Shown: one piece after another, positions 1 through 64,000 of the stretch
How the letters are laid out: each line of letters opens with the position of its first letter
Numbering within the stretch: the first letter of the stretch is position 1
Source of the DNA: Polynucleobacter necessarius
Lineage (GTDB): Bacteria; Pseudomonadota; Gammaproteobacteria; Burkholderiales; Burkholderiaceae
Assembly (NCBI RefSeq): GCF_900095205.1
Contig: NZ_LT606951.1
Location: forward strand, 310,001 to 374,000
Length of the DNA stretch: 64,000 nucleotides
Direction of reading: 5' to 3'
Position numbers and translations under genes: made by a program
Notes under the pieces: generated by a model
The model's database searches: none
What the model saw: the letters and a program-made list of their open reading frames with translations, nothing else
Told to the model about the DNA's origin: nothing

Positions 1-375
1 AATCAAACCCTTCCATCCTACAGTGGTACGCGGCTTTTCAAAATACACGCGCATCACAATTTCTAATTCACCAACAAAACGTTTACGTTCTTCTAATAGG
101 CGTTGGCAATATTCAAGTGCAGCTCTCGGATCATGAATAGAGCATGGTCCGATGATGACCAGCAGGCGATCATCCTTACCGTGAATAATGTCGCGGATTT
201 TTTTGCGAGTTTTGCTAATTAATGCTTCAGTTGGTGTTCCCGCAATTGGGAAAAAGCGGATCAAATGCTCTGGCGGAGGCAGAACAGAGATGTTGTCAAT
301 GCGTTGATCGTCGGTATCCGAGGTTTTATCAACGGCGGAGTACCAATTGGCGGGATTCGTATTTTGTTGGCTCAC
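1..375 (-). CDS. aroG: 3-deoxy-7-phosphoheptulonate synthase (DAHP synthase), 5' part
   Basis: First enzyme of the shikimate pathway, condensing phosphoenolpyruvate with erythrose 4-phosphate. Only the first 125 codons lie in the window; the rest continues past base 1. The reading frame starts with GTG at 375 and begins MSQQNTNPANWYSAV. The class I DAHP synthase motifs IIGPCSIHD and MRVYFEKPRTTVGWKG are present and well spaced. An ATG eight bases upstream (383) runs into TGA after three codons, so GTG is the supported start. Which of the feedback-regulated isoforms this is (F, G or H type) cannot be told from the fragment. Confidence 0.88.
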   Translation of the reverse strand, partial: MSQQNTNPANWYSAVDKTSDTDDQRIDNISVLPPPEHLIRFFPIAGTPTEALISKTRKKIRDIIHGKDDRLLVIIGPCSIHDPRAALEYCQRLLEERKRFVGELEIVMRVYFEKPRTTVGWKGLI

Positions 376-405
376 ACGACCATTTTAAGTCGTATTTAGA
401 CTTAA

Positions 406-1896
406 TCAGGCGGTTCCACCTACTGTGAGACTATCAATCCTTAAGGTAGGCTGTCCAACCCCGACCGGCACGCTCTGTCCTTCCTTGCCGCAAACCCCCA
501 CGCCGCCATCGAGCTTGAGGTCATTTCCACTCATGGAAACCTGTTTTAGGGATTCTGGGCCACTGCCAATAATCGTGGCGCCTTTCACGGGATACTGAAT
601 TTTGCCGTTTTCTACCCAGTAAGCCTCTGAGGCAGAAAAGACAAATTTCCCACTGGTGATATCTACCTGACCACTACCAAAATTGACTGCATATAAGCCG
701 CGTTTAATGCTGGCTACGATTTCTTGGGGGTCGTCTTTACCCGCCAGCATGTATGTGTTGGTCATTCTGGGCATTGGAAGGGACGCAAAGCTTTCGCGAC
801 GTCCATTACCAGTCAGTGGCATTTTCATGAGGCGTGCATTTAAGCTATCTTGAATATAACCTTTTAAGATACCATCTTCAATTAAGGTGGTGCATTGAGT
901 GGGGGTGCCTTCATCATCAATATTTAAGGAGCCTCTTCGGCCAGCTAGAGTGCCGTCATCTACGACAGTAACGCCCTTAGCTGCAACCCGCTGTCCAATA
1001 CGACCCGCAAAAGCTGAAGAGCCTTTGCGATTAAAGTCGCCCTCTAAACCATGTCCTACCGCTTCATGTAATAGAACGCCTGGCCATCCAGGACCCATGA
1101 CTACTGTCATTGGCCCTGCGGGTGCCAGACGAGATTCAAGATTGACTAGAGCGCCATCAACCGCTTCATCAACATAACGATTGATAAGTTCAGTGTCAAA
1201 GTAAAGATAGTCATGACGAGCGCCACCACCTGAGGAGCCAGATTCACGGCGACCATTTTGTTCAGCAATGACATGCACTGAAACACGTACTAGAGGTCGA
1301 ACGTCAGCGGCTAATAATCCATCTGCGCGCACTACTAAAACTACGTCAAACTCACCTGCCAAACTTGCCATCACTTGGATAATTCTTGGATCACGTGCTT
1401 TAGCTCGACGTTCAATGCTTTCAAGTAGAGCGATTTTTTCTTTAGGCTGTAGCGAATCAAGAGGATTGATATCTGAATACAACTTATTAGAAACAGGGTT
1501 AAATAGTTTGGTGGCAACGGCTTGTTTACCGCCCTCAGGGCCAATCACACGTGTGGCAGTAGCGGCTTTGCTTAATGCTTCTAAATTAATTTCGTCTGAG
1601 TAGGCAAACGCAGTCTTGTCACCATAGATCGCTCGCACACCAACTCCTTGGTCAATGCTAAAGCTTCCTGATTTAACGATTCCTTCTTCAAGACTCCAGC
1701 TCTCACTCCGAGTGTGCTGAAAGTACAGGTCTGCATCATCGAGACGGTGGGTAAATAGGTTGCCAAAGGTATGGTGGAGATCTTGCTCAGTTAACCCAGT
1801 TGGCTCAAGTAAGATCGATTTTGCTAATTTGATGAGATCTGCTTGCTTCTTGGCTTTTGTCCAATTAGCGGGAAATAGTGCTTCTGGTGCATTCAT
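406..1896 (-). CDS. tldD: TldD metalloprotease subunit
   Basis: TldD pairs with TldE/PmbA to form a zinc protease that degrades unfolded peptides and acts in peptide maturation. The frame is open for about 496 residues, the usual family length. The zinc motif HEAVGH lies near residue 270 and is followed by [14 protein letters not shown], as in known TldD proteins. I take the ATG at 1896 ([12 protein letters not shown]) as start; a TTG at 1908 is the alternative and sits close to an AAGAAAG stretch. The gene follows the nitrilase-family gene by about 20 bases and probably shares its transcript. The partner gene tldE/pmbA is not in the window. Confidence 0.93.
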
Positions 1897-1916
1897 GTGA
1901 TTTAGCAAATCTTTCT

Positions 1917-2750
1917 TTAGAGCTTACGATGCGCAAGTGCGGGTAGCTTAGAGCGTACCTCGTTTAATTTATCTTTGCACAAAACCCCAGAAATAAAGCC
2001 CTCGCCCTCGGGAAGATTTGTCAAGACACTGCCCCAAGGATCAATCAGCATACTGTCACCCCAAGTTCGACGTTGATTGAGGTGAGTGCCGCCCTGTGCA
2101 GAAGCTAATACATAACATTGGTTTTCGATGGCGCGAGCACGTAGTAAAACCTCCCAATGATCTTTGCCGGTGGTGTAAGTAAATGCAGCCGGAATGATGT
2201 GGCAGTCTACCGGCCCAAGGGCTCGATAAAGCTCGGGAAAGCGTAGGTCATAGCAAACGCTCATGCCAAAAGTCCACCCATTGCCATTGATGGAAATTTT
2301 GAGAAGACCAGGCGTATTCCCTGCTTCAATCGTTTCAGACTCCTGATAGCGTTCCGTTGCCGTTTGAAAACCAAACAAATGAATTTTGTCGTAACGATGG
2401 ATTTGTTGACCTTCGGGGTCAAAAACAAGCATGGTATTTAGTACTTTGTTTGGATCAAACGCCTCAAGTGGAATGGTGCCTGCTACTAAATAAAGATTAT
2501 TGTCTTTGGCAATTTTTGATAGATGATCTTGAATAGGACCGCTACCGAGTTTTTCTCTAACACGCACTTTATCGGTGTCTTTCAGACCCATCAAACAAAA
2601 ATATTCTGGGAGTACAGCTAACCTTGCACCCTTATCTGCCGCCGCTTTAATTAGTCTGGAAGCAGTGGATAGATTCTCTTGGATTGTGGGAGTAGAGACC
2701 ATTTGAATGGAGGCAATCTTTAATTCTCCCGTATTTGCTGAGGCGCTCAT
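1917..2750 (-). CDS. carbon-nitrogen hydrolase (Nit1/NitA-type amidase)
   Basis: Nitrilase-superfamily amidase of 277 residues. The catalytic Glu-Lys-Cys triad is visible: Glu in LPEYFCLMG near residue 47, Lys in RYDKIHLF, and Cys in [13 protein letters not shown]. The [11 protein letters not shown] form is typical of the branch that contains deaminated-glutathione amidase, a metabolite-repair enzyme, so that is the likely activity; the substrate is inferred. The gene lies between the yhdP-type gene (9 bases upstream) and tldD, all on the minus strand, an arrangement seen in other Burkholderiales as far as I recall. Confidence 0.88.
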
Positions 2751-2759
2751 AATAAATAG

Positions 2760-5700
2760 TTAGTTAGGCTTTGAATTTAAATTACTTGGAATGCGTTGCT
2801 GCTCTAAATTGTTATTGATTGCTCTGCTTTGCTCCTTGAGCAATTCTTTATTCCGAATCGTATCAATAGCTTTTGGATCAAGCGGCTGCCCTTGTTGGTC
2901 CAACGGAATCACTTCGGGATTGTCCCAGGAACCTTGTACCAAATAATCCGATTGTAGGTTGCGATTAATTTGACTAGTAATTAGGTACTGCCCAACCAAT
3001 GCACCTAAACCCACAATAGGGTTAATTGCAAAAGCCGCCAATGATCCGGCTGTAGCATCAATGGTGGGGAATATGGTCACTCGTAAATCTTGAGTTTGTT
3101 TGGGAATGTTAATTTGACCAGACATGGCAACTCTTGCTTGATCAAGAGACATATTAAATTTCTTAGTTTGAGCTATGCCAGCATTAATATCAAAAGTAGC
3201 ATCAATCGAATTAAATGGCGTGCCCTTAGTGACAATATTGCCTAGACCACCCTTGAGATCCAGCGTAGCAAATTTAAGTAGACTTTGTAGGCTAAGAACG
3301 TCAAGTAGCTTCGCACCGCCGGAGTTCACTTCTAATAATCGACCTTTTTCAAGGTTCAATACCGCTTTACCCGTGAGGGTGTCGTAATTGGGGTTAAAAG
3401 GGGATCCATCCCAATCAGAACTTGCAACCAGTTTGCCTTGGCCACCTTCTACGGATTTTTGGTCGCTCCAGCGAGCGATGATCTGACCAGCATCTTTGAT
3501 GATTAATTCACTACTGAAGCTGGTGTGCTCACTTTCTTTGGTTGTAGGACCAATCCATTTGCCAGTGAGAGTGCCGCTACCTTGTGGATTATTTATTTGA
3601 AGAGAATCCATAACCAAAACATTGTTGCTCGTTTTGGTTTTAAGTTTGATTTGTCCTAGCTGACCCTTTGACCATGAAAAGTCATCAATCACTAGATCAA
3701 GACTGGGGATTAAATTAGGGCTAAGCTTTGCTTTTGGCGGTGTATTTTTCTCTACAGGCTGAGTATTTTCAATCGAAGGAGTGCTCTCTGGGGGTACTTT
3801 AAGGCGCGTCAAATGTCCGCTGATGAGGCCACTAGTCTGTAGTTTATCGGGATCAGAATATTGAACTTGGCCAAAAATAGAAGGTGAGCTAAAGCGCATC
3901 TGCCAGGATGTATTTTTATTATTCGCAACAAAATTCAAGTCCTGCCATTTACGATTAAGGAAGATAACTTTTTTAACATCTGCGTTGAGTTGAATATTCC
4001 CTATGCTCGAATTTTCAGTCTTGGAAGGGTTAACTTTTTTCTTTTGGCTTTCTAGATAGTTTTCCCAAACATCTAAATCGAGTTCTGCAGCGGATAGGTT
4101 TAATTGAAACCCTTGTGCTGGTGGAATGGCAGATGTTCCAATGCCTACTGCATGGCGAAGACTGTCATCATTACCGATTTCACCTTGGGTGTAATAGGCA
4201 TCTCCAAATTTTCCATCCCAAGAAAATCGACCTGAATTGGTTTTTGTCTTTGGGGAAGTTTTTAGTACTAACTGGCCAAACATGGGTGTGCCCAATTGTT
4301 TTTTTGCAGGAGTGGGGGCGGCGCTGACCCAATCTCGCATATCAAACTTTAGAGTAGTTTCGCTGCTTCCCTTGTTGAAATTAATGCTTCCTGCATATCG
4401 AGCGATACCGCTTTGAGATTGCAAAATTGGAAGAATCTGTACATTGAGATCATTAGCAAAATAGTTTTTGATAAAGCTGGCCGCCACATCCCCAGAAATG
4501 TTGTAGCTTTCACTCGAGGCCGCGCTTGAAATCTTGATGGATCCCCCAAGAAAATTTGCCGTGATATCTTCAAATTTAGGATGTACATCGGTAATCTTAA
4601 TTTTGCCCTTGAGGTTTTCAAAAGGAGGTAAATCCGCCCATTGCACTTTATTGCCTGGGAAGCTTAGCTTAATGTCAGTGGTGGTATCGCCGTTACCAGT
4701 TAAAGGAATCTTTAGCCCTAAGCTGAGATTTGTAGGTCCAGTAACTTTCAAGTTTCGTACAAGAGCAATTTTGTTCTTGCCAACAGGCGAGGCAAATAAA
4801 TAGTCTAGTAGTTGTGGCGCATCACCTTGTGCCTCACCGTTCACGGTCAGAATTAATTGCTTTGCGCTAACACTGGGAACTTCCGCATGAAATTGACTGA
4901 GGGCAACTTGTTTGTAGCTGGCCTGATTAATGTCAACTAATAGTTGGGCGTTCTGCATACTAATAACACCATTAACCTGATTAAAGGGCAACCAAACACC
5001 ATCAGCATTAGAGGTGCTGGGAACTGGGTGGAAGGTCGCACCAACAATCGGCAAATTAAATGTGAATTCACCGGTGCCTGCTTTGGCAAATGGAATTTCA
5101 CTAGGGTCGCCTTTAATGTGCAAACTACCTTTTTTGATCACTCCAGCATCAAAAGCTTTACTTAAATAGGATTTAGCATCGCTACTCATTCCCACTGGTA
5201 AATAGCGATAAGCGGTTTTGAGACTCGCTTGAGCAAAATTCATATCAAGACTCATCCGGTCAGGCTTTTTTGCGTTGCCAATAATGTAATTGAGATTAAG
5301 TGTTGTCGAGATTTCGGGATTACTAAGTGAAAGCTGCTTTGTATCGATGACCCAGCTACCCTTTTGTTTTGACAAAGAAATTTGACCAGATGCTTGGTCG
5401 AGTTTGATTTTCGGGTCAACTAATAAATCATTGATTTCGACCTCAAGATCATTCGATTGAACCGAAAAGCTACCCTTATTTTGGTCGGCAGTGAGGAAGC
5501 CTGAAAGATTATTTACCGAGGGGATTGCTTTGCTAATTCCTACAAAACTTAAATTAATGAGCTTCGCACTCACAGTAAAGTCAACTTTATTTGATTTAAA
5601 CCATCCACCGGGAATATTCAGAGCAGATAAAGGGGATTTACTTTCAGACCAATTAATATCTAAATTTTGTAGCTCACCATCAGCTTGTGAAGTTTTAATC

Positions 5701-6899
5701 CATTGGCGAACCTTTTTAGATAAAGGAAGATTCATGGCAAATAAGGCAATATCTTCAACTGAAATCTTTGGTGATGAAAAGCCAAACTCTTTGATTTCCC
5801 CACCTCCAGCTGGCGGCCTCCAACGAAAAGTCATTGGGCTTAAATTCTCAAGCGGGGTGGACTGTGGACTGTCAAAATCACGCCAAGCAAATGTCTTGGT
5901 GGTGATCGAAATCAGTCCACTGTCAGTCTCTTGAATAAGATTGGTTTCAAGTCTTCCAAGGGCAATGGCATCTTCCTCTTTGGAAAGTTGTAAAGTTAAA
6001 TGATCAGCAGCTAAATAAATTTCTCCACCATCAGGCTTACCGTTATCAATTTTCAATTTCCCATTAGAGTTCAATGCTCCTGTCAGTGTATTCAGGGGTA
6101 GAGAAAATTCTTTCGAAATTTGACCAAGCTGAAGTTCGTTTAGATTCCAAGAGATGGTTCCAATCCAATCACGCCAATTGCCAGCTTGACCACCAATATG
6201 ATGTACTAGATCTATCTCAACTGAGATAGGGCCCTTGGTCCAAGGTGTAATTGCATTTAATGAACCTATATGACTGCGAATGCCATTACTAAGTGATAGA
6301 TTTTGAATCTCTATCGAAGAAATTGCCTTTTTTTTGAGCTGGTCATTCCAAAATAATTTTACGTCGCTAATGCGTAGTATATCGTTTTGAGCAAAGAGCC
6401 AATTTTCTGCGGAATAGTCATTAGTGTTTCCGTCAATTGAGATGCCGGCGATGGTGATGATGCCTTTGCTGCTACGTTGGGCATAAATTTCAGCACCCTC
6501 AACATTGAGCTCATGAAAGAAAGGCGCTAGGTGATAAAAAGAAGCCCAGCTTAATTGCCCATTAATTTTTTGAATGGAGAGTAGGGGTTTTGTTTTTTCG
6601 GGACCATTGAATTGAAGGCCTTCAATTTTAAAGTTTGGCCTAATGCCAGTCCATGAAACCTGTAACGAATCCATCGTTACTTCGGCTCCTAACCGAGCGC
6701 TCAATAATCTTTCAACTGATGCTTTTGATTTTTCGATTTGTGGCCAAAGAACAAATCGCACTCCAATGTGACCTAGTGCTAAGAATGCTAAAACAAATCC
6801 AAACAATATCAGTGCACGCTTGCGCCATGCCCTACCTAACCCTTGAGGACGTTTAGCAAACACGCTCTTGAGGCGAGGCAGGATGATATTTTGCAGCAT
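2760..6899 (-). CDS. yhdP: YhdP-family AsmA-like envelope protein
   Basis: Very large protein of 1379 residues with one N-terminal membrane segment (about residues 28-50, rich in L, F and V) and then a long beta-rich periplasmic body. This is the architecture of the YhdP group (DUF3971 plus AsmA-like C-terminal region). In E. coli, YhdP, TamB and YdbH are redundant proteins thought to bridge the periplasm and carry phospholipids to the outer membrane. The last part, around GLGALVGQYLITSQINRNLQ followed by a short charged tail, resembles the conserved C-terminal region. The gene is divergent from glnE. It is open along its whole 4.1 kb, which suggests selection in a window with many broken genes. 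Confidence 0.88.
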   Translation of the reverse strand: MLQNIILPRLKSVFAKRPQGLGRAWRKRALILFGFVLAFLALGHIGVRFVLWPQIEKSKASVERLLSARLGAEVTMDSLQVSWTGIRPNFKIEGLQFNGPEKTKPLLSIQKINGQLSWASFYHLAPFFHELNVEGAEIYAQRSSKGIITIAGISIDGNTNDYSAENWLFAQNDILRISDVKLFWNDQLKKKAISSIEIQNLSLSNGIRSHIGSLNAITPWTKGPISVEIDLVHHIGGQAGNWRDWIGTISWNLNELQLGQISKEFSLPLNTLTGALNSNGKLKIDNGKPDGGEIYLAADHLTLQLSKEEDAIALGRLETNLIQETDSGLISITTKTFAWRDFDSPQSTPLENLSPMTFRWRPPAGGGEIKEFGFSSPKISVEDIALFAMNLPLSKKVRQWIKTSQADGELQNLDINWSESKSPLSALNIPGGWFKSNKVDFTVSAKLINLSFVGISKAIPSVNNLSGFLTADQNKGSFSVQSNDLEVEINDLLVDPKIKLDQASGQISLSKQKGSWVIDTKQLSLSNPEISTTLNLNYIIGNAKKPDRMSLDMNFAQASLKTAYRYLPVGMSSDAKSYLSKAFDAGVIKKGSLHIKGDPSEIPFAKAGTGEFTFNLPIVGATFHPVPSTSNADGVWLPFNQVNGVISMQNAQLLVDINQASYKQVALSQFHAEVPSVSAKQLILTVNGEAQGDAPQLLDYLFASPVGKNKIALVRNLKVTGPTNLSLGLKIPLTGNGDTTTDIKLSFPGNKVQWADLPPFENLKGKIKITDVHPKFEDITANFLGGSIKISSAASSESYNISGDVAASFIKNYFANDLNVQILPILQSQSGIARYAGSINFNKGSSETTLKFDMRDWVSAAPTPAKKQLGTPMFGQLVLKTSPKTKTNSGRFSWDGKFGDAYYTQGEIGNDDSLRHAVGIGTSAIPPAQGFQLNLSAAELDLDVWENYLESQKKKVNPSKTENSSIGNIQLNADVKKVIFLNRKWQDLNFVANNKNTSWQMRFSSPSIFGQVQYSDPDKLQTSGLISGHLTRLKVPPESTPSIENTQPVEKNTPPKAKLSPNLIPSLDLVIDDFSWSKGQLGQIKLKTKTSNNVLVMDSLQINNPQGSGTLTGKWIGPTTKESEHTSFSSELIIKDAGQIIARWSDQKSVEGGQGKLVASSDWDGSPFNPNYDTLTGKAVLNLEKGRLLEVNSGGAKLLDVLSLQSLLKFATLDLKGGLGNIVTKGTPFNSIDATFDINAGIAQTKKFNMSLDQARVAMSGQINIPKQTQDLRVTIFPTIDATAGSLAAFAINPIVGLGALVGQYLITSQINRNLQSDYLVQGSWDNPEVIPLDQQGQPLDPKAIDTIRNKELLKEQSRAINNNLEQQRIPSNLNSKPN

Positions 6900-6975
6900 G
6901 ACCCATATTATCCGTCAGCCTTGGGTTCATCGCCAAGCTTCTGGCTCCAGTTTCTAGGTCGGATTAAGATGGGGG

Positions 6976-9789
6976 ATGGATGATTTTTCCCGACAAATTG
7001 ATTTTTTAGAGCAACACTCAATGTATGCGCGACGCTGGCTGGTTGCGCACCCCGAGTGGCTCGAGTGGCTGCGTATTCAGGGGCAGAAAAAAGTCGACCT
7101 AGAGGACATTCAGCGCTTAATGGATGACTGTTTAGTAGGCCAACAGGCTGAAGAGCGGGATGAAGCCCTATGGATGTCTAATTTGCGCTTGGCAAGACAG
7201 CGTTTAATGCTATGGGTGGCATTTCGGGATTTAAATGGCATGGCTGACCTACAAGAGGTCATGCATGCACTGAGTCATTTTGCTGAGTTAGCAGTCTCCG
7301 TTTCGATTGCTTTTGTCCGCGAGGATCTCAAAAATCGTTTTGGCCTACCTTGGAGTCACTCCACAGACTCTGAGATGCCGCTGATGGTTGTTGGAATGGG
7401 TAAATTAGGCGGATTAGAATTAAATCTTTCATCAGATATTGACTTAATATTTTTGTACGAGCACGAGGGCGAAACTACTGGTGGACCGAAGAGTTTGTCT
7501 AATCAGGAGTGGTTTACTCGAATGGGTAAAAGCCTCATTAGATTGCTTGCTGAACACGACGCAAATGGCTTTGTATTCCGGGTGGATATGCGCCTTCGCC
7601 CCAATGGGGATTCTGGTCCGCTTGTGTGTAGTCTGGACATGCTAGAAGAATATCTTTTGGTTCAGGGTAGGGAGTGGGAGCGGTACGCATGGATTAAGGG
7701 CAGGTTAATTGCGCCTTTACCGAGCTCTCTAGATTTTGCGCATTGCCATAAAGAGCTAGATCAGTTAATTCGCCCCTTCGTGTATCGCCGCTATTTAGAT
7801 TACGGCGTGATTGCAGCCATTCGAGATTTGCATGCACAAATTCAAGCGGAAGCAGAGAAGCGCTTTTCCGGTCATCAGGGGCGCTTACGAGATATTAAGC
7901 TGGGGCGTGGCGGAATTCGAGAGATTGAGTTTCTTGCACAAATGTTCCAGCTCATGCGCGGTGGCACTGATCCTCGATTTAGAGTGCGCCCAAGTTTAGA
8001 AGTATTAGAGCTTATCAAGCAAAGTGGGATCTTGGATGGAGATGAGGTTGAGTCGCTGCAAGCGGCCTATATTTTCTTGAGGCGTTTAGAACATCGTATT
8101 CAAGTTTGGGATGACCAGCAAACGCATTATTTACCTGATGATGTGCAAGCTCGCTCACGCCTGGCAATATCAACGCAAGATCCAAACTCACAAGTAAGTG
8201 ATTTTATTGCCGAGCTTGATCGTCATCAGAATAATGTTGCACAGCTTTTTGAGAAAGCCTTTCTATTGGATGATGGGGCACGTCTTGAAATAGTGCCATT
8301 AGCTCACAACTGGACACCTGATAAATCTTTTTTCCCTGAATCGTCTGGTCGTTGGGAGGCGTGGGTAGAAAGTCCAAAACAAAAGCTCTTGCCGGAGAAG
8401 AGTCGTTTAATTGTAGATAACTTGATGTGTAGCGCGGCGCACATCCTACAGAGCGGGGGAGCTGATTCTATTTATGCAGATCAAACCTTGTTGCGCTTCT
8501 TTGATTTACTTGAGGCAATAGCTAGGCGTAGCGCTTATCTTTCAATTTTGGCCGAGTATCCAAAGGCATTATCTAATGTGCTTGATCTGCTGAAATCTTC
8601 ACAATGGGGAGCTCAATATTTAACCCGTCACCCACATTTATTGGATCACTTGCTGAACTCTCAGACCGAGAGGGCATTAATTGAAAATCCAGAAAAATAT
8701 TGGGCGGAAGTGAGGGCTAATCTCAATATGAGACTGGATGATGTGATGTCTGAGGGTGATGGTTCAGAGCAAGCGATGGATATTTTGCGCGTTACTCATC
8801 ACAATGAAACATTCGTTACTTTACTAACTGATTTGGGTATCGGGATGAAGCAAGCATTACCAGTAGAAAAGGTAAGCGATCATTTATCAGCCCTTGCTGA
8901 CTTAATTTTGCAGGTCACATTTGAACGCCTCTGGCCAAGTGTGGCTAAAAAGTTTGAGTTATCTCCAGAAATCATTCCTCCATTTGCCATCATTTCTTAT
9001 GGCAAGTTGGGCGGAAAAGAATTGGGTTATGCCTCTGATTTAGATCTTGTATTTTTGTACCAAGCTGAGGGGTCAGACTATGCTGCTCAGGAAGTGTATG
9101 CTCTCCTAGCTAAGCGAATGATTAATTGGCTAACAGCATATACATCGACAGGTAGTCTATTTGAAATAGACACCCGTCTTAGGCCAAATGGATCGGCTGG
9201 TTTTTTGGTGACCAATGCTGATGCTTTTAAAAAATACCAACTCCGTGAAGGAGATAACGCTGCTTGGGTATGGGAGCATCAGGCGCTCACTCGGGCGCGG
9301 TTTTCGGCTGGCAATTTAAATATCGGCGCATTTTTTGATTCAGTACGCTCTGAGGTATTAAGTCAGCGACGGGACATTGAGCATCTTCGTCATGAAATTT
9401 TAGAGATGCGTCGTAAGGTACATGCAGGTCACCCCAATACAAACGCAGAGTTTGATCTGAAGCATGATTCAGGCGGCATGGTTGATATCGAGTTTATTGT
9501 GCAGTTTCTGGTGTTGGCGTATGCGCATCAATATCCAAAATTGCTCGTTAACCTTGGAAATATCGCATTGCTCAGAATTGCTAGTGAAGTGGGTTTAATT
9601 TCCCCAAACCTTGCTCACTCAACTGGTGATGCATATCGCTTATTGAGGACGCGCCAACATCGTCTGCGTTTAGATGGGGCTGAAAAGACTCGCATCAATT
9701 TAGAAAATGAGCCTGAATTAATTGTTGCTAGAGATGCGGTTCAGACACTTTGGTTGCAAATTTTTAAAGCATCTTCAGATGGCGCCTAG
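6976..9789 (+). CDS. glnE: bifunctional glutamine synthetase adenylyltransferase/deadenylase
   Basis: GlnE adds and removes AMP on glutamine synthetase in answer to nitrogen status through PII. The protein has 937 residues, close to the E. coli length. Two nucleotidyltransferase domains are visible: the first with GMGKLGGLELNLSSDIDLIF near residue 140, the second with SYGKLGGKELGYASDLDLVF near residue 675. The paired RVDMRLRPNG and EIDTRLRPNG motifs support this. The start ATG at 6976 follows a GGGGG stretch; an ATG seven bases upstream hits a stop after four codons. It stands alone, divergent from the yhdP-type gene and convergent with recN. Confidence 0.96.
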   Translation: MDDFSRQIDFLEQHSMYARRWLVAHPEWLEWLRIQGQKKVDLEDIQRLMDDCLVGQQAEERDEALWMSNLRLARQRLMLWVAFRDLNGMADLQEVMHALSHFAELAVSVSIAFVREDLKNRFGLPWSHSTDSEMPLMVVGMGKLGGLELNLSSDIDLIFLYEHEGETTGGPKSLSNQEWFTRMGKSLIRLLAEHDANGFVFRVDMRLRPNGDSGPLVCSLDMLEEYLLVQGREWERYAWIKGRLIAPLPSSLDFAHCHKELDQLIRPFVYRRYLDYGVIAAIRDLHAQIQAEAEKRFSGHQGRLRDIKLGRGGIREIEFLAQMFQLMRGGTDPRFRVRPSLEVLELIKQSGILDGDEVESLQAAYIFLRRLEHRIQVWDDQQTHYLPDDVQARSRLAISTQDPNSQVSDFIAELDRHQNNVAQLFEKAFLLDDGARLEIVPLAHNWTPDKSFFPESSGRWEAWVESPKQKLLPEKSRLIVDNLMCSAAHILQSGGADSIYADQTLLRFFDLLEAIARRSAYLSILAEYPKALSNVLDLLKSSQWGAQYLTRHPHLLDHLLNSQTERALIENPEKYWAEVRANLNMRLDDVMSEGDGSEQAMDILRVTHHNETFVTLLTDLGIGMKQALPVEKVSDHLSALADLILQVTFERLWPSVAKKFELSPEIIPPFAIISYGKLGGKELGYASDLDLVFLYQAEGSDYAAQEVYALLAKRMINWLTAYTSTGSLFEIDTRLRPNGSAGFLVTNADAFKKYQLREGDNAAWVWEHQALTRARFSAGNLNIGAFFDSVRSEVLSQRRDIEHLRHEILEMRRKVHAGHPNTNAEFDLKHDSGGMVDIEFIVQFLVLAYAHQYPKLLVNLGNIALLRIASEVGLISPNLAHSTGDAYRLLRTRQHRLRLDGAEKTRINLENEPELIVARDAVQTLWLQIFKASSDGA

Positions 9790-9817
9790 CGGAGCTTAAT
9801 GCCTCAGTAGGCTGCAG

Positions 9818-11488
9818 TTAATTTTGCCCTAGCAATTCGCGCGCATGACGACGCGTGGTATCGGTAATCGTTGCGCCACCAAGCATACGTGCTACCTCTT
9901 CAACGCGCTCAGCCCTGCCTAAAATCTGTACTTGCGATACCGTCTTTTCGTTGCTTTGTGTTTTGCTGACTTTGAGGTGATGATTTCCTTGGGCAGCCAC
10001 TTGCGGCAAATGTGTGACGCATAAGATTTGATGTGACTGGCCTAATTGGTGCAAAAGTTTGCCTACGGTTTTGGCTGCTGCACCGCCAATACCAGCATCC
10101 ACTTCATCAAAAATGAGCGTCGGTGTAAATGAGGCTTTGCTGGTAATGACGCTGATTGCCAAGCTGATACGAGCTAGCTCTCCACCGGAAGCTACTTTTG
10201 CGAGTGGGCGAGGGGTGCTACCCGCATGTCCTGCTACCAAAAATTCAATTTGCTCTAGACCATGAGATCCACCTTCTGAAAGCGGTGCTAAAGCGATCTC
10301 AAGACGACCCCCCGCCATAGATAAATCCTGCATCGCATCTGTTACAAGCTGACTGAGATCGGATGATGCTTGCTTACGTTTTTGTGACAGCTGTTTGGCT
10401 AGCTTGAGATATGCGGCTTCCTCTTGCTTCACTTTCTCGCGGAGAGCATCAATATTCTGAGAGGCGGCTAGGGCATCTAAGCGCTCCGAGGTTTCATTTA
10501 GGAGTGTTGGGAGCTCATCCGGTTCAGTGTGATATTTTCTAGCAGTGCTGTGCAGGGCTTGCATACGCTCTTCTACTTGTGCAAGTCGCGCAGGATCTAA
10601 ATCTAACTTTTGAAGATAGCGATTGAGACCATGAATAGCTTCATCTAATTGGATATTGGCTGATTCCAATGCTTGGCTTATGTCACCGAGACCTGGAGCA
10701 TGCTCAGCTAATGCGCCGACAGAACTACAAACCTTAGTTAAGTTGGATTCAAGCGAGTTATCTGCATCACTTAAAATATTGATAGCCTCTTGACACCCTT
10801 CAATCAGCTTAGCACCGTTGGCTAGTTTTGTATGCTCTCCTTGAATGCTGATCCATTCACCAACTTGTGGTGAAAGCTCAGTTAATTCTTCAAGTTGCCA
10901 CTCTAGGCGTTCTCGTTCGCGTTCGATATTTTGCCCAGCGTTCTCAGCTTGCTCTAGACGGCGACGAGAGTCGGCAACAGTTTTGAATGATTGTGCAACT
11001 TCTGTGGCAAGCGGCAACAAGCCTGCATGTCGATCGAGAAGTTCACGTTGCGCGCCACTCTTTAATAAAAGTTGATGTGCATGTTGCCCATGAATATCGA
11101 CGAGTTGGTCGCCAGCTTCTCTTAGTTGGATTAAGGTGGCAACGCTACCATTAATAAAGGCACGGCTCCGTCCATTGGACTCGACTGTTCTCTTGAGTAG
11201 CAGGCTTTTGCCCTCATCCTCCAGCGGGAACCCTTGCTCATCTAACCGATGGCTAAGTGATTTCACTTGCTCGGTGTTAATTCGAAAGAGAGCAGAAATT
11301 TCCGCGCGATTACTGTTCTCACGAATTTGACTACTATCGGCACGTTCGCCAAGAACTAGACCAAGAGCATCAAGAAGAATAGATTTGCCAGCGCCGGTTT
11401 CCCCGGTAAGTACCGTAAAGCCTGAAGCAAAATCTAATTCAAGATGGTCAACAATGACAAAGTCACGAAGTGAGATGGTTTGAAGCAT
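9818..11488 (-). CDS. recN: DNA repair protein RecN
   Basis: SMC-like ATPase that acts in recombinational repair of double-strand breaks. The 556 residues have the SMC order: Walker A GETGAGKS near residue 30, a long coiled-coil middle, the signature ASGGELARISLAISV near 435 and Walker B TLIFDEVDAGIGG near 465. It starts 26 bases after the nadK stop on the same strand; the nadK-recN order is common in proteobacteria. There is no sign of decay, in contrast to radC in this window. Confidence 0.96.
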   Translation of the reverse strand: MLQTISLRDFVIVDHLELDFASGFTVLTGETGAGKSILLDALGLVLGERADSSQIRENSNRAEISALFRINTEQVKSLSHRLDEQGFPLEDEGKSLLLKRTVESNGRSRAFINGSVATLIQLREAGDQLVDIHGQHAHQLLLKSGAQRELLDRHAGLLPLATEVAQSFKTVADSRRRLEQAENAGQNIERERERLEWQLEELTELSPQVGEWISIQGEHTKLANGAKLIEGCQEAINILSDADNSLESNLTKVCSSVGALAEHAPGLGDISQALESANIQLDEAIHGLNRYLQKLDLDPARLAQVEERMQALHSTARKYHTEPDELPTLLNETSERLDALAASQNIDALREKVKQEEAAYLKLAKQLSQKRKQASSDLSQLVTDAMQDLSMAGGRLEIALAPLSEGGSHGLEQIEFLVAGHAGSTPRPLAKVASGGELARISLAISVITSKASFTPTLIFDEVDAGIGGAAAKTVGKLLHQLGQSHQILCVTHLPQVAAQGNHHLKVSKTQSNEKTVSQVQILGRAERVEEVARMLGGATITDTTRRHARELLGQN

Positions 11489-11514
11489 GTATTAGCGTAG
11501 TAAAAAACTCGACA

Positions 11515-12420
11515 TCAGAATGTCGAGGGGTATTCATTCCAATGCAGTTTCTCGCGCAAAGTTTTGTAGTCGCTATGATTGCTTGGATGTAGTAGCGCAA
11601 TGGTTTTATCGGATTGACGTACTTCAATCTTGTCACTACTTTGTAGATTCGTTTGAGATTGCATATCAAAATTGACAATCACTTCTCGGCCATCAACAAC
11701 TTCAATCACAGTAACGCTATCTTGAGGCAGAACGATTGGTCGATTAGAGAGTGAGTGTGGTGCAATTGGCGCCAATAAAATGCCTGCAACGTGCGGATGC
11801 AAAATAGGTCCGCCGGCCGAAAGAGCATAAGCAGTTGAGCCAGTGGGTGTTGAAACAATCAAGCCATCTGATCTTTGGTTATACATAAATGAGCCATTAA
11901 CGTGCACCGCTAGCTCAACTATTCCAGAAATTCCAGAGCGGTTTACGACCACATCGTTTAAAGCCAAAGCGCGATTGATCTCTTTGCCTTCGCGCATCAC
12001 GACTGCAGCAAGGAGGGTGCGTGTGTCGGCTTCATACTCCCCTGCAATTATTTTGGGTAGGATGGTCTGTACGGACTGAATAGGAATATCCGTCATATAC
12101 CCAAGGCGACCCATATTGATGCCCACAAGGGGCACATTGCTTCCCGCTAGTTGACGGCCAATGCCCAACATCGTGCCGTCTCCTCCAAGAACAACAACCA
12201 AATCAATTGCCCCAGCAAAATCTTCAGCGGTTTTGATTGGGAAGTCTTTTAGGCCTAAATGTTGGGCTGTTGCGGCCTCTAGGAATACCTCGCAACCCAG
12301 ATTTTGTACCAGCATGGCTAGGTCTTTGAGGTGCTCTTCAATGCCATCCGCATGGAATTTGCCGACGAGCGCAACCCGGCTAAATGCCTTCTTGGTGGAA
12401 TTTGGGGATGAGCTTAACAC
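11515..12420 (-). CDS. nadK: NAD kinase
   Basis: Phosphorylates NAD to NADP in the cytosol. Family motifs are clear: [14 protein letters not shown] (GGDG), [12 protein letters not shown], and [21 protein letters not shown] choose the GTG at 12420, giving 301 residues, which fits the family. The frame is open upstream to 12459, but that start lies inside a CCATGG palindrome shared with the hrcA start on the other strand and would add 13 unlikely residues. The gene is divergent from hrcA and probably cotranscribed with recN. Confidence 0.94.
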
Positions 12421-12457
12421 ATAACGATTAAACCATAGGCATAAAATCCCTTCCACC

Positions 12458-13475
12458 ATGGATGAACGTTCCCGCGCACTGCTTAAAACCCTTATCGAGC
12501 GTTATATCGAGGAGGGCCAGCCTATTGGCTCACGGACTCTCTCCAGATTTTCGAGTTTAGACATCTCTGCAGCCACTATTCGTAATGTCATGGCTGATTT
12601 AGGGGAGATGGGGTTGGTCACCAGCCCACATACCTCAGCCGGTCGTATACCGACTCCCAGGGGCTATCGTTTGTTCGTGGATACCATGGTGACGGTTCGT
12701 CCCTTGGAGGAAATGGCGACTCGAGAGGTTGAAAAAGGGCTTTTACCTGACCCTCTCCACAGCGGGTCTTAAATTCTGCAGCTCAGATTTTGTCTAACTT
12801 AACCCATTTTGCTGGGGTGGTGATGACGCCTAAACGTACCCAGGTTTTTAAACATATCGAGTTTTTGCGTCTAGGTGAAGGCAAAATTTTGCTGATCATG
12901 GTGACTCCCGAGGGGGATGTGCAAAATCGTATCTTGCCGACGACTCAGGATTACACACCTAGCCAACTGATCAAAGCGGGTAACTTTATTAATACCCAGT
13001 TTGCAGGAAAAAGTTTTGATCAGGTTCGTGCGCATCTTATTTTATTTCAGACTTAGATAATTTACGCGCTGATATTTCTGGATTAATGGCTTTAGCCCTG
13101 CAAAGCGGTGTTACTGATTACGATCGAGGTGTTGCTGGAATGGTGTTGTCCGATGAGCGTCGTTTGCTAAATGTTGGAGACTTAAATTCCAATCTCGATA
13201 AGTTGCGCAAAATGTTTGATATGTTGGAGCAGAAATCAGTGCTCATGCAATTGCTTGATGTTTCGAGTCATGCGGATGGCGTTCAGATATTTATTGGTGG
13301 TGAGAGTGATTTACTGCCATATGAGGATTTAGCTGTGATCAGTGCCCCATATAGCGTTGATGGCCAAATTGTAGGAATGCTTGGTGTGATAGGGCCTACT
13401 CGAATGGCTTATGACAGAGTCATACCGATAGTAGATATCACTTCTAAATTATTGTCTGGAGCGCTTAGCTCTTAA
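12458..13475 (+). pseudogene. hrcA: broken heat-inducible repressor HrcA
   Basis: HrcA represses chaperone genes by binding CIRCE operators. Three pieces in three frames make up one normal HrcA of about 337 residues. Piece 1 holds the winged helix ([19 protein letters not shown]) and ends at a TAA near 12770. Piece 2 ([13 protein letters not shown]) and piece 3 (NLRADISGLMALAL) hold the rest. Lesion 1 is a missing base near 12752-12758: adding one T restores [15 protein letters not shown]. Lesion 2 is a tandem copy of TTATT at 13037-13046: removing one copy restores [17 protein letters not shown] duplication of five bases is not a usual base-calling error. No functional repressor is expected. 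Confidence 0.92.
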
Positions 13476-13516
13476 TCGTTTACTTATAACTGTTTATTTA
13501 CTAGAGACAACTTATC

Positions 13517-14548
13517 TTGAATCAGAACCCGCATCTACGTGTATCCAAAACAGCAGTCTTAATATTAAACTTAGGCACACCATCAGCGCCAACGCCTAAA
13601 GCAGTGCGCGCTTATTTGAAGGAATTTCTCTCGGATCCTCGTGTTGTGGAAATTCCGCGAATCATTTGGTGGTGTATTTTGAATGGCATTATTTTGCCAA
13701 TTCGCAGCAGTGCATCTGCGAAGAAGTATGCATCTATTTGGTTGCCAAAATTAGGTTCACCCTTAATGCATTACTCTCGTTTGCAATACAAAGAGCTTGG
13801 CGAAAAATTTGCTAATGAGGGACATACTGTTTTGGTGGAATTAGCGATGCGTTATGGTGATCCATCAACACAATCTGCGCTTGAAGCCTTAAAGGCTCAG
13901 GGGATGGAGCGTTTATTACTTCTCCCTTTATACCCTCAATATTCAGCCACTACTTCGGCATCTAGTTTTGATGAAGTCTTTCGTGTTTTAAGCACTTGGC
14001 GTGATCAACCTGAGTTACGTTTAGTAAAGCATTACCACGATAATCCCGCTTATATTGCCGCTTTACGCGATCAAGTCTTAACGCATTGGGAAAAAGATGG
14101 GCGCCCAGATTTTGATCAGGGTGATCGATTTGTAATGTCTTTTCATGGGTTGCCGAAACGCAATTTAATGAAAGGCGATCCCTATCATTGTGAGTGTCTG
14201 AAAACAGGGCGTTTACTGGGCGAATCTCTCGGTTTAGAGCCGGGTCAATATATCGTTACCTTCCAGTCTCGCTTTGGAAAAGCCGAATGGTTAAAGCCAT
14301 ATACTGCGCCGACTATTGAAAAGTTAGCTAAAGAAGGTTGTCAGCGACTCGATATTTTCTGCCCGGGATTTCCAGCTGATTGTTTGGAAACGCTGGAAGA
14401 GATCGCCATGGAGGCTCGCGAAATCTTTTTGGAGCATGGTGGAAAAGATTATCGCTACATTCCCTGTCTTAACAGCAGCTCAAAGTGGATTGAGGCTCTA
14501 AGCGAAATCGCCCATCATCATTTGCAGGGCTGGTCTTTGGGGGGTTGA
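13517..14548 (+). CDS. hemH: ferrochelatase with shortened C-terminus
   Basis: Inserts ferrous iron into protoporphyrin IX, the last step of heme synthesis. Start is TTG at 13517. The 343 residues hold the family motifs, including MSFHGLPKRNLMKGDPYHC with the active-site His, SRFGKAEWLKPYT and CPGFPADCLETLEEI. The frame ends WSLGG after a run of six G (14539-14544). With five G the frame continues VESEAELAKRNERAELAERM to a TGA at 14610-14612, a charged tail like that of other betaproteobacterial ferrochelatases as I recall them. The catalytic body is complete, so the enzyme is probably active without the last 20 or so residues. Confidence 0.9.
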   Translation: MNQNPHLRVSKTAVLILNLGTPSAPTPKAVRAYLKEFLSDPRVVEIPRIIWWCILNGIILPIRSSASAKKYASIWLPKLGSPLMHYSRLQYKELGEKFANEGHTVLVELAMRYGDPSTQSALEALKAQGMERLLLLPLYPQYSATTSASSFDEVFRVLSTWRDQPELRLVKHYHDNPAYIAALRDQVLTHWEKDGRPDFDQGDRFVMSFHGLPKRNLMKGDPYHCECLKTGRLLGESLGLEPGQYIVTFQSRFGKAEWLKPYTAPTIEKLAKEGCQRLDIFCPGFPADCLETLEEIAMEAREIFLEHGGKDYRYIPCLNSSSKWIEALSEIAHHHLQGWSLGG

Positions 14549-14607
14549 GTCTGAAGCTGAATTAGCTAAGCGCAATGAAAGAGCGGAATTAGCTGAAAGA
14601 ATGAAGG

Positions 14608-14635
14608 CTTGAAATTGCTGGGAATGACCCAATAT
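14608..14635 (+). promoter_or_regulatory. sigma-32 heat-shock promoter of grpE
   Basis: CTTGAA at 14608-14613, a spacer of 14 bases, then CCCAATAT at 14628-14635. The RpoH consensus is CTTGAA, 13-15 bases, CCCCATNT; the -35 matches fully and the -10 matches at most positions. It lies 43 bases before the grpE start. The -35 box overlaps the TGA (14610-14612) at which the longer, five-G form of hemH would have ended. Confidence 0.75.
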
Positions 14636-14678
14636 TGCAAAGTAATACCTACTCACATAGCAAAGTAAAATAGTTTCC

Positions 14679-15233
14679 ATGACACAAGAAAATCAAAATC
14701 CAACTCCAGAGCAAGAAAATCCTGCTGCTGATCCGGCTGCAACCGAATCTGCTGCCACTGAGCCTGCTGCTGTTAAAACTCCTGAGCAAGAAATCGCTGA
14801 GCTCAACCAAAAAATTGGTGAGTTGCAGGACAATTTTTTGCGGGCAAAAGCAGAGGGTGAGAATATCCGTCGCCGTGCTGTTGAAGATATTGCTAAGGCG
14901 CACAAATTTGCAATTGAAAGCTTTGCAGAGCATTTGGTACCGGTGACAGATAGTCTTTATGCTGCATTAAGTACTGATGCTGGGGATGCAAAAGCTTTTA
15001 AAGAAGGTTTAGAAATTACCCTCAAGCAATTACTTTCTGCCTTTGAAAAGGGTCGAATGACCGAAATAAACCCTGCAGTAGGCGATAAATTTGATCCTCA
15101 CCACCATCAGGCCATTGCTTCGGTGTCTTCTGAACAAGAGCCAAATACTGTGGTTTCAGTGCTCCAGCGAGGTTATACGGTGGCAGACAGGGTCTTAAGA
15201 CCCGCTTTAGTGGCCGTTAGCGCCCCAAAATAG
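14679..15233 (+). CDS. grpE: nucleotide exchange factor GrpE
   Basis: Releases ADP from DnaK in the DnaK-DnaJ-GrpE cycle. It has 184 residues: an acidic, alanine- and proline-rich N-terminus, a long helix (about residues 38-80, including [20 protein letters not shown]), and a C-terminal beta domain with [17 protein letters not shown], the most conserved GrpE stretch. It is followed by a strong terminator and a separate dnaK promoter, so grpE and dnaK are separately expressed although adjacent. Confidence 0.95.
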
Positions 15234-15269
15234 GTTAATAAGCCAGGGGGAAAGCCCCAAAAAATGCAT

Positions 15270-15296
15270 AAAAAGGGCAGATTTCTGCCTTTTTTG
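15270..15296 (+). terminator. rho-independent terminator after grpE
   Basis: Inverted repeat around GGCAGA / TCTGCC with a short loop, followed by a run of T at 15289-15295. The flanking A and T tracts extend the stem. It separates grpE from the dnaK promoter. Confidence 0.8.
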
Positions 15297-15307
15297 CTAT
15301 TTATCCC

Positions 15308-15335
15308 CTTGAATTCCTCTTTTTTGACCCCATTT
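15308..15335 (+). promoter_or_regulatory. sigma-32 heat-shock promoter of dnaK
   Basis: CTTGAA at 15308-15313, 14 bases, CCCCATTT at 15328-15335. This matches the RpoH consensus in full at both elements with ideal spacing. It lies 57 bases before the dnaK start, which also has a GGAG ribosome site. I see no CIRCE inverted repeat (TTAGCACTC-N9-GAGTGCTAA) near it. Confidence 0.88.
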
Positions 15336-15392
15336 ATTGAATATTGAAATATTTAGCCGTCCAACATAACAACTTAATTTTTTGGAGCCATT

Positions 15393-17318
15393 ATGGGAAA
15401 GATTATCGGTATCGACTTAGGAACCACGAATTCATGTGTTTCAGTCGTAGAAAACAATGCACCTAAAGTTGTCGAGAATGCCGAAGGCGCTCGCACAACT
15501 CCATCCATCATCGCTTACGTCGAAGATGGCGAAGTATTGGTTGGTGCGCCTGCAAAGCGTCAGTCAGTAACCAATCCTAAGAACACTATCTACGCAGTGA
15601 AGCGTCTGATGGGCCGTAAATTTATTGATCCTGAAGTGCAAAAAGACATTGGCCTTATGCCATACGCAATTATTCAAGCTGACAATGGTGATGCTTGGGT
15701 TGAAGCACGCGACAAGAAAATGGCGCCACAACAAGTGTCCGCTGAAATTCTGCGCAAGATGAAAAAAACAGCTGAAGACTATCTCGGCGAAGAAGTGACA
15801 GAGGCAGTCGTTACTGTTCCTGCTTACTTTAACGATAGCCAACGTCAAGCAACCAAAGATGCTGGTCGTATTGCTGGTTTAGATGTGAAGCGCATCATTA
15901 ATGAGCCAACCGCAGCTGCTTTGGCCTTTGGTTTAGACAAACAAGATAAGGTAGATCGCAAGATTGCTGTATATGACTTGGGTGGCGGCACCTTCGACGT
16001 ATCCATCATTGAGATTGCAAACGTTGACGGCGAGAAGCAATTTGAAGTGCTCTCTACCAACGGCGATACTTTCTTAGGTGGTGAAGACTTTGACCAACGC
16101 ATCATTGATTGGATCGTTACCGAGTTCAAGAAAGAGCAAGGTGTTGACTTGAGTAAAGACGTATTGGCATTGCAGCGTTTGAAAGATGCTGCAGAAAAAG
16201 CCAAGATCGAATTGTCATCCGCCCAACAAACAGAAATCAACTTGCCTTATGTGACAGCTGACGCTAACGGTCCTAAGCATTTGAACTTGAAGTTAACCCG
16301 TGCGAAATTGGAATCTTTGGTTGAAGAGTTGATTAACCGCACGGCTGGCCCTTGCTTAACCGCAATTAAAGATGCCAGTGTGAATGTTGCGGATATTGAC
16401 GACGTGATTTTGGTCGGCGGTCAAACTCGTATGCCTGCGGTTCAAGATAAAGTGAAAGAAATCTTTGGTAAAGAGCCACGTAAGGACGTTAATCCAGATG
16501 AAGCGGTAGCCGTTGGTGCAGCAATTCAAGGCTCTGTCTTGTCTGGCGATCGTAAAAACGTATTGCTCTTGGACGTTACACCATTGTCATTGGGTATCGA
16601 GACTCTTGGCGGCGTGATGACCAAGATGATTCCGAAGAACACTACGATTCCTACTAAGCATTCACAGGTTTACTCTACCGCTGAAGATAACCAGCCTGCC
16701 GTGACCATTAAATGCTTCCAAGGTGAGCGTGAGATGGCTGCTGCCAACAAGTTGCTTGGCGAATTTAACCTTGAAGGGATTGCTCCAGCGCAACGTGGTA
16801 TGCCACAAATTGAGGTGACCTTTGACATCGATGCTAACGGTATTTTGCATGTAACAGCAAAAGATAAAACTACTGGTAAAGAGAACAAGATCACCATCAA
16901 GGCAAACTCTGGCCTAACCGAAGAAGAAATTCAACGTATGGTTAAAGATGCTGAAGCCAATGTTGCGGAAGATAAAAAAGCGCTTGAGTTAGTAACTGCA
17001 CGTAACACTGCTGATGCTTTGGCTCACTCTACCAAGAAGGCTTTGGAGGAGCACGGTGCTAGCTTAGAGGCTTCTGAAAAAGAAGCGATTGAAGCCGCCC
17101 TCAAAGACTTGGATGAAGCAATCAAAGGTAGTGATAAGGAAGCAATTGAATCAAAAACAGAAGTTTTGGGTAAAGCTAGTCAGAAGCTAGGCGAAAAGGC
17201 CATGGCTGCTGAACAGGCTAAAGCTGGTGGTGCCGCTCCTGGTGGCTCAGCCCCTGGTTCTGCTCCTGATGCGGATGTAGTTGATGCAGATTTCAAAGAG
17301 GTTGATGACAAGAAGTAA
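15393..17318 (+). CDS. dnaK: chaperone DnaK (Hsp70)
   Basis: ATP-driven chaperone of 641 residues. ATPase-domain motifs are present: [17 protein letters not shown] at the start, [17 protein letters not shown] phosphate loop ([13 protein letters not shown]) near residue 195 and [12 protein letters not shown] near 340. The substrate domain ([13 protein letters not shown]) and the helical lid follow. The C-terminus has the usual Gly/Ala/Pro-rich linker and the acidic tail [13 protein letters not shown]. The gene is preceded by a perfect sigma-32 promoter and followed by dnaJ 100 bases downstream. Confidence 0.99.
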
Positions 17319-17364
17319 GTTTGTAATCAGACATTCATTAACGCAGTTTTGACGTACTTAAATA

Positions 17365-17389
17365 ACAAGTCGGCCTCGTGCCGACTTGT
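17365..17389 (+). repeat. perfect 10-bp hairpin between dnaK and dnaJ
   Basis: ACAAGTCGGC at 17365-17374 pairs fully with GCCGACTTGT at 17380-17389 around the loop CTCGT. No T run follows, so it is not a standard terminator. A stem here could protect dnaK mRNA from 3' decay or reduce read-through into dnaJ; both are inference. Confidence 0.7.
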
Positions 17390-17418
17390 GTCATTCAGGT
17401 TGTTGAGAGGAATAGGCC

Positions 17419-18543
17419 GTGCCTAAAAGTAAACGCGATTTTTATGAAGTGCTTGGTGTAGCAAAAGGTGCCAGTGATGAAGAGCTGAAAAAAGCCTATC
17501 GCAAATTGGCTATGAAGCATCACCCAGATCGCAACCCAGATAGCAAAACATCCGAAGCCCAATTTAAAGAAGTCAAAGAAGCTTACGAAACTTTAACCGA
17601 CCCCAATAAGCGCGCTGCTTATGATCAATACGGTCACGCTGGTGTAGATCCTTCAATGGGCGGCGGATTTGGCGGTGGTGGCGGTTTTGCAGATGCTTTT
17701 GGCGATATTTTTGGCGATATCTTCGGCCAAGGTGGTGGTCGTCATTCCGGCCCCCAAGTTTATAAAGGCGCTGACTTGCGCTACAACATGGATATCACTC
17801 TTGAGCAGGCCGCGGAAGGTTATACAACTCAAATTCGTGTGCCAAGTTGGAGTAATTGCAAGCCATGTCACGGTACGGGTGCTGAACCAGGAACCAAGGC
17901 GGAAAAATGTACTACCTGTGATGGTCATGGCCAGGTTCGCATTCAGCAGGGCTTCTTTTCAATGCAACAGACTTGTCCAAAGTGTCGCGGCACAGGCGAG
18001 TACATACCAAAGCCTTGCAAAACATGCCATGGTAGCGGTAAACATAAAGAGCAAAAAACCCTTGAGATCAAGATACCAGCAGGTATTGATGATGGCATGC
18101 GAGTACGCTCGTTTGGCAATGGGGAGCCCGGTATTAATGGCGGCCCATCTGGCGATCTCTATGTAGAGGTGCATGTAAAGCCTCATAAAGTATTTGAACG
18201 TGATGGCAGTGATTTGCATGTCCAAATGCCAATCTCTTTTGCGACCGCAACCATTGGTGGAGAAATAGAAGTGCCAACCCTTTCGGGACGTGTTGAGTTT
18301 CCGATTCCTGAGGGAACTCAAACTGGTAAAACATTTCGCTTACGTCACAAGGGGATTAAGGGCTTACGCTCCACTTTAGTGGGCGATCTTTTTGTTCACG
18401 TTTTCGTTGAGACGCCTATCAAACTGACGGAAGAGCAAAAGAAATTACTGCAGAAGTTTGATGACAGCCTGAAGTCTGGTGGCGATAAGCACAGCCCACA
18501 GCAAAAGGGTTGGTTTGAAGGTGTGAAAAGTTTCTTTAGTTAA
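17419..18543 (+). CDS. dnaJ: co-chaperone DnaJ (Hsp40)
   Basis: Delivers substrates to DnaK and stimulates its ATPase. It has 374 residues and full type I layout: J domain with HPD in KHHPDRNPD near residue 33, a Gly/Phe-rich stretch (about 77-110), and four zinc repeats ([32 protein letters not shown]), then two C-terminal beta domains. Start is GTG at 17419 ([14 protein letters not shown]). It follows dnaK after a hairpin. Confidence 0.98.
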
Positions 18544-18560
18544 GGCTGGCAGGAACAGGC

Positions 18561-19377
18561 CTAGCCAGCAAATCCATGCTCAGATCCGGGAAATTTTCCG
18601 GACTTGACTTCACGAACGTAAGCTTTGATCGCTGCCTCAATTGAATGGTGGCCATCCATGAAGTTCTTTACAAACTTTGGCGGCTTACCGGGGCTGATGC
18701 CGAGCATCTCTTGCAATACCAATACCTGTCCGGAGCATTCAGGGCCAGCGCCAATCCCGATGGTAGGAATATAGAGTCCTGCGGTAATTCTTTCACCCAA
18801 TGAAGAAGGAATGGCTTCTAGCACTACCATTTGTGCCCCAAGCCGCTTGGGCCAGCGCTTGCTCGAGCATGACGTGGGCTGCGTCTTTGGATTTTCCTTG
18901 AACTTTGTAGCCACCCAATACGTGAACGGATTGGGGCAGTAATCCTAAGTGCGCACAAACCGGTATGCTGCGTTCTACCAAGTGACGAATTACATCTACT
19001 TGCCAGTCACCACCGCCTTCAAGTTTGACCATGTTTATGCCAGCACGCATCAACTGGGCGGATGACTCTAATGCCTGAAATGGATCACCATAGCTCGCAA
19101 GGGGAAGGTCTGCAATTAAAAAAGCATGAGTATTAGCGCGGGCTACACACTCAGTGCGATAAGCCACTTGTTCTACGGTAACTGGCGTTGTACTGGAATG
19201 TCCTTGAATGACGTTACCCAAGGAGTCGCCAATCAGAATCGTTTCAACCCCGCAACGATTTAAAAGGGCGGACATAGTTGAATCGCATGCCGTCAGCATA
19301 GAAATTTTTTCACCCTCGGCATGCATCGCGAGGAGCTTGGTAATTGTGATTGGCTTATCGCCTTGTAAGTAACCCAT
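18561..19377 (-). pseudogene. panB: broken ketopantoate hydroxymethyltransferase
   Basis: PanB makes ketopantoate from 2-oxoisovalerate on the way to pantothenate and CoA. The N-terminal part ([16 protein letters not shown], with [14 protein letters not shown] and DLPLASYG) runs to about residue 178, then the frame breaks. The C-terminal part ([36 protein letters not shown]) is in another frame. Removing one G of GG near 18843-18845 restores [12 protein letters not shown], so a single-base insertion is the only lesion I see. The gene is last in the row pcnB-folK-panB and the gene before it, folK, carries the same kind of +1 lesion. Confidence 0.9.
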
Positions 19378-19394
19378 GGCGAGAGTTTAATGAA

Positions 19395-19923
19395 TTAATG
19401 CGCCGATTGGCTATAAAAGTCTTTTTCACCGCAACTGCGGTTCCTGCAGGCTAATCTTTCAATTCTTTGGTGTGCAACTTGAGGCAAATAGGCCTTGAGT
19501 TCGCCCCAATTGGGTAAAAAGATATCTGGGGCTATTTCAAGAAGGGGGAGGAGCACGAAAGAGCGCTCAATAATCTTGGGGTGTGGCAACATCAATTCTG
19601 TTTCATTTTGAGTTACCCCCTCATAAGACAGAATGTCTAGATCCAGTGTACGAGATGCATTTGCGTATGGGCGCTCCACGACCAAATTCCTGCTCAATCG
19701 CTTGGCAAACATCCAATAGGCCATAGGGGCTTAACTGAGTATCTACTTCTATGACGGCATTGATATAGTCACCACCAGCAGCTTCAACGGGCGCGCTTTG
19801 ATAAAAACAGCTTTTTGCCACAATGTGGACTTCGGATCGCAATGCCAGGCAAACAATCGCATTAGTAATGAGCTGACGCGTGTCGCCAATGTTGCCGCCA
19901 AATCCGATATATGCCCGTGCCAT
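19395..19923 (-). pseudogene. folK: broken hydroxymethyldihydropterin pyrophosphokinase
   Basis: FolK pyrophosphorylates the pterin precursor of folate. The first frame begins MARAYIGFGGNIGDTRQLI and holds YQSAPVEAAGGDYINAVIE; the second holds RTLDLDILSYEG and LPHPKIIERSFVLLPLLEI. The join is a +1 G insertion at 19676-19677: one G fewer gives FGRERPYANASRTLDLD, the family consensus. As it stands, the protein would stop after about 100 residues and lack the substrate-binding RTLDLD segment. Restored length would be about 175 residues. Confidence 0.9.
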
Positions 19924-19975
19924 ATGTTTCCAAACTAAAGATGAAACTACTTTACTGAAATTTCTCTAAGTTTGC

Positions 19976-21376
19976 TTAGCTCGCTGCACTTTCTGGAGGC
20001 ATTATTGATTTTGGCTTTCTACGACGCCGTCTTTTTGTCGTATTGGAGCCGTTGCTGGGCTCACTTTTGACGCTGATCATCAACGCATCTTGACCGGCTG
20101 GGTCGGCCGCAATGAAGTCGGTCCACCATTGGCCAACCGCAGGATTCAGTTCCCCAGTAGCACAACGCAGCAACATAAAGTCATACCCTGCTCTAAAACG
20201 GGGAGATTCAATTAAACGGGATGGGTAGCGACCTACACGCCTCTCAAAGCGGGGTTGCATAGCCCAAATCTCGCGCATATCACTTTCAAAGCGGCGTTGG
20301 ATTGTGACGCTATTACTTTGGGTGGCGATCGTGTCGTCCATTGCATCATGAAGCGCAGGAATATTGGTCATACCTTTAGCGGTATTGGCCCGCCAATTTT
20401 TTAGTAAATCAGGCCAAAGTAGGGTTGCGAACAAAAATCCAGCGGAAACACTTTTGCCAGATTGAATGCGTTGGTCAGTGTTGGCCAAAGCAAGCTTTAC
20501 AAAATGATTCGCTCCCTTGGAGTCTTCGCCGTCATCGAGAATATGATCCAGTAGAGGTAGAAGTCCATGATGAAGGCCAGCTTCCTTTAGTCCTTGAATC
20601 GCTGCCCATGAGTACCCAGACATTAAAAGCTTCAGAATCTCATCAAAGAGTCGAGTAGAGGGAACATCGTTTAGTAACTTTCCAAGCTTTGCAATCGATT
20701 CGCGAGTGGCGCCATCCAATTGAAAACCAGTTTTAGCTGCAAAGCGAATGGCCCTGAGCATACGCACAGGATCTTCACGATATCGCTTGGCAGGATCTCC
20801 AATCATGCGCAAGGTTTTCTTTTGCATATCCGCCATACCGCCGTGATAGTCAAGGATGGTCTCAGATGAAGGATTGTAATACATTGCATTAATTGTGAAG
20901 TCACGTCTTGCGGCATCTTCACCTTGAGATCCCCAAACGTTATCTCTTAGGATTTGACCGCTTTCGGCGACATGGTCTCCAGCTTTATCCAATAAGGCTC
21001 TGAAGGTCGAAACTTCGATAATTTCAGGGTGACCTTTGCCAAAAAAAGTAACGTGCACTATCTGAAAGCGACGGCCAATAAGGCGAGCTTTGCGAAATAG
21101 CTTTTGTACTTGATCGGGTGTTGCATTGGTTGCTACGTCAAAATCTTTCGGGCTGATTCCTAATGCCAGATCTCGAACAGCACCACCAACAATAAAGGCT
21201 TCATAACCTGCTTGCTGTAGTGTGTTGGTAACCTTTACTGCATTTTTAGAAAGCAAGTGAGGATCAATGTGATGTGCTTTTTTGGGAATGCGTTTTGGAG
21301 CACCAGTATTGTTGGCCTGCGTATGTTTGACCATGGGGTCACGTCGCAGAATGCGTTTAATAAATTTTGTGATCAT
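19976..21376 (-). CDS. pcnB: poly(A) polymerase I
   Basis: Adds poly(A) tails to RNA 3' ends and so promotes decay. It has 466 residues. The nucleotidyltransferase core is shown by FIVGGAVRDLALGISPKDFD near residue 62, followed by the RNA-binding helical region with PVRMLRAIRFAAKTGFQL. The C-terminus is strongly basic (TTKRRRRRKPK), typical of PcnB and not of CCA-adding enzymes. Its start overlaps the stop of the HAD phosphatase gene by four bases (ATGA), so the two are translationally linked. Confidence 0.95.
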   Translation of the reverse strand: MITKFIKRILRRDPMVKHTQANNTGAPKRIPKKAHHIDPHLLSKNAVKVTNTLQQAGYEAFIVGGAVRDLALGISPKDFDVATNATPDQVQKLFRKARLIGRRFQIVHVTFFGKGHPEIIEVSTFRALLDKAGDHVAESGQILRDNVWGSQGEDAARRDFTINAMYYNPSSETILDYHGGMADMQKKTLRMIGDPAKRYREDPVRMLRAIRFAAKTGFQLDGATRESIAKLGKLLNDVPSTRLFDEILKLLMSGYSWAAIQGLKEAGLHHGLLPLLDHILDDGEDSKGANHFVKLALANTDQRIQSGKSVSAGFLFATLLWPDLLKNWRANTAKGMTNIPALHDAMDDTIATQSNSVTIQRRFESDMREIWAMQPRFERRVGRYPSRLIESPRFRAGYDFMLLRCATGELNPAVGQWWTDFIAADPAGQDALMISVKSEPSNGSNTTKRRRRRKPKSIMPPESAAS

Positions 21377-22053
21377 GCGAACAATTCAAGAATAGGCCAG
21401 TTACGCTTATTCGCCTCATTGCGAAGACGATCATCTGGATTTGTGGCAACAGGATGACTGACCTTTTCCAACAAGGGAAGGTCGTTCATGGAATCAGAAT
21501 AAAAATAACTGTATGGCAAAGTATCTAATGATAATTTTTGAGAGGCTAACCAATCGTGAAGATTTTGTATCTTGCCTTCGCGAAAATTAGGGATGCCTTT
21601 AACTTCCCCGCTGTAGTTGGCTAAAGGCTGATTTTCTATAGTGGCCGGCTCTGTGGCAATCAGACGTTCAATACCAAAACTTTCAACAATTGGGTGAGTG
21701 ACAAAGCTATTAGTAGCTGTAATTACACAACAAAGATCACCCGCATCTTGATGCCGCTTTACAAGATCAACGGCTTCTTGGCGAAGTTGACCATGAATTA
21801 CCTCCTTCATAAAAGTATCGTGCCACTCTTTTAGCTGTGCCCGGGAGTGTTCAGAAAGCGGCTTCAAAGCAAAGCGTAGAAATTCATGAATATCCAGCTT
21901 CCCCTCTTTATAGTCCTGATAAAAACGTTCATTTTGGCGAGCATAGTATTCGCTATCAACAACGCCGATGCGAGCCAAAAATTGACCCCATTCGTAATCA
22001 CTATCGCAAGGTAAAAGAGTGTGGTCTAAATCGAAAAGGGCTAGCTGAGTCAC
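21373..22053 (-). CDS. HAD-superfamily phosphatase (SerB-like, subfamily IB)
   Basis: Cytosolic phosphatase of 226 residues. HAD motif I FDLDHTLLP at the N-terminus supplies the nucleophile Asp and the acid/base Asp. Motif II Thr lies in CCVITATNSF and motif III/IV in YFYSDSMNDLPLL. Similar proteins are annotated as phosphoserine-phosphatase-like; whether it is the true SerB cannot be told. It lies between hda (19 bases upstream) and pcnB (four-base overlap). Confidence 0.87.
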   Translation of the reverse strand: MTQLALFDLDHTLLPCDSDYEWGQFLARIGVVDSEYYARQNERFYQDYKEGKLDIHEFLRFALKPLSEHSRAQLKEWHDTFMKEVIHGQLRQEAVDLVKRHQDAGDLCCVITATNSFVTHPIVESFGIERLIATEPATIENQPLANYSGEVKGIPNFREGKIQNLHDWLASQKLSLDTLPYSYFYSDSMNDLPLLEKVSHPVATNPDDRLRNEANKRNWPILELFA

Positions 22054-22072
22054 GTATTGAATATTGAATAAA

Positions 22073-22828
22073 TTATTTGGGCTGTAAGAGTTCGCGCACT
22101 AGAGGTAAGGTTACAGCACGTCTTGTTTCTAGTGAATAAGCATCTAATGCGTCAATTAATGCCATTAAGCTCGGCATATCTCGGTAAAAGCGATTTAAAA
22201 GCCATGGCAAGACCTCAGGAGATAAAACAAGCCCACGTGCTTTGGCTGCCTCGCTTAATGCCTGTATTTTCTCATCATCATCCAGAAGTTGCGTCTGAAA
22301 GACTAAACCCCAGCCCAGTCGTGTTCGTAAGTCTTCTCTAAGCTTTAAATTTGCAGGAGCTTCTTTGCCCGTCATAAAAATATGAATTGCCTTGCTGGCT
22401 TGGATTACGTTGAGGATACGAAATAGTGATCCTATAAGCCGGTCATCGAGATGATCTACATCATCTACGGTGATGACTGATGGGGTATCACTTTGCGCCA
22501 TCGCGCTGATATTCTCTTCAAGTCGAACCCATGAAGCTGGCTCTGTCGAACTGAGGGAAACGTGTTTTAAGCCCGCAAGTTGAGCTGCGTTTCCAATCGC
22601 ATCGAGTAAATGGGTGCGCCCAGAACCCTCGGGCCCCCACCAGTAAATCCAGCGCTGATTTAATGGGTTGTTAGAAACTTCCGTAGTGGGTGTACCCCAA
22701 GATTGCTCGATATCTTTTAAGGCTGAAATTAATGCGAGATCTTTTCCAGGCAGATAATTTTCTAAGCTAGCAGTAGGTGAGTGGCTGATATCTAGCGCAA
22801 ATTGTTTAGGGAGCGGGAGTGTATTCAT
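22073..22828 (-). CDS. hda: DnaA regulatory inactivator Hda
   Basis: With the DNA sliding clamp, Hda stimulates ATP hydrolysis by DnaA after initiation. It is a short AAA+ protein of about 251 residues. The Walker A-like loop is GPEGSGRTHLLDAIG and Walker B is VITVDDVDHLDD. The N-terminus MNTLPLPKQFALDIS has a QL/QF-type clamp-binding element (PKQFALDI). Start ATG is at 22828; a longer frame from TTG 22855 would overlap the upstream permease gene. Confidence 0.9.
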   Translation of the reverse strand: MNTLPLPKQFALDISHSPTASLENYLPGKDLALISALKDIEQSWGTPTTEVSNNPLNQRWIYWWGPEGSGRTHLLDAIGNAAQLAGLKHVSLSSTEPASWVRLEENISAMAQSDTPSVITVDDVDHLDDRLIGSLFRILNVIQASKAIHIFMTGKEAPANLKLREDLRTRLGWGLVFQTQLLDDDEKIQALSEAAKARGLVLSPEVLPWLLNRFYRDMPSLMALIDALDAYSLETRRAVTLPLVRELLQPK

Positions 22829-22839
22829 TGCTACCAAAT

Positions 22840-23829
22840 TTATTTTTGATACCAAGAGCTTTGTGTATAGACTGACCAGAGATACTTAACTAGCACTAGG
22901 CTCACTGCACTAATTGGCAGTGCTAGTAAGACGCCGAAGAAGCCAAACAACTTGCCGAATAAAAGCAAAGCAAACAAGACTGCAACCGGATGTAAACCGA
23001 TACGCTCACCGACAAGACGAGGTGTTAAGAAGAAGCCCTCTAGGAATTGTCCAATACCAAACAAAATCAGAACCATAATAATTTCGCCGCCTGGGCCAAA
23101 TTGAAGAAGTGCTGATACGGTGGCTAGCGTAAGACCTAAGGTAATACCAATATAGGGAATCACAATCATGAGAGCAGTGAAGACACCAAGTGCTGCAGCA
23201 CCTTTGACACCAATCAAACTTAATCCAGCGCTGTAATAGATTGCCATGATTGAGATCACAATCAACATGCCGCGTAAGTATTGTGAAAGCAATCCATCGG
23301 TATGCATCGCCAAGTGATGAACAGTTTCTTGGGCGCGAACAGGAACAAGACTTTTTACTAAGCTAAAAAAATGATTCCAGTCCATCAATAAATAAAACAT
23401 CACAAAAATAATCAGCACCGCATTAACAAATCCAGCGATCACAGAACTACCAGACATCAAAACAGTGCTGATGGTTGAAGACATCAAACTGTCAGCGTTG
23501 TCATTAATATGCTCAGTAATTTTTTGGGTAGCGCTTGCTTTGAGGGTGCCCCAATCAACATCAATGTGAAATTCACTGAGTTTTGGGCCTAGCCAGGCCT
23601 GAGTATTCGCAATCCAATCAGGAAGTTGGGCTTTAATGAGGGGGATCTCATACCTAAGAAGGCTAATTAGCAGGCTGAGGATGCCTAATAAGAGGGTAAT
23701 GCCGACAAGCATGGATATGGCTGCGGCAAGCGCTTGGGGTACGCGGCGCTGCTCAAGCCATAAGCAAACAGGGCGTAGGGCATACGCCAGAATGAATGCG
23801 GTGAGAAAAGGGGTAAAAATTTCGGCCAT
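22840..23829 (-). CDS. AI-2E family transporter (PerM/YhhT type), possibly short at the N-terminus
   Basis: Integral membrane protein of 329 residues with about seven hydrophobic segments. The C-terminal half carries the conserved [20 protein letters not shown] and [19 protein letters not shown] stretches. Members export autoinducer-2 or act as sodium/proton antiporters; the substrate here is unknown. The protein begins [16 protein letters not shown], which is usually the second half of the first hairpin, so about 20 residues may be missing. A TGA lies in frame seven bases upstream and no other frame there encodes a hydrophobic segment. The gene is 11 bases before hda. Confidence 0.82.
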
Positions 23830-23903
23830 CTTGCTTCAATCTTCTAGAATTCAATGATTCTACTGACGAAGTAGTATTTTTTACTAATATTCCGGCTTCT
23901 GAC

Positions 23904-24956
23904 ATGACTTCATCTACTAATTCTTCCTCAAAAGGCCTTTCCTACCGTGACGCTGGCGTTGATATCGACGCTGGGGACGATTTGGTTGATCGTATTAAGC
24001 CGCTAGCTAAGAAAACCATGCGCGAGGGCGTTTTGGCTGGGATTGGTGGCTTTGGTGCCCTTTTTGAGGTGCCTAAGCGCTACAAAGAGCCGGTATTGGT
24101 ATCAGGCACCGATGGAGTGGGTACCAAGCTCCGATTGGCTTTTGAATGGAATCGCCATGAAACCATCGGCCAAGACTTGGTGGCAATGAGCGTCAATGAC
24201 ATCCTAGTGCAGGGCGCGGAACCCCTCTTTTTCCTAGATTACTTTGCTTGCGGCAAGTTGACTGTGGATACGGCGGCAACGGTCGTTGGTGGTATTGCCA
24301 AAGGATGTGAGCTATCTGGCTGTGCATTGATTGGTGGCGAGGCAGCAGAAATGCCCGGCATGTACCCACCAGGTGAATATGATTTGGCTGGTTTTGCAGT
24401 GGGCGCTGTTGAAAAATCTAAAATCATTGCCGGAGCGACGATAGTTCCTGGTGATGTAGTGTTGGCCATCGGCTCTAGTGGCGCACACTCCAATGGTTAT
24501 TCATTGGTGCGCAAGATTATTGAGCGAGCGGGTGCAAAGCCAAGTGATGATTTAGGGGGCCGTTCATTGGGCGACGTCGTGATGGCGCCAACCGAAATTT
24601 ACGTGAAGCCACTTCTCAAATTGATTTCTGAAATCAATGTAAAAGGTATGGCGCATATTACTGGCGGTGGTTTGGTAGATAACGTGCCCCGTGTGCTTCC
24701 AGCAAATACGCAAGCAGTTTTGCATCGCGATAGCTGGCAAATGCCAGAACTCTTCCGTTGGTTGCAAATGAAGGGTGGCGTAGCAGATGTTGAAATGGTG
24801 CGTGTATTTAACTGCGGCATTGGGATGGTTGTCATTGTGGCGCCTAATGAAATGGACGCTGCAATCCAATCATTAACCGCTCAAGGTCTCAAAGCGTGGA
24901 CGGTTGGGGAAGTGGTTGAGCGTCCGAAAGACGCACCTCAAACTATCGTAATTTAA
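23904..24956 (+). CDS. purM: phosphoribosylformylglycinamidine cyclo-ligase (AIR synthetase)
   Basis: Fifth step of purine synthesis. It has 350 residues with the family motifs [49 protein letters not shown], and [16 protein letters not shown]. The gene is divergent from the permease-hda operon and convergent with miaA, with only one base between the two stop codons. Confidence 0.97.
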
Positions 24957-24957
24957 T

Positions 24958-25962
24958 TTATCTGCTGAAGTTTTCTTTGCAGTAGTTCAGGGCCGCCTTC
25001 AACTCCTCAGGGTTGAACGGGTCGAATGTTTTTCTTCCCTCAATGGCGCGCAGCCATGTCAATTGTCTTTTGCCAAGCTGCCTGGTTGCAGCTAAAGCTT
25101 TGTAGCGCATTTGATCAGCGTCTATTTGTCCATTTAGGAATTCCCAAGCTTGTCGATAACCCACCGAGCGAATCGCTGGTAGGTCAGCGTGCAATCCAGT
25201 GTTGGCTCGCAGAGTTTTGACTTCATCGATAAAACCTGCTGAGAGCATTTCATCAAACCGTTTTTCTAAATTGAGGTGCAATCGCTTCCGATCGCTTGGC
25301 TCGAGAGAAACTAAATTAATCCACGGTGGAATGGTAGAATCTTCTCTACCATCTTCGCTCGGTGAGTCGGCGAGGAGCGCGGACATTGGTTTGCCGGTGA
25401 TTTCAAAAACTTCTAATGCACGCTGTACTCGTTGTGAGTCATTCGGCTTTAAACGAGCAGCAGTTTCCGGATCAATCTTGGCGAGCTTATCGTGCATCGC
25501 TGGCCAGCCAATTAATTTACCTTTCTCATCTAAGCTAGCCCGTATTTCTGGATTTGCTGGGGGTAATGAAGAGAGTCCATACGCCCATGCACGCCAGTAC
25601 AACATGGTTCCGCCGACGACGACTGGAATATTGCCTCGTTCGCGAATCTCTGTACAAAGTCGTTTTGCGTCCTTGGCAAACCGAGCTGCTGAATACACCT
25701 CAGTAGGCTCAATAATGTCTATCAAGTGGTGAATAACAGCAGCTTGCTCTGCTTTTGTAGGTTTAGCGCTGCCAATATCTAAACCGCGATAGACCAATGC
25801 AGAATCCATGCTGATAAGTTCAATGGATAAGCCAATAGATTTAGCGTACTCAGCCAAGCTCATGGCGAGATGAGTCTTGCCTGCGCCTGTAGGCCCAACA
25901 ATACAAAGAATCGGGGCTTCGTTTGGAGTATGCTTTGGCTGAATGTAGGGTTCAGTTGGCAT
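24958..25962 (-). CDS. miaA: tRNA dimethylallyltransferase
   Basis: Adds a dimethylallyl group to A37 of tRNAs that read UNN codons. The P-loop is IVGPTGAGKTHLAMSLAE, followed by SMDSALVYRGLDIGSAKP and VVVGGTMLYWRAW. The central region has the RVQRALEVFEITGKPMS signature. I choose ATG at 25962 (MPTEPYIQPKH), 334 residues; the frame is open to a TTG at 26001. Confidence 0.95.
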   Translation of the reverse strand: MPTEPYIQPKHTPNEAPILCIVGPTGAGKTHLAMSLAEYAKSIGLSIELISMDSALVYRGLDIGSAKPTKAEQAAVIHHLIDIIEPTEVYSAARFAKDAKRLCTEIRERGNIPVVVGGTMLYWRAWAYGLSSLPPANPEIRASLDEKGKLIGWPAMHDKLAKIDPETAARLKPNDSQRVQRALEVFEITGKPMSALLADSPSEDGREDSTIPPWINLVSLEPSDRKRLHLNLEKRFDEMLSAGFIDEVKTLRANTGLHADLPAIRSVGYRQAWEFLNGQIDADQMRYKALAATRQLGKRQLTWLRAIEGRKTFDPFNPEELKAALNYCKENFSR

Positions 25963-26020
25963 ACCCGATTTTAAGAGCCTGTTAATATCCGCAACAATCA
26001 ATTAGTTTGAGAGTGATTTG

Positions 26021-26665
26021 ATGGAAACCCTTTTGCAAATCAGTGATTTATTACTACATATTGATAAACATCTGGATGTGGTGATACAGCAATACGGCCC
26101 TTGGGCATACGGCCTCTTATTTGCCATTGTTTTTGCAGAGACGGGTTTAGTAATTGCACCATTTTTGCCGGGCGACTCTCTTTTGTTCATTGCGGGCGCT
26201 TATTGCGCTACCGAGCATTTCAATATTTGGACCTTATGCATTGGTTTATTAATTGCGGCAGTAGCTGGTAATACGGTGAACTATTTCATTGGTCGCTGGA
26301 TTGGAAAAAGAGTCTTTAGTAGTCAATCGCGCTGGATTGATCAGGGTGCCTTATTAAAGACACATGCTTTCTATGAAAAGCATGGTGGTAAGACCATTAT
26401 CCTTGCCCGTTTCTTGCCAATCATTCGAACTTTTGCGCCCTTTATTGCAGGTGTATCGGAAATGAATTTTTCACGTTTCCAGTTTTTTAATATCACCGGC
26501 GCTGCACTATGGGTTTTTGGACTAGTGATTGCTGGCTATTTCTTTGGAAATATTCCTATTATTCGGCAGAATCTGAACGTGATCGTATTAGTTGGTGTAG
26601 GCGCGGCTGCTGTACCAGTTTTATTTGCAGCGCTTTACAAGATTTTTCAGCGTAAGAAAAACTAA
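26021..26665 (+). CDS. DedA family membrane protein
   Basis: Inner-membrane protein of about 214 residues from the DedA/VTT family; some members flip undecaprenyl phosphate or phosphatidylethanolamine. Conserved motifs are seen: FAETGLVIAPFLPGDSLLF with the acidic residue, and ARFLPIIRTFAPFIAGVSEM with the arginines in re-entrant loops. Four or five membrane segments follow the usual pattern. An ATG at 26021 is preferred over the TTG three bases upstream. It is divergent from miaA. Confidence 0.9.
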   Translation: METLLQISDLLLHIDKHLDVVIQQYGPWAYGLLFAIVFAETGLVIAPFLPGDSLLFIAGAYCATEHFNIWTLCIGLLIAAVAGNTVNYFIGRWIGKRVFSSQSRWIDQGALLKTHAFYEKHGGKTIILARFLPIIRTFAPFIAGVSEMNFSRFQFFNITGAALWVFGLVIAGYFFGNIPIIRQNLNVIVLVGVGAAAVPVLFAALYKIFQRKKN

Positions 26666-26707
26666 TATAGAAAATTAGTTAAAGAGCTAAAGCCAAAGTT
26701 CATTGCT

Positions 26708-27551
26708 TTAGTGCAACTTGGTTTGGCTTTCGAGGGTAGCAATGTGCTTACGAATATCGCTTGCATCTTCTGCCTCGGGCAATTCACTGAGATAGCGGTG
26801 CATATCTGCTAAAGCAGGACGCAAATACTCGAGCTGAGCAAAGATTAATCCTCGGTCACGAATCTCTTCGATGGAGTCTGGCAGCAGAATCACTAAACGC
26901 TCCTGAATGCCTAGTAGTCGCTCCCAGCGCTCGTGCTCGGAGTAAATCATTTTGAGATTTTTTAAATAGCGCAACAAAATTTCTCTCGAGCTAGAAGCGC
27001 GTAAGAAGATATTCAGAGGCAGGCTGAGTTCACCCCGATAGCCCTTGTGGCATCAAGATATGGATCTAGCATCTCCTGTAGTTGATTCTTAGAGAGAGAA
27101 TCGCCAGTTAAGGGATCCATGATTACTTTACCTTGTTGTAAAGATATGCGTATCATGAAATGATTTGGAAAAGAGACGCCACGAATTTTTAAGCCGATTT
27201 GATTACCTAATTCAATCATCAAAATAGCAAGTGAAATCGGAATGCCTCTACGATTCTCAAGCACATAATGTAAATAAGAATTCTCAGGTGCGTAAAAATC
27301 ATTCGGGTTTGGACCAAAACCCAATTCAGTGTAAAAAATGCTTCAGAATTTGTAATCGCTGAATAGGCGATGTGTCTGGGATTATATGCAGCTTTAATTT
27401 ATTTCCCAATTGATCAAGATGATCCAGCACCCCTTGTACATCTAAGTCAGGGTAAGCATGTTGCGCAAACGGCGATCGCTGCCTCCGTTAAAGGGAGGTG
27501 TTCGTCTTCGGCAACTAAGGATGTGAAATAGTCGAGTTGTTGTGTTGGCAT
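26708..27551 (-). pseudogene. broken SirB1-type transglutaminase-like/TPR protein
   Basis: Relic of the SirB1 family (transglutaminase-like domain plus TPR-like C-terminus; role unclear). The start MPTQQLDYFTSLVAEDEHLP is at 27551. I find three frame breaks: an extra T in GTTT near 27467-27469 (one fewer gives AIAVAQHAYPDLDVQ), a run of six A in place of five at 27333-27338 (fewer gives KHFYTELGFGPNPNDFY), and a missing base near 27042-27046 (one more A gives ATKGYRGELSLPLNIFL). Pieces with RRGIPISLAILMIELG and FPNHFMIRI identify the family. With three separate lesions, no full product is possible. Confidence 0.88.
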
Positions 27552-27555
27552 AAGT

Positions 27556-29109
27556 CTATTTTGCATGACGCAAGAATTTTTGCCAGCGAATTCCAACCAA
27601 ACCCAGGGATGCAAAGTAAACAATAGCAGCGATGCCTAACCACGCTGCTACAAGCCCTATACGAAGCCAAGGTTCAGCCTGTAAGGCAATCCAATTATGT
27701 GCAGTAGCCGCATAAAATAGGACTGCCGTGAAAGGAATGAGGGCCAGAAGCAATTGACCCAAGTACTTTATCCAGCCGGAGTTGGGTAGCGCTCCGCGCC
27801 GATGTAGGCCTATCCATAACAATGCTGCGTTGAGGCAGGCGCCAGTGCCCACAGACAGCGCAAGTCCAGCATGACCAAGCCAAGGAACAAAGATGAGATT
27901 AGCCAACTGTGTGGCTACTAATACGAGCAAACCAATCTTGACCGGAGTGCGAATATCTTGACGGGAATAAAAGCCTGGCGCCAAAATCTTTACAAGAATT
28001 AAGCCAATTAACCCAACACCATAAGCCGCCAATGCACGTTGTGCCATTAAGACATCCAGTGCATTGAATTTACCGTAGTGATACAAAACAGCCGCCAGCG
28101 GTTCGCCAAAAATGAAGAGTGCGAGCGCACAAGGTGCGGCCAATAAAAAGGTGAGCTGTAAGCCCCATATGAGCAATTCACCAGCATGTACTAAATCATT
28201 CTTGGCGTTGGCTTTACTTAGGCTGGGCAAAAGTACAGTGCCTAACGCAACCCCTAAAAGCGCTGTTGGAAACTCCATTAAGCGATCTGCATAAGATAGC
28301 CAAGAAACACTACCCGCTTGAAGGCGTGAAGCAATATTGGTATTAATGATCAGCGAGATTTGAGCGACTGACACCGCAAATACAGCGGGGCCCATTAATC
28401 GCAATACGCGTCTTGCATCTGGATTGTTGACAGCAGCTTTAATTGCGCTAGGCAATAAGCCAATGTGTGGTAGCAAACCAATCCGCGATAAAGCCGGGAT
28501 TTGAATGGCTAATTGCAATACGCCACCAAGAAGGACTCCAATACTCAAGGCATAAATGGGTTGCTCAAGATGAGGCGCTAAAAATAGAGCGCTGCCAATG
28601 AGAGCTAAATTCAGCAGAACTGGGGTGAAGGCTGGAATGGCAAAGTGCTGAAATGTGTTCAGAATCCCTGCTGAGAGCGAAACCAAGGAAATTAAGCCTA
28701 TATAAGGGAACATGATGCGAGTCATGACCACGCTGGCCTCGTATGCTGGGCCCCCTTTAAAGCCGGTTGCAATCGCTAAGATCAGTACTGGGGCACCAAT
28801 AACGCCAGCCAATACCGTGATGAGTAAAGCCCAAAATAAGAGGGTTGAAACGGCGTTGACGAGGATTTGGGCCTGTTTTTGATCCCCATTGCTCGAGATT
28901 TCGCCCAAAATGGGTACAAAAGCCTGAGAAAAGGCCCCCTCTGCGAATAGTCGACGCAGTAAATTTGGTAGTCTAAAAGCCACATTAAAGGCGTCCGTCC
29001 ACTCGGAAGCCCCGAAACTACGGGCAATCAGGGTCTCCCGGAGCAGGCCTGTAATACGGGACAGCATGGTTAGGGAGCTAACCTTGGCAGTGGCAGAAAG
29101 CAGGTTCAT
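27556..29109 (-). CDS. murJ: lipid II flippase MurJ
   Basis: Flips the peptidoglycan precursor lipid II across the inner membrane. The 517 residues form about 14 membrane segments. The N-terminus SRITGLLRETLIARSFGASEWTDAFNVAFR (shown here as SRITGLLRET and DAFNVAFRLPNLLRRLFAEG) carries the conserved arginines of the MVF/MurJ family. It is open along its whole length. It is upstream of the broken sirB1-like gene by four bases and divergent from rpsT. Confidence 0.95.
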   Translation of the reverse strand: MNLLSATAKVSSLTMLSRITGLLRETLIARSFGASEWTDAFNVAFRLPNLLRRLFAEGAFSQAFVPILGEISSNGDQKQAQILVNAVSTLLFWALLITVLAGVIGAPVLILAIATGFKGGPAYEASVVMTRIMFPYIGLISLVSLSAGILNTFQHFAIPAFTPVLLNLALIGSALFLAPHLEQPIYALSIGVLLGGVLQLAIQIPALSRIGLLPHIGLLPSAIKAAVNNPDARRVLRLMGPAVFAVSVAQISLIINTNIASRLQAGSVSWLSYADRLMEFPTALLGVALGTVLLPSLSKANAKNDLVHAGELLIWGLQLTFLLAAPCALALFIFGEPLAAVLYHYGKFNALDVLMAQRALAAYGVGLIGLILVKILAPGFYSRQDIRTPVKIGLLVLVATQLANLIFVPWLGHAGLALSVGTGACLNAALLWIGLHRRGALPNSGWIKYLGQLLLALIPFTAVLFYAATAHNWIALQAEPWLRIGLVAAWLGIAAIVYFASLGLVGIRWQKFLRHAK

Positions 29110-29264
29110 GAGCCGATTTTCACCTATTTATGAGTCGACTGGGCTTTTTTGCCCCTTTAAGGTAAAATCTTGGGTTTTGGCGAGCTTGCTTAAGAATCAA
29201 TCTAGCAAGTCCGCGAGATTTTTAACTAATCGCATTTTGCAATTTATAGAGGCAAGGTTTAAAG

Positions 29265-29528
29265 ATGGCCAATACAGCACAAGCGCGTAAGCGTGCACGC
29301 CAAGCAGTAAAACAAAACGAACACAATTCCAGTTTGCGTTCAAAGCTTCGTACTTCCATCAAGGCAGTTCGCAAAGCGATTGAAACTGGTGATAAAGTTG
29401 CGGCAGCTAAAGTATTTGCAGCAACTCAATCAACAATCGACAAGATTGCTGATAAAAAGATCGCCCACAAAAATACTGCAGCTCGTCAGAAGTCACGTTT
29501 GTCTGCAGCTATCAAGGCGATGGCGTAA
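29265..29528 (+). CDS. rpsT: 30S ribosomal protein S20
   Basis: Small-subunit protein of 87 residues that binds the 5' domain of 16S rRNA. It begins [20 protein letters not shown], the standard S20 start, and is rich in Lys, Arg and Ala. It stands alone opposite murJ and is closed by its own terminator. Confidence 0.98.
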
Positions 29529-29570
29529 TGCAGATTTAGTTTTAGGCTGATCGATTCATTTCGATCTAAG

Positions 29571-29596
29571 CCCGCTCCTTATCAGAGCGGGTTTTT
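29571..29596 (+). terminator. rho-independent terminator after rpsT
   Basis: CCCGCTC (29571-29577) pairs with GAGCGGG (29585-29591) around the loop CTTATCA and is followed by five T. Confidence 0.9.
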
Positions 29597-29600
29597 GTTT

Positions 29601-29919
29601 TTAAGACTGGGCTGGGTTTGTTGGGTTGAACTCACACGCCTCTTCGATTGGTAGGCTGTTGTCTTTGGCAAAGTTCATGACAAAGTCTAGTGCTCGAGGA
29701 TCAAGATCCCCCAGTCTAGTATCAATAAATAACAACGCATTTCACTTTTGCAATAAGCACTGATCTGACATAGGGTGAATAAGTGAAGCGAGGGTCCCCG
29801 GAATCACCGGGTGGGCGAAAAGTAGCCATTACCCCGCACAGACGCTCCGCCCAATCGTTGGGCCGAAATGGTTTGCCAGAAGTGGTAATGCCTTGAATGA
29901 AAAGCTTTTTGTGGTTCAA
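29601..29919 (-). pseudogene. broken DUF3579 protein
   Basis: Small betaproteobacterial protein of unknown function. The first frame holds SGKPFRPNDWAERLCGVMAT, the hallmark of DUF3579, and stops after KCVVIY. The remaining part (DTRLGDLDPRALDFVMNFAK) is in the next frame and ends at 29601. The break is a four-base tandem duplication, AATA AATA at 29724-29731 on the plus strand. Removing one copy joins KCVVIDTRLGDLDPRAL, giving a normal protein of about 104 residues. The start is uncertain: a TTG at 29919 is the first candidate. Confidence 0.87.
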
Positions 29920-30071
29920 GTTCGCGTAATGATGGTCGTAAGAAATAGTGTTGCTAAATTCTCTAGCGTAACAGCCTGAGATGATCGTAAGATGACTTTA
30001 GGAGCTATTTTCGTGCAGTCGAAAGTTTGATGAAAAAAATGTAAGCCAAAACTTTAGTAGAAAACTCAACT

Positions 30072-31019
30072 ATGACATCTCTGGCAAAACCTCAAGTGCC
30101 CGGTCAGGTAAAGCACTACCTGCAGTTTTCTGACCTTACTCGTGAAGAGTATGACTATCTTCTAAAGCGCGCTGCATGGCTCAAGGCCAAATTCAAGAGC
30201 TATGAGACCTGGCATCCCTTGCTTGATCGAACATTGGCGATGATTTTTGAGAAGCATTCCACTCGCACTCGTTTGTCTTTTGAAGCGGGTATTCACCAGC
30301 TTGGCGGTCACGCCGTATACCTGAACACTCGGGACACCCAGTTGGGCCGTGGTGAGCCTGTGGAGGACGCTGCGCAAGCGATTTCTCGGATGACCGACAT
30401 CATCATGATCCGCACCTTTGGTCGGGAGATTATTGAGCGCTTTGCTTCCAATTCGCGCGTTCCGGTCATTAATGGCCTAACGAATGAATTTCATCCTTGC
30501 CAGGTATTGGCAGATATTTTTACGCTTGTTGAGGCGCGTGGCCCCATCCAAGGAAAGACCGTGGCTTGGGTAGGTGATGCCAACAATATGGCCTACACCT
30601 GGCTGCAAGCGGCTGAATGTTTAGATTTTCAGTTGCGCTTCTCCGCACCTGAGGGATATCAGTTGGATCCAGCGCGTTTGACCCCAGAGGCGGCAAAACA
30701 TCTAACGATTTGTGCTGACCCCAAAGAAGCATGCAAAGGCGCTGATTTAGTGACCACTGACGTCTGGATCAGTATGGGCTATGAAGCAGAAAATACCTCT
30801 CGTATGAATGCCTTTAAAGACTGGATGGTCGATGAGGAGTTGATGTCATTGGCTAAACCAGATGCTTTGTTTATGCATTGTTTGCCAGCACATCGTGGCG
30901 AAGAGGTTTCGGCTGGAGTCATCGATGGACCACAAAGCATTGTGTGGGAAGAGGCAGAAAATCGTTTGCATGTCCAAAAGGCGTTGATGGAGTATTTGCT
31001 TTGCGGTCGTTTGGATTAA
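30072..31019 (+). CDS. argF: ornithine carbamoyltransferase
   Basis: Makes citrulline from ornithine and carbamoyl phosphate in arginine synthesis. It has 315 residues. The carbamoyl-phosphate site KHSTRTRLSFEAG, the HPCQ motif (NEFHPCQVLADIFT), and MHCLPAHRGEEV with the ornithine-side Cys are all present. It lies 80 bases before argG on the same strand; with argD elsewhere in this window, three steps of arginine synthesis are intact. Confidence 0.97.
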   Translation: MTSLAKPQVPGQVKHYLQFSDLTREEYDYLLKRAAWLKAKFKSYETWHPLLDRTLAMIFEKHSTRTRLSFEAGIHQLGGHAVYLNTRDTQLGRGEPVEDAAQAISRMTDIIMIRTFGREIIERFASNSRVPVINGLTNEFHPCQVLADIFTLVEARGPIQGKTVAWVGDANNMAYTWLQAAECLDFQLRFSAPEGYQLDPARLTPEAAKHLTICADPKEACKGADLVTTDVWISMGYEAENTSRMNAFKDWMVDEELMSLAKPDALFMHCLPAHRGEEVSAGVIDGPQSIVWEEAENRLHVQKALMEYLLCGRLD

Positions 31020-31099
31020 GCACGAGAACGCAAGCAATAAAATATTGAGTAATTTGCTTAATTAAGTTTTTAATTAATTTTTTGATTGAATAAGAAAAA

Positions 31100-32332
31100 A
31101 TGTCTGATATTAAAAAAGCAGTCTTAGCGTATTCCGGTGGTCTAGATACAAGCGGCATCTTGAAATGGCTTCAAGATACTTATGGCTGTGAAATCATCAC
31201 GTTTACTGCTGATTTGGGTCAAGGCGAAGAGCTGGAGCCAGCACGAGCTAAGGCTTTGCAATTTGGCATCAAGCCAGAAAATATTTTTATCGACGACTTA
31301 CGTGAAGAGTTTGTGCGCGATTTTGTATTTCCAATGTTCCGTGCAAATACGATTTATGAGGGCGAGTACCTATTAGGTACATCCATTGCACGTCCATTAG
31401 TTGCAAAACGTCAAATTGAAATCGCTCGCTTAACTGGTGCGGATTCTGTATCACATGGCGCCACTGGCAAAGGTAATGACCAGGTGCGCTTTGAGTTGGG
31501 TTATTACGCTTTAGAGCCAGGAATCAAAGTCATTGCCCCTTGGCGCGAATGGGATCTTCTCTCACGCGAGAAATTGATGGCTTACGCAGAGAAGCATGGT
31601 ATTCCAGTTGAAATGAAGCATAAGCAAGGTGGCTCACCATACTCAATGGATGCCAACCTCTTGCATATTAGTTATGAGGGCCGTCATTTAGAAAACCCGA
31701 ATGCAGAAGCTGAAGAATCGATGTGGCGTTGGACAGTTTCTCCCGAGAAGGCGCCAGATGTCCCTGAAATTATTGAGATTGAATTTAAGGTTGGTGATCC
31801 TGTTGCTATTAACGGTAAGACCTACAAACCTCATGAGTTGCTCGCTGAATTAAATCGCATTGGTGGCGCGCATGGCATTGGCCGTCTCGACCTGGTAGAA
31901 AATCGTTTTGTAGGAATGAAGAGTCGTGGTTGTTATGAAACCCCTGGCGGCACAATTCTTTTGAAGGCGCACCGTGGTATCGAGAGTATTACTTTGGATC
32001 GCGAAGTGGCTCACCTGAAAGATGATTTGATGCCACGCTACGCAAGCTTGATTTATAACGGATTATGGTGGGCGCCAGAGCGCGTTGCCCTACAAACCCT
32101 GATCGATCATACGCAACAAGCTGTTAATGGTGTTGTCCGTCTGAAACTCTATAAAGGCTCTGTATCTGTGATTTCACGTGATTCAGCCAATACTTTGTTT
32201 GATCAAAATATTGCAACCTTTGATGATGATGGCGGTGCTTACAACCAAGCAGATGCTGGTGGCTTTATCAAACTCAATGCTTTGCGTATGCGCATTGCTG
32301 AAACAGCAAGACGTAAGCGCGCCAAGAAATAA
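31100..32332 (+). CDS. argG: argininosuccinate synthase
   Basis: Joins citrulline and aspartate using ATP. It has 410 residues and begins [20 protein letters not shown] with the SGGLDTS pyrophosphate loop. Other motifs are [37 protein letters not shown] and [20 protein letters not shown]. The residue after SGGLDTS is Gly where most relatives have Val (SVI), one base change away. The frame is fully open, so this looks like a functional gene with a single unusual residue. Confidence 0.96.
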
Positions 32333-32384
32333 TTAAAGCAATACAAGTAATAGGTTGGAACTAAATAGAATAGAAAGAACTTCA

Positions 32385-32692
32385 ATGCAATTTGATCAAG
32401 TTTCCGTAGGTAAAAAAGCCAATGTATTTTTTGATGGTAAATGTGTTTCTCATACTGTGACACTGCCAAATGGCCATGCGTAAGTCCGTTGGCGTCGTTG
32501 CTGCCAAGTACTCTGCGTTTTGATTTGAGCACTAAGGAGGTGATGGAAGTAGTTGATGGATCTGCTTTCGTTAGCGTCAATGGTGCTCCTGAGCAAGAGT
32601 TCAAAGTTGGTCAAAGCTGGGAAGTGGAAAAGGGTGGTTACTTCATTATTCGTGCCGAGCAACCAGTACATTATGTTTGCCATTTTGAGTAA
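32385..32692 (+). pseudogene. ppnP: broken pyrimidine/purine nucleoside phosphorylase (PpnP, DUF1255)
   Basis: PpnP is a small cupin that splits nucleosides with phosphate. The ATG at 32385 opens [19 protein letters not shown] and reaches TAA at 32481. The rest, LPSTLRFDLSTKEVMEVVDG and EKGGYFIIRAEQPVHYVCHF, is in another frame up to 32692. A short stretch in a third frame (KSVGVV) lies between. Two +1 insertions, near 32478 and near 32500, restore NGHRKSVGVVLPSTLRFDL and a normal protein of about 102 residues. Confidence 0.88.
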
Positions 32693-32710
32693 CTAGTAGA
32701 TATCTCTAAT

Positions 32711-32738
32711 AAAGCCACCCTGAGGTGGCTTTATTTTT
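32711..32738 (+). terminator. rho-independent terminator after the ppnP relic
   Basis: AAAGCCACC (32711-32719) pairs with GGTGGCTTT (32724-32732) around CTGA, followed by ATTTTT. It still ends the argF-argG-ppnP unit. Confidence 0.9.
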
Positions 32739-32765
32739 ACCTAAAAATTAGATTAAGCTATACTC

Positions 32766-33509
32766 ATGAGTAACTTAAAAACATTCTGGGTCAGTCTAAT
32801 TCTGACGCTTTGCTGCAATTCACTTTTGTTTGCACAGTCGGATAAAGTGGATTTGTATGTAGATACTGCTCGTTATTCAGATGGTGACGAAATTCCTTAT
32901 GTTTTTGTGCCCTCGGCCACATTGCCCTCCAAGTATGCCCTTATTGTTATGCTCGGTGGTCACGGAACGATTGGTTTAAAGAAAAACGCTGATGGAACTC
33001 CGTTTTTTTCTGGCAAAGGAAATTTCTTAGCCCGCACTAGAGGGATATTTTCCGATGGCGATGTTGCAGTTGTTGTAATCGATAGGGGTAGGAGCTTAGA
33101 TCGTATGCGTGGAGTGATAGCTGATTTAAGAGCTAAATTTCCTGCAGCCAAAATATATGTAGCGGATACCAGTATGAGCATAACCGAGACTATCTATATG
33201 GCTGAGAATATGGATGGAGAGGTTGCAGGCTTTATTCACACCTCTTCGGTTGGCAGCAATTGGCGGGGTCTGGACACCAGGAATCGAAAAAATCGTAACC
33301 TGATCGTGACCCATAAATACGATGGATGTAAGTGCATCACCCAAACGAGCTCATCTATTGAAAATAGTGAGCGTTATGGGACTCCACTTTTTGTAGTGGA
33401 GGGTGGGATTGATGAAGGCGATCCCTGCCAAGCCTCCGGTCACCATGGCTACAGGGGAATAGAGCAGGAGGTTGTGGACAAAATAAAAGCTTGGATGAAA
33501 CAGAGTTAA
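32766..33509 (+). CDS. secreted alpha/beta-hydrolase-like protein
   Basis: Protein of 247 residues with a signal peptide (hydrophobic stretch WVSLILTLCCNSLLFAQS, cut probably after AQ). The body looks like an alpha/beta hydrolase: VMLGGHGT as the oxyanion strand, VADTSMSITETIYMAE at the nucleophile position, GGIDEGDPC for an acid, and ASGHHGY for the histidine. The nucleophile elbow is unusual, with Asp before TS where a Gly is common in this type. Cys pairs near CKC and DPC may form disulfides in the periplasm. The substrate is unknown and catalytic activity is uncertain. Confidence 0.65.
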   Translation: MSNLKTFWVSLILTLCCNSLLFAQSDKVDLYVDTARYSDGDEIPYVFVPSATLPSKYALIVMLGGHGTIGLKKNADGTPFFSGKGNFLARTRGIFSDGDVAVVVIDRGRSLDRMRGVIADLRAKFPAAKIYVADTSMSITETIYMAENMDGEVAGFIHTSSVGSNWRGLDTRNRKNRNLIVTHKYDGCKCITQTSSSIENSERYGTPLFVVEGGIDEGDPCQASGHHGYRGIEQEVVDKIKAWMKQS

Positions 33510-33519
33510 GTCAGAAAAT

Positions 33520-33972
33520 TTATTTTTTTGGTAATCCAGTAATCACCGTTCCAGGAACTATCACCCTCTCTGAGAACCATTGTTTATTCATTTCGAGGGC
33601 ATAACGCACTGCAGCTTTAGGGCAGTGGTTGTTAGTGGTTTCTGCTTGCATCTCTTCTATGTTCACAATCTTGCCGTCATCTGCAATGAATGCAATGGAG
33701 AGTGGAATTTTTGTGTTGTTCATCCAGAAGCAATGACCCGCCTTTTGCTCAAAGATAAATAACATTCCAGAATTTGTGGGCATGCTGGTGCGGTTCATAA
33801 GTCCGACTTCTCTAGCTTTGGGCGTATCAGCAAGCTCGGCTTGTATGCGGTAGATGCCCATTTTCAATTCAATGGTGGGTAGACCAACATTGACCTGGGC
33901 CCATGAGAAGTTTGAACAAATGAAAAGGGGTGCTAACAGCAGTTGGCGAAAATAGGGGATGGACATATTCAT
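33520..33972 (-). CDS. DUF192 exported protein
   Basis: DUF192 proteins are small beta proteins of unknown function, often exported. This one has 150 residues with a signal peptide (FRQLLLAPLFICSNFSWAQ) and the family core AKARE-like TPKAREVGLMNRTSMPTNSG, MLFIF and FWMNNTKIPLSIAFI. The end ALEMNKQWFSERVIVPGTVI is also typical. Start may be ATG 33972 or 33966. It is convergent with the secreted hydrolase-like gene. Confidence 0.88.
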   Translation of the reverse strand: MNMSIPYFRQLLLAPLFICSNFSWAQVNVGLPTIELKMGIYRIQAELADTPKAREVGLMNRTSMPTNSGMLFIFEQKAGHCFWMNNTKIPLSIAFIADDGKIVNIEEMQAETTNNHCPKAAVRYALEMNKQWFSERVIVPGTVITGLPKK

Positions 33973-34008
33973 GGGTGCATTTTAAGTTAGGCAAATTGCG
34001 GACGAAAA

Positions 34009-34036
34009 AAACCCAGGAACAAGTCCTGGGTTTTTA
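34009..34036 (-). terminator. rho-independent terminator after the cold-shock gene
   Basis: AAACCCAGGA (34009-34018) pairs with TCCTGGGTTT (34024-34033) around ACAAG. Both sides carry A/T tracts, so it can work in both directions; the cold-shock gene is the one that ends here. Confidence 0.88.
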
Positions 34037-34054
34037 ATAATGATCTAAGGACTA

Positions 34055-34258
34055 TTAAGCCGCTTGGATATTGGTAGCTTGCTTGCCTTTAGGGCCCTGG
34101 GTAATGTCAAACGTTACTTTTTGGTTTTCCTTAAGGGTTTTGAACCCAGGCATAGTAATTGCGCTGAAATGCGCGAACAACTCTTCTTCACCATCATCAG
34201 GTTTGATAAAGCCAAAACCTTTTGCATCATTGAACCACTTAACAATTCCGGTCGCCAT
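34055..34258 (-). CDS. cold-shock protein (CspA family)
   Basis: Single cold-shock domain of 67 residues that binds single-stranded RNA and DNA. RNP1 is KGFGFIKP and RNP2 is ELFAHFSAI. It begins [17 protein letters not shown], the standard start in Burkholderiales. The 263 bases between this start and clpS on the other strand hold a long leader for the cold-shock mRNA, as usual in this family; I recognise no further gene there. Confidence 0.96.
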
Positions 34259-34521
34259 GCGAACTCCATTACATAAACTTAAAACAACCGTGATGAGGGT
34301 AAATACTTTTTAATCAGTCTCAATCCACAACACGCCTAAATAGAACCTCTTTTGAAGCCCACCCCCTGATTGTTTGCCCTTTTTGGAGGGGTGTCAAGGA
34401 GTTATATGCCCCTACCCCTTAGTAAATCCCCAATATGGTTATTAAGAGGGTTTTTTGCGGGTTTTACGCAACAAGACCCCAGTAAATTAAAGTTTCAGCA
34501 TCTGTGTTTAGAATGTTTCTC

Positions 34522-34869
34522 ATGAGTCGCAAACCTAAAAATCCCGCTACAGGCATATCGAGTAATCCATATGCCGAAGACACTATTCTTCTCGAAAAGC
34601 AGGTTGAGCAAGTTAAAGCGCCTTCGATGTACAAAGTTTTACTCTTGAATGATGACCACACGCCAATGGAATTTGTGGTGATGGTCATTCAGGAGTATTT
34701 TGATAAAGATCATGAAACAGCTACACGCATCATGTTGCAGGTTCATTTAGTTGGTAAAGGTGTTTGCGGGATTTTTACCCGCGATGTTGCTGCCACCAAA
34801 GTGCATCAAGTTATTGAACTCTCCCGTGAAGCGGGCCACCCACTACAGTGTACTATGGAGGAAGCATGA
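34522..34869 (+). CDS. clpS: ClpP-protease adaptor ClpS
   Basis: N-recognin that hands N-degron substrates to ClpA. The 115 residues contain [20 protein letters not shown] with the N-degron pocket residues, and [21 protein letters not shown] flexible N-terminal arm precedes the core. ATG at 34522 ([11 protein letters not shown]) is preferred over the GTG at 34504. It overlaps clpA by four bases (ATGA), which fits joint use of the products. Confidence 0.95.
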
Positions 34870-37172
34870 TTGCCCAAGAATTAGAAGTAAGTTTGCACAT
34901 GGCGTTTGTTGACGCAAGGGCATCACGACATGAGTTCATTACTGTCGAGCATTTGCTCGCAGTCCTATTGGACAATGCGACGGCCGTTGAGGTTTTAAAA
35001 GCTTGTGCGGTAAATATTGCAGAGCTGCGCGCTCAATTGAAAAACTTTATTAATGACAATGCTCCGGTTGTGCCGGGTAATGATGAAGTTGATACACAAC
35101 CTACGCTTGGGTTTCAGCGAGTGATTCAGCGCGCCATCATGCATGTGCAATCCACCTCAAATGGTAAAAAAGAAGTTACTGGTGCGAACGTATTGGTTGC
35201 TATTTTTGGTGAAAAAGATTCGCATGCTGTGTATTTCTTACAACAGCAGGGTGTTACCCGCTTGGATGTAGTGAACTTCATTAGTCATGGTGTGCGTAAA
35301 GATCAGTCCGAGCACGTGAAGCCAGTAGAGTCCACACAAGAGACTGAGGAGGCTGCAGCCTCTGGTAAAGAAAGTCCTCTTGAGCAATACACGCAAAATC
35401 TGAATGCCCTAGCTCGACAAGGCAAGATCGATCCATTAATTGGTCGTGAGAGCGAAGTCGAGCGTGTTATTCAGGTTCTTTGTCGTCGTCGCAAGAATAA
35501 CCCGCTGTTGGTGGGTGAGGCGGGTGTTGGTAAGACTGCGATCGCCGAGGGCTTGGCCTGGAGAATTGTTAAAGATGATGTGCCAGATATTTTGGCCAAC
35601 GCTACTGTGTACTCATTGGACATGGGCGCATTATTGGCTGGCACCAAATATCGTGGTGATTTTGAGCAGCGCTTAAAGAGTGTTCTGAAATCTCTTAAAG
35701 ATCATGCGCATGGTGTTTTATTTATCGATGAGATTCATATGCTGATTGGGGCGGGTGCTGCCTCTGGCGGAACCTTAGATGCAAGCAATCTTTTAAAGCC
35801 CGCTTTATCTAATGGCCAGCTGAAGTGCATTGGTGCTACTACTTTTACAGAGTATCGTGGTATTTTTGAAAAGGACGCAGCTTTATCTCGTCGCTTCCAA
35901 AAGGTTGATGTAGTAGAGCCAACGGTAGATCAGACCGTGCAAATTTTGCGTGGCCTAAAATCTCGTTTTGAAGAGCACCATAGTGTGAAGTATGCAGCGG
36001 GTGCCTTGGTTGCAGCAGCTGAGCTTTCTGCTCGTTACATTAATGATCGTCATTTACCTGATAAAGCTATTGATGTCATCGACGAAGCAGGGGCGGCCCA
36101 ACGCATCTTGCCAAAATCAAAACAAAAGAAAACCATCGGTCGTCCAGAGATTGAGGAGATTGTTGCAAAGATTGCTCGCATACCGCCTCAATCTGTCACT
36201 GTTGACGATCGTAGCAAGCTGCAAACTTTAGACCGCGACATTAAGAGCGTGGTGTTTGGTCAAGATCCTGCCATCGAGGCCTTGGCGAGTGCCATTAAGA
36301 TGACTCGTGCTGGTTTAGGCAAGATTGATCGTCCAATTGGCTCCTTCCTGTTCTCTGGCCCAACAGGAGTTGGTAAAACTGAGGTGGCAAAGCAACTTGC
36401 TTACATCTTGGGAATTGAGCTTTTGCGCTTCGATATGTCTGAGTATATGGAGCGTCATGCAGTAAGCCGCTTGATTGGCGCGCCACCCGGCTATGTTGGC
36501 TTTGATCAAGGAGGTCTACTAACTGAGGCAGTTAATAAGAAGCCACATTGCGTCCTGCTATTAGACGAAATTGAAAAAGCCCATCCTGATATTTTCAATA
36601 TTCTCTTGCAAGTAATGGATCACGGCACTTTAACGGATAACAATGGTCGTAAGACTGACTTCCGTAATGTGATCATCATTATGACTACCAATGCTGGCGC
36701 CGAGGCGATGCAGAAATCGACCATTGGGTTTACCAATGCACGCGAATCTGGCGATGAGATGGCGGATATTAAGAAGTTCTTCACACCTGAGTTCCGCAAC
36801 CGTTTGGATGCAATCGTTTCCTTTAAGGCGCTTGATGAGTCCATCATCATGCGCGTAGTAGATAAGTTCTTGATGCAACTTGAAGAGCAACTCCATGAGA
36901 AGAAGGTTGATGCTACCTTTAGTCCCGCATTAAGGGCGCATTTAGCTAAACATGGTTTTGATCCATTAATGGGCGCGCGACCTATGCAACGAATTATTCA
37001 GGATACTGTTCGTAAAGCCCTTGCCGATGAACTTTTGTTTGGTAAGCTGGCTCAGGGTGGACATGTGGACGTTGACATTGATGCGGATGGTAAAGTGCTT
37101 CTGAATTTTGATACTCCAGTATTGCCAGGAAAAACAACTAAAGCGGATGTAGCGCCAGCAGAAGAAATTTAA
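34866..37172 (+). CDS. clpA: ATP-dependent Clp protease ATPase subunit ClpA
   Basis: Unfoldase of ClpAP, 768 residues from ATG 34866. The N-domain is followed by two AAA+ modules: the first with Walker [15 protein letters not shown] and Walker [15 protein letters not shown], the second with [14 protein letters not shown] and [15 protein letters not shown]. The ClpP-docking loop is seen as STIGFTNA, close to the IGL/IGF motif. The absence of a long middle coiled coil separates it from ClpB. Frame is fully open. Confidence 0.98.
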
Positions 37173-37207
37173 TTAACCAACGATTTGAAAAGATAAAACC
37201 AAAAAAT

Positions 37208-37441
37208 ATGTCTTATCACGATAAATTATTAGAAGCTTTTGAAACCTACAAGGCTGAAAACGAAAAGTTTCAAGGCAAAGGCATTAAAGCGTTTGCGGCT
37301 CGTGCTCGCAAGGCCTTGCAAGAAATTGCTGGATCTTGCAAAGAGCGCCGTAAAGAAATTGCCGCTAAAAAAGAGTCTCGTGAAGGCGCTGGTGTTGGCA
37401 TATCGCAAGATGCTGCTCGCAAGGCGCACATTCGTAAATAA
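37208..37441 (+). CDS. small basic protein of unknown function
   Basis: 77 residues, strongly basic and helical, with the core AFAARARKALQEIAGSCKER followed by a Lys/Arg-rich stretch. It looks like a short histone-like or nucleic-acid-binding protein; I do not recognise a named family. It starts 35 bases after clpA, on the same strand, and is followed by a strong terminator, which supports it as a real gene and as the last member of the clpS-clpA unit. Confidence 0.7.
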   Translation: MSYHDKLLEAFETYKAENEKFQGKGIKAFAARARKALQEIAGSCKERRKEIAAKKESREGAGVGISQDAARKAHIRK

Positions 37442-37460
37442 GGTATGCGTATTTAAAAGA

Positions 37461-37486
37461 AAAGCCACCTACGGGTGGCTTTTTAT
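37461..37486 (+). terminator. rho-independent terminator with UACG tetraloop
   Basis: AAAGCCACC (37461-37469), loop TACG, GGTGGCTTT (37474-37482), then TTATT. The loop closed by C and G is a UNCG tetraloop, a very stable form. The stem is identical to the terminator at 32711. Confidence 0.9.
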
Positions 37487-37497
37487 TGGTCAATTTT

Positions 37498-38046
37498 TTA
37501 AGACCGTTTTCGATTTAAAAATAAAGCGTTACATTCTGATTCAAGAGCACCGCCCACTATTTGGGTTTGGCTAAAGTTGCTCCCTTGATTAATTTCTTTA
37601 GCGCTAAAGGTAAAAATATCAATACCTGATTTTTGAATAGTTGCTGCCGAACTACCATAGACAACCCCGCCTATGCCTACCCAGATCAGGGCGCTCATAC
37701 ACATAGGGCAGAGCTCGCCAGTGGAGTAAAGAATGCAGTCACCCCAATTTTTATTTCCATATTGACCGAGGTAATTATTCATGCAGACCATCTCACCATG
37801 AAGTATTGGGTTATGAAGGGTTTGATTAACGCCTTTAGCGAGAATAGTTCCACTATTGGAATTCGTGATGACAGCGCCAAACGGATATGTCTGATTTTGA
37901 ACGGCTATAGCAATAGCATCTCACATTGCGGCTTCATGATTCTTCATCGGAATAGATGAAAGTTTGGTTTTTGCCAGGACGCCTCGAGTGAGGCCAGATA
38001 AGCCGCGGGCGCATAAACAGGTTAAGGCTCCGCGGCGATTCATCAT
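37498..38046 (-). pseudogene. nucleoside deaminase interrupted by one stop codon
   Basis: Cytidine/guanine-deaminase-like enzyme. The frame begins MMNRRGALTCLCARGL, with a possible twin-arginine signal, and is open through to 37498 except for one TGA at 37921-37923. The stop lies in NHEAAM-stop-DAIAIAVQNQTYPFGAV; CGA to TGA is one C-to-T change. Zinc-site motifs are HGE (LHGEMVCMNNY) and ELCPMCMSALIW, where most relatives have EPCPMC, so the Pro may also have been lost. The start codon follows the dut stop by one base. Without readthrough the product would end before the zinc site. Confidence 0.82.
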
Positions 38047-38047
38047 A

Positions 38048-38497
38048 TTAAGTTCTACCAGTACTGCCAAAACCACCAGCGCCACGACTGCTCTCGGTAA
38101 ATTCTTCAACTACTTTGAGTTCGACTTGCTGAACGGGCATCACAACCAATTGGGCTAAGCGCTCCATAGGCTCAAGTTTGAATGGAGTTGATCCGCGATT
38201 CCAGGTGCTCACCATTAATTGCCCTTGGTAATCAGAGTCAATTAAGCCTACGAGGTTACCTAAGACGATCCCATGCTTATGGCCAAGGCCTGAACGAGGA
38301 AGAATAAATGCCGCATATTTTGGGTCTTCTACGTAGATTGCTAAACCAGTAGGTACCAGAACGGTCTGACCTGGCGCAATCTCAATTGTTTCATCTATGC
38401 AGGCACGTAAATCCAATCCAGCGCTACCAGGAGTGCCATAAGTAGGTAATTGGTCGCGTATCCGTTCATCGAGAATTTTGATTTGAAGTGATTGCAT
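38048..38497 (-). CDS. dut: dUTP diphosphatase
   Basis: Hydrolyses dUTP to dUMP. The 149 residues show all trimeric dUTPase motifs: [52 protein letters not shown] and the flexible tail [12 protein letters not shown]. It lies 46 bases after coaBC on the minus strand, the usual coaBC-dut neighbourhood. Confidence 0.97.
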
Positions 38498-38543
38498 GAA
38501 ATGTCCTAAAGCGGGTAGAAAAAAGAACTACAAAAAATTGGGT

Positions 38544-39755
38544 TTAGATTTTCTTGGCAACTAACTGAATCAGTTGACGTGCAAGCTGTAGTTTTTCAGC
38601 CTTAGCAATTTTTTTGCTACCTACAGAATCAATTACCAATAATTGATTAAGATCGCTACCAAAGGTGTCTGGGCCAATGTTGCCAACAACCATTGGAATG
38701 CCTTTACGTTTGCGTTTTTCTTCGGCGTGCTTCTCAAGGTCGGTTGATTCGGCAGCAAAGCCTACGCAATAAGGGTAAGGTTTGCCAGCTTTGGTCTTCA
38801 CTGTTTTTGAGACGTCCAGCAGAATGTCTGGGTTGGCGATAAATTCGAGCGCAGGCGCTTGATTGCCTTGACGCTTCATTTTTTCTTTGGCAGGTTTAGC
38901 AATACCCCAATCAGCAACCGCGGCAACCGCAAAGAAAATATCGCAGTCAACTGCGCTGAGTGTGGCGGCATGCATTTCATTTGCACTTACTACATCAGTG
39001 CGAATGATTCCCCCAGTTGCTGCAAGTGGGGTTGGAAGATCACAAGGCCCAGCAATTAAATGAACCTGCGCGCCAGCCTCAACAGCAGCTCTTGCAATGG
39101 CAAAACCCATCTTGCCTGAGCTATGGTTGGTGATGCCTCGTACAGGATCGATTGCCTCAAAAGTGGGGCCGGCTGTTATTAATACCTTTTTTCCGGCCAG
39201 TGATTTTTTTTGAAAGAAAGCAACCACTTGCTCAGTAACTTCTGCTGGCTCGAGCATTCTGCCCATGCCTACTTCTCCACAAGCTTGAAATCCGCTAGCT
39301 GGACCTAAGAGGGTAACGCCATCGTCTATTAGTCTTTTGGCACTTCGTTGTGTGGCTGCATGCTCCCACATTTGTTTATTCATGGCAGGGGTAAGCAGGA
39401 GCGGGCAATCTCTTGCGAGGGAAAGCGTGGTTAATAAGTCATCAGCTAAGCCCAGCGATAGCTTTGCCATGAGATCAGCACTTGCAGGTGCAATCAAAAT
39501 GGCATCTGCAGAACGAGATAACTCAATATGAGCCATATTATTCGGAATAGTGCTATCCCATTGACTTAAATATACTGGGTTGCCAGTCAGGGCCTGCATT
39601 GTCACTGGAGTTGCAAATTGCTGTGCAGCTTCAGTCATCACTACTTGAACAGATGCGCCTTCTTGCATCAATTGGCGAGCAAGTTCTGGGGCTTTGTAGG
39701 CCGCAATACCGCCAGAAATTCCGAGAACGATCTTCTTATTTAAAAGTGATTGCAT
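38544..39755 (-). CDS. coaBC: bifunctional phosphopantothenoylcysteine synthetase/decarboxylase
   Basis: Makes phosphopantetheine from phosphopantothenate and cysteine in CoA synthesis. The N-terminal flavoprotein decarboxylase (CoaC) has [17 protein letters not shown], the active-site His region and [14 protein letters not shown]; the C-terminal synthetase (CoaB) begins near residue 190 with [20 protein letters not shown] and has [11 protein letters not shown]. 403 residues, normal length. It is intact although panB upstream in the pathway is broken, so CoA is probably made from imported pantothenate. Confidence 0.95.
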
Positions 39756-39764
39756 GGCGCCAGC

Positions 39765-40256
39765 TTAATGGGATTGAGGGAATTTGCCAAATGACTTGCG
39801 TAATTCACCCCAAATAATGAGGGTGGCACCAACGCAGATAGCGCTATCAGCAATATTAAATGCGGGCCAATGCCAGTTACCGTAATGCAAGTCAATAAAG
39901 TCGACTACTGCGCCATACATGACTCGATCAAGAACATTGCCAAGTGCACCACCCAAGATCAGGCTCAAGGCTACGCATAGCAACTTATCACCGAGGCTTT
40001 TGGAGAGCAGCCAAATAATGTAGATGGATGCTGCTAAACCAAGAATAGTGAAGAACCAACGTTGCCAGCCAGAACCTTGGGCTAAGAAAGAAAATGCTGC
40101 GCCCGGATTAAAGAGGAGCAACCAGTTCATAAAAGGAAGGGCAGGCTCCGGCACACCCATTTGTAAATTACTCAGCGCTGACCATTTACTGAGTTGATCA
40201 AGCAAGAGCACAATGGTCGCAATTGCGAGATAACGAAGTAAGGTAAGGCTTTTCAT
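39765..40256 (-). CDS. lspA: lipoprotein signal peptidase
   Basis: Type II signal peptidase that trims prolipoproteins in the inner membrane. It has 163 residues and four membrane segments. The two catalytic Asp are in GNVLDRVMYGAVVDFI and AFNIADSAICVG. It follows ileS by 11 bases, the classic ileS-lspA pairing. Confidence 0.96.
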   Translation of the reverse strand: MKSLTLLRYLAIATIVLLLDQLSKWSALSNLQMGVPEPALPFMNWLLLFNPGAAFSFLAQGSGWQRWFFTILGLAASIYIIWLLSKSLGDKLLCVALSLILGGALGNVLDRVMYGAVVDFIDLHYGNWHWPAFNIADSAICVGATLIIWGELRKSFGKFPQSH

Positions 40257-40267
40257 GTAGATCGTTC

Positions 40268-43129
40268 TTAAGCAAAGAGGCGATGATCGCCATCACCAAA
40301 CAAGTTGCTAATACAGCGACCACATAGCTCTGGATGATCAGCATTGCTTCCAACATCTTTAGTATGGTGCCAACAACGGCCACACTTCTTAAATTGACTG
40401 CCTCGTACCAATACCTCTAAATCTTCATTGCTGAGTTCTATATTGGCGCTAGAGGTAATGGTAACGAAACGCAAATCATCTTCGAGAGAGTGCAAGAGAG
40501 CAAAGTCAACATCACGCACTTTAATTGTCAGTTCAGCTTGTAAAGATGATCCAACATTGCCTGCTTCACGCTCTACTTCGATTGCTTTGGTCACTTCAGA
40601 GCGAATTTCCCGAATGCGATTCCATTTTGCAAGCAGTTCATCAGCATGAGTAATTTCAGGGAACTGACCAAACTCTTCCATAAAGATAGATTCAGAAGGC
40701 TTGCTTCCGGGGTCATGCGGGAAATCTTTCCATGCTTCTTCGGCGGTAAAGGAGAGGAATGGAGAAAGCCATTTTAAAAGATTGCGAGTGATATGAAATA
40801 AGGCATTCTGTGCGGCGCGACGATCAGGCGAGTCGGGCGCGCTGGTATAAAGACGATCCTTAAGGATGTCCAAATAGAATCTACCTAAATCTTCTGAGCA
40901 GAAGGTCAACATACGTGCAACTGCAGGTTGGAATTCATATGCTTTGTAATGCGCTTCTATGTCGATCTGTAAATCATTTGCTAGGGCTACAGCGTAGCAA
41001 TCAATCTCTAACCATTGATCAACCGGTAATGTGTGTTTGCTTGGATCAAAATCGGATAGGTTGGCCAGTAAGAAGCGTAAAGTATTGCGAATACGACGAT
41101 AGCTTTCGGTAACCCGCTTGAGAATCTCATCAGAGATTGTCATTTCACCTGAGTAATCTGTAGAGGCAACCCAAAGACGAATAATCTCGGCGCCTAACTT
41201 GTCTGCTGCTTGCTGTGGGGCGATCACGTTGCCCACTGACTTACTCATTTTTCGGCCTTGACCATCCACAGTAAAGCCGTGTGTCAGCAAGGCTTTGTAT
41301 GGTGGTTTGCCGTCAAGCATGGCACCAGTAAGAAGAGATGAATGAAACCAGCCACGATGCTGGTCTGATCCCTCTAGGTATAAATCTGCCAAGCGTCCAT
41401 TTGGTGACTCTGCTTGAGTAGTCAGCAGTTCATCACGATGCGAACCGCGGATGACATGCCAATGGGTTGTTCCAGAGTCAAACCAAACATCTAAGGTGTC
41501 GCGGTTTTTCTCATATTGAGCTGCCTCTTCGCCAAGAAGTTCTGAAACCTCTAATTTTTGCCAGGCTTCAATACCTTCTTTTTCCACCCGCTTAGCAATT
41601 TCTTCAAGTAGCTCAACTGTGCGTGGATGGGGTTCACCACTTTCCTTATGAACAAAAAAGGCCATCGGGACGCCCCATTGTCGTTGGCGAGAAAGGGTCC
41701 AATCAGGGCGATTGGCAATCATGCTGTGAAGGCGTTGTTTTCCCCAGGCTGGGAAAAACTCTGTGCTATCGATTCCTGCCAAGGCCGATTCCCGCAAACT
41801 GGCTTTGCCGTCTGACGGCTTTTTATCCATGCTTGCAAACCATTGTGAGGTTGCGCGATAAATAATTGGAGACTTATGGCGCCAGCAATGCATGTAAGAG
41901 TGGGTATAGGTTTTGTCTCTAAGGAGGCTACCAGCTTCACGCATAGCTTCGACAATTTTAGGATTCGCCTTCCAGATATATTCATTCGCAAAGAGTGGCA
42001 ACCAAGACGCATACACACCATTGCCCATTACTGGATTCAGAATATCTTTATCGGAGAGTTTATTTGCTTTGCAAGACTTAAAATCTTCCTCGCCATATGC
42101 AGGAGCTGAGTGAACGATACCCGTACCAGTATCTAGCGTGACATACTCAGCTGGATAAATTGGAGAGAGACGTTTATAGCCCTCATGCAACGGCGCAAGT
42201 GGATGCCAGAAAGAAATATTGGCTAACTGAGCGCCCTGGCAAGTGGCAATGACTTTTCCTTCCATGCCATAGTCTTGTAAGCAAGTCTCAACGCGATCTT
42301 TTGCGAGGATTAATAACTTATTACCAACATCAACTAGGGCATAAGTGAGCTCTGGGTGGACATTCATTGCTTGGTTAGCAGGAATAGTCCATGGGGTAGT
42401 TGTCCAGATCACAATTTGACCTGGCTTATTTGGAAGATCGGAGAGTCCAAATGCCTTAGCTAGTTGTGGTCGCTGCGCGTCATCAAATGCAAAACCAACA
42501 TCGACTGTGGGATCGGTTTTATCTTGGTACTCTACTTCGGCTTCAGCAAGCGCGGAGCCACAATCAAAACACCAGTTCACTGGTTTTAGACCACGGAAAA
42601 CGTAACCTTTTTCCCAAATCTTGCCGAGTGCACGGATTTCATCTGCCTCATTACGATAGTTCATGGTGAGATAGGGGTTATTCCAGTCCCCTAGAACACC
42701 TAAGTGCTCAAAATCTTTCTTCTGCTTCTCTACTTGAATATGAGCGTAGGCGCGAGCTTTAGACTGCACTTCTGCGGCCGGTAGATTTTTGCCAAATTCT
42801 TTTTCAATCTGAATCTCAATCGGCATTCCATGGCAGTCCCAACCGGGGACGTAGACTGAATCGAAACCCATGAGCCAGCGAGACTTCACAATCATGTCCT
42901 TCAAAATCTTATTTACAGCATGACCAATATGAATATCACCATTGGCATAGGGAGGGCCATCATGCAAAATAAATTTTGGTTGATTTACATGGGCTGCACG
43001 AATCTTTTCGTAGAGTTTGTTTTTTTGCCATTGAGCTACCCACTGTGGTTCACGTTTCGCTAGGTCTCCCCGCATCGGAAATGATGTGTCAAGAAGGTTA
43101 ACGGGATAAGAGTTTTCTTTATCAGACAT
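40268..43129 (-). CDS. ileS: isoleucyl-tRNA synthetase
   Basis: Class I synthetase of about 953 residues. The HIGH signature is in [20 protein letters not shown] and the KMSKS loop in [15 protein letters not shown]. The editing domain lies between. A C-terminal zinc finger is seen as [12 protein letters not shown] and [11 protein letters not shown]. Start is ATG 43129 ([20 protein letters not shown]), overlapping the end of ribF by eight bases; the frame is open further upstream but that would overlap ribF more. Confidence 0.97.
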
Positions 43130-44072
43130 AAGCTTTTTTCTGGAAATAATTTCTGGCATGCGTTGCATCACCTGCAATCGCATTGGTAAGCGCATCGAGG
43201 CTGTCATACTTTTCCTCGTCACGAATTTTTTCTAAGAGTTCTACGGTAATGATTTTTCCATAGACATCTTGTTGGTAATCGAAAATGTGTGTCTCAAGGA
43301 GTACGCGACCTTCATCTTCAACAGTAGGTCTTACCCCCAAGCTAGCTACCCCGGGCAACGGTTTATCGCTCAAGCCCACTACTTGGGCGGTGAAGATGCC
43401 AGTAGTTGCTGGCTTGCGATGATGAAGATGATTGGCGACGGCTAAGTTCAAAGTTGGAAAGCCAAGTTGACGCCCTAGTTTTTGGCCATGAATCACGTGC
43501 CCAGAAATTGCATAAGGGCGACCTAACAATGTTTCAGCTAATTTCATATCGCCACTAGCAAGCGCAGAACGCAATGCAGAACTTGAAATTCGCTCACCGT
43601 TCTCTTGAATAGTGTGAATACTGGAAACTTCAAAACCATATTTTTCACCAGCAGCTTTTAGGCTAGAAAAATTACCGCCACGCTTTGCTCCATAGCAAAA
43701 ATCATCGCCGATCAAAATCCATTTTGTATTTAAGCGCTTCACAATAATTTCTGTAACAAACTCTTTGGGTGAGAGTTTCGCAAAAGCCGCATTGAAATGC
43801 TCTACTACAACTCGGTCTATACCAAGTCCTGCAAGCGCAGCTAATTTGTCGCGCAAGTTGAGAATGTGGGGGGGTGCTTGATCCGGAGAGAAGAATTCCT
43901 TTGGGTGGGGTTCAAATGTCATCACGCAACTCAATAAGCTGCGTTCTTTAGCGCCGTCTACTAGCTCTTTGAGTAAGGTGCGATGACCCCTGTGCACGCC
44001 ATCGAAATTACCGATGGTTAAGGCACAAGCTGGTCCTGCAGAAAACTGGTTGGGGCCACGGAATACGTTCAC
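43122..44072 (-). CDS. ribF: bifunctional riboflavin kinase/FAD synthetase
   Basis: Makes FMN and FAD. The N-terminal adenylyltransferase domain has [20 protein letters not shown] and [15 protein letters not shown]; the C-terminal flavokinase begins with [20 protein letters not shown] and includes GFPTLNL. 316 residues, normal length. It heads the ribF-ileS-lspA-coaBC-dut row and is divergent from purN. Confidence 0.96.
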
Positions 44073-44111
44073 AAAATCGCTTTCAGGGTAGCCGTCAATT
44101 ATATTGTGGGC

Positions 44112-44741
44112 ATGCCTTCTATCGTCACCTTAATCTCAGGCCGCGGATCTAATTTCGAGGCCATCGTCAAAACGGCTCAAAAAGAGCGTTGGCCCGTCAC
44201 TTTTGCGGGCGTCATTGCAAACCATTCTGCGGCTAAAGGCCTTGATTTTGCTCGCTCGCAGGGGATTCCAGCTTATGTCATTGAGCATAAAGAGCATCCG
44301 AGTCGTGAATCTTTTGATAACGCTTTAATTCAGCAAATTGATGCGTTAGGAGCTGATTTAGTGGTTTTAGCTGGCTTCATGAGAATTCTGACGTCAGGCT
44401 TTATTCGACATTTTGAAGGCCGATTAATCAATATTCATCCTGCTCTATTGCCTGCCTTCCCTGGTTTGCATACTTATGAGCGTGCCTTGGAGTCAGGGGT
44501 GAAGGAACATGGTGCTACTGTCCACTTCGTCAATGAGGAGGTGGATGAGGGCCCGATTATTTGTCAGGCCTCAGTTCCGGTCCTAGAAGGTGATGATCCA
44601 GACACCCTAGCGGCCCGTGTTTTGACTGCTGAACATCAAATTTATCCGCGGGCCGTAAAATGGTTTCTTGATGGACGATTGCGAATAGAAGGTAATCAAG
44701 TGAAGTTACAACCCCCAGAGTCGCGATTTATTAAATTATGA
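44112..44741 (+). CDS. purN: phosphoribosylglycinamide formyltransferase
   Basis: Third step of purine synthesis, using 10-formyl-THF. The 209 residues start at ATG 44112 (MPSIVTLISGRGSNFEAIVK). The folate-binding stretch NIHPALLPAFPGLHTYERAL and HGATVHFVNEEVDEGPII with the catalytic Asp are present. A GTG six bases upstream is a weaker start. Its stop overlaps the methyltransferase start by four bases (ATGA). It depends on a folate cofactor although folK is broken here, so folate or a precursor must come from elsewhere. Confidence 0.96.
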   Translation: MPSIVTLISGRGSNFEAIVKTAQKERWPVTFAGVIANHSAAKGLDFARSQGIPAYVIEHKEHPSRESFDNALIQQIDALGADLVVLAGFMRILTSGFIRHFEGRLINIHPALLPAFPGLHTYERALESGVKEHGATVHFVNEEVDEGPIICQASVPVLEGDDPDTLAARVLTAEHQIYPRAVKWFLDGRLRIEGNQVKLQPPESRFIKL

Positions 44742-46237
44742 GTGCAGAACGTCCACCCCATAGATCTGGCAGCAGACTAGCCCCCCACAAAAGTTACGCG
44801 ACTAAATCGAAAGATCCACTGCGTCGTCCTGAGCGTCGCAATGCTAGTGGTAATTTGATTGCGCCAGAAGGTCAAAAGAATTTTTCAAACGCTAAAGCAT
44901 TGCCACAGCATGCGATACATCTGGAGCGCTTACTTCCTGAATTACTTAGTTTTGAACAACCGGCTGACCGCGTAGTCAGTCGTTATTTCAGAGAAGAGAA
45001 ACAGCTTGGTAATCGTGATCGCGCATTGATCGCCGAGAGTGCCTTTGCTATTTTGCGTCGTAAGAATGAGTTCTCTCAATTTGCCTCAAGCGGTGAAGGC
45101 TCACAGGCTAGATGCTTAGCTCTATTGGGTTTGCTGTCCGCACTATCCGAGGGCGGCTTAGGCTCAGCGAATCGTGCAGAGAGTGCGATAGCTGACTTAG
45201 CGCATGTACTTAAGTCTGGTGAATACGAGTGGTTGCAACGTTTTGCGACCGTGGATCCAGCGGCATTAAATCCACTCGTTCGTAATAATTTGCCCGAATG
45301 GTTGTGGGATGCATTTGGCGAATATCCTGGTGAAGATGCTCGTGAAGAGTTAGCAAAGTCTTTAATGCATCCAGCGCTTTTAGACTTGCGTGCGAATACT
45401 ATGAAAACCAATCGCGAAGAATTGCTCGCCCAGATGAATGCATTAGGTGGTCGTTATCAAGCAATCCAAACCCCATATGCACCTGATGGGGTGCGCATTA
45501 TGGGTAAACCTGCTTTGCAAAATACGGCTGGCTTTAAAGCGGGCATGTTCGAGGTGCAGGATGAAGGTAGTCAGCTCTTGGCTTATCTCCTTGCGCCTAA
45601 GCGTGGCGAGATGATTGTGGACTTTTGTGCGGGAGCTGGCGGCAAGACTTTAGCCATTGGGGCGCTGATGCGCTCCACAGGGCGCTTATATGCTTTGGAT
45701 ACATCCGAGCGTCGCTTGGCCAATCTAAAGCCAAGGCAGGCTCGTAGCGGGCTTTCTAATGTGCATCCAGTATGGATTGATAGTGAGAACGACGCCAAGA
45801 TCAAACGTCTGGCGGGAAAAATTGACCGTGTTCTGGTAGATGCCCCTTGTAGTGGCATGGGTACTTTGCGACGCAATCCGGATCTGAAGTGGCGCCAAAC
45901 CCCCGAGGGGGTTTTGGAGTTAAACCAGAAGCAAATGAGCATATTGGCCTCTGCAGCCCGTTTATTAAAGCCAGGTGGGTGTTTGGTTTATGCAACATGC
46001 AGTCTATTGCCACAAGAGAATCAAGCTATTGCCGAAGATTTTCTGGCAAAACACCCACAATTTGAGGCAGTTCCTGCTGCAGAAGCTCTCAAACCATTGT
46101 TTCCAAAGGATAAATTGCTTTTAGGGTGCAATGCTGATAATCCCTGGTGGCAGTTATGGCCGCATATTCACGGTACCGACGGCTTTTTTGGGGCTGTTTT
46201 TCAGAAGAAGGCTGTAGTCCACAAGTGCCAGAATTGA
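44738..46237 (+). CDS. RsmB/NOP-family RNA (cytosine-5) methyltransferase
   Basis: SAM-dependent RNA methyltransferase of 499 residues, similar to RsmB, which makes m5C967 in 16S rRNA. SAM-site motif is VDFCAGAGGKTLAIGAL near residue 300; the two catalytic Cys are in VDAPCSGMGTLRRNPDLKW and VYATCSLLPQENQ. A basic, disordered N-terminus of about 65 residues precedes an NusB-like region (FREEKQLGNRDRALIAESAF). The frame ends VVHKCQN at 46237, but a Lys-rich stretch (PELNKDDQKATKVKYKKPPE) is open in the next frame to 46299 and may be a lost tail. Confidence 0.9.
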   Translation: MSAERPPHRSGSRLAPHKSYATKSKDPLRRPERRNASGNLIAPEGQKNFSNAKALPQHAIHLERLLPELLSFEQPADRVVSRYFREEKQLGNRDRALIAESAFAILRRKNEFSQFASSGEGSQARCLALLGLLSALSEGGLGSANRAESAIADLAHVLKSGEYEWLQRFATVDPAALNPLVRNNLPEWLWDAFGEYPGEDAREELAKSLMHPALLDLRANTMKTNREELLAQMNALGGRYQAIQTPYAPDGVRIMGKPALQNTAGFKAGMFEVQDEGSQLLAYLLAPKRGEMIVDFCAGAGGKTLAIGALMRSTGRLYALDTSERRLANLKPRQARSGLSNVHPVWIDSENDAKIKRLAGKIDRVLVDAPCSGMGTLRRNPDLKWRQTPEGVLELNQKQMSILASAARLLKPGGCLVYATCSLLPQENQAIAEDFLAKHPQFEAVPAAEALKPLFPKDKLLLGCNADNPWWQLWPHIHGTDGFFGAVFQKKAVVHKCQN

Positions 46238-46286
46238 ATAAAGACGACCAAAAGGCGACTAAGGTCAAATACAAGAAGCCTCCTGA

Positions 46287-46311
46287 AGAGCTAAAATAGA
46301 GTTTTAGCTCT
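46287..46311 (+). repeat. A/T-rich 10-bp hairpin before the desaturase gene
   Basis: AGAGCTAAAA (46287-46296) pairs fully with TTTTAGCTCT (46302-46311) around TAGAG, followed by CTTTA. It is too weak in G/C and T run for a sure terminator, but its place at the end of the purN-methyltransferase unit fits a partial one. Confidence 0.5.
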
Positions 46312-46327
46312 CTTTAGGGATCTCCTT

Positions 46328-47521
46328 TTGAATACAGTTTCAGGTTTTGATTTGTTTCTTCAATGGCTTACTAATGGATATTTGGATTGGTCATGGTGGC
46401 AAATTACCGTTTTTATTCTGGTAGCCACCCACATCACCATTGCCGCTGTCACCATCTTTTTGCATCGTTGCCAAGCTCACCGTGCCTTGGATCTGCATCC
46501 AATCGTCTCTCATTTCTTCCGGTTTTGGCTTTGGTTAACCACGGGCATGGTTACCAAAGAGTGGGCCGCTATTCATCGTAAGCACCATGCCAAATGTGAA
46601 ACAGTGGATGATCCACACAGCCCTCAAGTTTTAGGCATTAATACTGTTCTTTCTCGTGGTGCTGAGCTGTACAAAAAAGAAGCGACGAACAAAGAGACCT
46701 TAGATAAATTTGGTCATGGCACTCCAGACGATTGGATTGAGCACAATATTTATTCCAAATTTTCTTGGCAAGGTGTGGCCATCATGCTCATCATTGATGT
46801 GTTATTATTTGGTGCAGTTGGCCTAACGGTTTGGGCAGTTCAAATGTTGTGGATTCCTATTACTGCTGCTGGCATTATTAATGGTATCGGTCACTATTGG
46901 GGCTATCGTAATTTTGATTGCGAAGACGCCTCAAGAAATATTGTGCCCTGGGGAATTTTGATTGGTGGTGAAGAGCTTCATAACAACCACCACACATTTG
47001 CAACGAGTGCGAAGCTATCAAACAAGTGGTATGAATTTGATATTGGTTGGATGTATATCCAGACCATGAGTGCTGTTGGCTTAGCTACTGTAAAGAAGAC
47101 TCCACCTAAGCCTGTTCTCGGTGATTTACGTCCAGCCGATCAAAATATGTTAGAAGCCATCATTGCAAACCGCTATGAAATCATGGCGCGCTATAGCAAG
47201 ACATTACGCAGCTTCTTCAGTAATGAAGTGCAGCATATGCAGGTCTTAGCCGCGCATTTAAGTGATGCTCGGTCCTGGTTGTCCAAAGACGAGTCTCGTC
47301 TGACTGAGCAGGAGAAGGCGAATCTTGAAGAGCTGATGGCTAGTAACGCTCAGTTACGTAAGATGATTGAGATGCGTCGTGAATTACAAGCAATCTGGAG
47401 TCGCTCATCGGCCACTAGAGAGCAACTGCTTGCACAATTGCATGCGTGGTGCCAACGTGCTGAAGAGAGTGGCTTAAGTAGTTTGCGTGAGTTCTCTTTG
47501 AGGTTGCGACGCTACGTTTAA
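46328..47521 (+). CDS. membrane fatty-acid desaturase
   Basis: Acyl-CoA/acyl-lipid delta-9-type desaturase of 397 residues. The three diiron histidine boxes are present: HRCQAH near residue 46, HRKHH near 83 and HNNHH near 219. Four membrane segments surround them. The last 130 residues form a helical, charged extension (QLRKMIEMRRELQAIWSRSS) that is not part of the catalytic core. Start is TTG at 46328 after a CTCCTTTT stretch. It probably adjusts membrane fluidity by adding cis double bonds. Confidence 0.9.
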   Translation: MNTVSGFDLFLQWLTNGYLDWSWWQITVFILVATHITIAAVTIFLHRCQAHRALDLHPIVSHFFRFWLWLTTGMVTKEWAAIHRKHHAKCETVDDPHSPQVLGINTVLSRGAELYKKEATNKETLDKFGHGTPDDWIEHNIYSKFSWQGVAIMLIIDVLLFGAVGLTVWAVQMLWIPITAAGIINGIGHYWGYRNFDCEDASRNIVPWGILIGGEELHNNHHTFATSAKLSNKWYEFDIGWMYIQTMSAVGLATVKKTPPKPVLGDLRPADQNMLEAIIANRYEIMARYSKTLRSFFSNEVQHMQVLAAHLSDARSWLSKDESRLTEQEKANLEELMASNAQLRKMIEMRRELQAIWSRSSATREQLLAQLHAWCQRAEESGLSSLREFSLRLRRYV

Positions 47522-47543
47522 ATCAGCAGAAATTCTAGGCAAT

Positions 47544-47572
47544 AAAAAACCCGCTCGATCAGCGGGTTTTTT
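47544..47572. terminator. bidirectional terminator between desaturase and rpmG
   Basis: AAAAAACCCGCT (47544-47555) pairs with AGCGGGTTTTTT (47561-47572) around CGATC. The A and T tracts make it work for the plus-strand desaturase gene and the minus-strand rpmB-rpmG unit. Confidence 0.92.
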
Positions 47573-47602
47573 ATTTACTAAAAGTAGGAACTAAAGAATG
47601 TC

Positions 47603-47770
47603 TTACTTTAGTTTTGTTTCTTTGTAAGCTACGTGCTTTCGAATGGTTGGATCAAATTTCATGATCTCCATTTTCTCAGGCTTAGTACGCTTGTTTTTTG
47701 AAGTAGTGTAGAAGTGACCAGTACCTGCTGATGACTCTAACTTGATTTTTTCTCTGCCGCCTTTAGCCAT
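47603..47770 (-). CDS. rpmG: 50S ribosomal protein L33
   Basis: 55 residues, too short for most gene finders. It begins [20 protein letters not shown] and ends [17 protein letters not shown], standard for the cysteine-free L33 type that needs no zinc. It lies 11 bases after rpmB on the minus strand, the conserved rpmB-rpmG pair. Confidence 0.97.
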
Positions 47771-47781
47771 TTGTGCGCTCC

Positions 47782-48015
47782 TTAAATTTCGCCACGTGCA
47801 CGGAGATCAGACAACACAGCATCGATGCCGTTTTTGTCGATAACGCGCAAACCAGCATTGGTTAAGCGCAAGCTAATCCAACGATTTTCAGATTCAACCC
47901 AGAAACGGCGGTTTTGCAAATTCGGCAAAAAGCGACGCTTCGTTTTATTGTTTGCATGGGATACATTGTTGCCAACCATCGGCTTCTTCCCAGTGACTTG
48001 GCAAACTTTTGCCAT
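47782..48015 (-). CDS. rpmB: 50S ribosomal protein L28
   Basis: 77 residues beginning [20 protein letters not shown], with the conserved [20 protein letters not shown]. First gene of the rpmB-rpmG unit. The 150 bases upstream up to the radC relic hold its promoter region; I see no further gene there. Confidence 0.98.
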
Positions 48016-48168
48016 GACATAACTCCATTAATTGCGAAAAGAGAAGATTGTATCAGTCCTAAGCTATTTTGGGCTAGCCCTAAATGGCTTTCTTAAGTGT
48101 GAATTACGTGGGTATATGGCAAATATTCTCAAAAAAGGCTTATAAGTTAGTAATTACTTTCATTTTTG

Positions 48169-48838
48169 CTATTTATTCATAAGGCCTGCGCCGGAAAATG
48201 AGAAAAATCCACTGCCACTCACAATGCAGTGGTCAAGTAGTTGAATGTCTACTAATTGCAGGGCATTTAGGAGTATCTGAGTAAGTTCCTGATCTGCGGC
48301 ACTAGGTAAAGGGTTGCCACTGGGGTGGTTATGAGCCACGATGAGAGCGCTAGCATTTTTTGCCAAGACTTCCTTAAGGGTTTCACGAGGGTAAATGGCT
48401 GTTTAGGCAATGGAGCCTCTAATAAGATGTAATTGAGAGTCTAGATAAAGGCAGAGAAATACCTCATGGGGTAGACGGCCAATGTTGACTTGCAAAAACT
48501 CTCTGACATGGTTCTGGGAAGAGAAAATAGGGTCTGCACTCAAGGCTTTGTTCAAGGCTGCGCTTAACCGGCTCATAGGCCGCTTGAATTTGGGACCATT
48601 TGGATAGCCCCACGCCGTGAATGCGTGTTAAATCTTCGGGAGTGGCAGCTAGAAGTCGGGGTAAGCTTCCAAAATGATGCAAAAGGTCCTTGGCTAATGT
48701 CACTGCACTTTTGCTTTTGACTCCTACCCTTAAAAAGATGGTCAGCAATTCAGCATCTGAGAGTGTTACCGCCCTATTTAGGCGCAACTTTTCTCTAGGT
48801 TGCTCATTTTTTGGCCAGTTTGAAATTGGGGAATGCAC
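48169..48838 (-). pseudogene. radC: broken RadC-family JAB protein
   Basis: RadC proteins have a UPF0758 helix-hairpin-helix part and a JAB metalloprotease-like domain; their role is unclear. The N-terminal part is in one frame (NEQPREKLRLNRAVTLSDAE, TRIHGVGLSKWSQIQAAYE). A +1 base before the stretch ADPIFSSQNHVREFLQVN shifts the frame. Then a TAA at 48403-48405 replaces a codon, probably CAA, in [22 protein letters not shown]. The stretch between LDSQLHLI and RGSI also looks about six residues short. The metal-site motif [16 protein letters not shown] survives in the distal part. At least two lesions, so no working product. Confidence 0.88.
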
Positions 48839-48868
48839 AGCTAGCGCAGGCCTAGATATAATCACCTT

Positions 48869-49315
48869 ATGAACAAACTTACTGTTTTGCCTAATTCCTA
48901 TTTGACTCTCAACTATCGGCTTACCTTGCCTAATGGGGAGGATTACATCAACACCTTTGTTGATCGTCCTGCTACGGTTTTGATGGGGTCTGGACAATTC
49001 GCTCCTTGTTTTGAAAAAGTATTATTGGGGTTGGCGGTTGGTGAGAAAAAAAGTGCAGTGCTTACGCCTGAAGAAAGTTTTGGCGAGCGCAAAGATGAAT
49101 TAGTGCAATGGACCTCTTTGAAGGCTCTTAGAGAAGGTCGCGATGACGATGTGGAATTTAATCCGGGCGATGTAATTGAATTCAATGCGCCTGGCGGCGC
49201 TCAATATGCAGGTGTTCTGCAATCTATAGACGATGAAGGCGCCTGGTTTGACTTCAATCATCCTCTCGCAGGAAGACCGGTTACTTTTGAAGCAGAGATT
49301 GTAGCGATCCTGTAG
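48869..49315 (+). CDS. FKBP-type peptidyl-prolyl isomerase, SlpA type
   Basis: Two-domain FKBP with inserted flap, 148 residues, like SlpA/FkpB and SlyD's relatives. It begins with VLPNSYLTLNYRLTLPNGED and has MGSGQFAPCFEKVLLGLAVG and HPLAGRPVTFEAEIVAI, the family hallmark at the end of the flap. It lacks the His-rich metal tail of SlyD. It precedes ispH by three bases, the conserved slpA-ispH (fkpB-ispH) pair. Confidence 0.92.
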   Translation: MNKLTVLPNSYLTLNYRLTLPNGEDYINTFVDRPATVLMGSGQFAPCFEKVLLGLAVGEKKSAVLTPEESFGERKDELVQWTSLKALREGRDDDVEFNPGDVIEFNAPGGAQYAGVLQSIDDEGAWFDFNHPLAGRPVTFEAEIVAIL

Positions 49316-49318
49316 CTG

Positions 49319-50260
49319 ATGATGACTCCTGATAAAGCAGAAATTCTGATGGCTCAGCTGCGCGGTTTTTGCGCAGGCGTAGATCGTGCGATCAATATTG
49401 TGAATGAGGCGCTCAATCGTTTTGGTGCGCCAATTTATGTTCGTCACGAAATTGTGCATAACGCTTATGTTGTAAATGAGTTGCGCGAGAAGGGTGCAGT
49501 TTTTGTAGAAGAACTGCATGAAGTTCCCAAAGGTGGCATTGTCGTGTTTAGTGCTCATGGCGTTTCTCAAGAAGTGCGCAAGGATGCTCAAGAGCGAGGT
49601 CTGCAGGTCTATGACGCAACATGTCCATTGGTGACGAAGGTTCATCTTGAGGTCGTCAAAATGTGTAAGGACGGCTATACAGTGTTGATGATTGGTCACG
49701 CTGGACATCCTGAGGTTGAGGGAACAATGGGCCAGGTCAAAGAGGGTGTTTTCTTGATTGAGAAAGTCGGTGATATTGGCTCCTTGCCTTTCTCTGCTGA
49801 TGAGAAGATAGCTTTTGTTACCCAGACAACGCTTTCAGTAGACGAGACAAAAGAAATTGTTGAAGCGTTAACGAAGAAGTTTCCCAATATTGTTCAGCCT
49901 CGTAAACAAGATATTTGTTATGCCACCCAGAATCGCCAAGATGCGGTGAAATTTATGGCGCCTCAAGTTGAGTTAGTTATTGTGGTGGGAAGTGCGACTA
50001 GCTCGAATTCCAATCGTTTGCGTGAGCTTTCTGAAAAGTTGGGTGTACCTTCTTACATGGTGGACTCACCTGAGCAATTAAAGCCAGAGTGGTTTATTGG
50101 AAAAAAGCGCATTGGTTTAACGGCAGGCGCATCGGCTCCGGAGAGCTTGGCTCAATCGATTGTTAAGCGCATTCAAGAGTTTGGTCCAAGGCAAGTCTGT
50201 GCATTAGATGGGGTTGTTGAGGATGTCACTTTTTCTTTGCCTAAAAATTTAGTTGATTGA
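49319..50260 (+). CDS. ispH: 4-hydroxy-3-methylbut-2-enyl diphosphate reductase
   Basis: Last step of the MEP isoprenoid pathway, a [4Fe-4S] enzyme of 313 residues. The three cluster Cys are in RGFCAGVDRAI, YDATCPLVTKVH and QDICYATQNRQDAV. The substrate residues are in HEIVHN, IGHAGHPEVEGTMG and VTQTTLSVDET. The first Cys motif reads AQLRGFCAGV where nearly all relatives have NPRGFCAGV; Pro to Leu is one C-to-T change. The rest is canonical and the frame is open. Confidence 0.96.
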   Translation: MMTPDKAEILMAQLRGFCAGVDRAINIVNEALNRFGAPIYVRHEIVHNAYVVNELREKGAVFVEELHEVPKGGIVVFSAHGVSQEVRKDAQERGLQVYDATCPLVTKVHLEVVKMCKDGYTVLMIGHAGHPEVEGTMGQVKEGVFLIEKVGDIGSLPFSADEKIAFVTQTTLSVDETKEIVEALTKKFPNIVQPRKQDICYATQNRQDAVKFMAPQVELVIVVGSATSSNSNRLRELSEKLGVPSYMVDSPEQLKPEWFIGKKRIGLTAGASAPESLAQSIVKRIQEFGPRQVCALDGVVEDVTFSLPKNLVD

Positions 50261-50322
50261 AGTTTGCATCCATAATAGAGGGGCTTTACATGATTAATTT
50301 AAAAGCGTCAAAAGTGATTTTT

Positions 50323-51482
50323 ATGAAAAGTGCTATTGCGCGGTATCCGTAGCAACTTTCATTCTTGCTGGTTGTGGAAAGAGCGATAACAAATCAGCGG
50401 CAGCTCCTGTGTAGATGGAGTGGAAGTCAAGATTGGTCACGTTGCTCCGTTAACCGGTCCGATTGCTCATTTGGGTAAAGATAACGAGAACGGCGCAAGA
50501 ATGGCGATTGAGGGAATCAATCAGTCCGACCTAACCATCGACGGAAAAAAGTAGTCCTCACTTTGGTTCCTGAGGGATGATGCAGAGGATCCGAAAATAG
50601 CAACTCAAGTAGCTCAAAAATTAGTTGATGCCAAGATGGTCGGTGTGGTGGGCCACTTAAATTCCGGAACTAGTATTCCGGCATCCAAAATTTACAGTGA
50701 TGCTGGTATTGCCCGGTCTCATTTTCAGCGACCAACCCCGATTACACCAAGCAAGGCTTTAAAACTACCTTCCGCTTAGTGGCGACGGATGCCCAGCAAG
50801 GCCCCGCATTGGCAAATTACGTTATCAATACCTTGGAAGGCTAAGACGGTAGCCATCATTGACGACTCTACTCAATACGGCAAAGGTTTGGCGGATGAGT
50901 TTGAAAAAACCATCAAGGCTGCAGGTTTGAAAGTCGTTACTCGGGAAGCTAGCAATAACAAGGCAATAGATTTCAAAGCGATTCTGACTAAGGTAAAAGG
51001 TAGTAAACCAGATGTCATCATGTATGGCGGCATGGATGCTACCGGAGGTCCATTGGCAAAACAAGCCACTGAGCTTGGTATTCGAGCAAAAGTCGTTGGT
51101 GGCGATGGCATGTGTACTGAGAAGTTAATTGAGTTGGCAGGAGAAGCAATTGTAAATGTGATTTGTTCTGAAGAAGGCATGGCTCTGCCTAAGATAGCTA
51201 AAGGCGCTGACTTCCAGAAGCGATTTAAAGAGCGCTTTAATGCTGATGTTCAGATTTATGCGGCCCTTCACATATGATGCTGTTTATGTTCTAGTTGATT
51301 CGATGAAGCGTGCAAATTCGACTGATCCTGTGAAGATATTGGCCGTGATGCCTGATACCAAAATGCAGGGCTTGATCGGCAATATTGCTTTTGATAACAA
51401 GGGTGATATGAAAGAGGGTGTGATTACCTTGTACGACTTCAAAGATAAAAAGAAAAATGTTTTTGATGTCATCAAGATGTAA
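50323..51482 (+). pseudogene. livJ: broken branched-chain amino-acid binding protein
   Basis: Relic of the periplasmic binding protein of a Liv-type ABC transporter. Lipoprotein signal (VATFILAGCGKSDNKSAAAP), then VEVKIGHVAPLTGPIAHLGK, the ligand-site segment LNSGTSIPASKIYSDAGIA, and the distal part TVAIIDDSTQYGKGLADEF lie in alternating frames. I count at least six frame breaks, among them a run of A one base short near 50550, an extra G near 50575 (EGD for ED), an extra base near 50842 and an extra G near 51262 (ATYAPFTYDAVY once restored). It heads a ruined five-gene operon. Confidence 0.9.
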
Positions 51483-51558
51483 TGATCCTTTAGGAAAAAA
51501 TAGCACCGCAGTATAGCGGCGCCATTTTTTATCAAGTCTAAATTCATTCTCGAACTTA

Positions 51559-52501
51559 ATGGATATTCTTCTTCAGCAGATCGTTAACGGCTTAGTGCTC
51601 GGCAGTATCTATGCATTGATCGCTTTGGGATACACCATGGTGTATGGTGTTTTGGGAATCATTAATTTTGCTCATGGTGAAGTTTTGATGATTGGCGCCA
51701 TGGTATCGCTTTCATTATTGCGACTGATTTTGAATCTGACGGGCGATTTGCCTGGTTGGCTTACGCTATTAATAATATTGCCAGTCACCATGGCAGTTTG
51801 TGCGGGATTGAGTTATTGGATTGAGCGAATTGCTTACAGACCTTTACGAAATGCGCCCCGATTGGCTCCTTTGATTTCAGCGATCGGCATGTCAATTCTT
51901 TTGCAAACTATTGCAATGATGATTTGGTCGCGCAATCCGATGACCTATCCTCAACTTCTGCCATCTACCCCAATTGATTTGTGGAGCGCCGGCGCATCGA
52001 TTACAGGAAAAGAAATTGTCATCATCGTGGTGGCTCTAGTAGTGATATTAGGACTATTGTTCTTAGTAGAAAAAACAAAGCTAGGTAGGGCTATGCGCGC
52101 TACCGCTGAACAGACTCAAATAGCTGCATTAATGGACGTTAATCCTAATCGTGTGATTTCAATTTTACCTTTATGTTGGGTGGCGCGTTGGCGGCTTTGG
52201 CTGGAGTCATAATTGCTAGCAACCTATGGCAATGTCCATTTTTATATGGGCTTTATTCCAGGCCTCAAAGCTTTTACTGCAGCCGTTCTTGTGGTGGCAT
52301 TGGCAATCTTCAGGGCGCAATGCTAGGAGGCTATTGCTTTTAGGGTTGATTGAGTCTTTGGGTGCAGGATATATTGGTGAGCTGACAGGCAGTGTGTTTG
52401 GCTCTAACTATCAAGATATCTTTGCATTCCTTGTTTTGATATTGGTATTGGTTTTGCGACCTATGGGGCTGTTGGGTGAAAAGATTTCAGATCGTGCCTA
52501 A
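51559..52501 (+). pseudogene. livH: broken branched-chain amino-acid permease LivH
   Basis: First membrane subunit of the Liv transporter. The frame is good for about 205 residues (QQIVNGLVLGSIYALIALGY, YGVLGIINFAHGEVLMIGAM, RPLRNAPRLAPLISAIGMS). It breaks near 52160-52170, where two extra T interrupt NRVISITFMLGGALAALAG. Further breaks follow near 52216, 52293 and 52330. The last part in register is GLIESLGAGYIGELTGSVFG to LRPMGLLGEKISDRA. Confidence 0.9.
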
Positions 52502-52511
52502 AGGCTTCATT

Positions 52512-53586
52512 GTGAATCGACTAAGCCGCTCGGCCTATTTATGGCTTGGAGTGATTGCATTGGTTCTGTTGCCTTGGGTGGTTGGGGCGGCTGGAGGTAA
52601 TTATTGGGTTCGTGTACTGGACTTTGCCCTGCTTTATATCGTTTTAGCCCTCGGCTTAAATGTAGTGGTGGGGTTTTGCCGGATTATTGGACCTGGGATA
52701 TATCGCTTTTTATGCCTTAGGCGCATACAGTTTTGCATTATTGGCTTCGCCGCATTTACCTCAGCAGTTTGAAACGATTGCGGCAGCATTTCCAGAGGGT
52801 ATGCACTTTTCACCCTGGATGGTGGCGATCTTCTCGATTATTTTGGCTGCATTATTTGGAATCACCTTAGGCTTGCCAATGCTTCAGTTATGTGGCGATT
52901 ATTTGACAATTGTTACCTTGGGCTTTGGCGAAATTATTCGTATCTTTATGAACAATCTGGATCGGCCATTAAATCTGACCAATGGTCCTAAGGAGATTTC
53001 CGCTATAGATCCGATTCAATTCTTTGGTATTTCTTTTGCCAAAACTTTAGATTTAGGTTTTATTAAAATACCCGGTTTGTATTTGGTGTTCTATCTATTT
53101 TTATCCCTGGGAGTATTAGTAACAATCGTCTGCTTACGCCTGCAAGACTCTCGCATTGGACGCGCTTGGGTTGCAATTCGTGAAGATGAGATTGCAGCCA
53201 AAGCCATGGGTATCAATACGCGGAATATGAAATTATTGGCTTTTGCAATTGGCGCCTCTTTTGCTGGTGTCGCGGGCGTATTATTTTCTGCTTTTCAAGG
53301 TTTTGTTTCTCCCGAATCTTTTACGTTATGGGAGTCCATCGTAGTTCTAGCTATGGTCGTGCTAGGTGGTATTGGACATATTCCAGGGGTGATCTTAGGG
53401 GCAGTATTGTTTGCGATATTCCCAGAAATCTTATGCGGCATCGCTCAACCAGTACAGCAAGCGCTATTTGGGCATGTCATTGTTGATGTCGAGATTATTC
53501 GTCAATTGATTTATGGCTTGGCTTTAATTTTGATCATGCTTTATCGCCCTGGCGGTATTTGGCAAAAGAGCGGGGCAAAGCAATGA
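52512..53586 (+). pseudogene. livM: broken branched-chain amino-acid permease LivM
   Basis: Second membrane subunit. The first 55 or so residues (YLWLGVIALVLLPWVVGAAG, LYIVLALGLNVVVG) are in one frame; the remaining 290 (LDLGYIAFYALGAYSFALLA to YRPGGIWQKSG) are in another. One extra T in TTTT near 52675 is the only frame break I see; three T give VVGFAGLLDLGYIAFYALGA. Also LCGDYLTIVTLGF has Cys where relatives have Arg. The start is uncertain (GTG 52512). Its TGA overlaps the livG ATG. Confidence 0.88.
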
Positions 53587-54209
53587 CCAACCCCCGCCTA
53601 ATTTAATTTTGGATGTGGCAGATGTCTCTAAGCGCTTTGTGGTGGAGTCCAGGCCCTTGAATTCGTTGGTCTGCAAGTGTCTCATGGTTCAATTGTGGGC
53701 CTTATTGGTCCGAATGGTGCTGGTAAGACAACATTCTTTAATGTCATTACCGGGCCTGTATCCTGCGGATACTGGAATTTTTTTATTTAATGGCAAATCC
53801 TATTTTCCAGAGTCGGTATCAGAGGTTACCAAGTCGGGTTTAGCGAGAACATTTCAGAACATTCGTCTTTTTGGTGAAATGACGGTTCTCGAAAATGTGA
53901 TGGTGGGGTGTCATTGCCGCTCCAAAGCAGGCTTGCTAGGTGCCATTTTTCGCTTTCCATCTACTAGGCATGAAGAGCGGGCGATAAGAAGTAAAACGCA
54001 TAAAAATTAGAGTTACGCGAGTTATTGCTCAGAATCCGAGCTGACGGTAAAACAATCTTGCTGATTGAGCATGATTGAGTTTGGTGATGGGTATCTGTGA
54101 TAGTCTGACGGTATTGGATTATGGCAAAGTGATTGCTTCGGGAAACTCTGCAGATGTGCGCGTCCATCCAGAGGTGATTAAAGCTTATCTTGGTCAGGGA
54201 ATTGCATGA
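53583..54209 (+). pseudogene. livG: broken and internally deleted ATPase LivG
   Basis: First ABC ATPase of the Liv transporter. One C is missing from the C run near 53591-53595, so the frame is lost after seven codons. Walker A ([17 protein letters not shown]) and the Q-loop part (SGLARTFQNIRLFGEMTVLE) survive in pieces. After the stop near 54010 the sequence jumps to RADGKTILLIEHD and LTVLDYGKVIASGNSADVR: the ABC signature and Walker B are gone. The remnant has 627 bases against about 765 for a normal gene, so roughly 140 bases are lost. Confidence 0.88.
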
Positions 54210-54212
54210 TGA

Positions 54213-54924
54213 ATGGCTTTTCTTGTAAAAGATTTAAAAGAAGTGGCTTATGGCAGCATTAATGCTGTTAAGGGAATCGATTTGCATGTTAACCATGGTG
54301 AATTAGTGGCCTTAATAGGCGCGAATGGCGCTGGTAAAAGTTCTACAATAAAAGCCATTGCAGGCTTATTGTCATCAACCGCTGGTGAGATTGAGTTTGA
54401 GAATCTGGACACTAAAAAGCTTCCAGCTTATGAATTGGTTCGACTGGGATTAGGTATGGTTCCGGAAGGGCGTGGTGTGTTTAAGCGCATGACTATTTTG
54501 GAAAACCTCCAAATGGGCGCCTACTTAAAATCGGATGCAAAAGAAATTGCGCGCAAGCTAGAAGAAATCTACACATACTTTCCGAGATTAAAAGAGCGAC
54601 TATTTCAGTTGGCTGGCACGCTTTCTGGGGGAGAGCAGTAAATGGTTGCCATGGGTTAGGGCGATGATGGCAGAGCCAAAGTTATTACTCTTAGATGAGC
54701 CTTCTATGGGTCTCTTGCTGATCATGGTCGAAACTATCTTTGACGTCATACGTAGCCTGTCTTCTAGCGGCATGACCATTTTGTTAGTTGAGTAGAACGC
54801 GCGCCTTGCTTTGAGGATGGCTAGGCGAGCCTATGTCATGGAAAGCGGTTTAATTACTCTGAGTGGATCTGGCAAGGAATTGCTCGAGGATCCAATGGTA
54901 AAAATTGCCTATCTAGGTGAGTAG
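54213..54924 (+). pseudogene. livF: broken ATPase LivF
   Basis: Second ABC ATPase. The frame is good for 142 residues, with Walker A ALIGANGAGKSSTIKAIAGL and the signature LSGGEQ, and stops at TAA 54639-54641 where relatives have Gln (LSGGEQQMVAMGRAMM). An extra T near 54656 shifts the frame. Walker B is intact in sequence (KLLLLDEPSMGL), but the next residues read LLIM where relatives have APIM. A TAG at 54793-54795 replaces the Gln of LLVEQNARLALRMA. Two stop codons and a shift leave no working subunit. Its last codons form part of a terminator for argD on the other strand. Confidence 0.9.
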
Positions 54925-54932
54925 ATAGGCAA
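54900..54932 (-). terminator. rho-independent terminator for argD inside the livF relic
   Basis: TTGCCTATCTA (54905-54915) pairs fully with TAGATAGGCAA (54922-54932) around GGTGAG. On the minus strand the stem is followed by five T (54904-54900), so it stops transcripts from argD. The plus side has no T run. Confidence 0.82.
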
Positions 54933-54947
54933 TGGGTTAGGTAAGTC

Positions 54948-56141
54948 TTAAGCCACTTCTTTGAGTAACTCACGTAGCATATTGCACATCTGACGAATTT
55001 CATCATCGGATACATTCAAGGCAGGCATAAAGCGCAATAGGTTTGGTCTAGGCGAGTTAATTAATAAACCTTCAGGGCTATGATCCCTTGCGAGTTCAAC
55101 CAGTTTCCCGCCTATATCTTTGCCTAACATCAAAGCCCGCAGTAAACCTTCACCACGTTCACCTTCCAGATTGAATTCAACACAAAGATTGAGTAACTCC
55201 GCTTTCAGTAATTCGCCTTTGGCTTTTACGCTGTCTAAGAATCCAGGGGCTAAGAGTTGCTCGATGACGCTAATGCCTACAGCTGTCATAAGGGGATTGC
55301 CATTATAAGTGCCCCCTTGATCTCCAGGCACAAAGCAGGCCACATTATTAGTTGCCAGTAGCGCTGCCAAAGGAACGCCACCTCCAATGCCTTTGCCCAA
55401 GGTCATGATGTCAGGTTCAATGCCGTAGTTTTGGTAAGCAAACAGCATGCCAGTTCGTCCACAACCAGCTTGCACTTCATCAGCAATCAAAAGGATGCTA
55501 TTTTCTTTAGTGAACTTGCGCAGTTCACGCATAAATTCTTTAGTGGCTGGAATGACGCCACCTTCTCCCTGAACAGGCTCGAGCATGACTGCCACTGTTT
55601 TATCAGTAACGAGTTTTTTGGCTGACTCTAAGTTGTTTAAATCTGCTTTAGGAAACCCCGCTACCTGAGGGGCAAACATGGTATCCCAGCCTGGCTTACC
55701 TGAGGCGCTCATGGTTGTCAAGGTGCGCCCATGAAAACTATGATCAAACGTAATGATTTCAAAAGCGCCCGATTTATTGAGTTGACCCCATTTGCGAGCT
55801 AGTTTGATTGCGCCTTCATTGGCTTCTGCACCGCTATTGGCGAAGAAAACCTTATCAAAGCAACTATTTTCAGTCAGGAGATTAGATAGCCCAATCATGG
55901 GTTCGTTGTAGAACGTAGGACTTGGATTAATCAACTTATTTGCTTGCGCATTCAGTGCCTCAATCATCTCTGTGTTGCCATGACCTAAACAATTCACCGC
56001 CCAACCTTGCAGGAAGTCCAAATAACGTTTGCCATTGTTGTCGATCAGCCAAGAGCCTTTACCTTCGACCATGATGACTTCTGGACGTGGGGTAATGAAC
56101 ATCACTGCATCGGTATCAATAGTCTGTACGGGATTATTCAT
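54948..56141 (-). CDS. argD: acetylornithine transaminase (class III aminotransferase)
   Basis: PLP enzyme of arginine synthesis, 397 residues. Motifs: FANSGAEANEGAIKLARKWG for the phosphate of PLP, DHSFHGRTLTTMSASGKPGW, LIADEVQAGCGRTG, and MTLGKGIGGGVPLAALLA with the Schiff-base Lys. This order fits ArgD and also succinylornithine transaminase; argF and argG in the window favour ArgD. It is convergent with the ruined liv operon and uses a terminator within livF. Confidence 0.9.
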   Translation of the reverse strand: MNNPVQTIDTDAVMFITPRPEVIMVEGKGSWLIDNNGKRYLDFLQGWAVNCLGHGNTEMIEALNAQANKLINPSPTFYNEPMIGLSNLLTENSCFDKVFFANSGAEANEGAIKLARKWGQLNKSGAFEIITFDHSFHGRTLTTMSASGKPGWDTMFAPQVAGFPKADLNNLESAKKLVTDKTVAVMLEPVQGEGGVIPATKEFMRELRKFTKENSILLIADEVQAGCGRTGMLFAYQNYGIEPDIMTLGKGIGGGVPLAALLATNNVACFVPGDQGGTYNGNPLMTAVGISVIEQLLAPGFLDSVKAKGELLKAELLNLCVEFNLEGERGEGLLRALMLGKDIGGKLVELARDHSPEGLLINSPRPNLLRFMPALNVSDDEIRQMCNMLRELLKEVA

Positions 56142-56207
56142 GCTGATATAGGATGATTGGTAATAAAAAGAAGTTCTATTATCTCGCTGATTCGACTTTT
56201 GCAGTTC

Positions 56208-57254
56208 TTAAGATATCGCCAAATCAGCGGCGTTGGTAAACGAGTCTGCAAAGAATTCTTCTTCAGGAAGATGACATTGGGATGAAAAGTCATTTCTGGC
56301 GGCATTGACCATCACTGGTGCTCCACAGGCATACACCTGAAAGCCCTTCATATTCGGATGGTCATCCATGGCCGCCTGATGAACAAAGCCGGTGCGACCT
56401 TGCCAAGCATCCTCCGCTAGGGCATCTGATATGACTGGAATGTACTGAAAGTCAGGGATCTCATTTGCCCAGCTTTTACAAAGAACATCCAAGTACAGGT
56501 CGCTTGGGCGATGTCCACCCCAGTAGAGGTGAATTGGACGATAGATATTTTTTGCTTGCATTTGTTCAATGATGGATTTGATCGGGGCAAAGCCTGTTCC
56601 AGCCGCAACAAAGATGATGGGTTTTTTGGAGTCTTCTCGTAAAAAGAAGCTACCTAATGGCCCTTCAAAACGAAGAATATCCTTTTCTTTTAGGGCTGGA
56701 GTAGATACTCCAAAGACAAAGTCAGTAAATAGACCACCCGGTAAATGTCGGATATGTAGCTCTAGAGGGCCTTCCTGCTCAGGTGCATTCGCTATTGAAT
56801 AGGCACGACGCTGACCATCTTTAAGAAGAAACTCTATGTATTGACCAGCCAGAAACTGAAAACGCTCAGCCGCGGGTAGCTGTAGTTTCAAAATAGCAAC
56901 ATCGTCACTAGGTTTCTGAATGGTATTTACGCGACAGGGGACTTTACGAATTGCAATATCCCCAGCTCCTTGAACTTCACGTGCTTCGATTAGGAGGTCC
57001 GACTGTGGGTGGGCGCAACAAAACAGAATACTGCCTGATGTCTCATCAGCTTTGCTAAGAGTGCTTTCACTATGTTGCCCGTGTGTGACTTGCCCCTCTA
57101 AGGCTTTGCCCTTGCAAGAACCACAGGCGCCATTTTTACAACCATAAGGAAGGTTAATACCTTGGCGAAGAGCAGCCTCCAAAAGGGTTTCATCTGGATT
57201 CACTGTAAATTGTTTACCGCTCGTTTTGAGCGTGACTTGGTAAGACACTCTCAT
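56208..57254 (-). CDS. 2Fe-2S flavoprotein reductase (CDP-6-deoxy-delta-3,4-glucoseen reductase-like)
   Basis: Electron-transfer protein of 348 residues. The N-terminal ferredoxin domain has the 2Fe-2S ligands in GCKNGACGSCKGKALEG and FCCAHP; the flavin domain has AYSIANAPEQEG with the RxYS motif; the NAD domain has FVAAGTGFAPIKSIIEQM and YACGAP. Relatives are annotated as CDP-6-deoxy-glucoseen reductase or as phenol-hydroxylase reductase; the true partner is unknown. Start is ATG 57254 in preference to TTG 57263. It is divergent from the epimerase-like gene with only 21 bases between starts. Confidence 0.87.
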   Translation of the reverse strand: MRVSYQVTLKTSGKQFTVNPDETLLEAALRQGINLPYGCKNGACGSCKGKALEGQVTHGQHSESTLSKADETSGSILFCCAHPQSDLLIEAREVQGAGDIAIRKVPCRVNTIQKPSDDVAILKLQLPAAERFQFLAGQYIEFLLKDGQRRAYSIANAPEQEGPLELHIRHLPGGLFTDFVFGVSTPALKEKDILRFEGPLGSFFLREDSKKPIIFVAAGTGFAPIKSIIEQMQAKNIYRPIHLYWGGHRPSDLYLDVLCKSWANEIPDFQYIPVISDALAEDAWQGRTGFVHQAAMDDHPNMKGFQVYACGAPVMVNAARNDFSSQCHLPEEEFFADSFTNAADLAIS

Positions 57255-57275
57255 TCCTTTCAATAAATCGTTACG

Positions 57276-58172
57276 ATGTCACTTATGCAATCTTTTGGTA
57301 AACCATCCATCCTGATTATTGGCTGTGGAGACATCGGACTTCGTGTAGCTAAACAGCTTTCGCGAAGTCATCGTGTTTTTGCTCTCACTTCCCAACGTAA
57401 TCGCTTTCAGGAGTTGAGGAAGGTTGGCGCAATCCCAATTTTAGGGAATCTGGATCATCCAGAATCTTTATGGCGCCTCAGCGGATTAGCTCAAACCGTG
57501 ATCCATTTAGCGCCACCACAAAATAGTGGGAATCGTGATTGCCGAACCCGCAACCTCATTCGAATTTTAGCCCAAGGCCCCAATGCCGTCAGGCGCCTCA
57601 TTTATATCAGCACGACTGGTGTATATGGTGATCATCAGGGCGCCAAAGTGAGTGAGGTGACTCCAGTAAACCCACAAAGCGAGCGCGCCAAGAGACGAGT
57701 TGATGCTGAATGTGCCCTACGTCTTTGGGCGCCTGCGCATGGGGTAACTTTAACGATTCTGCGTGTTCCAGGGATTTATGCATCTGACCGACTGCCGATT
57801 GAACGCCTTCAGGCTAAAACACCTGCCTTAGTGCATCAGGAGGATGCCTATTCCAATCATATTCATAGCGATGATTTGGCAAGATTGGTGTGCGCCGCAG
57901 TTTATTTTGCAAAGCCGCAGCGGGTTATCAATGTGTGTGATGGTAATGAAACAAAAATGGGCGATTACTTTGATGAAGTGGCCGATGCATTTGGCTTGGA
58001 AAGACCGGCTCGATTGCCAAGTAGCGAACTGCAAAAAGTGGTTAGTCCAATGCTTTGGTTTTTTATGCGCGAATCTCGCAGAGTGACGAACACCCGCATA
58101 CATGAACTCAGAATGCCGCTACGCTATCCCAGCGTAGGACATTTTTTGAAAGCTATTTCCAAGAATCCTTAA
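57276..58172 (+). CDS. NAD-dependent epimerase/dehydratase-like SDR protein
   Basis: Atypical short-chain dehydrogenase of 298 residues, similar to YeeZ. The Rossmann loop is IIGCGDIGLRVAKQL. An active-site-like region is RRLIYISTTGVYGDHQGAKV, where YGD replaces the YxxxK of classical SDR enzymes. The middle has ILRVPGIYASDRLPIERLQ and the C-terminus YPSVGHFLKAI. The substrate is not known. Its end overlaps glnS by 20 bases in convergent order. Confidence 0.8.
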   Translation: MSLMQSFGKPSILIIGCGDIGLRVAKQLSRSHRVFALTSQRNRFQELRKVGAIPILGNLDHPESLWRLSGLAQTVIHLAPPQNSGNRDCRTRNLIRILAQGPNAVRRLIYISTTGVYGDHQGAKVSEVTPVNPQSERAKRRVDAECALRLWAPAHGVTLTILRVPGIYASDRLPIERLQAKTPALVHQEDAYSNHIHSDDLARLVCAAVYFAKPQRVINVCDGNETKMGDYFDEVADAFGLERPARLPSSELQKVVSPMLWFFMRESRRVTNTRIHELRMPLRYPSVGHFLKAISKNP

Positions 58173-59925
58173 GGCTAACCGTACGGTTAAATACCGGCTT
58201 GCCAAGTTTGGAATCGTTCTTGTCTGCAACGAAGTAGCCATGGCGTTCAAATTGAAAGCGATCTTCTGCTTTGACATCCTTCATACACGGCTCTATGTAA
58301 GCGTTAATTATTTGCTTGGAGTTGGGATTAGTGGCATCTAAGAAATTCTTCTCACCACTATCGGGATGTGGATCGGTAAAGAGATGATCGAAAAGGCGCA
58401 CCTCAGCAGGGATGGCCTCGGCAGCGCTGATCCAGTGAATATTACCTTTGATCTTGTAATTATTAGAGCCTGGCGTGCCGCTCTTACTATCTGGGAAGTG
58501 GGTTACATGGACTTGAGTGATTTTCCCTTGAGTATCAGTTTCAAAACCGGTGCACTCGACTACAAAGCCATGGCGTAAACGCACACGGCTACCGGGCTGA
58601 TCACCAATTGGTGGGTATAGCCTGAAGAATCCTTTGATAGGTTCTTGCATGAAGTCATCTGCCTCAATCCACAGTTCGCGTGTGAAGTTGAAGTCACGAT
58701 TGCCCCACTCAGGATGATTTGGATGGCGTGGTGCAGAACAAGCCTCTTTTGCAAAGGCATCAAAATTTTCAACTACAAGCTTTAGCGGTTTTAATACTGC
58801 AGTTGCTCGCGATGCTCTAACCTCGAGATCATCGCGCAGAGCCTGATCTAGCGTGCTCATATCAATCCAGCTATCTGCTTTAGACACGCCAATGCGTTCA
58901 CAAAACAGACGAATGCTCTCAGGGGTATAACCACGACGCCGAATACCTACGATAGTTGGCATACGCGGATCATCCCAGCCTTCTACATGCTTTTCTTCAA
59001 CAAGCTGCAAAAGCTTACGTTTACTAGTAATGGTATATGTAAGGTTGAGGCGTGCGAATTCGTATTGATGTGGAACTGGGTCCTTAAATAAACCAAGCTC
59101 TTTGAGGGAGTTCACAATCCAATCGTACAAAGGGCGATTGTTTTCAAACTCCAGTGTACATATGGAGTGAGAGACGTTCTCTAGGGCATCAGAGATGCAA
59201 TGTGTGAAGTCATACAGCGGGTAAATACACCACTTACTGCCAGTACGATGGTGATCGGTATGGCGAACGCGATACACCACAGGATCACGCATGACGATAT
59301 TTGGATGAGACATGTCAATTTTCAGGCGTAAAACGTGTTCACCGTCTTTAAATTTGCCATCACGCATGTCGCGAAACATTTGCAGATTTTCTTCTGGGCT
59401 GCGATCGCGATAAGGGCTATTTTTTCCGGCCTGACCAAAGTTGCCGCGATTGGTATGGATGTCATCAGCACTTTGACTATCAACATACGCCTTACCATTT
59501 TGAATTAGGATCTCGGCAAACTCATACAGTTTGTCAAAGTAGTCGCTTGCGTGATAGAGATGGGCTCCCCAGTCAAAACCTAACCACTTGACCGCATCCA
59601 AAATACTATCGGCGTACTCAACATCTTCCTTTACTGGGTTGGTGTCATCTAAGCGCATATTGCAACGAGCGCCACCAGCTTGGTTGTTGTAATCAGCGGC
59701 TAAACCAAAGTTCAGGCAAATACTTTTAGCGTGGCCAATATGCAAATAGCCATTTGGCTCAGGCGAAAAGCGTGTGATGATGGATGGAATAGGTTGTTCA
59801 GCTAAATTTGTGCGCTGTGAAAAAGCGCCGCTAGCTAAATCATGGTCAATGATCTGACGTAAGAAGTTGGACGGTTCGGCTACACCGCCGGCACTTGCTT
59901 TGGGGGGTTTGCTATCTTGGGACAT
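58153..59925 (-). CDS. glnS: glutaminyl-tRNA synthetase
   Basis: Class I synthetase of about 590 residues. The HIGH signature is in RFSPEPNGYLHIGHAKSICL, the second signature in ITSKRKLLQLVEEKHVEGWD, and DDTNPVKEDVEY and FDFTHC-like YPLYDFTHCISDALE are also diagnostic. C-terminal anticodon-binding beta barrels end in RTVSLKDSW. ATG at 59925 (MSQDSKPPKAS) is preferred over GTG at 59931. Presence of GlnRS fits a gamma/betaproteobacterium. Confidence 0.96.
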   Translation of the reverse strand: MSQDSKPPKASAGGVAEPSNFLRQIIDHDLASGAFSQRTNLAEQPIPSIITRFSPEPNGYLHIGHAKSICLNFGLAADYNNQAGGARCNMRLDDTNPVKEDVEYADSILDAVKWLGFDWGAHLYHASDYFDKLYEFAEILIQNGKAYVDSQSADDIHTNRGNFGQAGKNSPYRDRSPEENLQMFRDMRDGKFKDGEHVLRLKIDMSHPNIVMRDPVVYRVRHTDHHRTGSKWCIYPLYDFTHCISDALENVSHSICTLEFENNRPLYDWIVNSLKELGLFKDPVPHQYEFARLNLTYTITSKRKLLQLVEEKHVEGWDDPRMPTIVGIRRRGYTPESIRLFCERIGVSKADSWIDMSTLDQALRDDLEVRASRATAVLKPLKLVVENFDAFAKEACSAPRHPNHPEWGNRDFNFTRELWIEADDFMQEPIKGFFRLYPPIGDQPGSRVRLRHGFVVECTGFETDTQGKITQVHVTHFPDSKSGTPGSNNYKIKGNIHWISAAEAIPAEVRLFDHLFTDPHPDSGEKNFLDATNPNSKQIINAYIEPCMKDVKAEDRFQFERHGYFVADKNDSKLGKPVFNRTVSLKDSWK

Positions 59926-60006
59926 AGCCACATTGTAGAGAAAACCCCGAGACCCTTAAAGAGCCTGCTAACTGCAGCGGGCTTGTTTCTGGGAAGCTAC
60001 AAGGAA

Positions 60007-61523
60007 TCAATTCTCCACGAATGCCTCTTCGCGAGTCTTCTTCACCGTTGGCAGAGCTACAATCACCACCAACAGGGCTGCTGCAATCAGCAAGCTTAAA
60101 GACAGAAGACGGGTTACGAAGGTTGAGAAGTCGCCACGTGACAACAAAATAGTGCACGGCGGAAGTTCTCTTCCATCATTGGTCCGAGCACAAAGCCCAA
60201 GAGCAATGGAGGAGGTTCGTAACCGAGCTTGAAGAAGAGGTAACCAATCAAGCCAAAGCCTGCGGTCACATAAACGTCAACCACGGTGTTGTTCACGGTG
60301 TACATACTATACAGCAGAACACCAAAATTGCTGGGTAAAGGAAGCGATAAGGAATCTTCAAGAGCTTCACCCAAATACCAATGAGTGGCAAGTTCAAGAG
60401 AATCAACATCACGTTGCCAATCCACATAGAAGCAATCAGACCCCAGAACAAGGCTGGATTGCTAGTTATCACTTGTGGGCCAGGTTGAATGTTGTGAACA
60501 GTCATTGCGCCAACCATCAAGGTCATCACAGCATTTGGTGGGATACCTAATGTGAGCAATGGAACAAATGATAAGTGATGTTTGTGCAGCAGCATTGTTT
60601 GCTGCTTCTGGGCCTGCAACACCCTCGATCGCACCTTTACCGAATTCGTGGCTGTACTTAGAAGACTTCTTCTCAACAGAGTAGGCACCAAACACTGCAG
60701 CCAATGCCGCACCGCCGCCTGGCAAGATTCCCAAGATAGAACCAATAGTGGTGCCGCGCAAGATGGATGGAATCATGCACTTCACATCATTCTTAGTTGG
60801 GATCATGCTGGTGAGCTTATTGAGGAAGCCTTCATCTTCACCAGACTTTTAAGGTTGCCCATGATTTCTGCGAAACCAAATACGCCCATAGCAACTGCTA
60901 CGAAGCCAATACCGTCGCTCAACTCAGGAATATCAAATGCATAGCGAGATACGCCAGAGTTCACGTCAGTACCAATCAAGCCCATCAGTAGACCCAAGAT
61001 GATTATGCCAATCGCTTTGATCAAAGAGCCAGATGCCAATACCACTGCACCAATTAAGCCTAAGACCATCAACGAGAAGTACTCAGCAGGACCAAACTTA
61101 AATGCGAGTTGTGAGAGTGGGGCAGCAAAGGCAGCCAAGACCAAAGTTGCCACGCAACCAGCAAAGAATGAGCGCCCATACCCGCTAAGTAAAGAGTGCA
61201 ACACCAGCGCGACCATTTCGAGCCATTTGATAGCCGTCGATCGCAGTCACCACCGAGGACGTCTCTCCTGGGATATTTAAGAGAATCGCTGTTGTTGAGC
61301 CGCCGTACTGTGAGCCGTAGTAAATACCAGCCAACATAATCAATACTGCAATTGGAGGTAAGGCATAAGTAGCTGGCAAAAGCATCGCAATTGTTGCGAT
61401 AGGACCAAGACCAGGCAATACGCCAATGAGTGTTCCTAAAATACAACCGACGAGGCAGTACAGAAGATTTTGTAGTGTGAACGCGGCATCAAAACCGAGA
61501 GCTAAATTAGTAAATAAATCCAT
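60007..61523 (-). pseudogene. tctA: broken tripartite tricarboxylate transporter subunit TctA
   Basis: Large membrane subunit of a TTT-family citrate-type transporter. The start MDLFTNLALGFDAAFTLQNL and family signature YGSQYGGSTTAILLNIPGE are in one frame and break near 61190-61210, where relatives read GRAG-x-AL then SFFAG. The next piece (LIKAIGIIILGLLMGLIGTD, FGFAEIMGNL) shifts near 60840, and later pieces (SILGILPGGGAALAAVFGAY, LLTLGIPPNAVMTLMVGAMT, FKLGYEPPPLLLGFVLGPMM) shift again. The last piece ends VALPTVKKTREEAFVEN at 60007. Restored length is about 500 residues, normal for TctA. At least five frame breaks. Confidence 0.9.
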
Positions 61524-61526
61524 TTT

Positions 61527-61998
61527 TCAGAGTCCCGGTTCGTTATTGTTGTAGGAATACAGGCAGGAGGGGAACTGAAGTTTCAGGCCCAACACAAATA
61601 CTGAATAAGTGAACGTTACTAAGAAGGCTGCATTGATAGCGGTGCCTTTCCAGGTAAATTCTTTGCTTGCACTGGCCGAGATAAATACCAAAACTACAAC
61701 TGCAATCAAGAAACCAAGGCGAGGTAGCAGGATGCCATAGAGCACGACTGCACCAGTAATTTGGGCAATGATCTTCCAATTAAATTTAGATATGGATTCA
61801 ATGGCTGCTTTAGCTCCGAAAGCTTTGACCGCAACTAGAACCCCCAAAAGGAACATCAAAATGCCCAAATAGGAAGTAGCCTGGACCCATTTTTGCAGCA
61901 GTGCCTATTGGATATTGGGTAGCCATGATGGCGAAGAAGAGGCCGATGACCATGTACATGACCCCAGCCCCAAAATCCCGTTGATTGCGAATTTTCAA
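61527..61998 (-). pseudogene. tctB: broken tripartite tricarboxylate transporter subunit TctB
   Basis: Small membrane subunit of the same transporter. The start (MKIRNQRDFGAGVMYMVIGL) runs to TAAKMGPGYF, then the frame is lost near 61875-61885. The rest (LGILMFLLGVLVAVKAFGAK, VVLYGILLPRLGFLIAVVVL) continues in another frame to 61527. The expected GPGYFP motif is damaged at the break. A binding-protein gene (tctC) would normally lie upstream, but alaS is there instead, on the other strand. Confidence 0.87.
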
Positions 61999-62120
61999 GT
62001 TGCTCTCCTTGTTGTCGACTTAACTGCCGATTTTTATTGATGTTGTGGGATTGTAAGGCAGGTTTGGGGCTTCTTGCCTAGCGTTTGCCCTAGGCTAGTG
62101 CCAATGCGATAATTATTACC

Positions 62121-64000
62121 ATGAAAGTTTCCCAAATTCGCCAGGCTTACCTGGATTTCTTTGCCCAAAAGGGCCACCAAATCGTTCCATCCAGCCCTGT
62201 AGTGCCGGGGGATGACCCAACCCTGCTATTTACCAATGCAGGTATGAATCAGTTCAAAGACGTGTTCTTGGGTTTTGATAGGCGCCCTTATCACCGTGCT
62301 ACGACAGCCCAAAAGTGCATTCGGGCTGGAGGAAAGCACAATGACTTAGATAACGTCGGCTATACAGCCCGTCATCACACCTTTTTTGAAATGTTGGGAA
62401 ATTTCTCCTTTGGGGACTATTTTAAGAAAGACGCAATCCAGTTTGCTTGGGATTTGTTGACGCAAGTCTTTGAATTACCTAAAGAAAAACTCTTGGTGAC
62501 TGTTTATGCTGAAGACGATGAGGCATATGAGATTTGGAATAAACAAATAGGCGTTCCTGCCGATCGCATTATTCGGATTGGGGACAACAAGGGTGCGCGT
62601 TACGCATCAGACAATTTCTGGATGATGGGAGACACAGGGCCTTGTGGCCCTTGTACAGAAATTTTTTACGATCACGGCGAGCATATTCCTGGCTGTCCTC
62701 CTGGCTGTCCTCCTGGCTGTCCTCCTGGCAGTCCTCCTGGCAGTCCAGATGAAGATGGTGATCATTTTATCGAAATTTGGAATAACGTCTTTATGCAGTT
62801 CAATCGGGATGAGGCAGGTGTAATGCATCCGTTACCTAAGCCTAGCGTTGATACCGGCATGGGTCTTGAGCGAATAGCTGCAGTTTTGCAGCATGTTCAC
62901 TCCAATTATGAAATCGATCTTTTCGTTAATTTGCTCAAAGCTTCCAAACAGGCAGTAGACGTTGCTGGCGGAGACAACTGTGATGCAGAAAGCCCTTCAT
63001 TGAAGGTGATTGCTGACCACATCCGCGCCTGTAGCTTTATCGTGGTTGATGGTGTGATTCCGGGTAATGCTGGGCGTGGATATGTATTGCGTCGTATTGC
63101 CCGTCGTGCGATTCGTCATGGATACAAGCTTGGCGCCCGAAAGCCATTTTTTTATCAATTGGTACCAGCACTTGTAAAAGAGATGGGCGATGCTTATCCA
63201 GAGTTGTGTGCGGCTCAAGATAAGGTCAGTGAAGTGCTAAAGCAGGAAGAAGAGCGTTTCTTCCAAACGATTGCTAATGGTATGGAAATTTTGGATGGAG
63301 CCTTAGCGAGTGGCGCAAAAGTGGTTGATGGTGAAACTGCATTCCGCCTGCATGATACTTTTGGTTTCCCGTTGGATTTAACAGCTGACGTTTGCCGCGA
63401 ACGTGGCGTCACTGTTGATGCGGATGGCTTTGAAGTTGCGATGCAAAAGCAGCGCGATCAAGCCAGAGCTGCTGGTAAGTTCAAGGTAGCACAGGGATTA
63501 GATTACAAAGGTACGCCGACCCAGTTTCATGGCTATGACACCTTAAAACACGAGGGCGCGAAAGTATCCGCCTTGTATGTTGATGGTTCAGCCGTGCCGT
63601 CTGTCAAAGCTGGTGATGCCGCTGTGATTGTGTTGGATAGCACCCCTTTCTATGCGGAGTCTGGTGGTCAGGTTGGCGACAAGGGGGAGCTTCGTAATGA
63701 AAGCATCCGTTTCGCAGTAGAAGATACTTTTAAGATCCAAGCAGATGTATTTGGTCATCAAGGCGAAGTGCTTGAGGGAGAGTTGAAGGTAGGCGATTTG
63801 CTGAATGCATTGGTAGATACTCAGCAAAGAATTGACGCCATGCGGAACCACAGTGCAACTCACATCTTGTATAAAGCATTACGTGAAGTGTTGGGTGATC
63901 ATGTGCAGCAAAAAGGGTCACTGGTCGATGCTACAAAGACCCGTTTTGACTTTACACACAAGGCACCAGTCACCGCTGAGCAAATTCGTCGCATTGAAGA
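62121..64000 (+). CDS. alaS: alanyl-tRNA synthetase, 5' part
   Basis: Class II synthetase; about 627 of some 875 codons lie in the window and the frame is open to the end. It starts [20 protein letters not shown]. Motif 1-3 region is recognisable by [49 protein letters not shown] and [13 protein letters not shown]. The editing domain shows [15 protein letters not shown] and the zinc-site [19 protein letters not shown]. Residues 190-209, within the aminoacylation domain, are a fivefold repeat of four residues (PGCP/PGSP) where relatives have a single GGPPGSP. Directly after it DEDGDHF has His where relatives have Arg (DGDRF or DGDRY). Confidence 0.96.
62688..62747 (+). repeat. 12-bp minisatellite, five copies, in frame within alaS
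   Basis: Five tandem units: CCTGGCTGTCCT three times (62688, 62700, 62712), CCTGGCAGTCCT (62724), CCTGGCAGTCCA (62736). Each unit encodes Pro-Gly-Cys-Pro or Pro-Gly-Ser-Pro. The length is a multiple of three, so the alaS frame is kept. The last two units match the ancestral PPGSP; the first three are near copies with a Cys codon. Copy number is likely unstable through slippage. Confidence 0.95.

Follow-up and report, generated by a model that had tools for sequence, protein, structure and literature searches.

A 12-bp tandem repeat has expanded in frame inside alaS, the gene for alanyl-tRNA synthetase (AlaRS), of the genome analysed here (hereafter the source genome), adding twelve residues to a loop of the catalytic domain. 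This is a real expansion in an essential enzyme, so far known from one genome and, within what was searched, found there alone. The reading that we consider probable is that a two-unit repeat slipped recently and that drift preserved the result in a genome undergoing decay; the slippage mechanism, the neutrality of the change, a working enzyme and an endosymbiotic way of life are each what we infer from the pattern described below.

Results

The window (the whole stretch of DNA that was analysed, 64,000 nucleotides long) ends within alaS, and coordinates throughout are given in its numbering, also where the sequence was followed beyond its end. The gene and the features inside it are as follows:

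62121..64000, continuing past the window end, + strand: alaS, alanyl-tRNA synthetase, 886 amino acids (open reading frame, Pfam and a single genome match)
62688..62747, + strand: five 12-bp units in frame, encoding alaS residues 190–209 (direct reading and Tandem Repeats Finder)
62694..62729, + strand: 36 bp, or 12 residues, without counterpart in the relatives by alignment to the ortholog of relative G069; their placement inside the repeat is arbitrary, and alignment to E. coli AlaRS (3hxu) puts the surplus slightly elsewhere
62763..62765, + strand: codon CAT, encoding His at residue 215 (203 in the 874-residue numbering), six residues past the repeat

The full frame including its stop codon occupies 62121–64781 and is complete at 886 codons, extending over the whole gene what a first-pass annotation made from the sequence had described as an open frame of 1.9 kb. 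It is single-copy, with one match in the source genome (1.93 Mb, one contig, 99.92% complete), and its product is longer than that of 34 close relatives, 33 of which have 874 amino acids and one (L035) 877. The class II AlaRS catalytic domain (PF01411) scores 716.9 bits against a cut-off of 30.3, and both the editing-type SAD domain (PF07973) and the C-terminal DHHA1 domain (PF02272) lie above their cut-offs on the full protein. The product thus shares its full set of three Pfam domains with the family to which E. coli-type AlaRS belongs, and the E. coli catalytic fragment 3hxu aligns with its residues 3–453 with the flanks of the loop conserved, but it differs from that enzyme in having 12 more loop residues and a change of Arg to His just after them. 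Position 203 in the 874-residue numbering is Arg in all of 109 other loci and all of 216 retrieved database proteins, and His in the source genome.

Read in the alaS frame, the array consists of CCTGGCTGTCCT three times, then CCTGGCAGTCCT, then CCTGGCAGTCCA. Tandem Repeats Finder calls it at 62687–62746 with period 12, 5.0 copies, 97% match and a score of 106, against a best score of 76 and a mean of best scores of 43 when the window was dinucleotide-shuffled 100 times. An in-frame 12-bp minisatellite expansion in the AlaRS catalytic domain, as had been proposed from first inspection, is therefore confirmed, with three units more than in the relatives. Within 80 kb of the source genome no wider tendency towards repeat expansion was seen, since the alaS array alone scores at least 50 there and its repeat DNA matches one place genome-wide; the comparison stretches contain one such array in 80 kb of G069 (score 52) and two in 60 kb of genome G081 (65 and 75), all in other sequence.

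The stretch from GPCG to EIWN measures 49 residues in the source genome and 37 in 109 of 109 other loci, which comprise members of the same genus (L002–L030), loci at 85–94% identity (L031–L036) and mostly other Betaproteobacteria, with at least one genome included twice (L005 and L036, from two collections). It is likewise 37 residues long in 216 of 216 retrieved database proteins. The loop of the relatives corresponds to two diverged units, mostly PGGPPGSP, and three units (12 residues) are new in the source genome. The closest protein found (P0009, from ENA) is 97.25% identical outside the insert and has the plain loop.

Surveys with one genome per species extended this comparison. A 77-residue piece spanning the loop matched 184 of 186 genomes of the genus (the two without a match were left uncounted), its own genome at an E-value of 1.2e-54 and the 183 others at 2.1e-37 to 7.2e-30; on visual reading, the matches listed fall 36 bp short of that of the source genome. 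At the level of the class, 258 of 274 genomes matched (16 without a match uncounted), the 257 others at 1.7e-30 or weaker, and visual reading of the matches listed again gives a deficit of 36 bp over the part of the query that they cover. Among the matching genomes besides the source genome, 183 in the genus and 257 in the class, none has a score indicative of an expanded loop, the unlisted ones being judged by their best E-values, by which a differently composed expansion in a distant genome could escape. The expanded loop is also absent among the 120 listed of 7,998 scored proteins that have most words in common with it, drawn from a library clustered at 90%, within which an expanded close variant could hide inside a cluster. 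A five-unit loop in relatives, which would have spoken against the originally claimed expansion, was thus sought and not found, and the claim stands. Public data also include a partial Microvirga AlaRS (P0001) in which a portion of the catalytic domain is tandemly duplicated, possibly an assembly error.

Structural comparison places the twelve residues as the sole gap between DHG and EIWN relative to the E. coli catalytic fragment. In Aquifex aeolicus AlaRS (1riq), 21 residues of the source genome's protein lack a counterpart, and nine of those fall within the plain loop; this enzyme, too, differs from E. coli in loop length at the same place, although it is shorter here whereas the source genome is longer by tandem expansion. 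An AlphaFold2 model of the alaS product is weak (mean pLDDT 68.0), with E. coli AlaRS as its best structural alignment, and shows residues 190–200 as coil at confidence below 50 between strands 175–184 and 216–229. The earlier suggestion that the enzyme tolerates the loop holds in a softened form: tolerance is probable, judging from the partial absence of the loop in Aquifex AlaRS and from the low-confidence coil of a weak model. An AlaRS can do without the full loop, though loop length is constant in the class matches listed, a constancy which points to some constraint on the loop and counts against neutrality.

Codon comparisons, from which the 877-residue L035 was excluded, gave alaS a dN/dS of 0.020 when paired with the nearest genome, at a dS of 0.985 that is close to saturation, and a median of 0.021 over 33 relatives, the seventh highest of 34 in a field otherwise spanning 0.0145–0.0354. 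That the gene is under selection, as first surmised, is upheld by these values of about 0.02; they indicate purifying selection and, with the single genome match, would imply that aminoacylation activity is retained. At positions invariant in 34 relatives, alaS of the source genome has ten replacements, compared with three in P0009 and none in L002. One lies inside the repeat, one is Arg203 to His, and eight lie outside the loop (54, 351, 572, 602, 736, 759, 829 and 835 in the 874-residue numbering), including Arg351 to Cys and His572 to Tyr. In the set used for dN/dS, unique residues at otherwise invariant positions number 11 in the source genome, 15 in L034 and 10 in L032, the latter two being more distant relatives. 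Over 33 ortholog triplets the source genome has 320 unique changes versus 265 in G069, and in alaS 21 versus 9. These figures suggest that the cell needs the enzyme but that constraint on it is somewhat relaxed; the signs of this relaxation are modest and just mildly visible.

The neighbourhood of alaS is eroded. Directly upstream lies the following feature, named from intact G069 orthologs:

60010..61998, − strand: remains of tctA and tctB, tctA with frameshifts and stops, tctB with frameshifts

Of 58 genes that the window (1–64000) and its extension to 79999 share in synteny with G069, frameshifts or stops have disrupted 18, about three of these calls being doubtful: a synthetase scored at 58156–59961 and a gene at 11518–12660, both of which may reflect G069 starts read too far upstream (the latter was also flagged in a control), and a 91-codon frame that overlaps the end of alaS. 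Probes from G081 gave 15 broken genes of 50 over the same range. Under the same criteria, the controls showed 1 broken gene among 50 when G081 genes were compared with G069, and 2 among 51 for G069 genes in G081; genes with less than 70% coverage or less than 55% identity were left out of the count. The genome is in early decay, which suggests a host-bound or recently host-bound Polynucleobacter. The synthetase gene that adjoins the tct remains is of glutamyl/glutaminyl type (58153–59931, − strand) and has 592 codons versus 627 in a G069 frame that may be read too long; a single stop falls within the alignment.

In the passages of PMC5018217 drawn on here, Polynucleobacter necessarius is an obligate Euplotes endosymbiont with about 1.6 Mbp, 44–46% G+C and many pseudogenes. 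The source genome is alike in belonging to the same genus by protein likeness and in its many broken genes, but is larger at 1.93 Mb; its G+C of 45.5% agrees with the range given there and does not discriminate, because relative G069 likewise has 45.5%.

Discussion

The repeat appears to have had a starting point in the ancestral loop. Two 12-bp halves are already present in 34 of 34 relatives, agreeing at 6–11 of 12 bases, with 16 relatives showing 8 of 12. In the source genome three units are identical at all 12 bases, and a single base separates the remaining two. Because these copies have hardly diverged, the array is presumably young and the gain recent. At the third codon of the first unit all 34 relatives have GGN, and the source genome has TGT. 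On the simplest course of events, replication slippage (or unequal recombination) on the pre-existing imperfect two-unit repeat would have added three units, with the Gly to Cys change (GGN to TGT) arising before or together with them. Since each unit is four codons long, the reading frame is preserved whatever the number of copies, and the enzyme would keep working with an insert in a class II catalytic-domain loop that not every AlaRS holds in full. Being in frame and in a length-tolerant loop, the expansion could have been retained by drift in a gene-losing genome, as in the ciliate endosymbionts of Polynucleobacter. The many broken genes and the other unusual alaS replacements favour drift over function, and the twelve added residues are most likely a harmless accident of a gene-losing genome rather than a new function. 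The replacement of Arg by His six residues past the array might be compensatory and not a chance change.

Alternatively, the array could still be changing as a variable-number repeat, with copy numbers that differ between cells and give AlaRS variants. Near-identical units and a period divisible by three do give it the form of a phase-variable coding tandem repeat, as expected of an unstable coding repeat, but at sixty bases and five units it is short, none of the 216 other retrieved proteins has a copy number above two (the array being known from one genome), and the 183 matching genus genomes show no expanded-loop score, so that we regard such variation as distinctly unlikely. The in-frame structural variants of PE/PPE genes resemble it in that they change length while keeping frame, some of them in tandem repeats; in the passages of PMC12817950 used here, however, PE/PPE genes are mostly non-essential in vitro, whereas alaS encodes a core enzyme and its array comes from one genome. 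An artefact of assembly or sequencing is highly improbable: the units carry internal variants (TGT/AGT and CCT/CCA), the alaS frame is intact in a genome of one nearly complete contig, and a 60-bp array is shorter than common short reads. The cysteines that the first-pass annotation had seen in three units are indeed there, spaced by four residues in a stretch, EIF to EIWN, that is free of Cys at every one of the 109 other loci, and could be imagined as a new metal-binding or redox-sensing site. One codon change that was then copied can nevertheless yield all three, and selection is not needed to explain them; the aligned E. coli chain (3hxu) has no such stretch and model confidence at residues 190–200 is below 50, which together make a site of this kind extremely improbable. 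For the consequences raised at the outset, namely changed charging, redox sensitivity and a cell-to-cell spread of copy number, nothing has been found in support as yet.

The expansion also multiplies PPG motifs, and four of them in a row might slow the ribosome, make AlaRS synthesis dependent on EF-P and let the expansion tune AlaRS level. The loop contains four PPG in the source genome, one in 96 of 109 other loci and none in the remaining 13, and a supplementary-table legend in PMC4739656 marks PPG among proline motifs. Open frames for EF-P and EarP, the rhamnosyl transferase of EF-P, lie adjacent in the source genome, and RmlC- and RmlD-family frames, the two families searched, are present as well; with these the cell seems able to translate the PPG run. 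Yet most plain loops contain a single PPG to begin with and there is no sign of selection for more, and tuning of this kind is unlikely, though the four-PPG loop may have a side effect on translation. Were the run to matter, AlaRS supply would be tied to EF-P. It is very unlikely that these elements combine, with a young, frame-safe and slippage-prone repeat letting a decaying symbiont use unit number to vary the output or behaviour of AlaRS by way of EF-P-dependent PPG stalling.

Recent slippage retained by drift would make this locus a natural example of how far a length-conserved core enzyme can change once its genome decays. The relatives measured hold one length, and the stretch is about a third longer in the source lineage; the case bears on whether such constancy reflects function or just a lack of opportunity.

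In a comparison with G069 of 40 orthologs, leaving out those that differ by more than 10% in length and with indels unpolarised, six indels were found, and the five besides alaS are just 1–4 amino acids long, which argues against a general burst of expansions and to that extent counts against the favoured reading. Elsewhere in the window, grpE, dnaK and dnaJ lie intact in a row at 14679–18543, with in-frame differences from G069 of +2, −4 and −4 residues, those in dnaK and dnaJ sitting in Gly-rich stretches.
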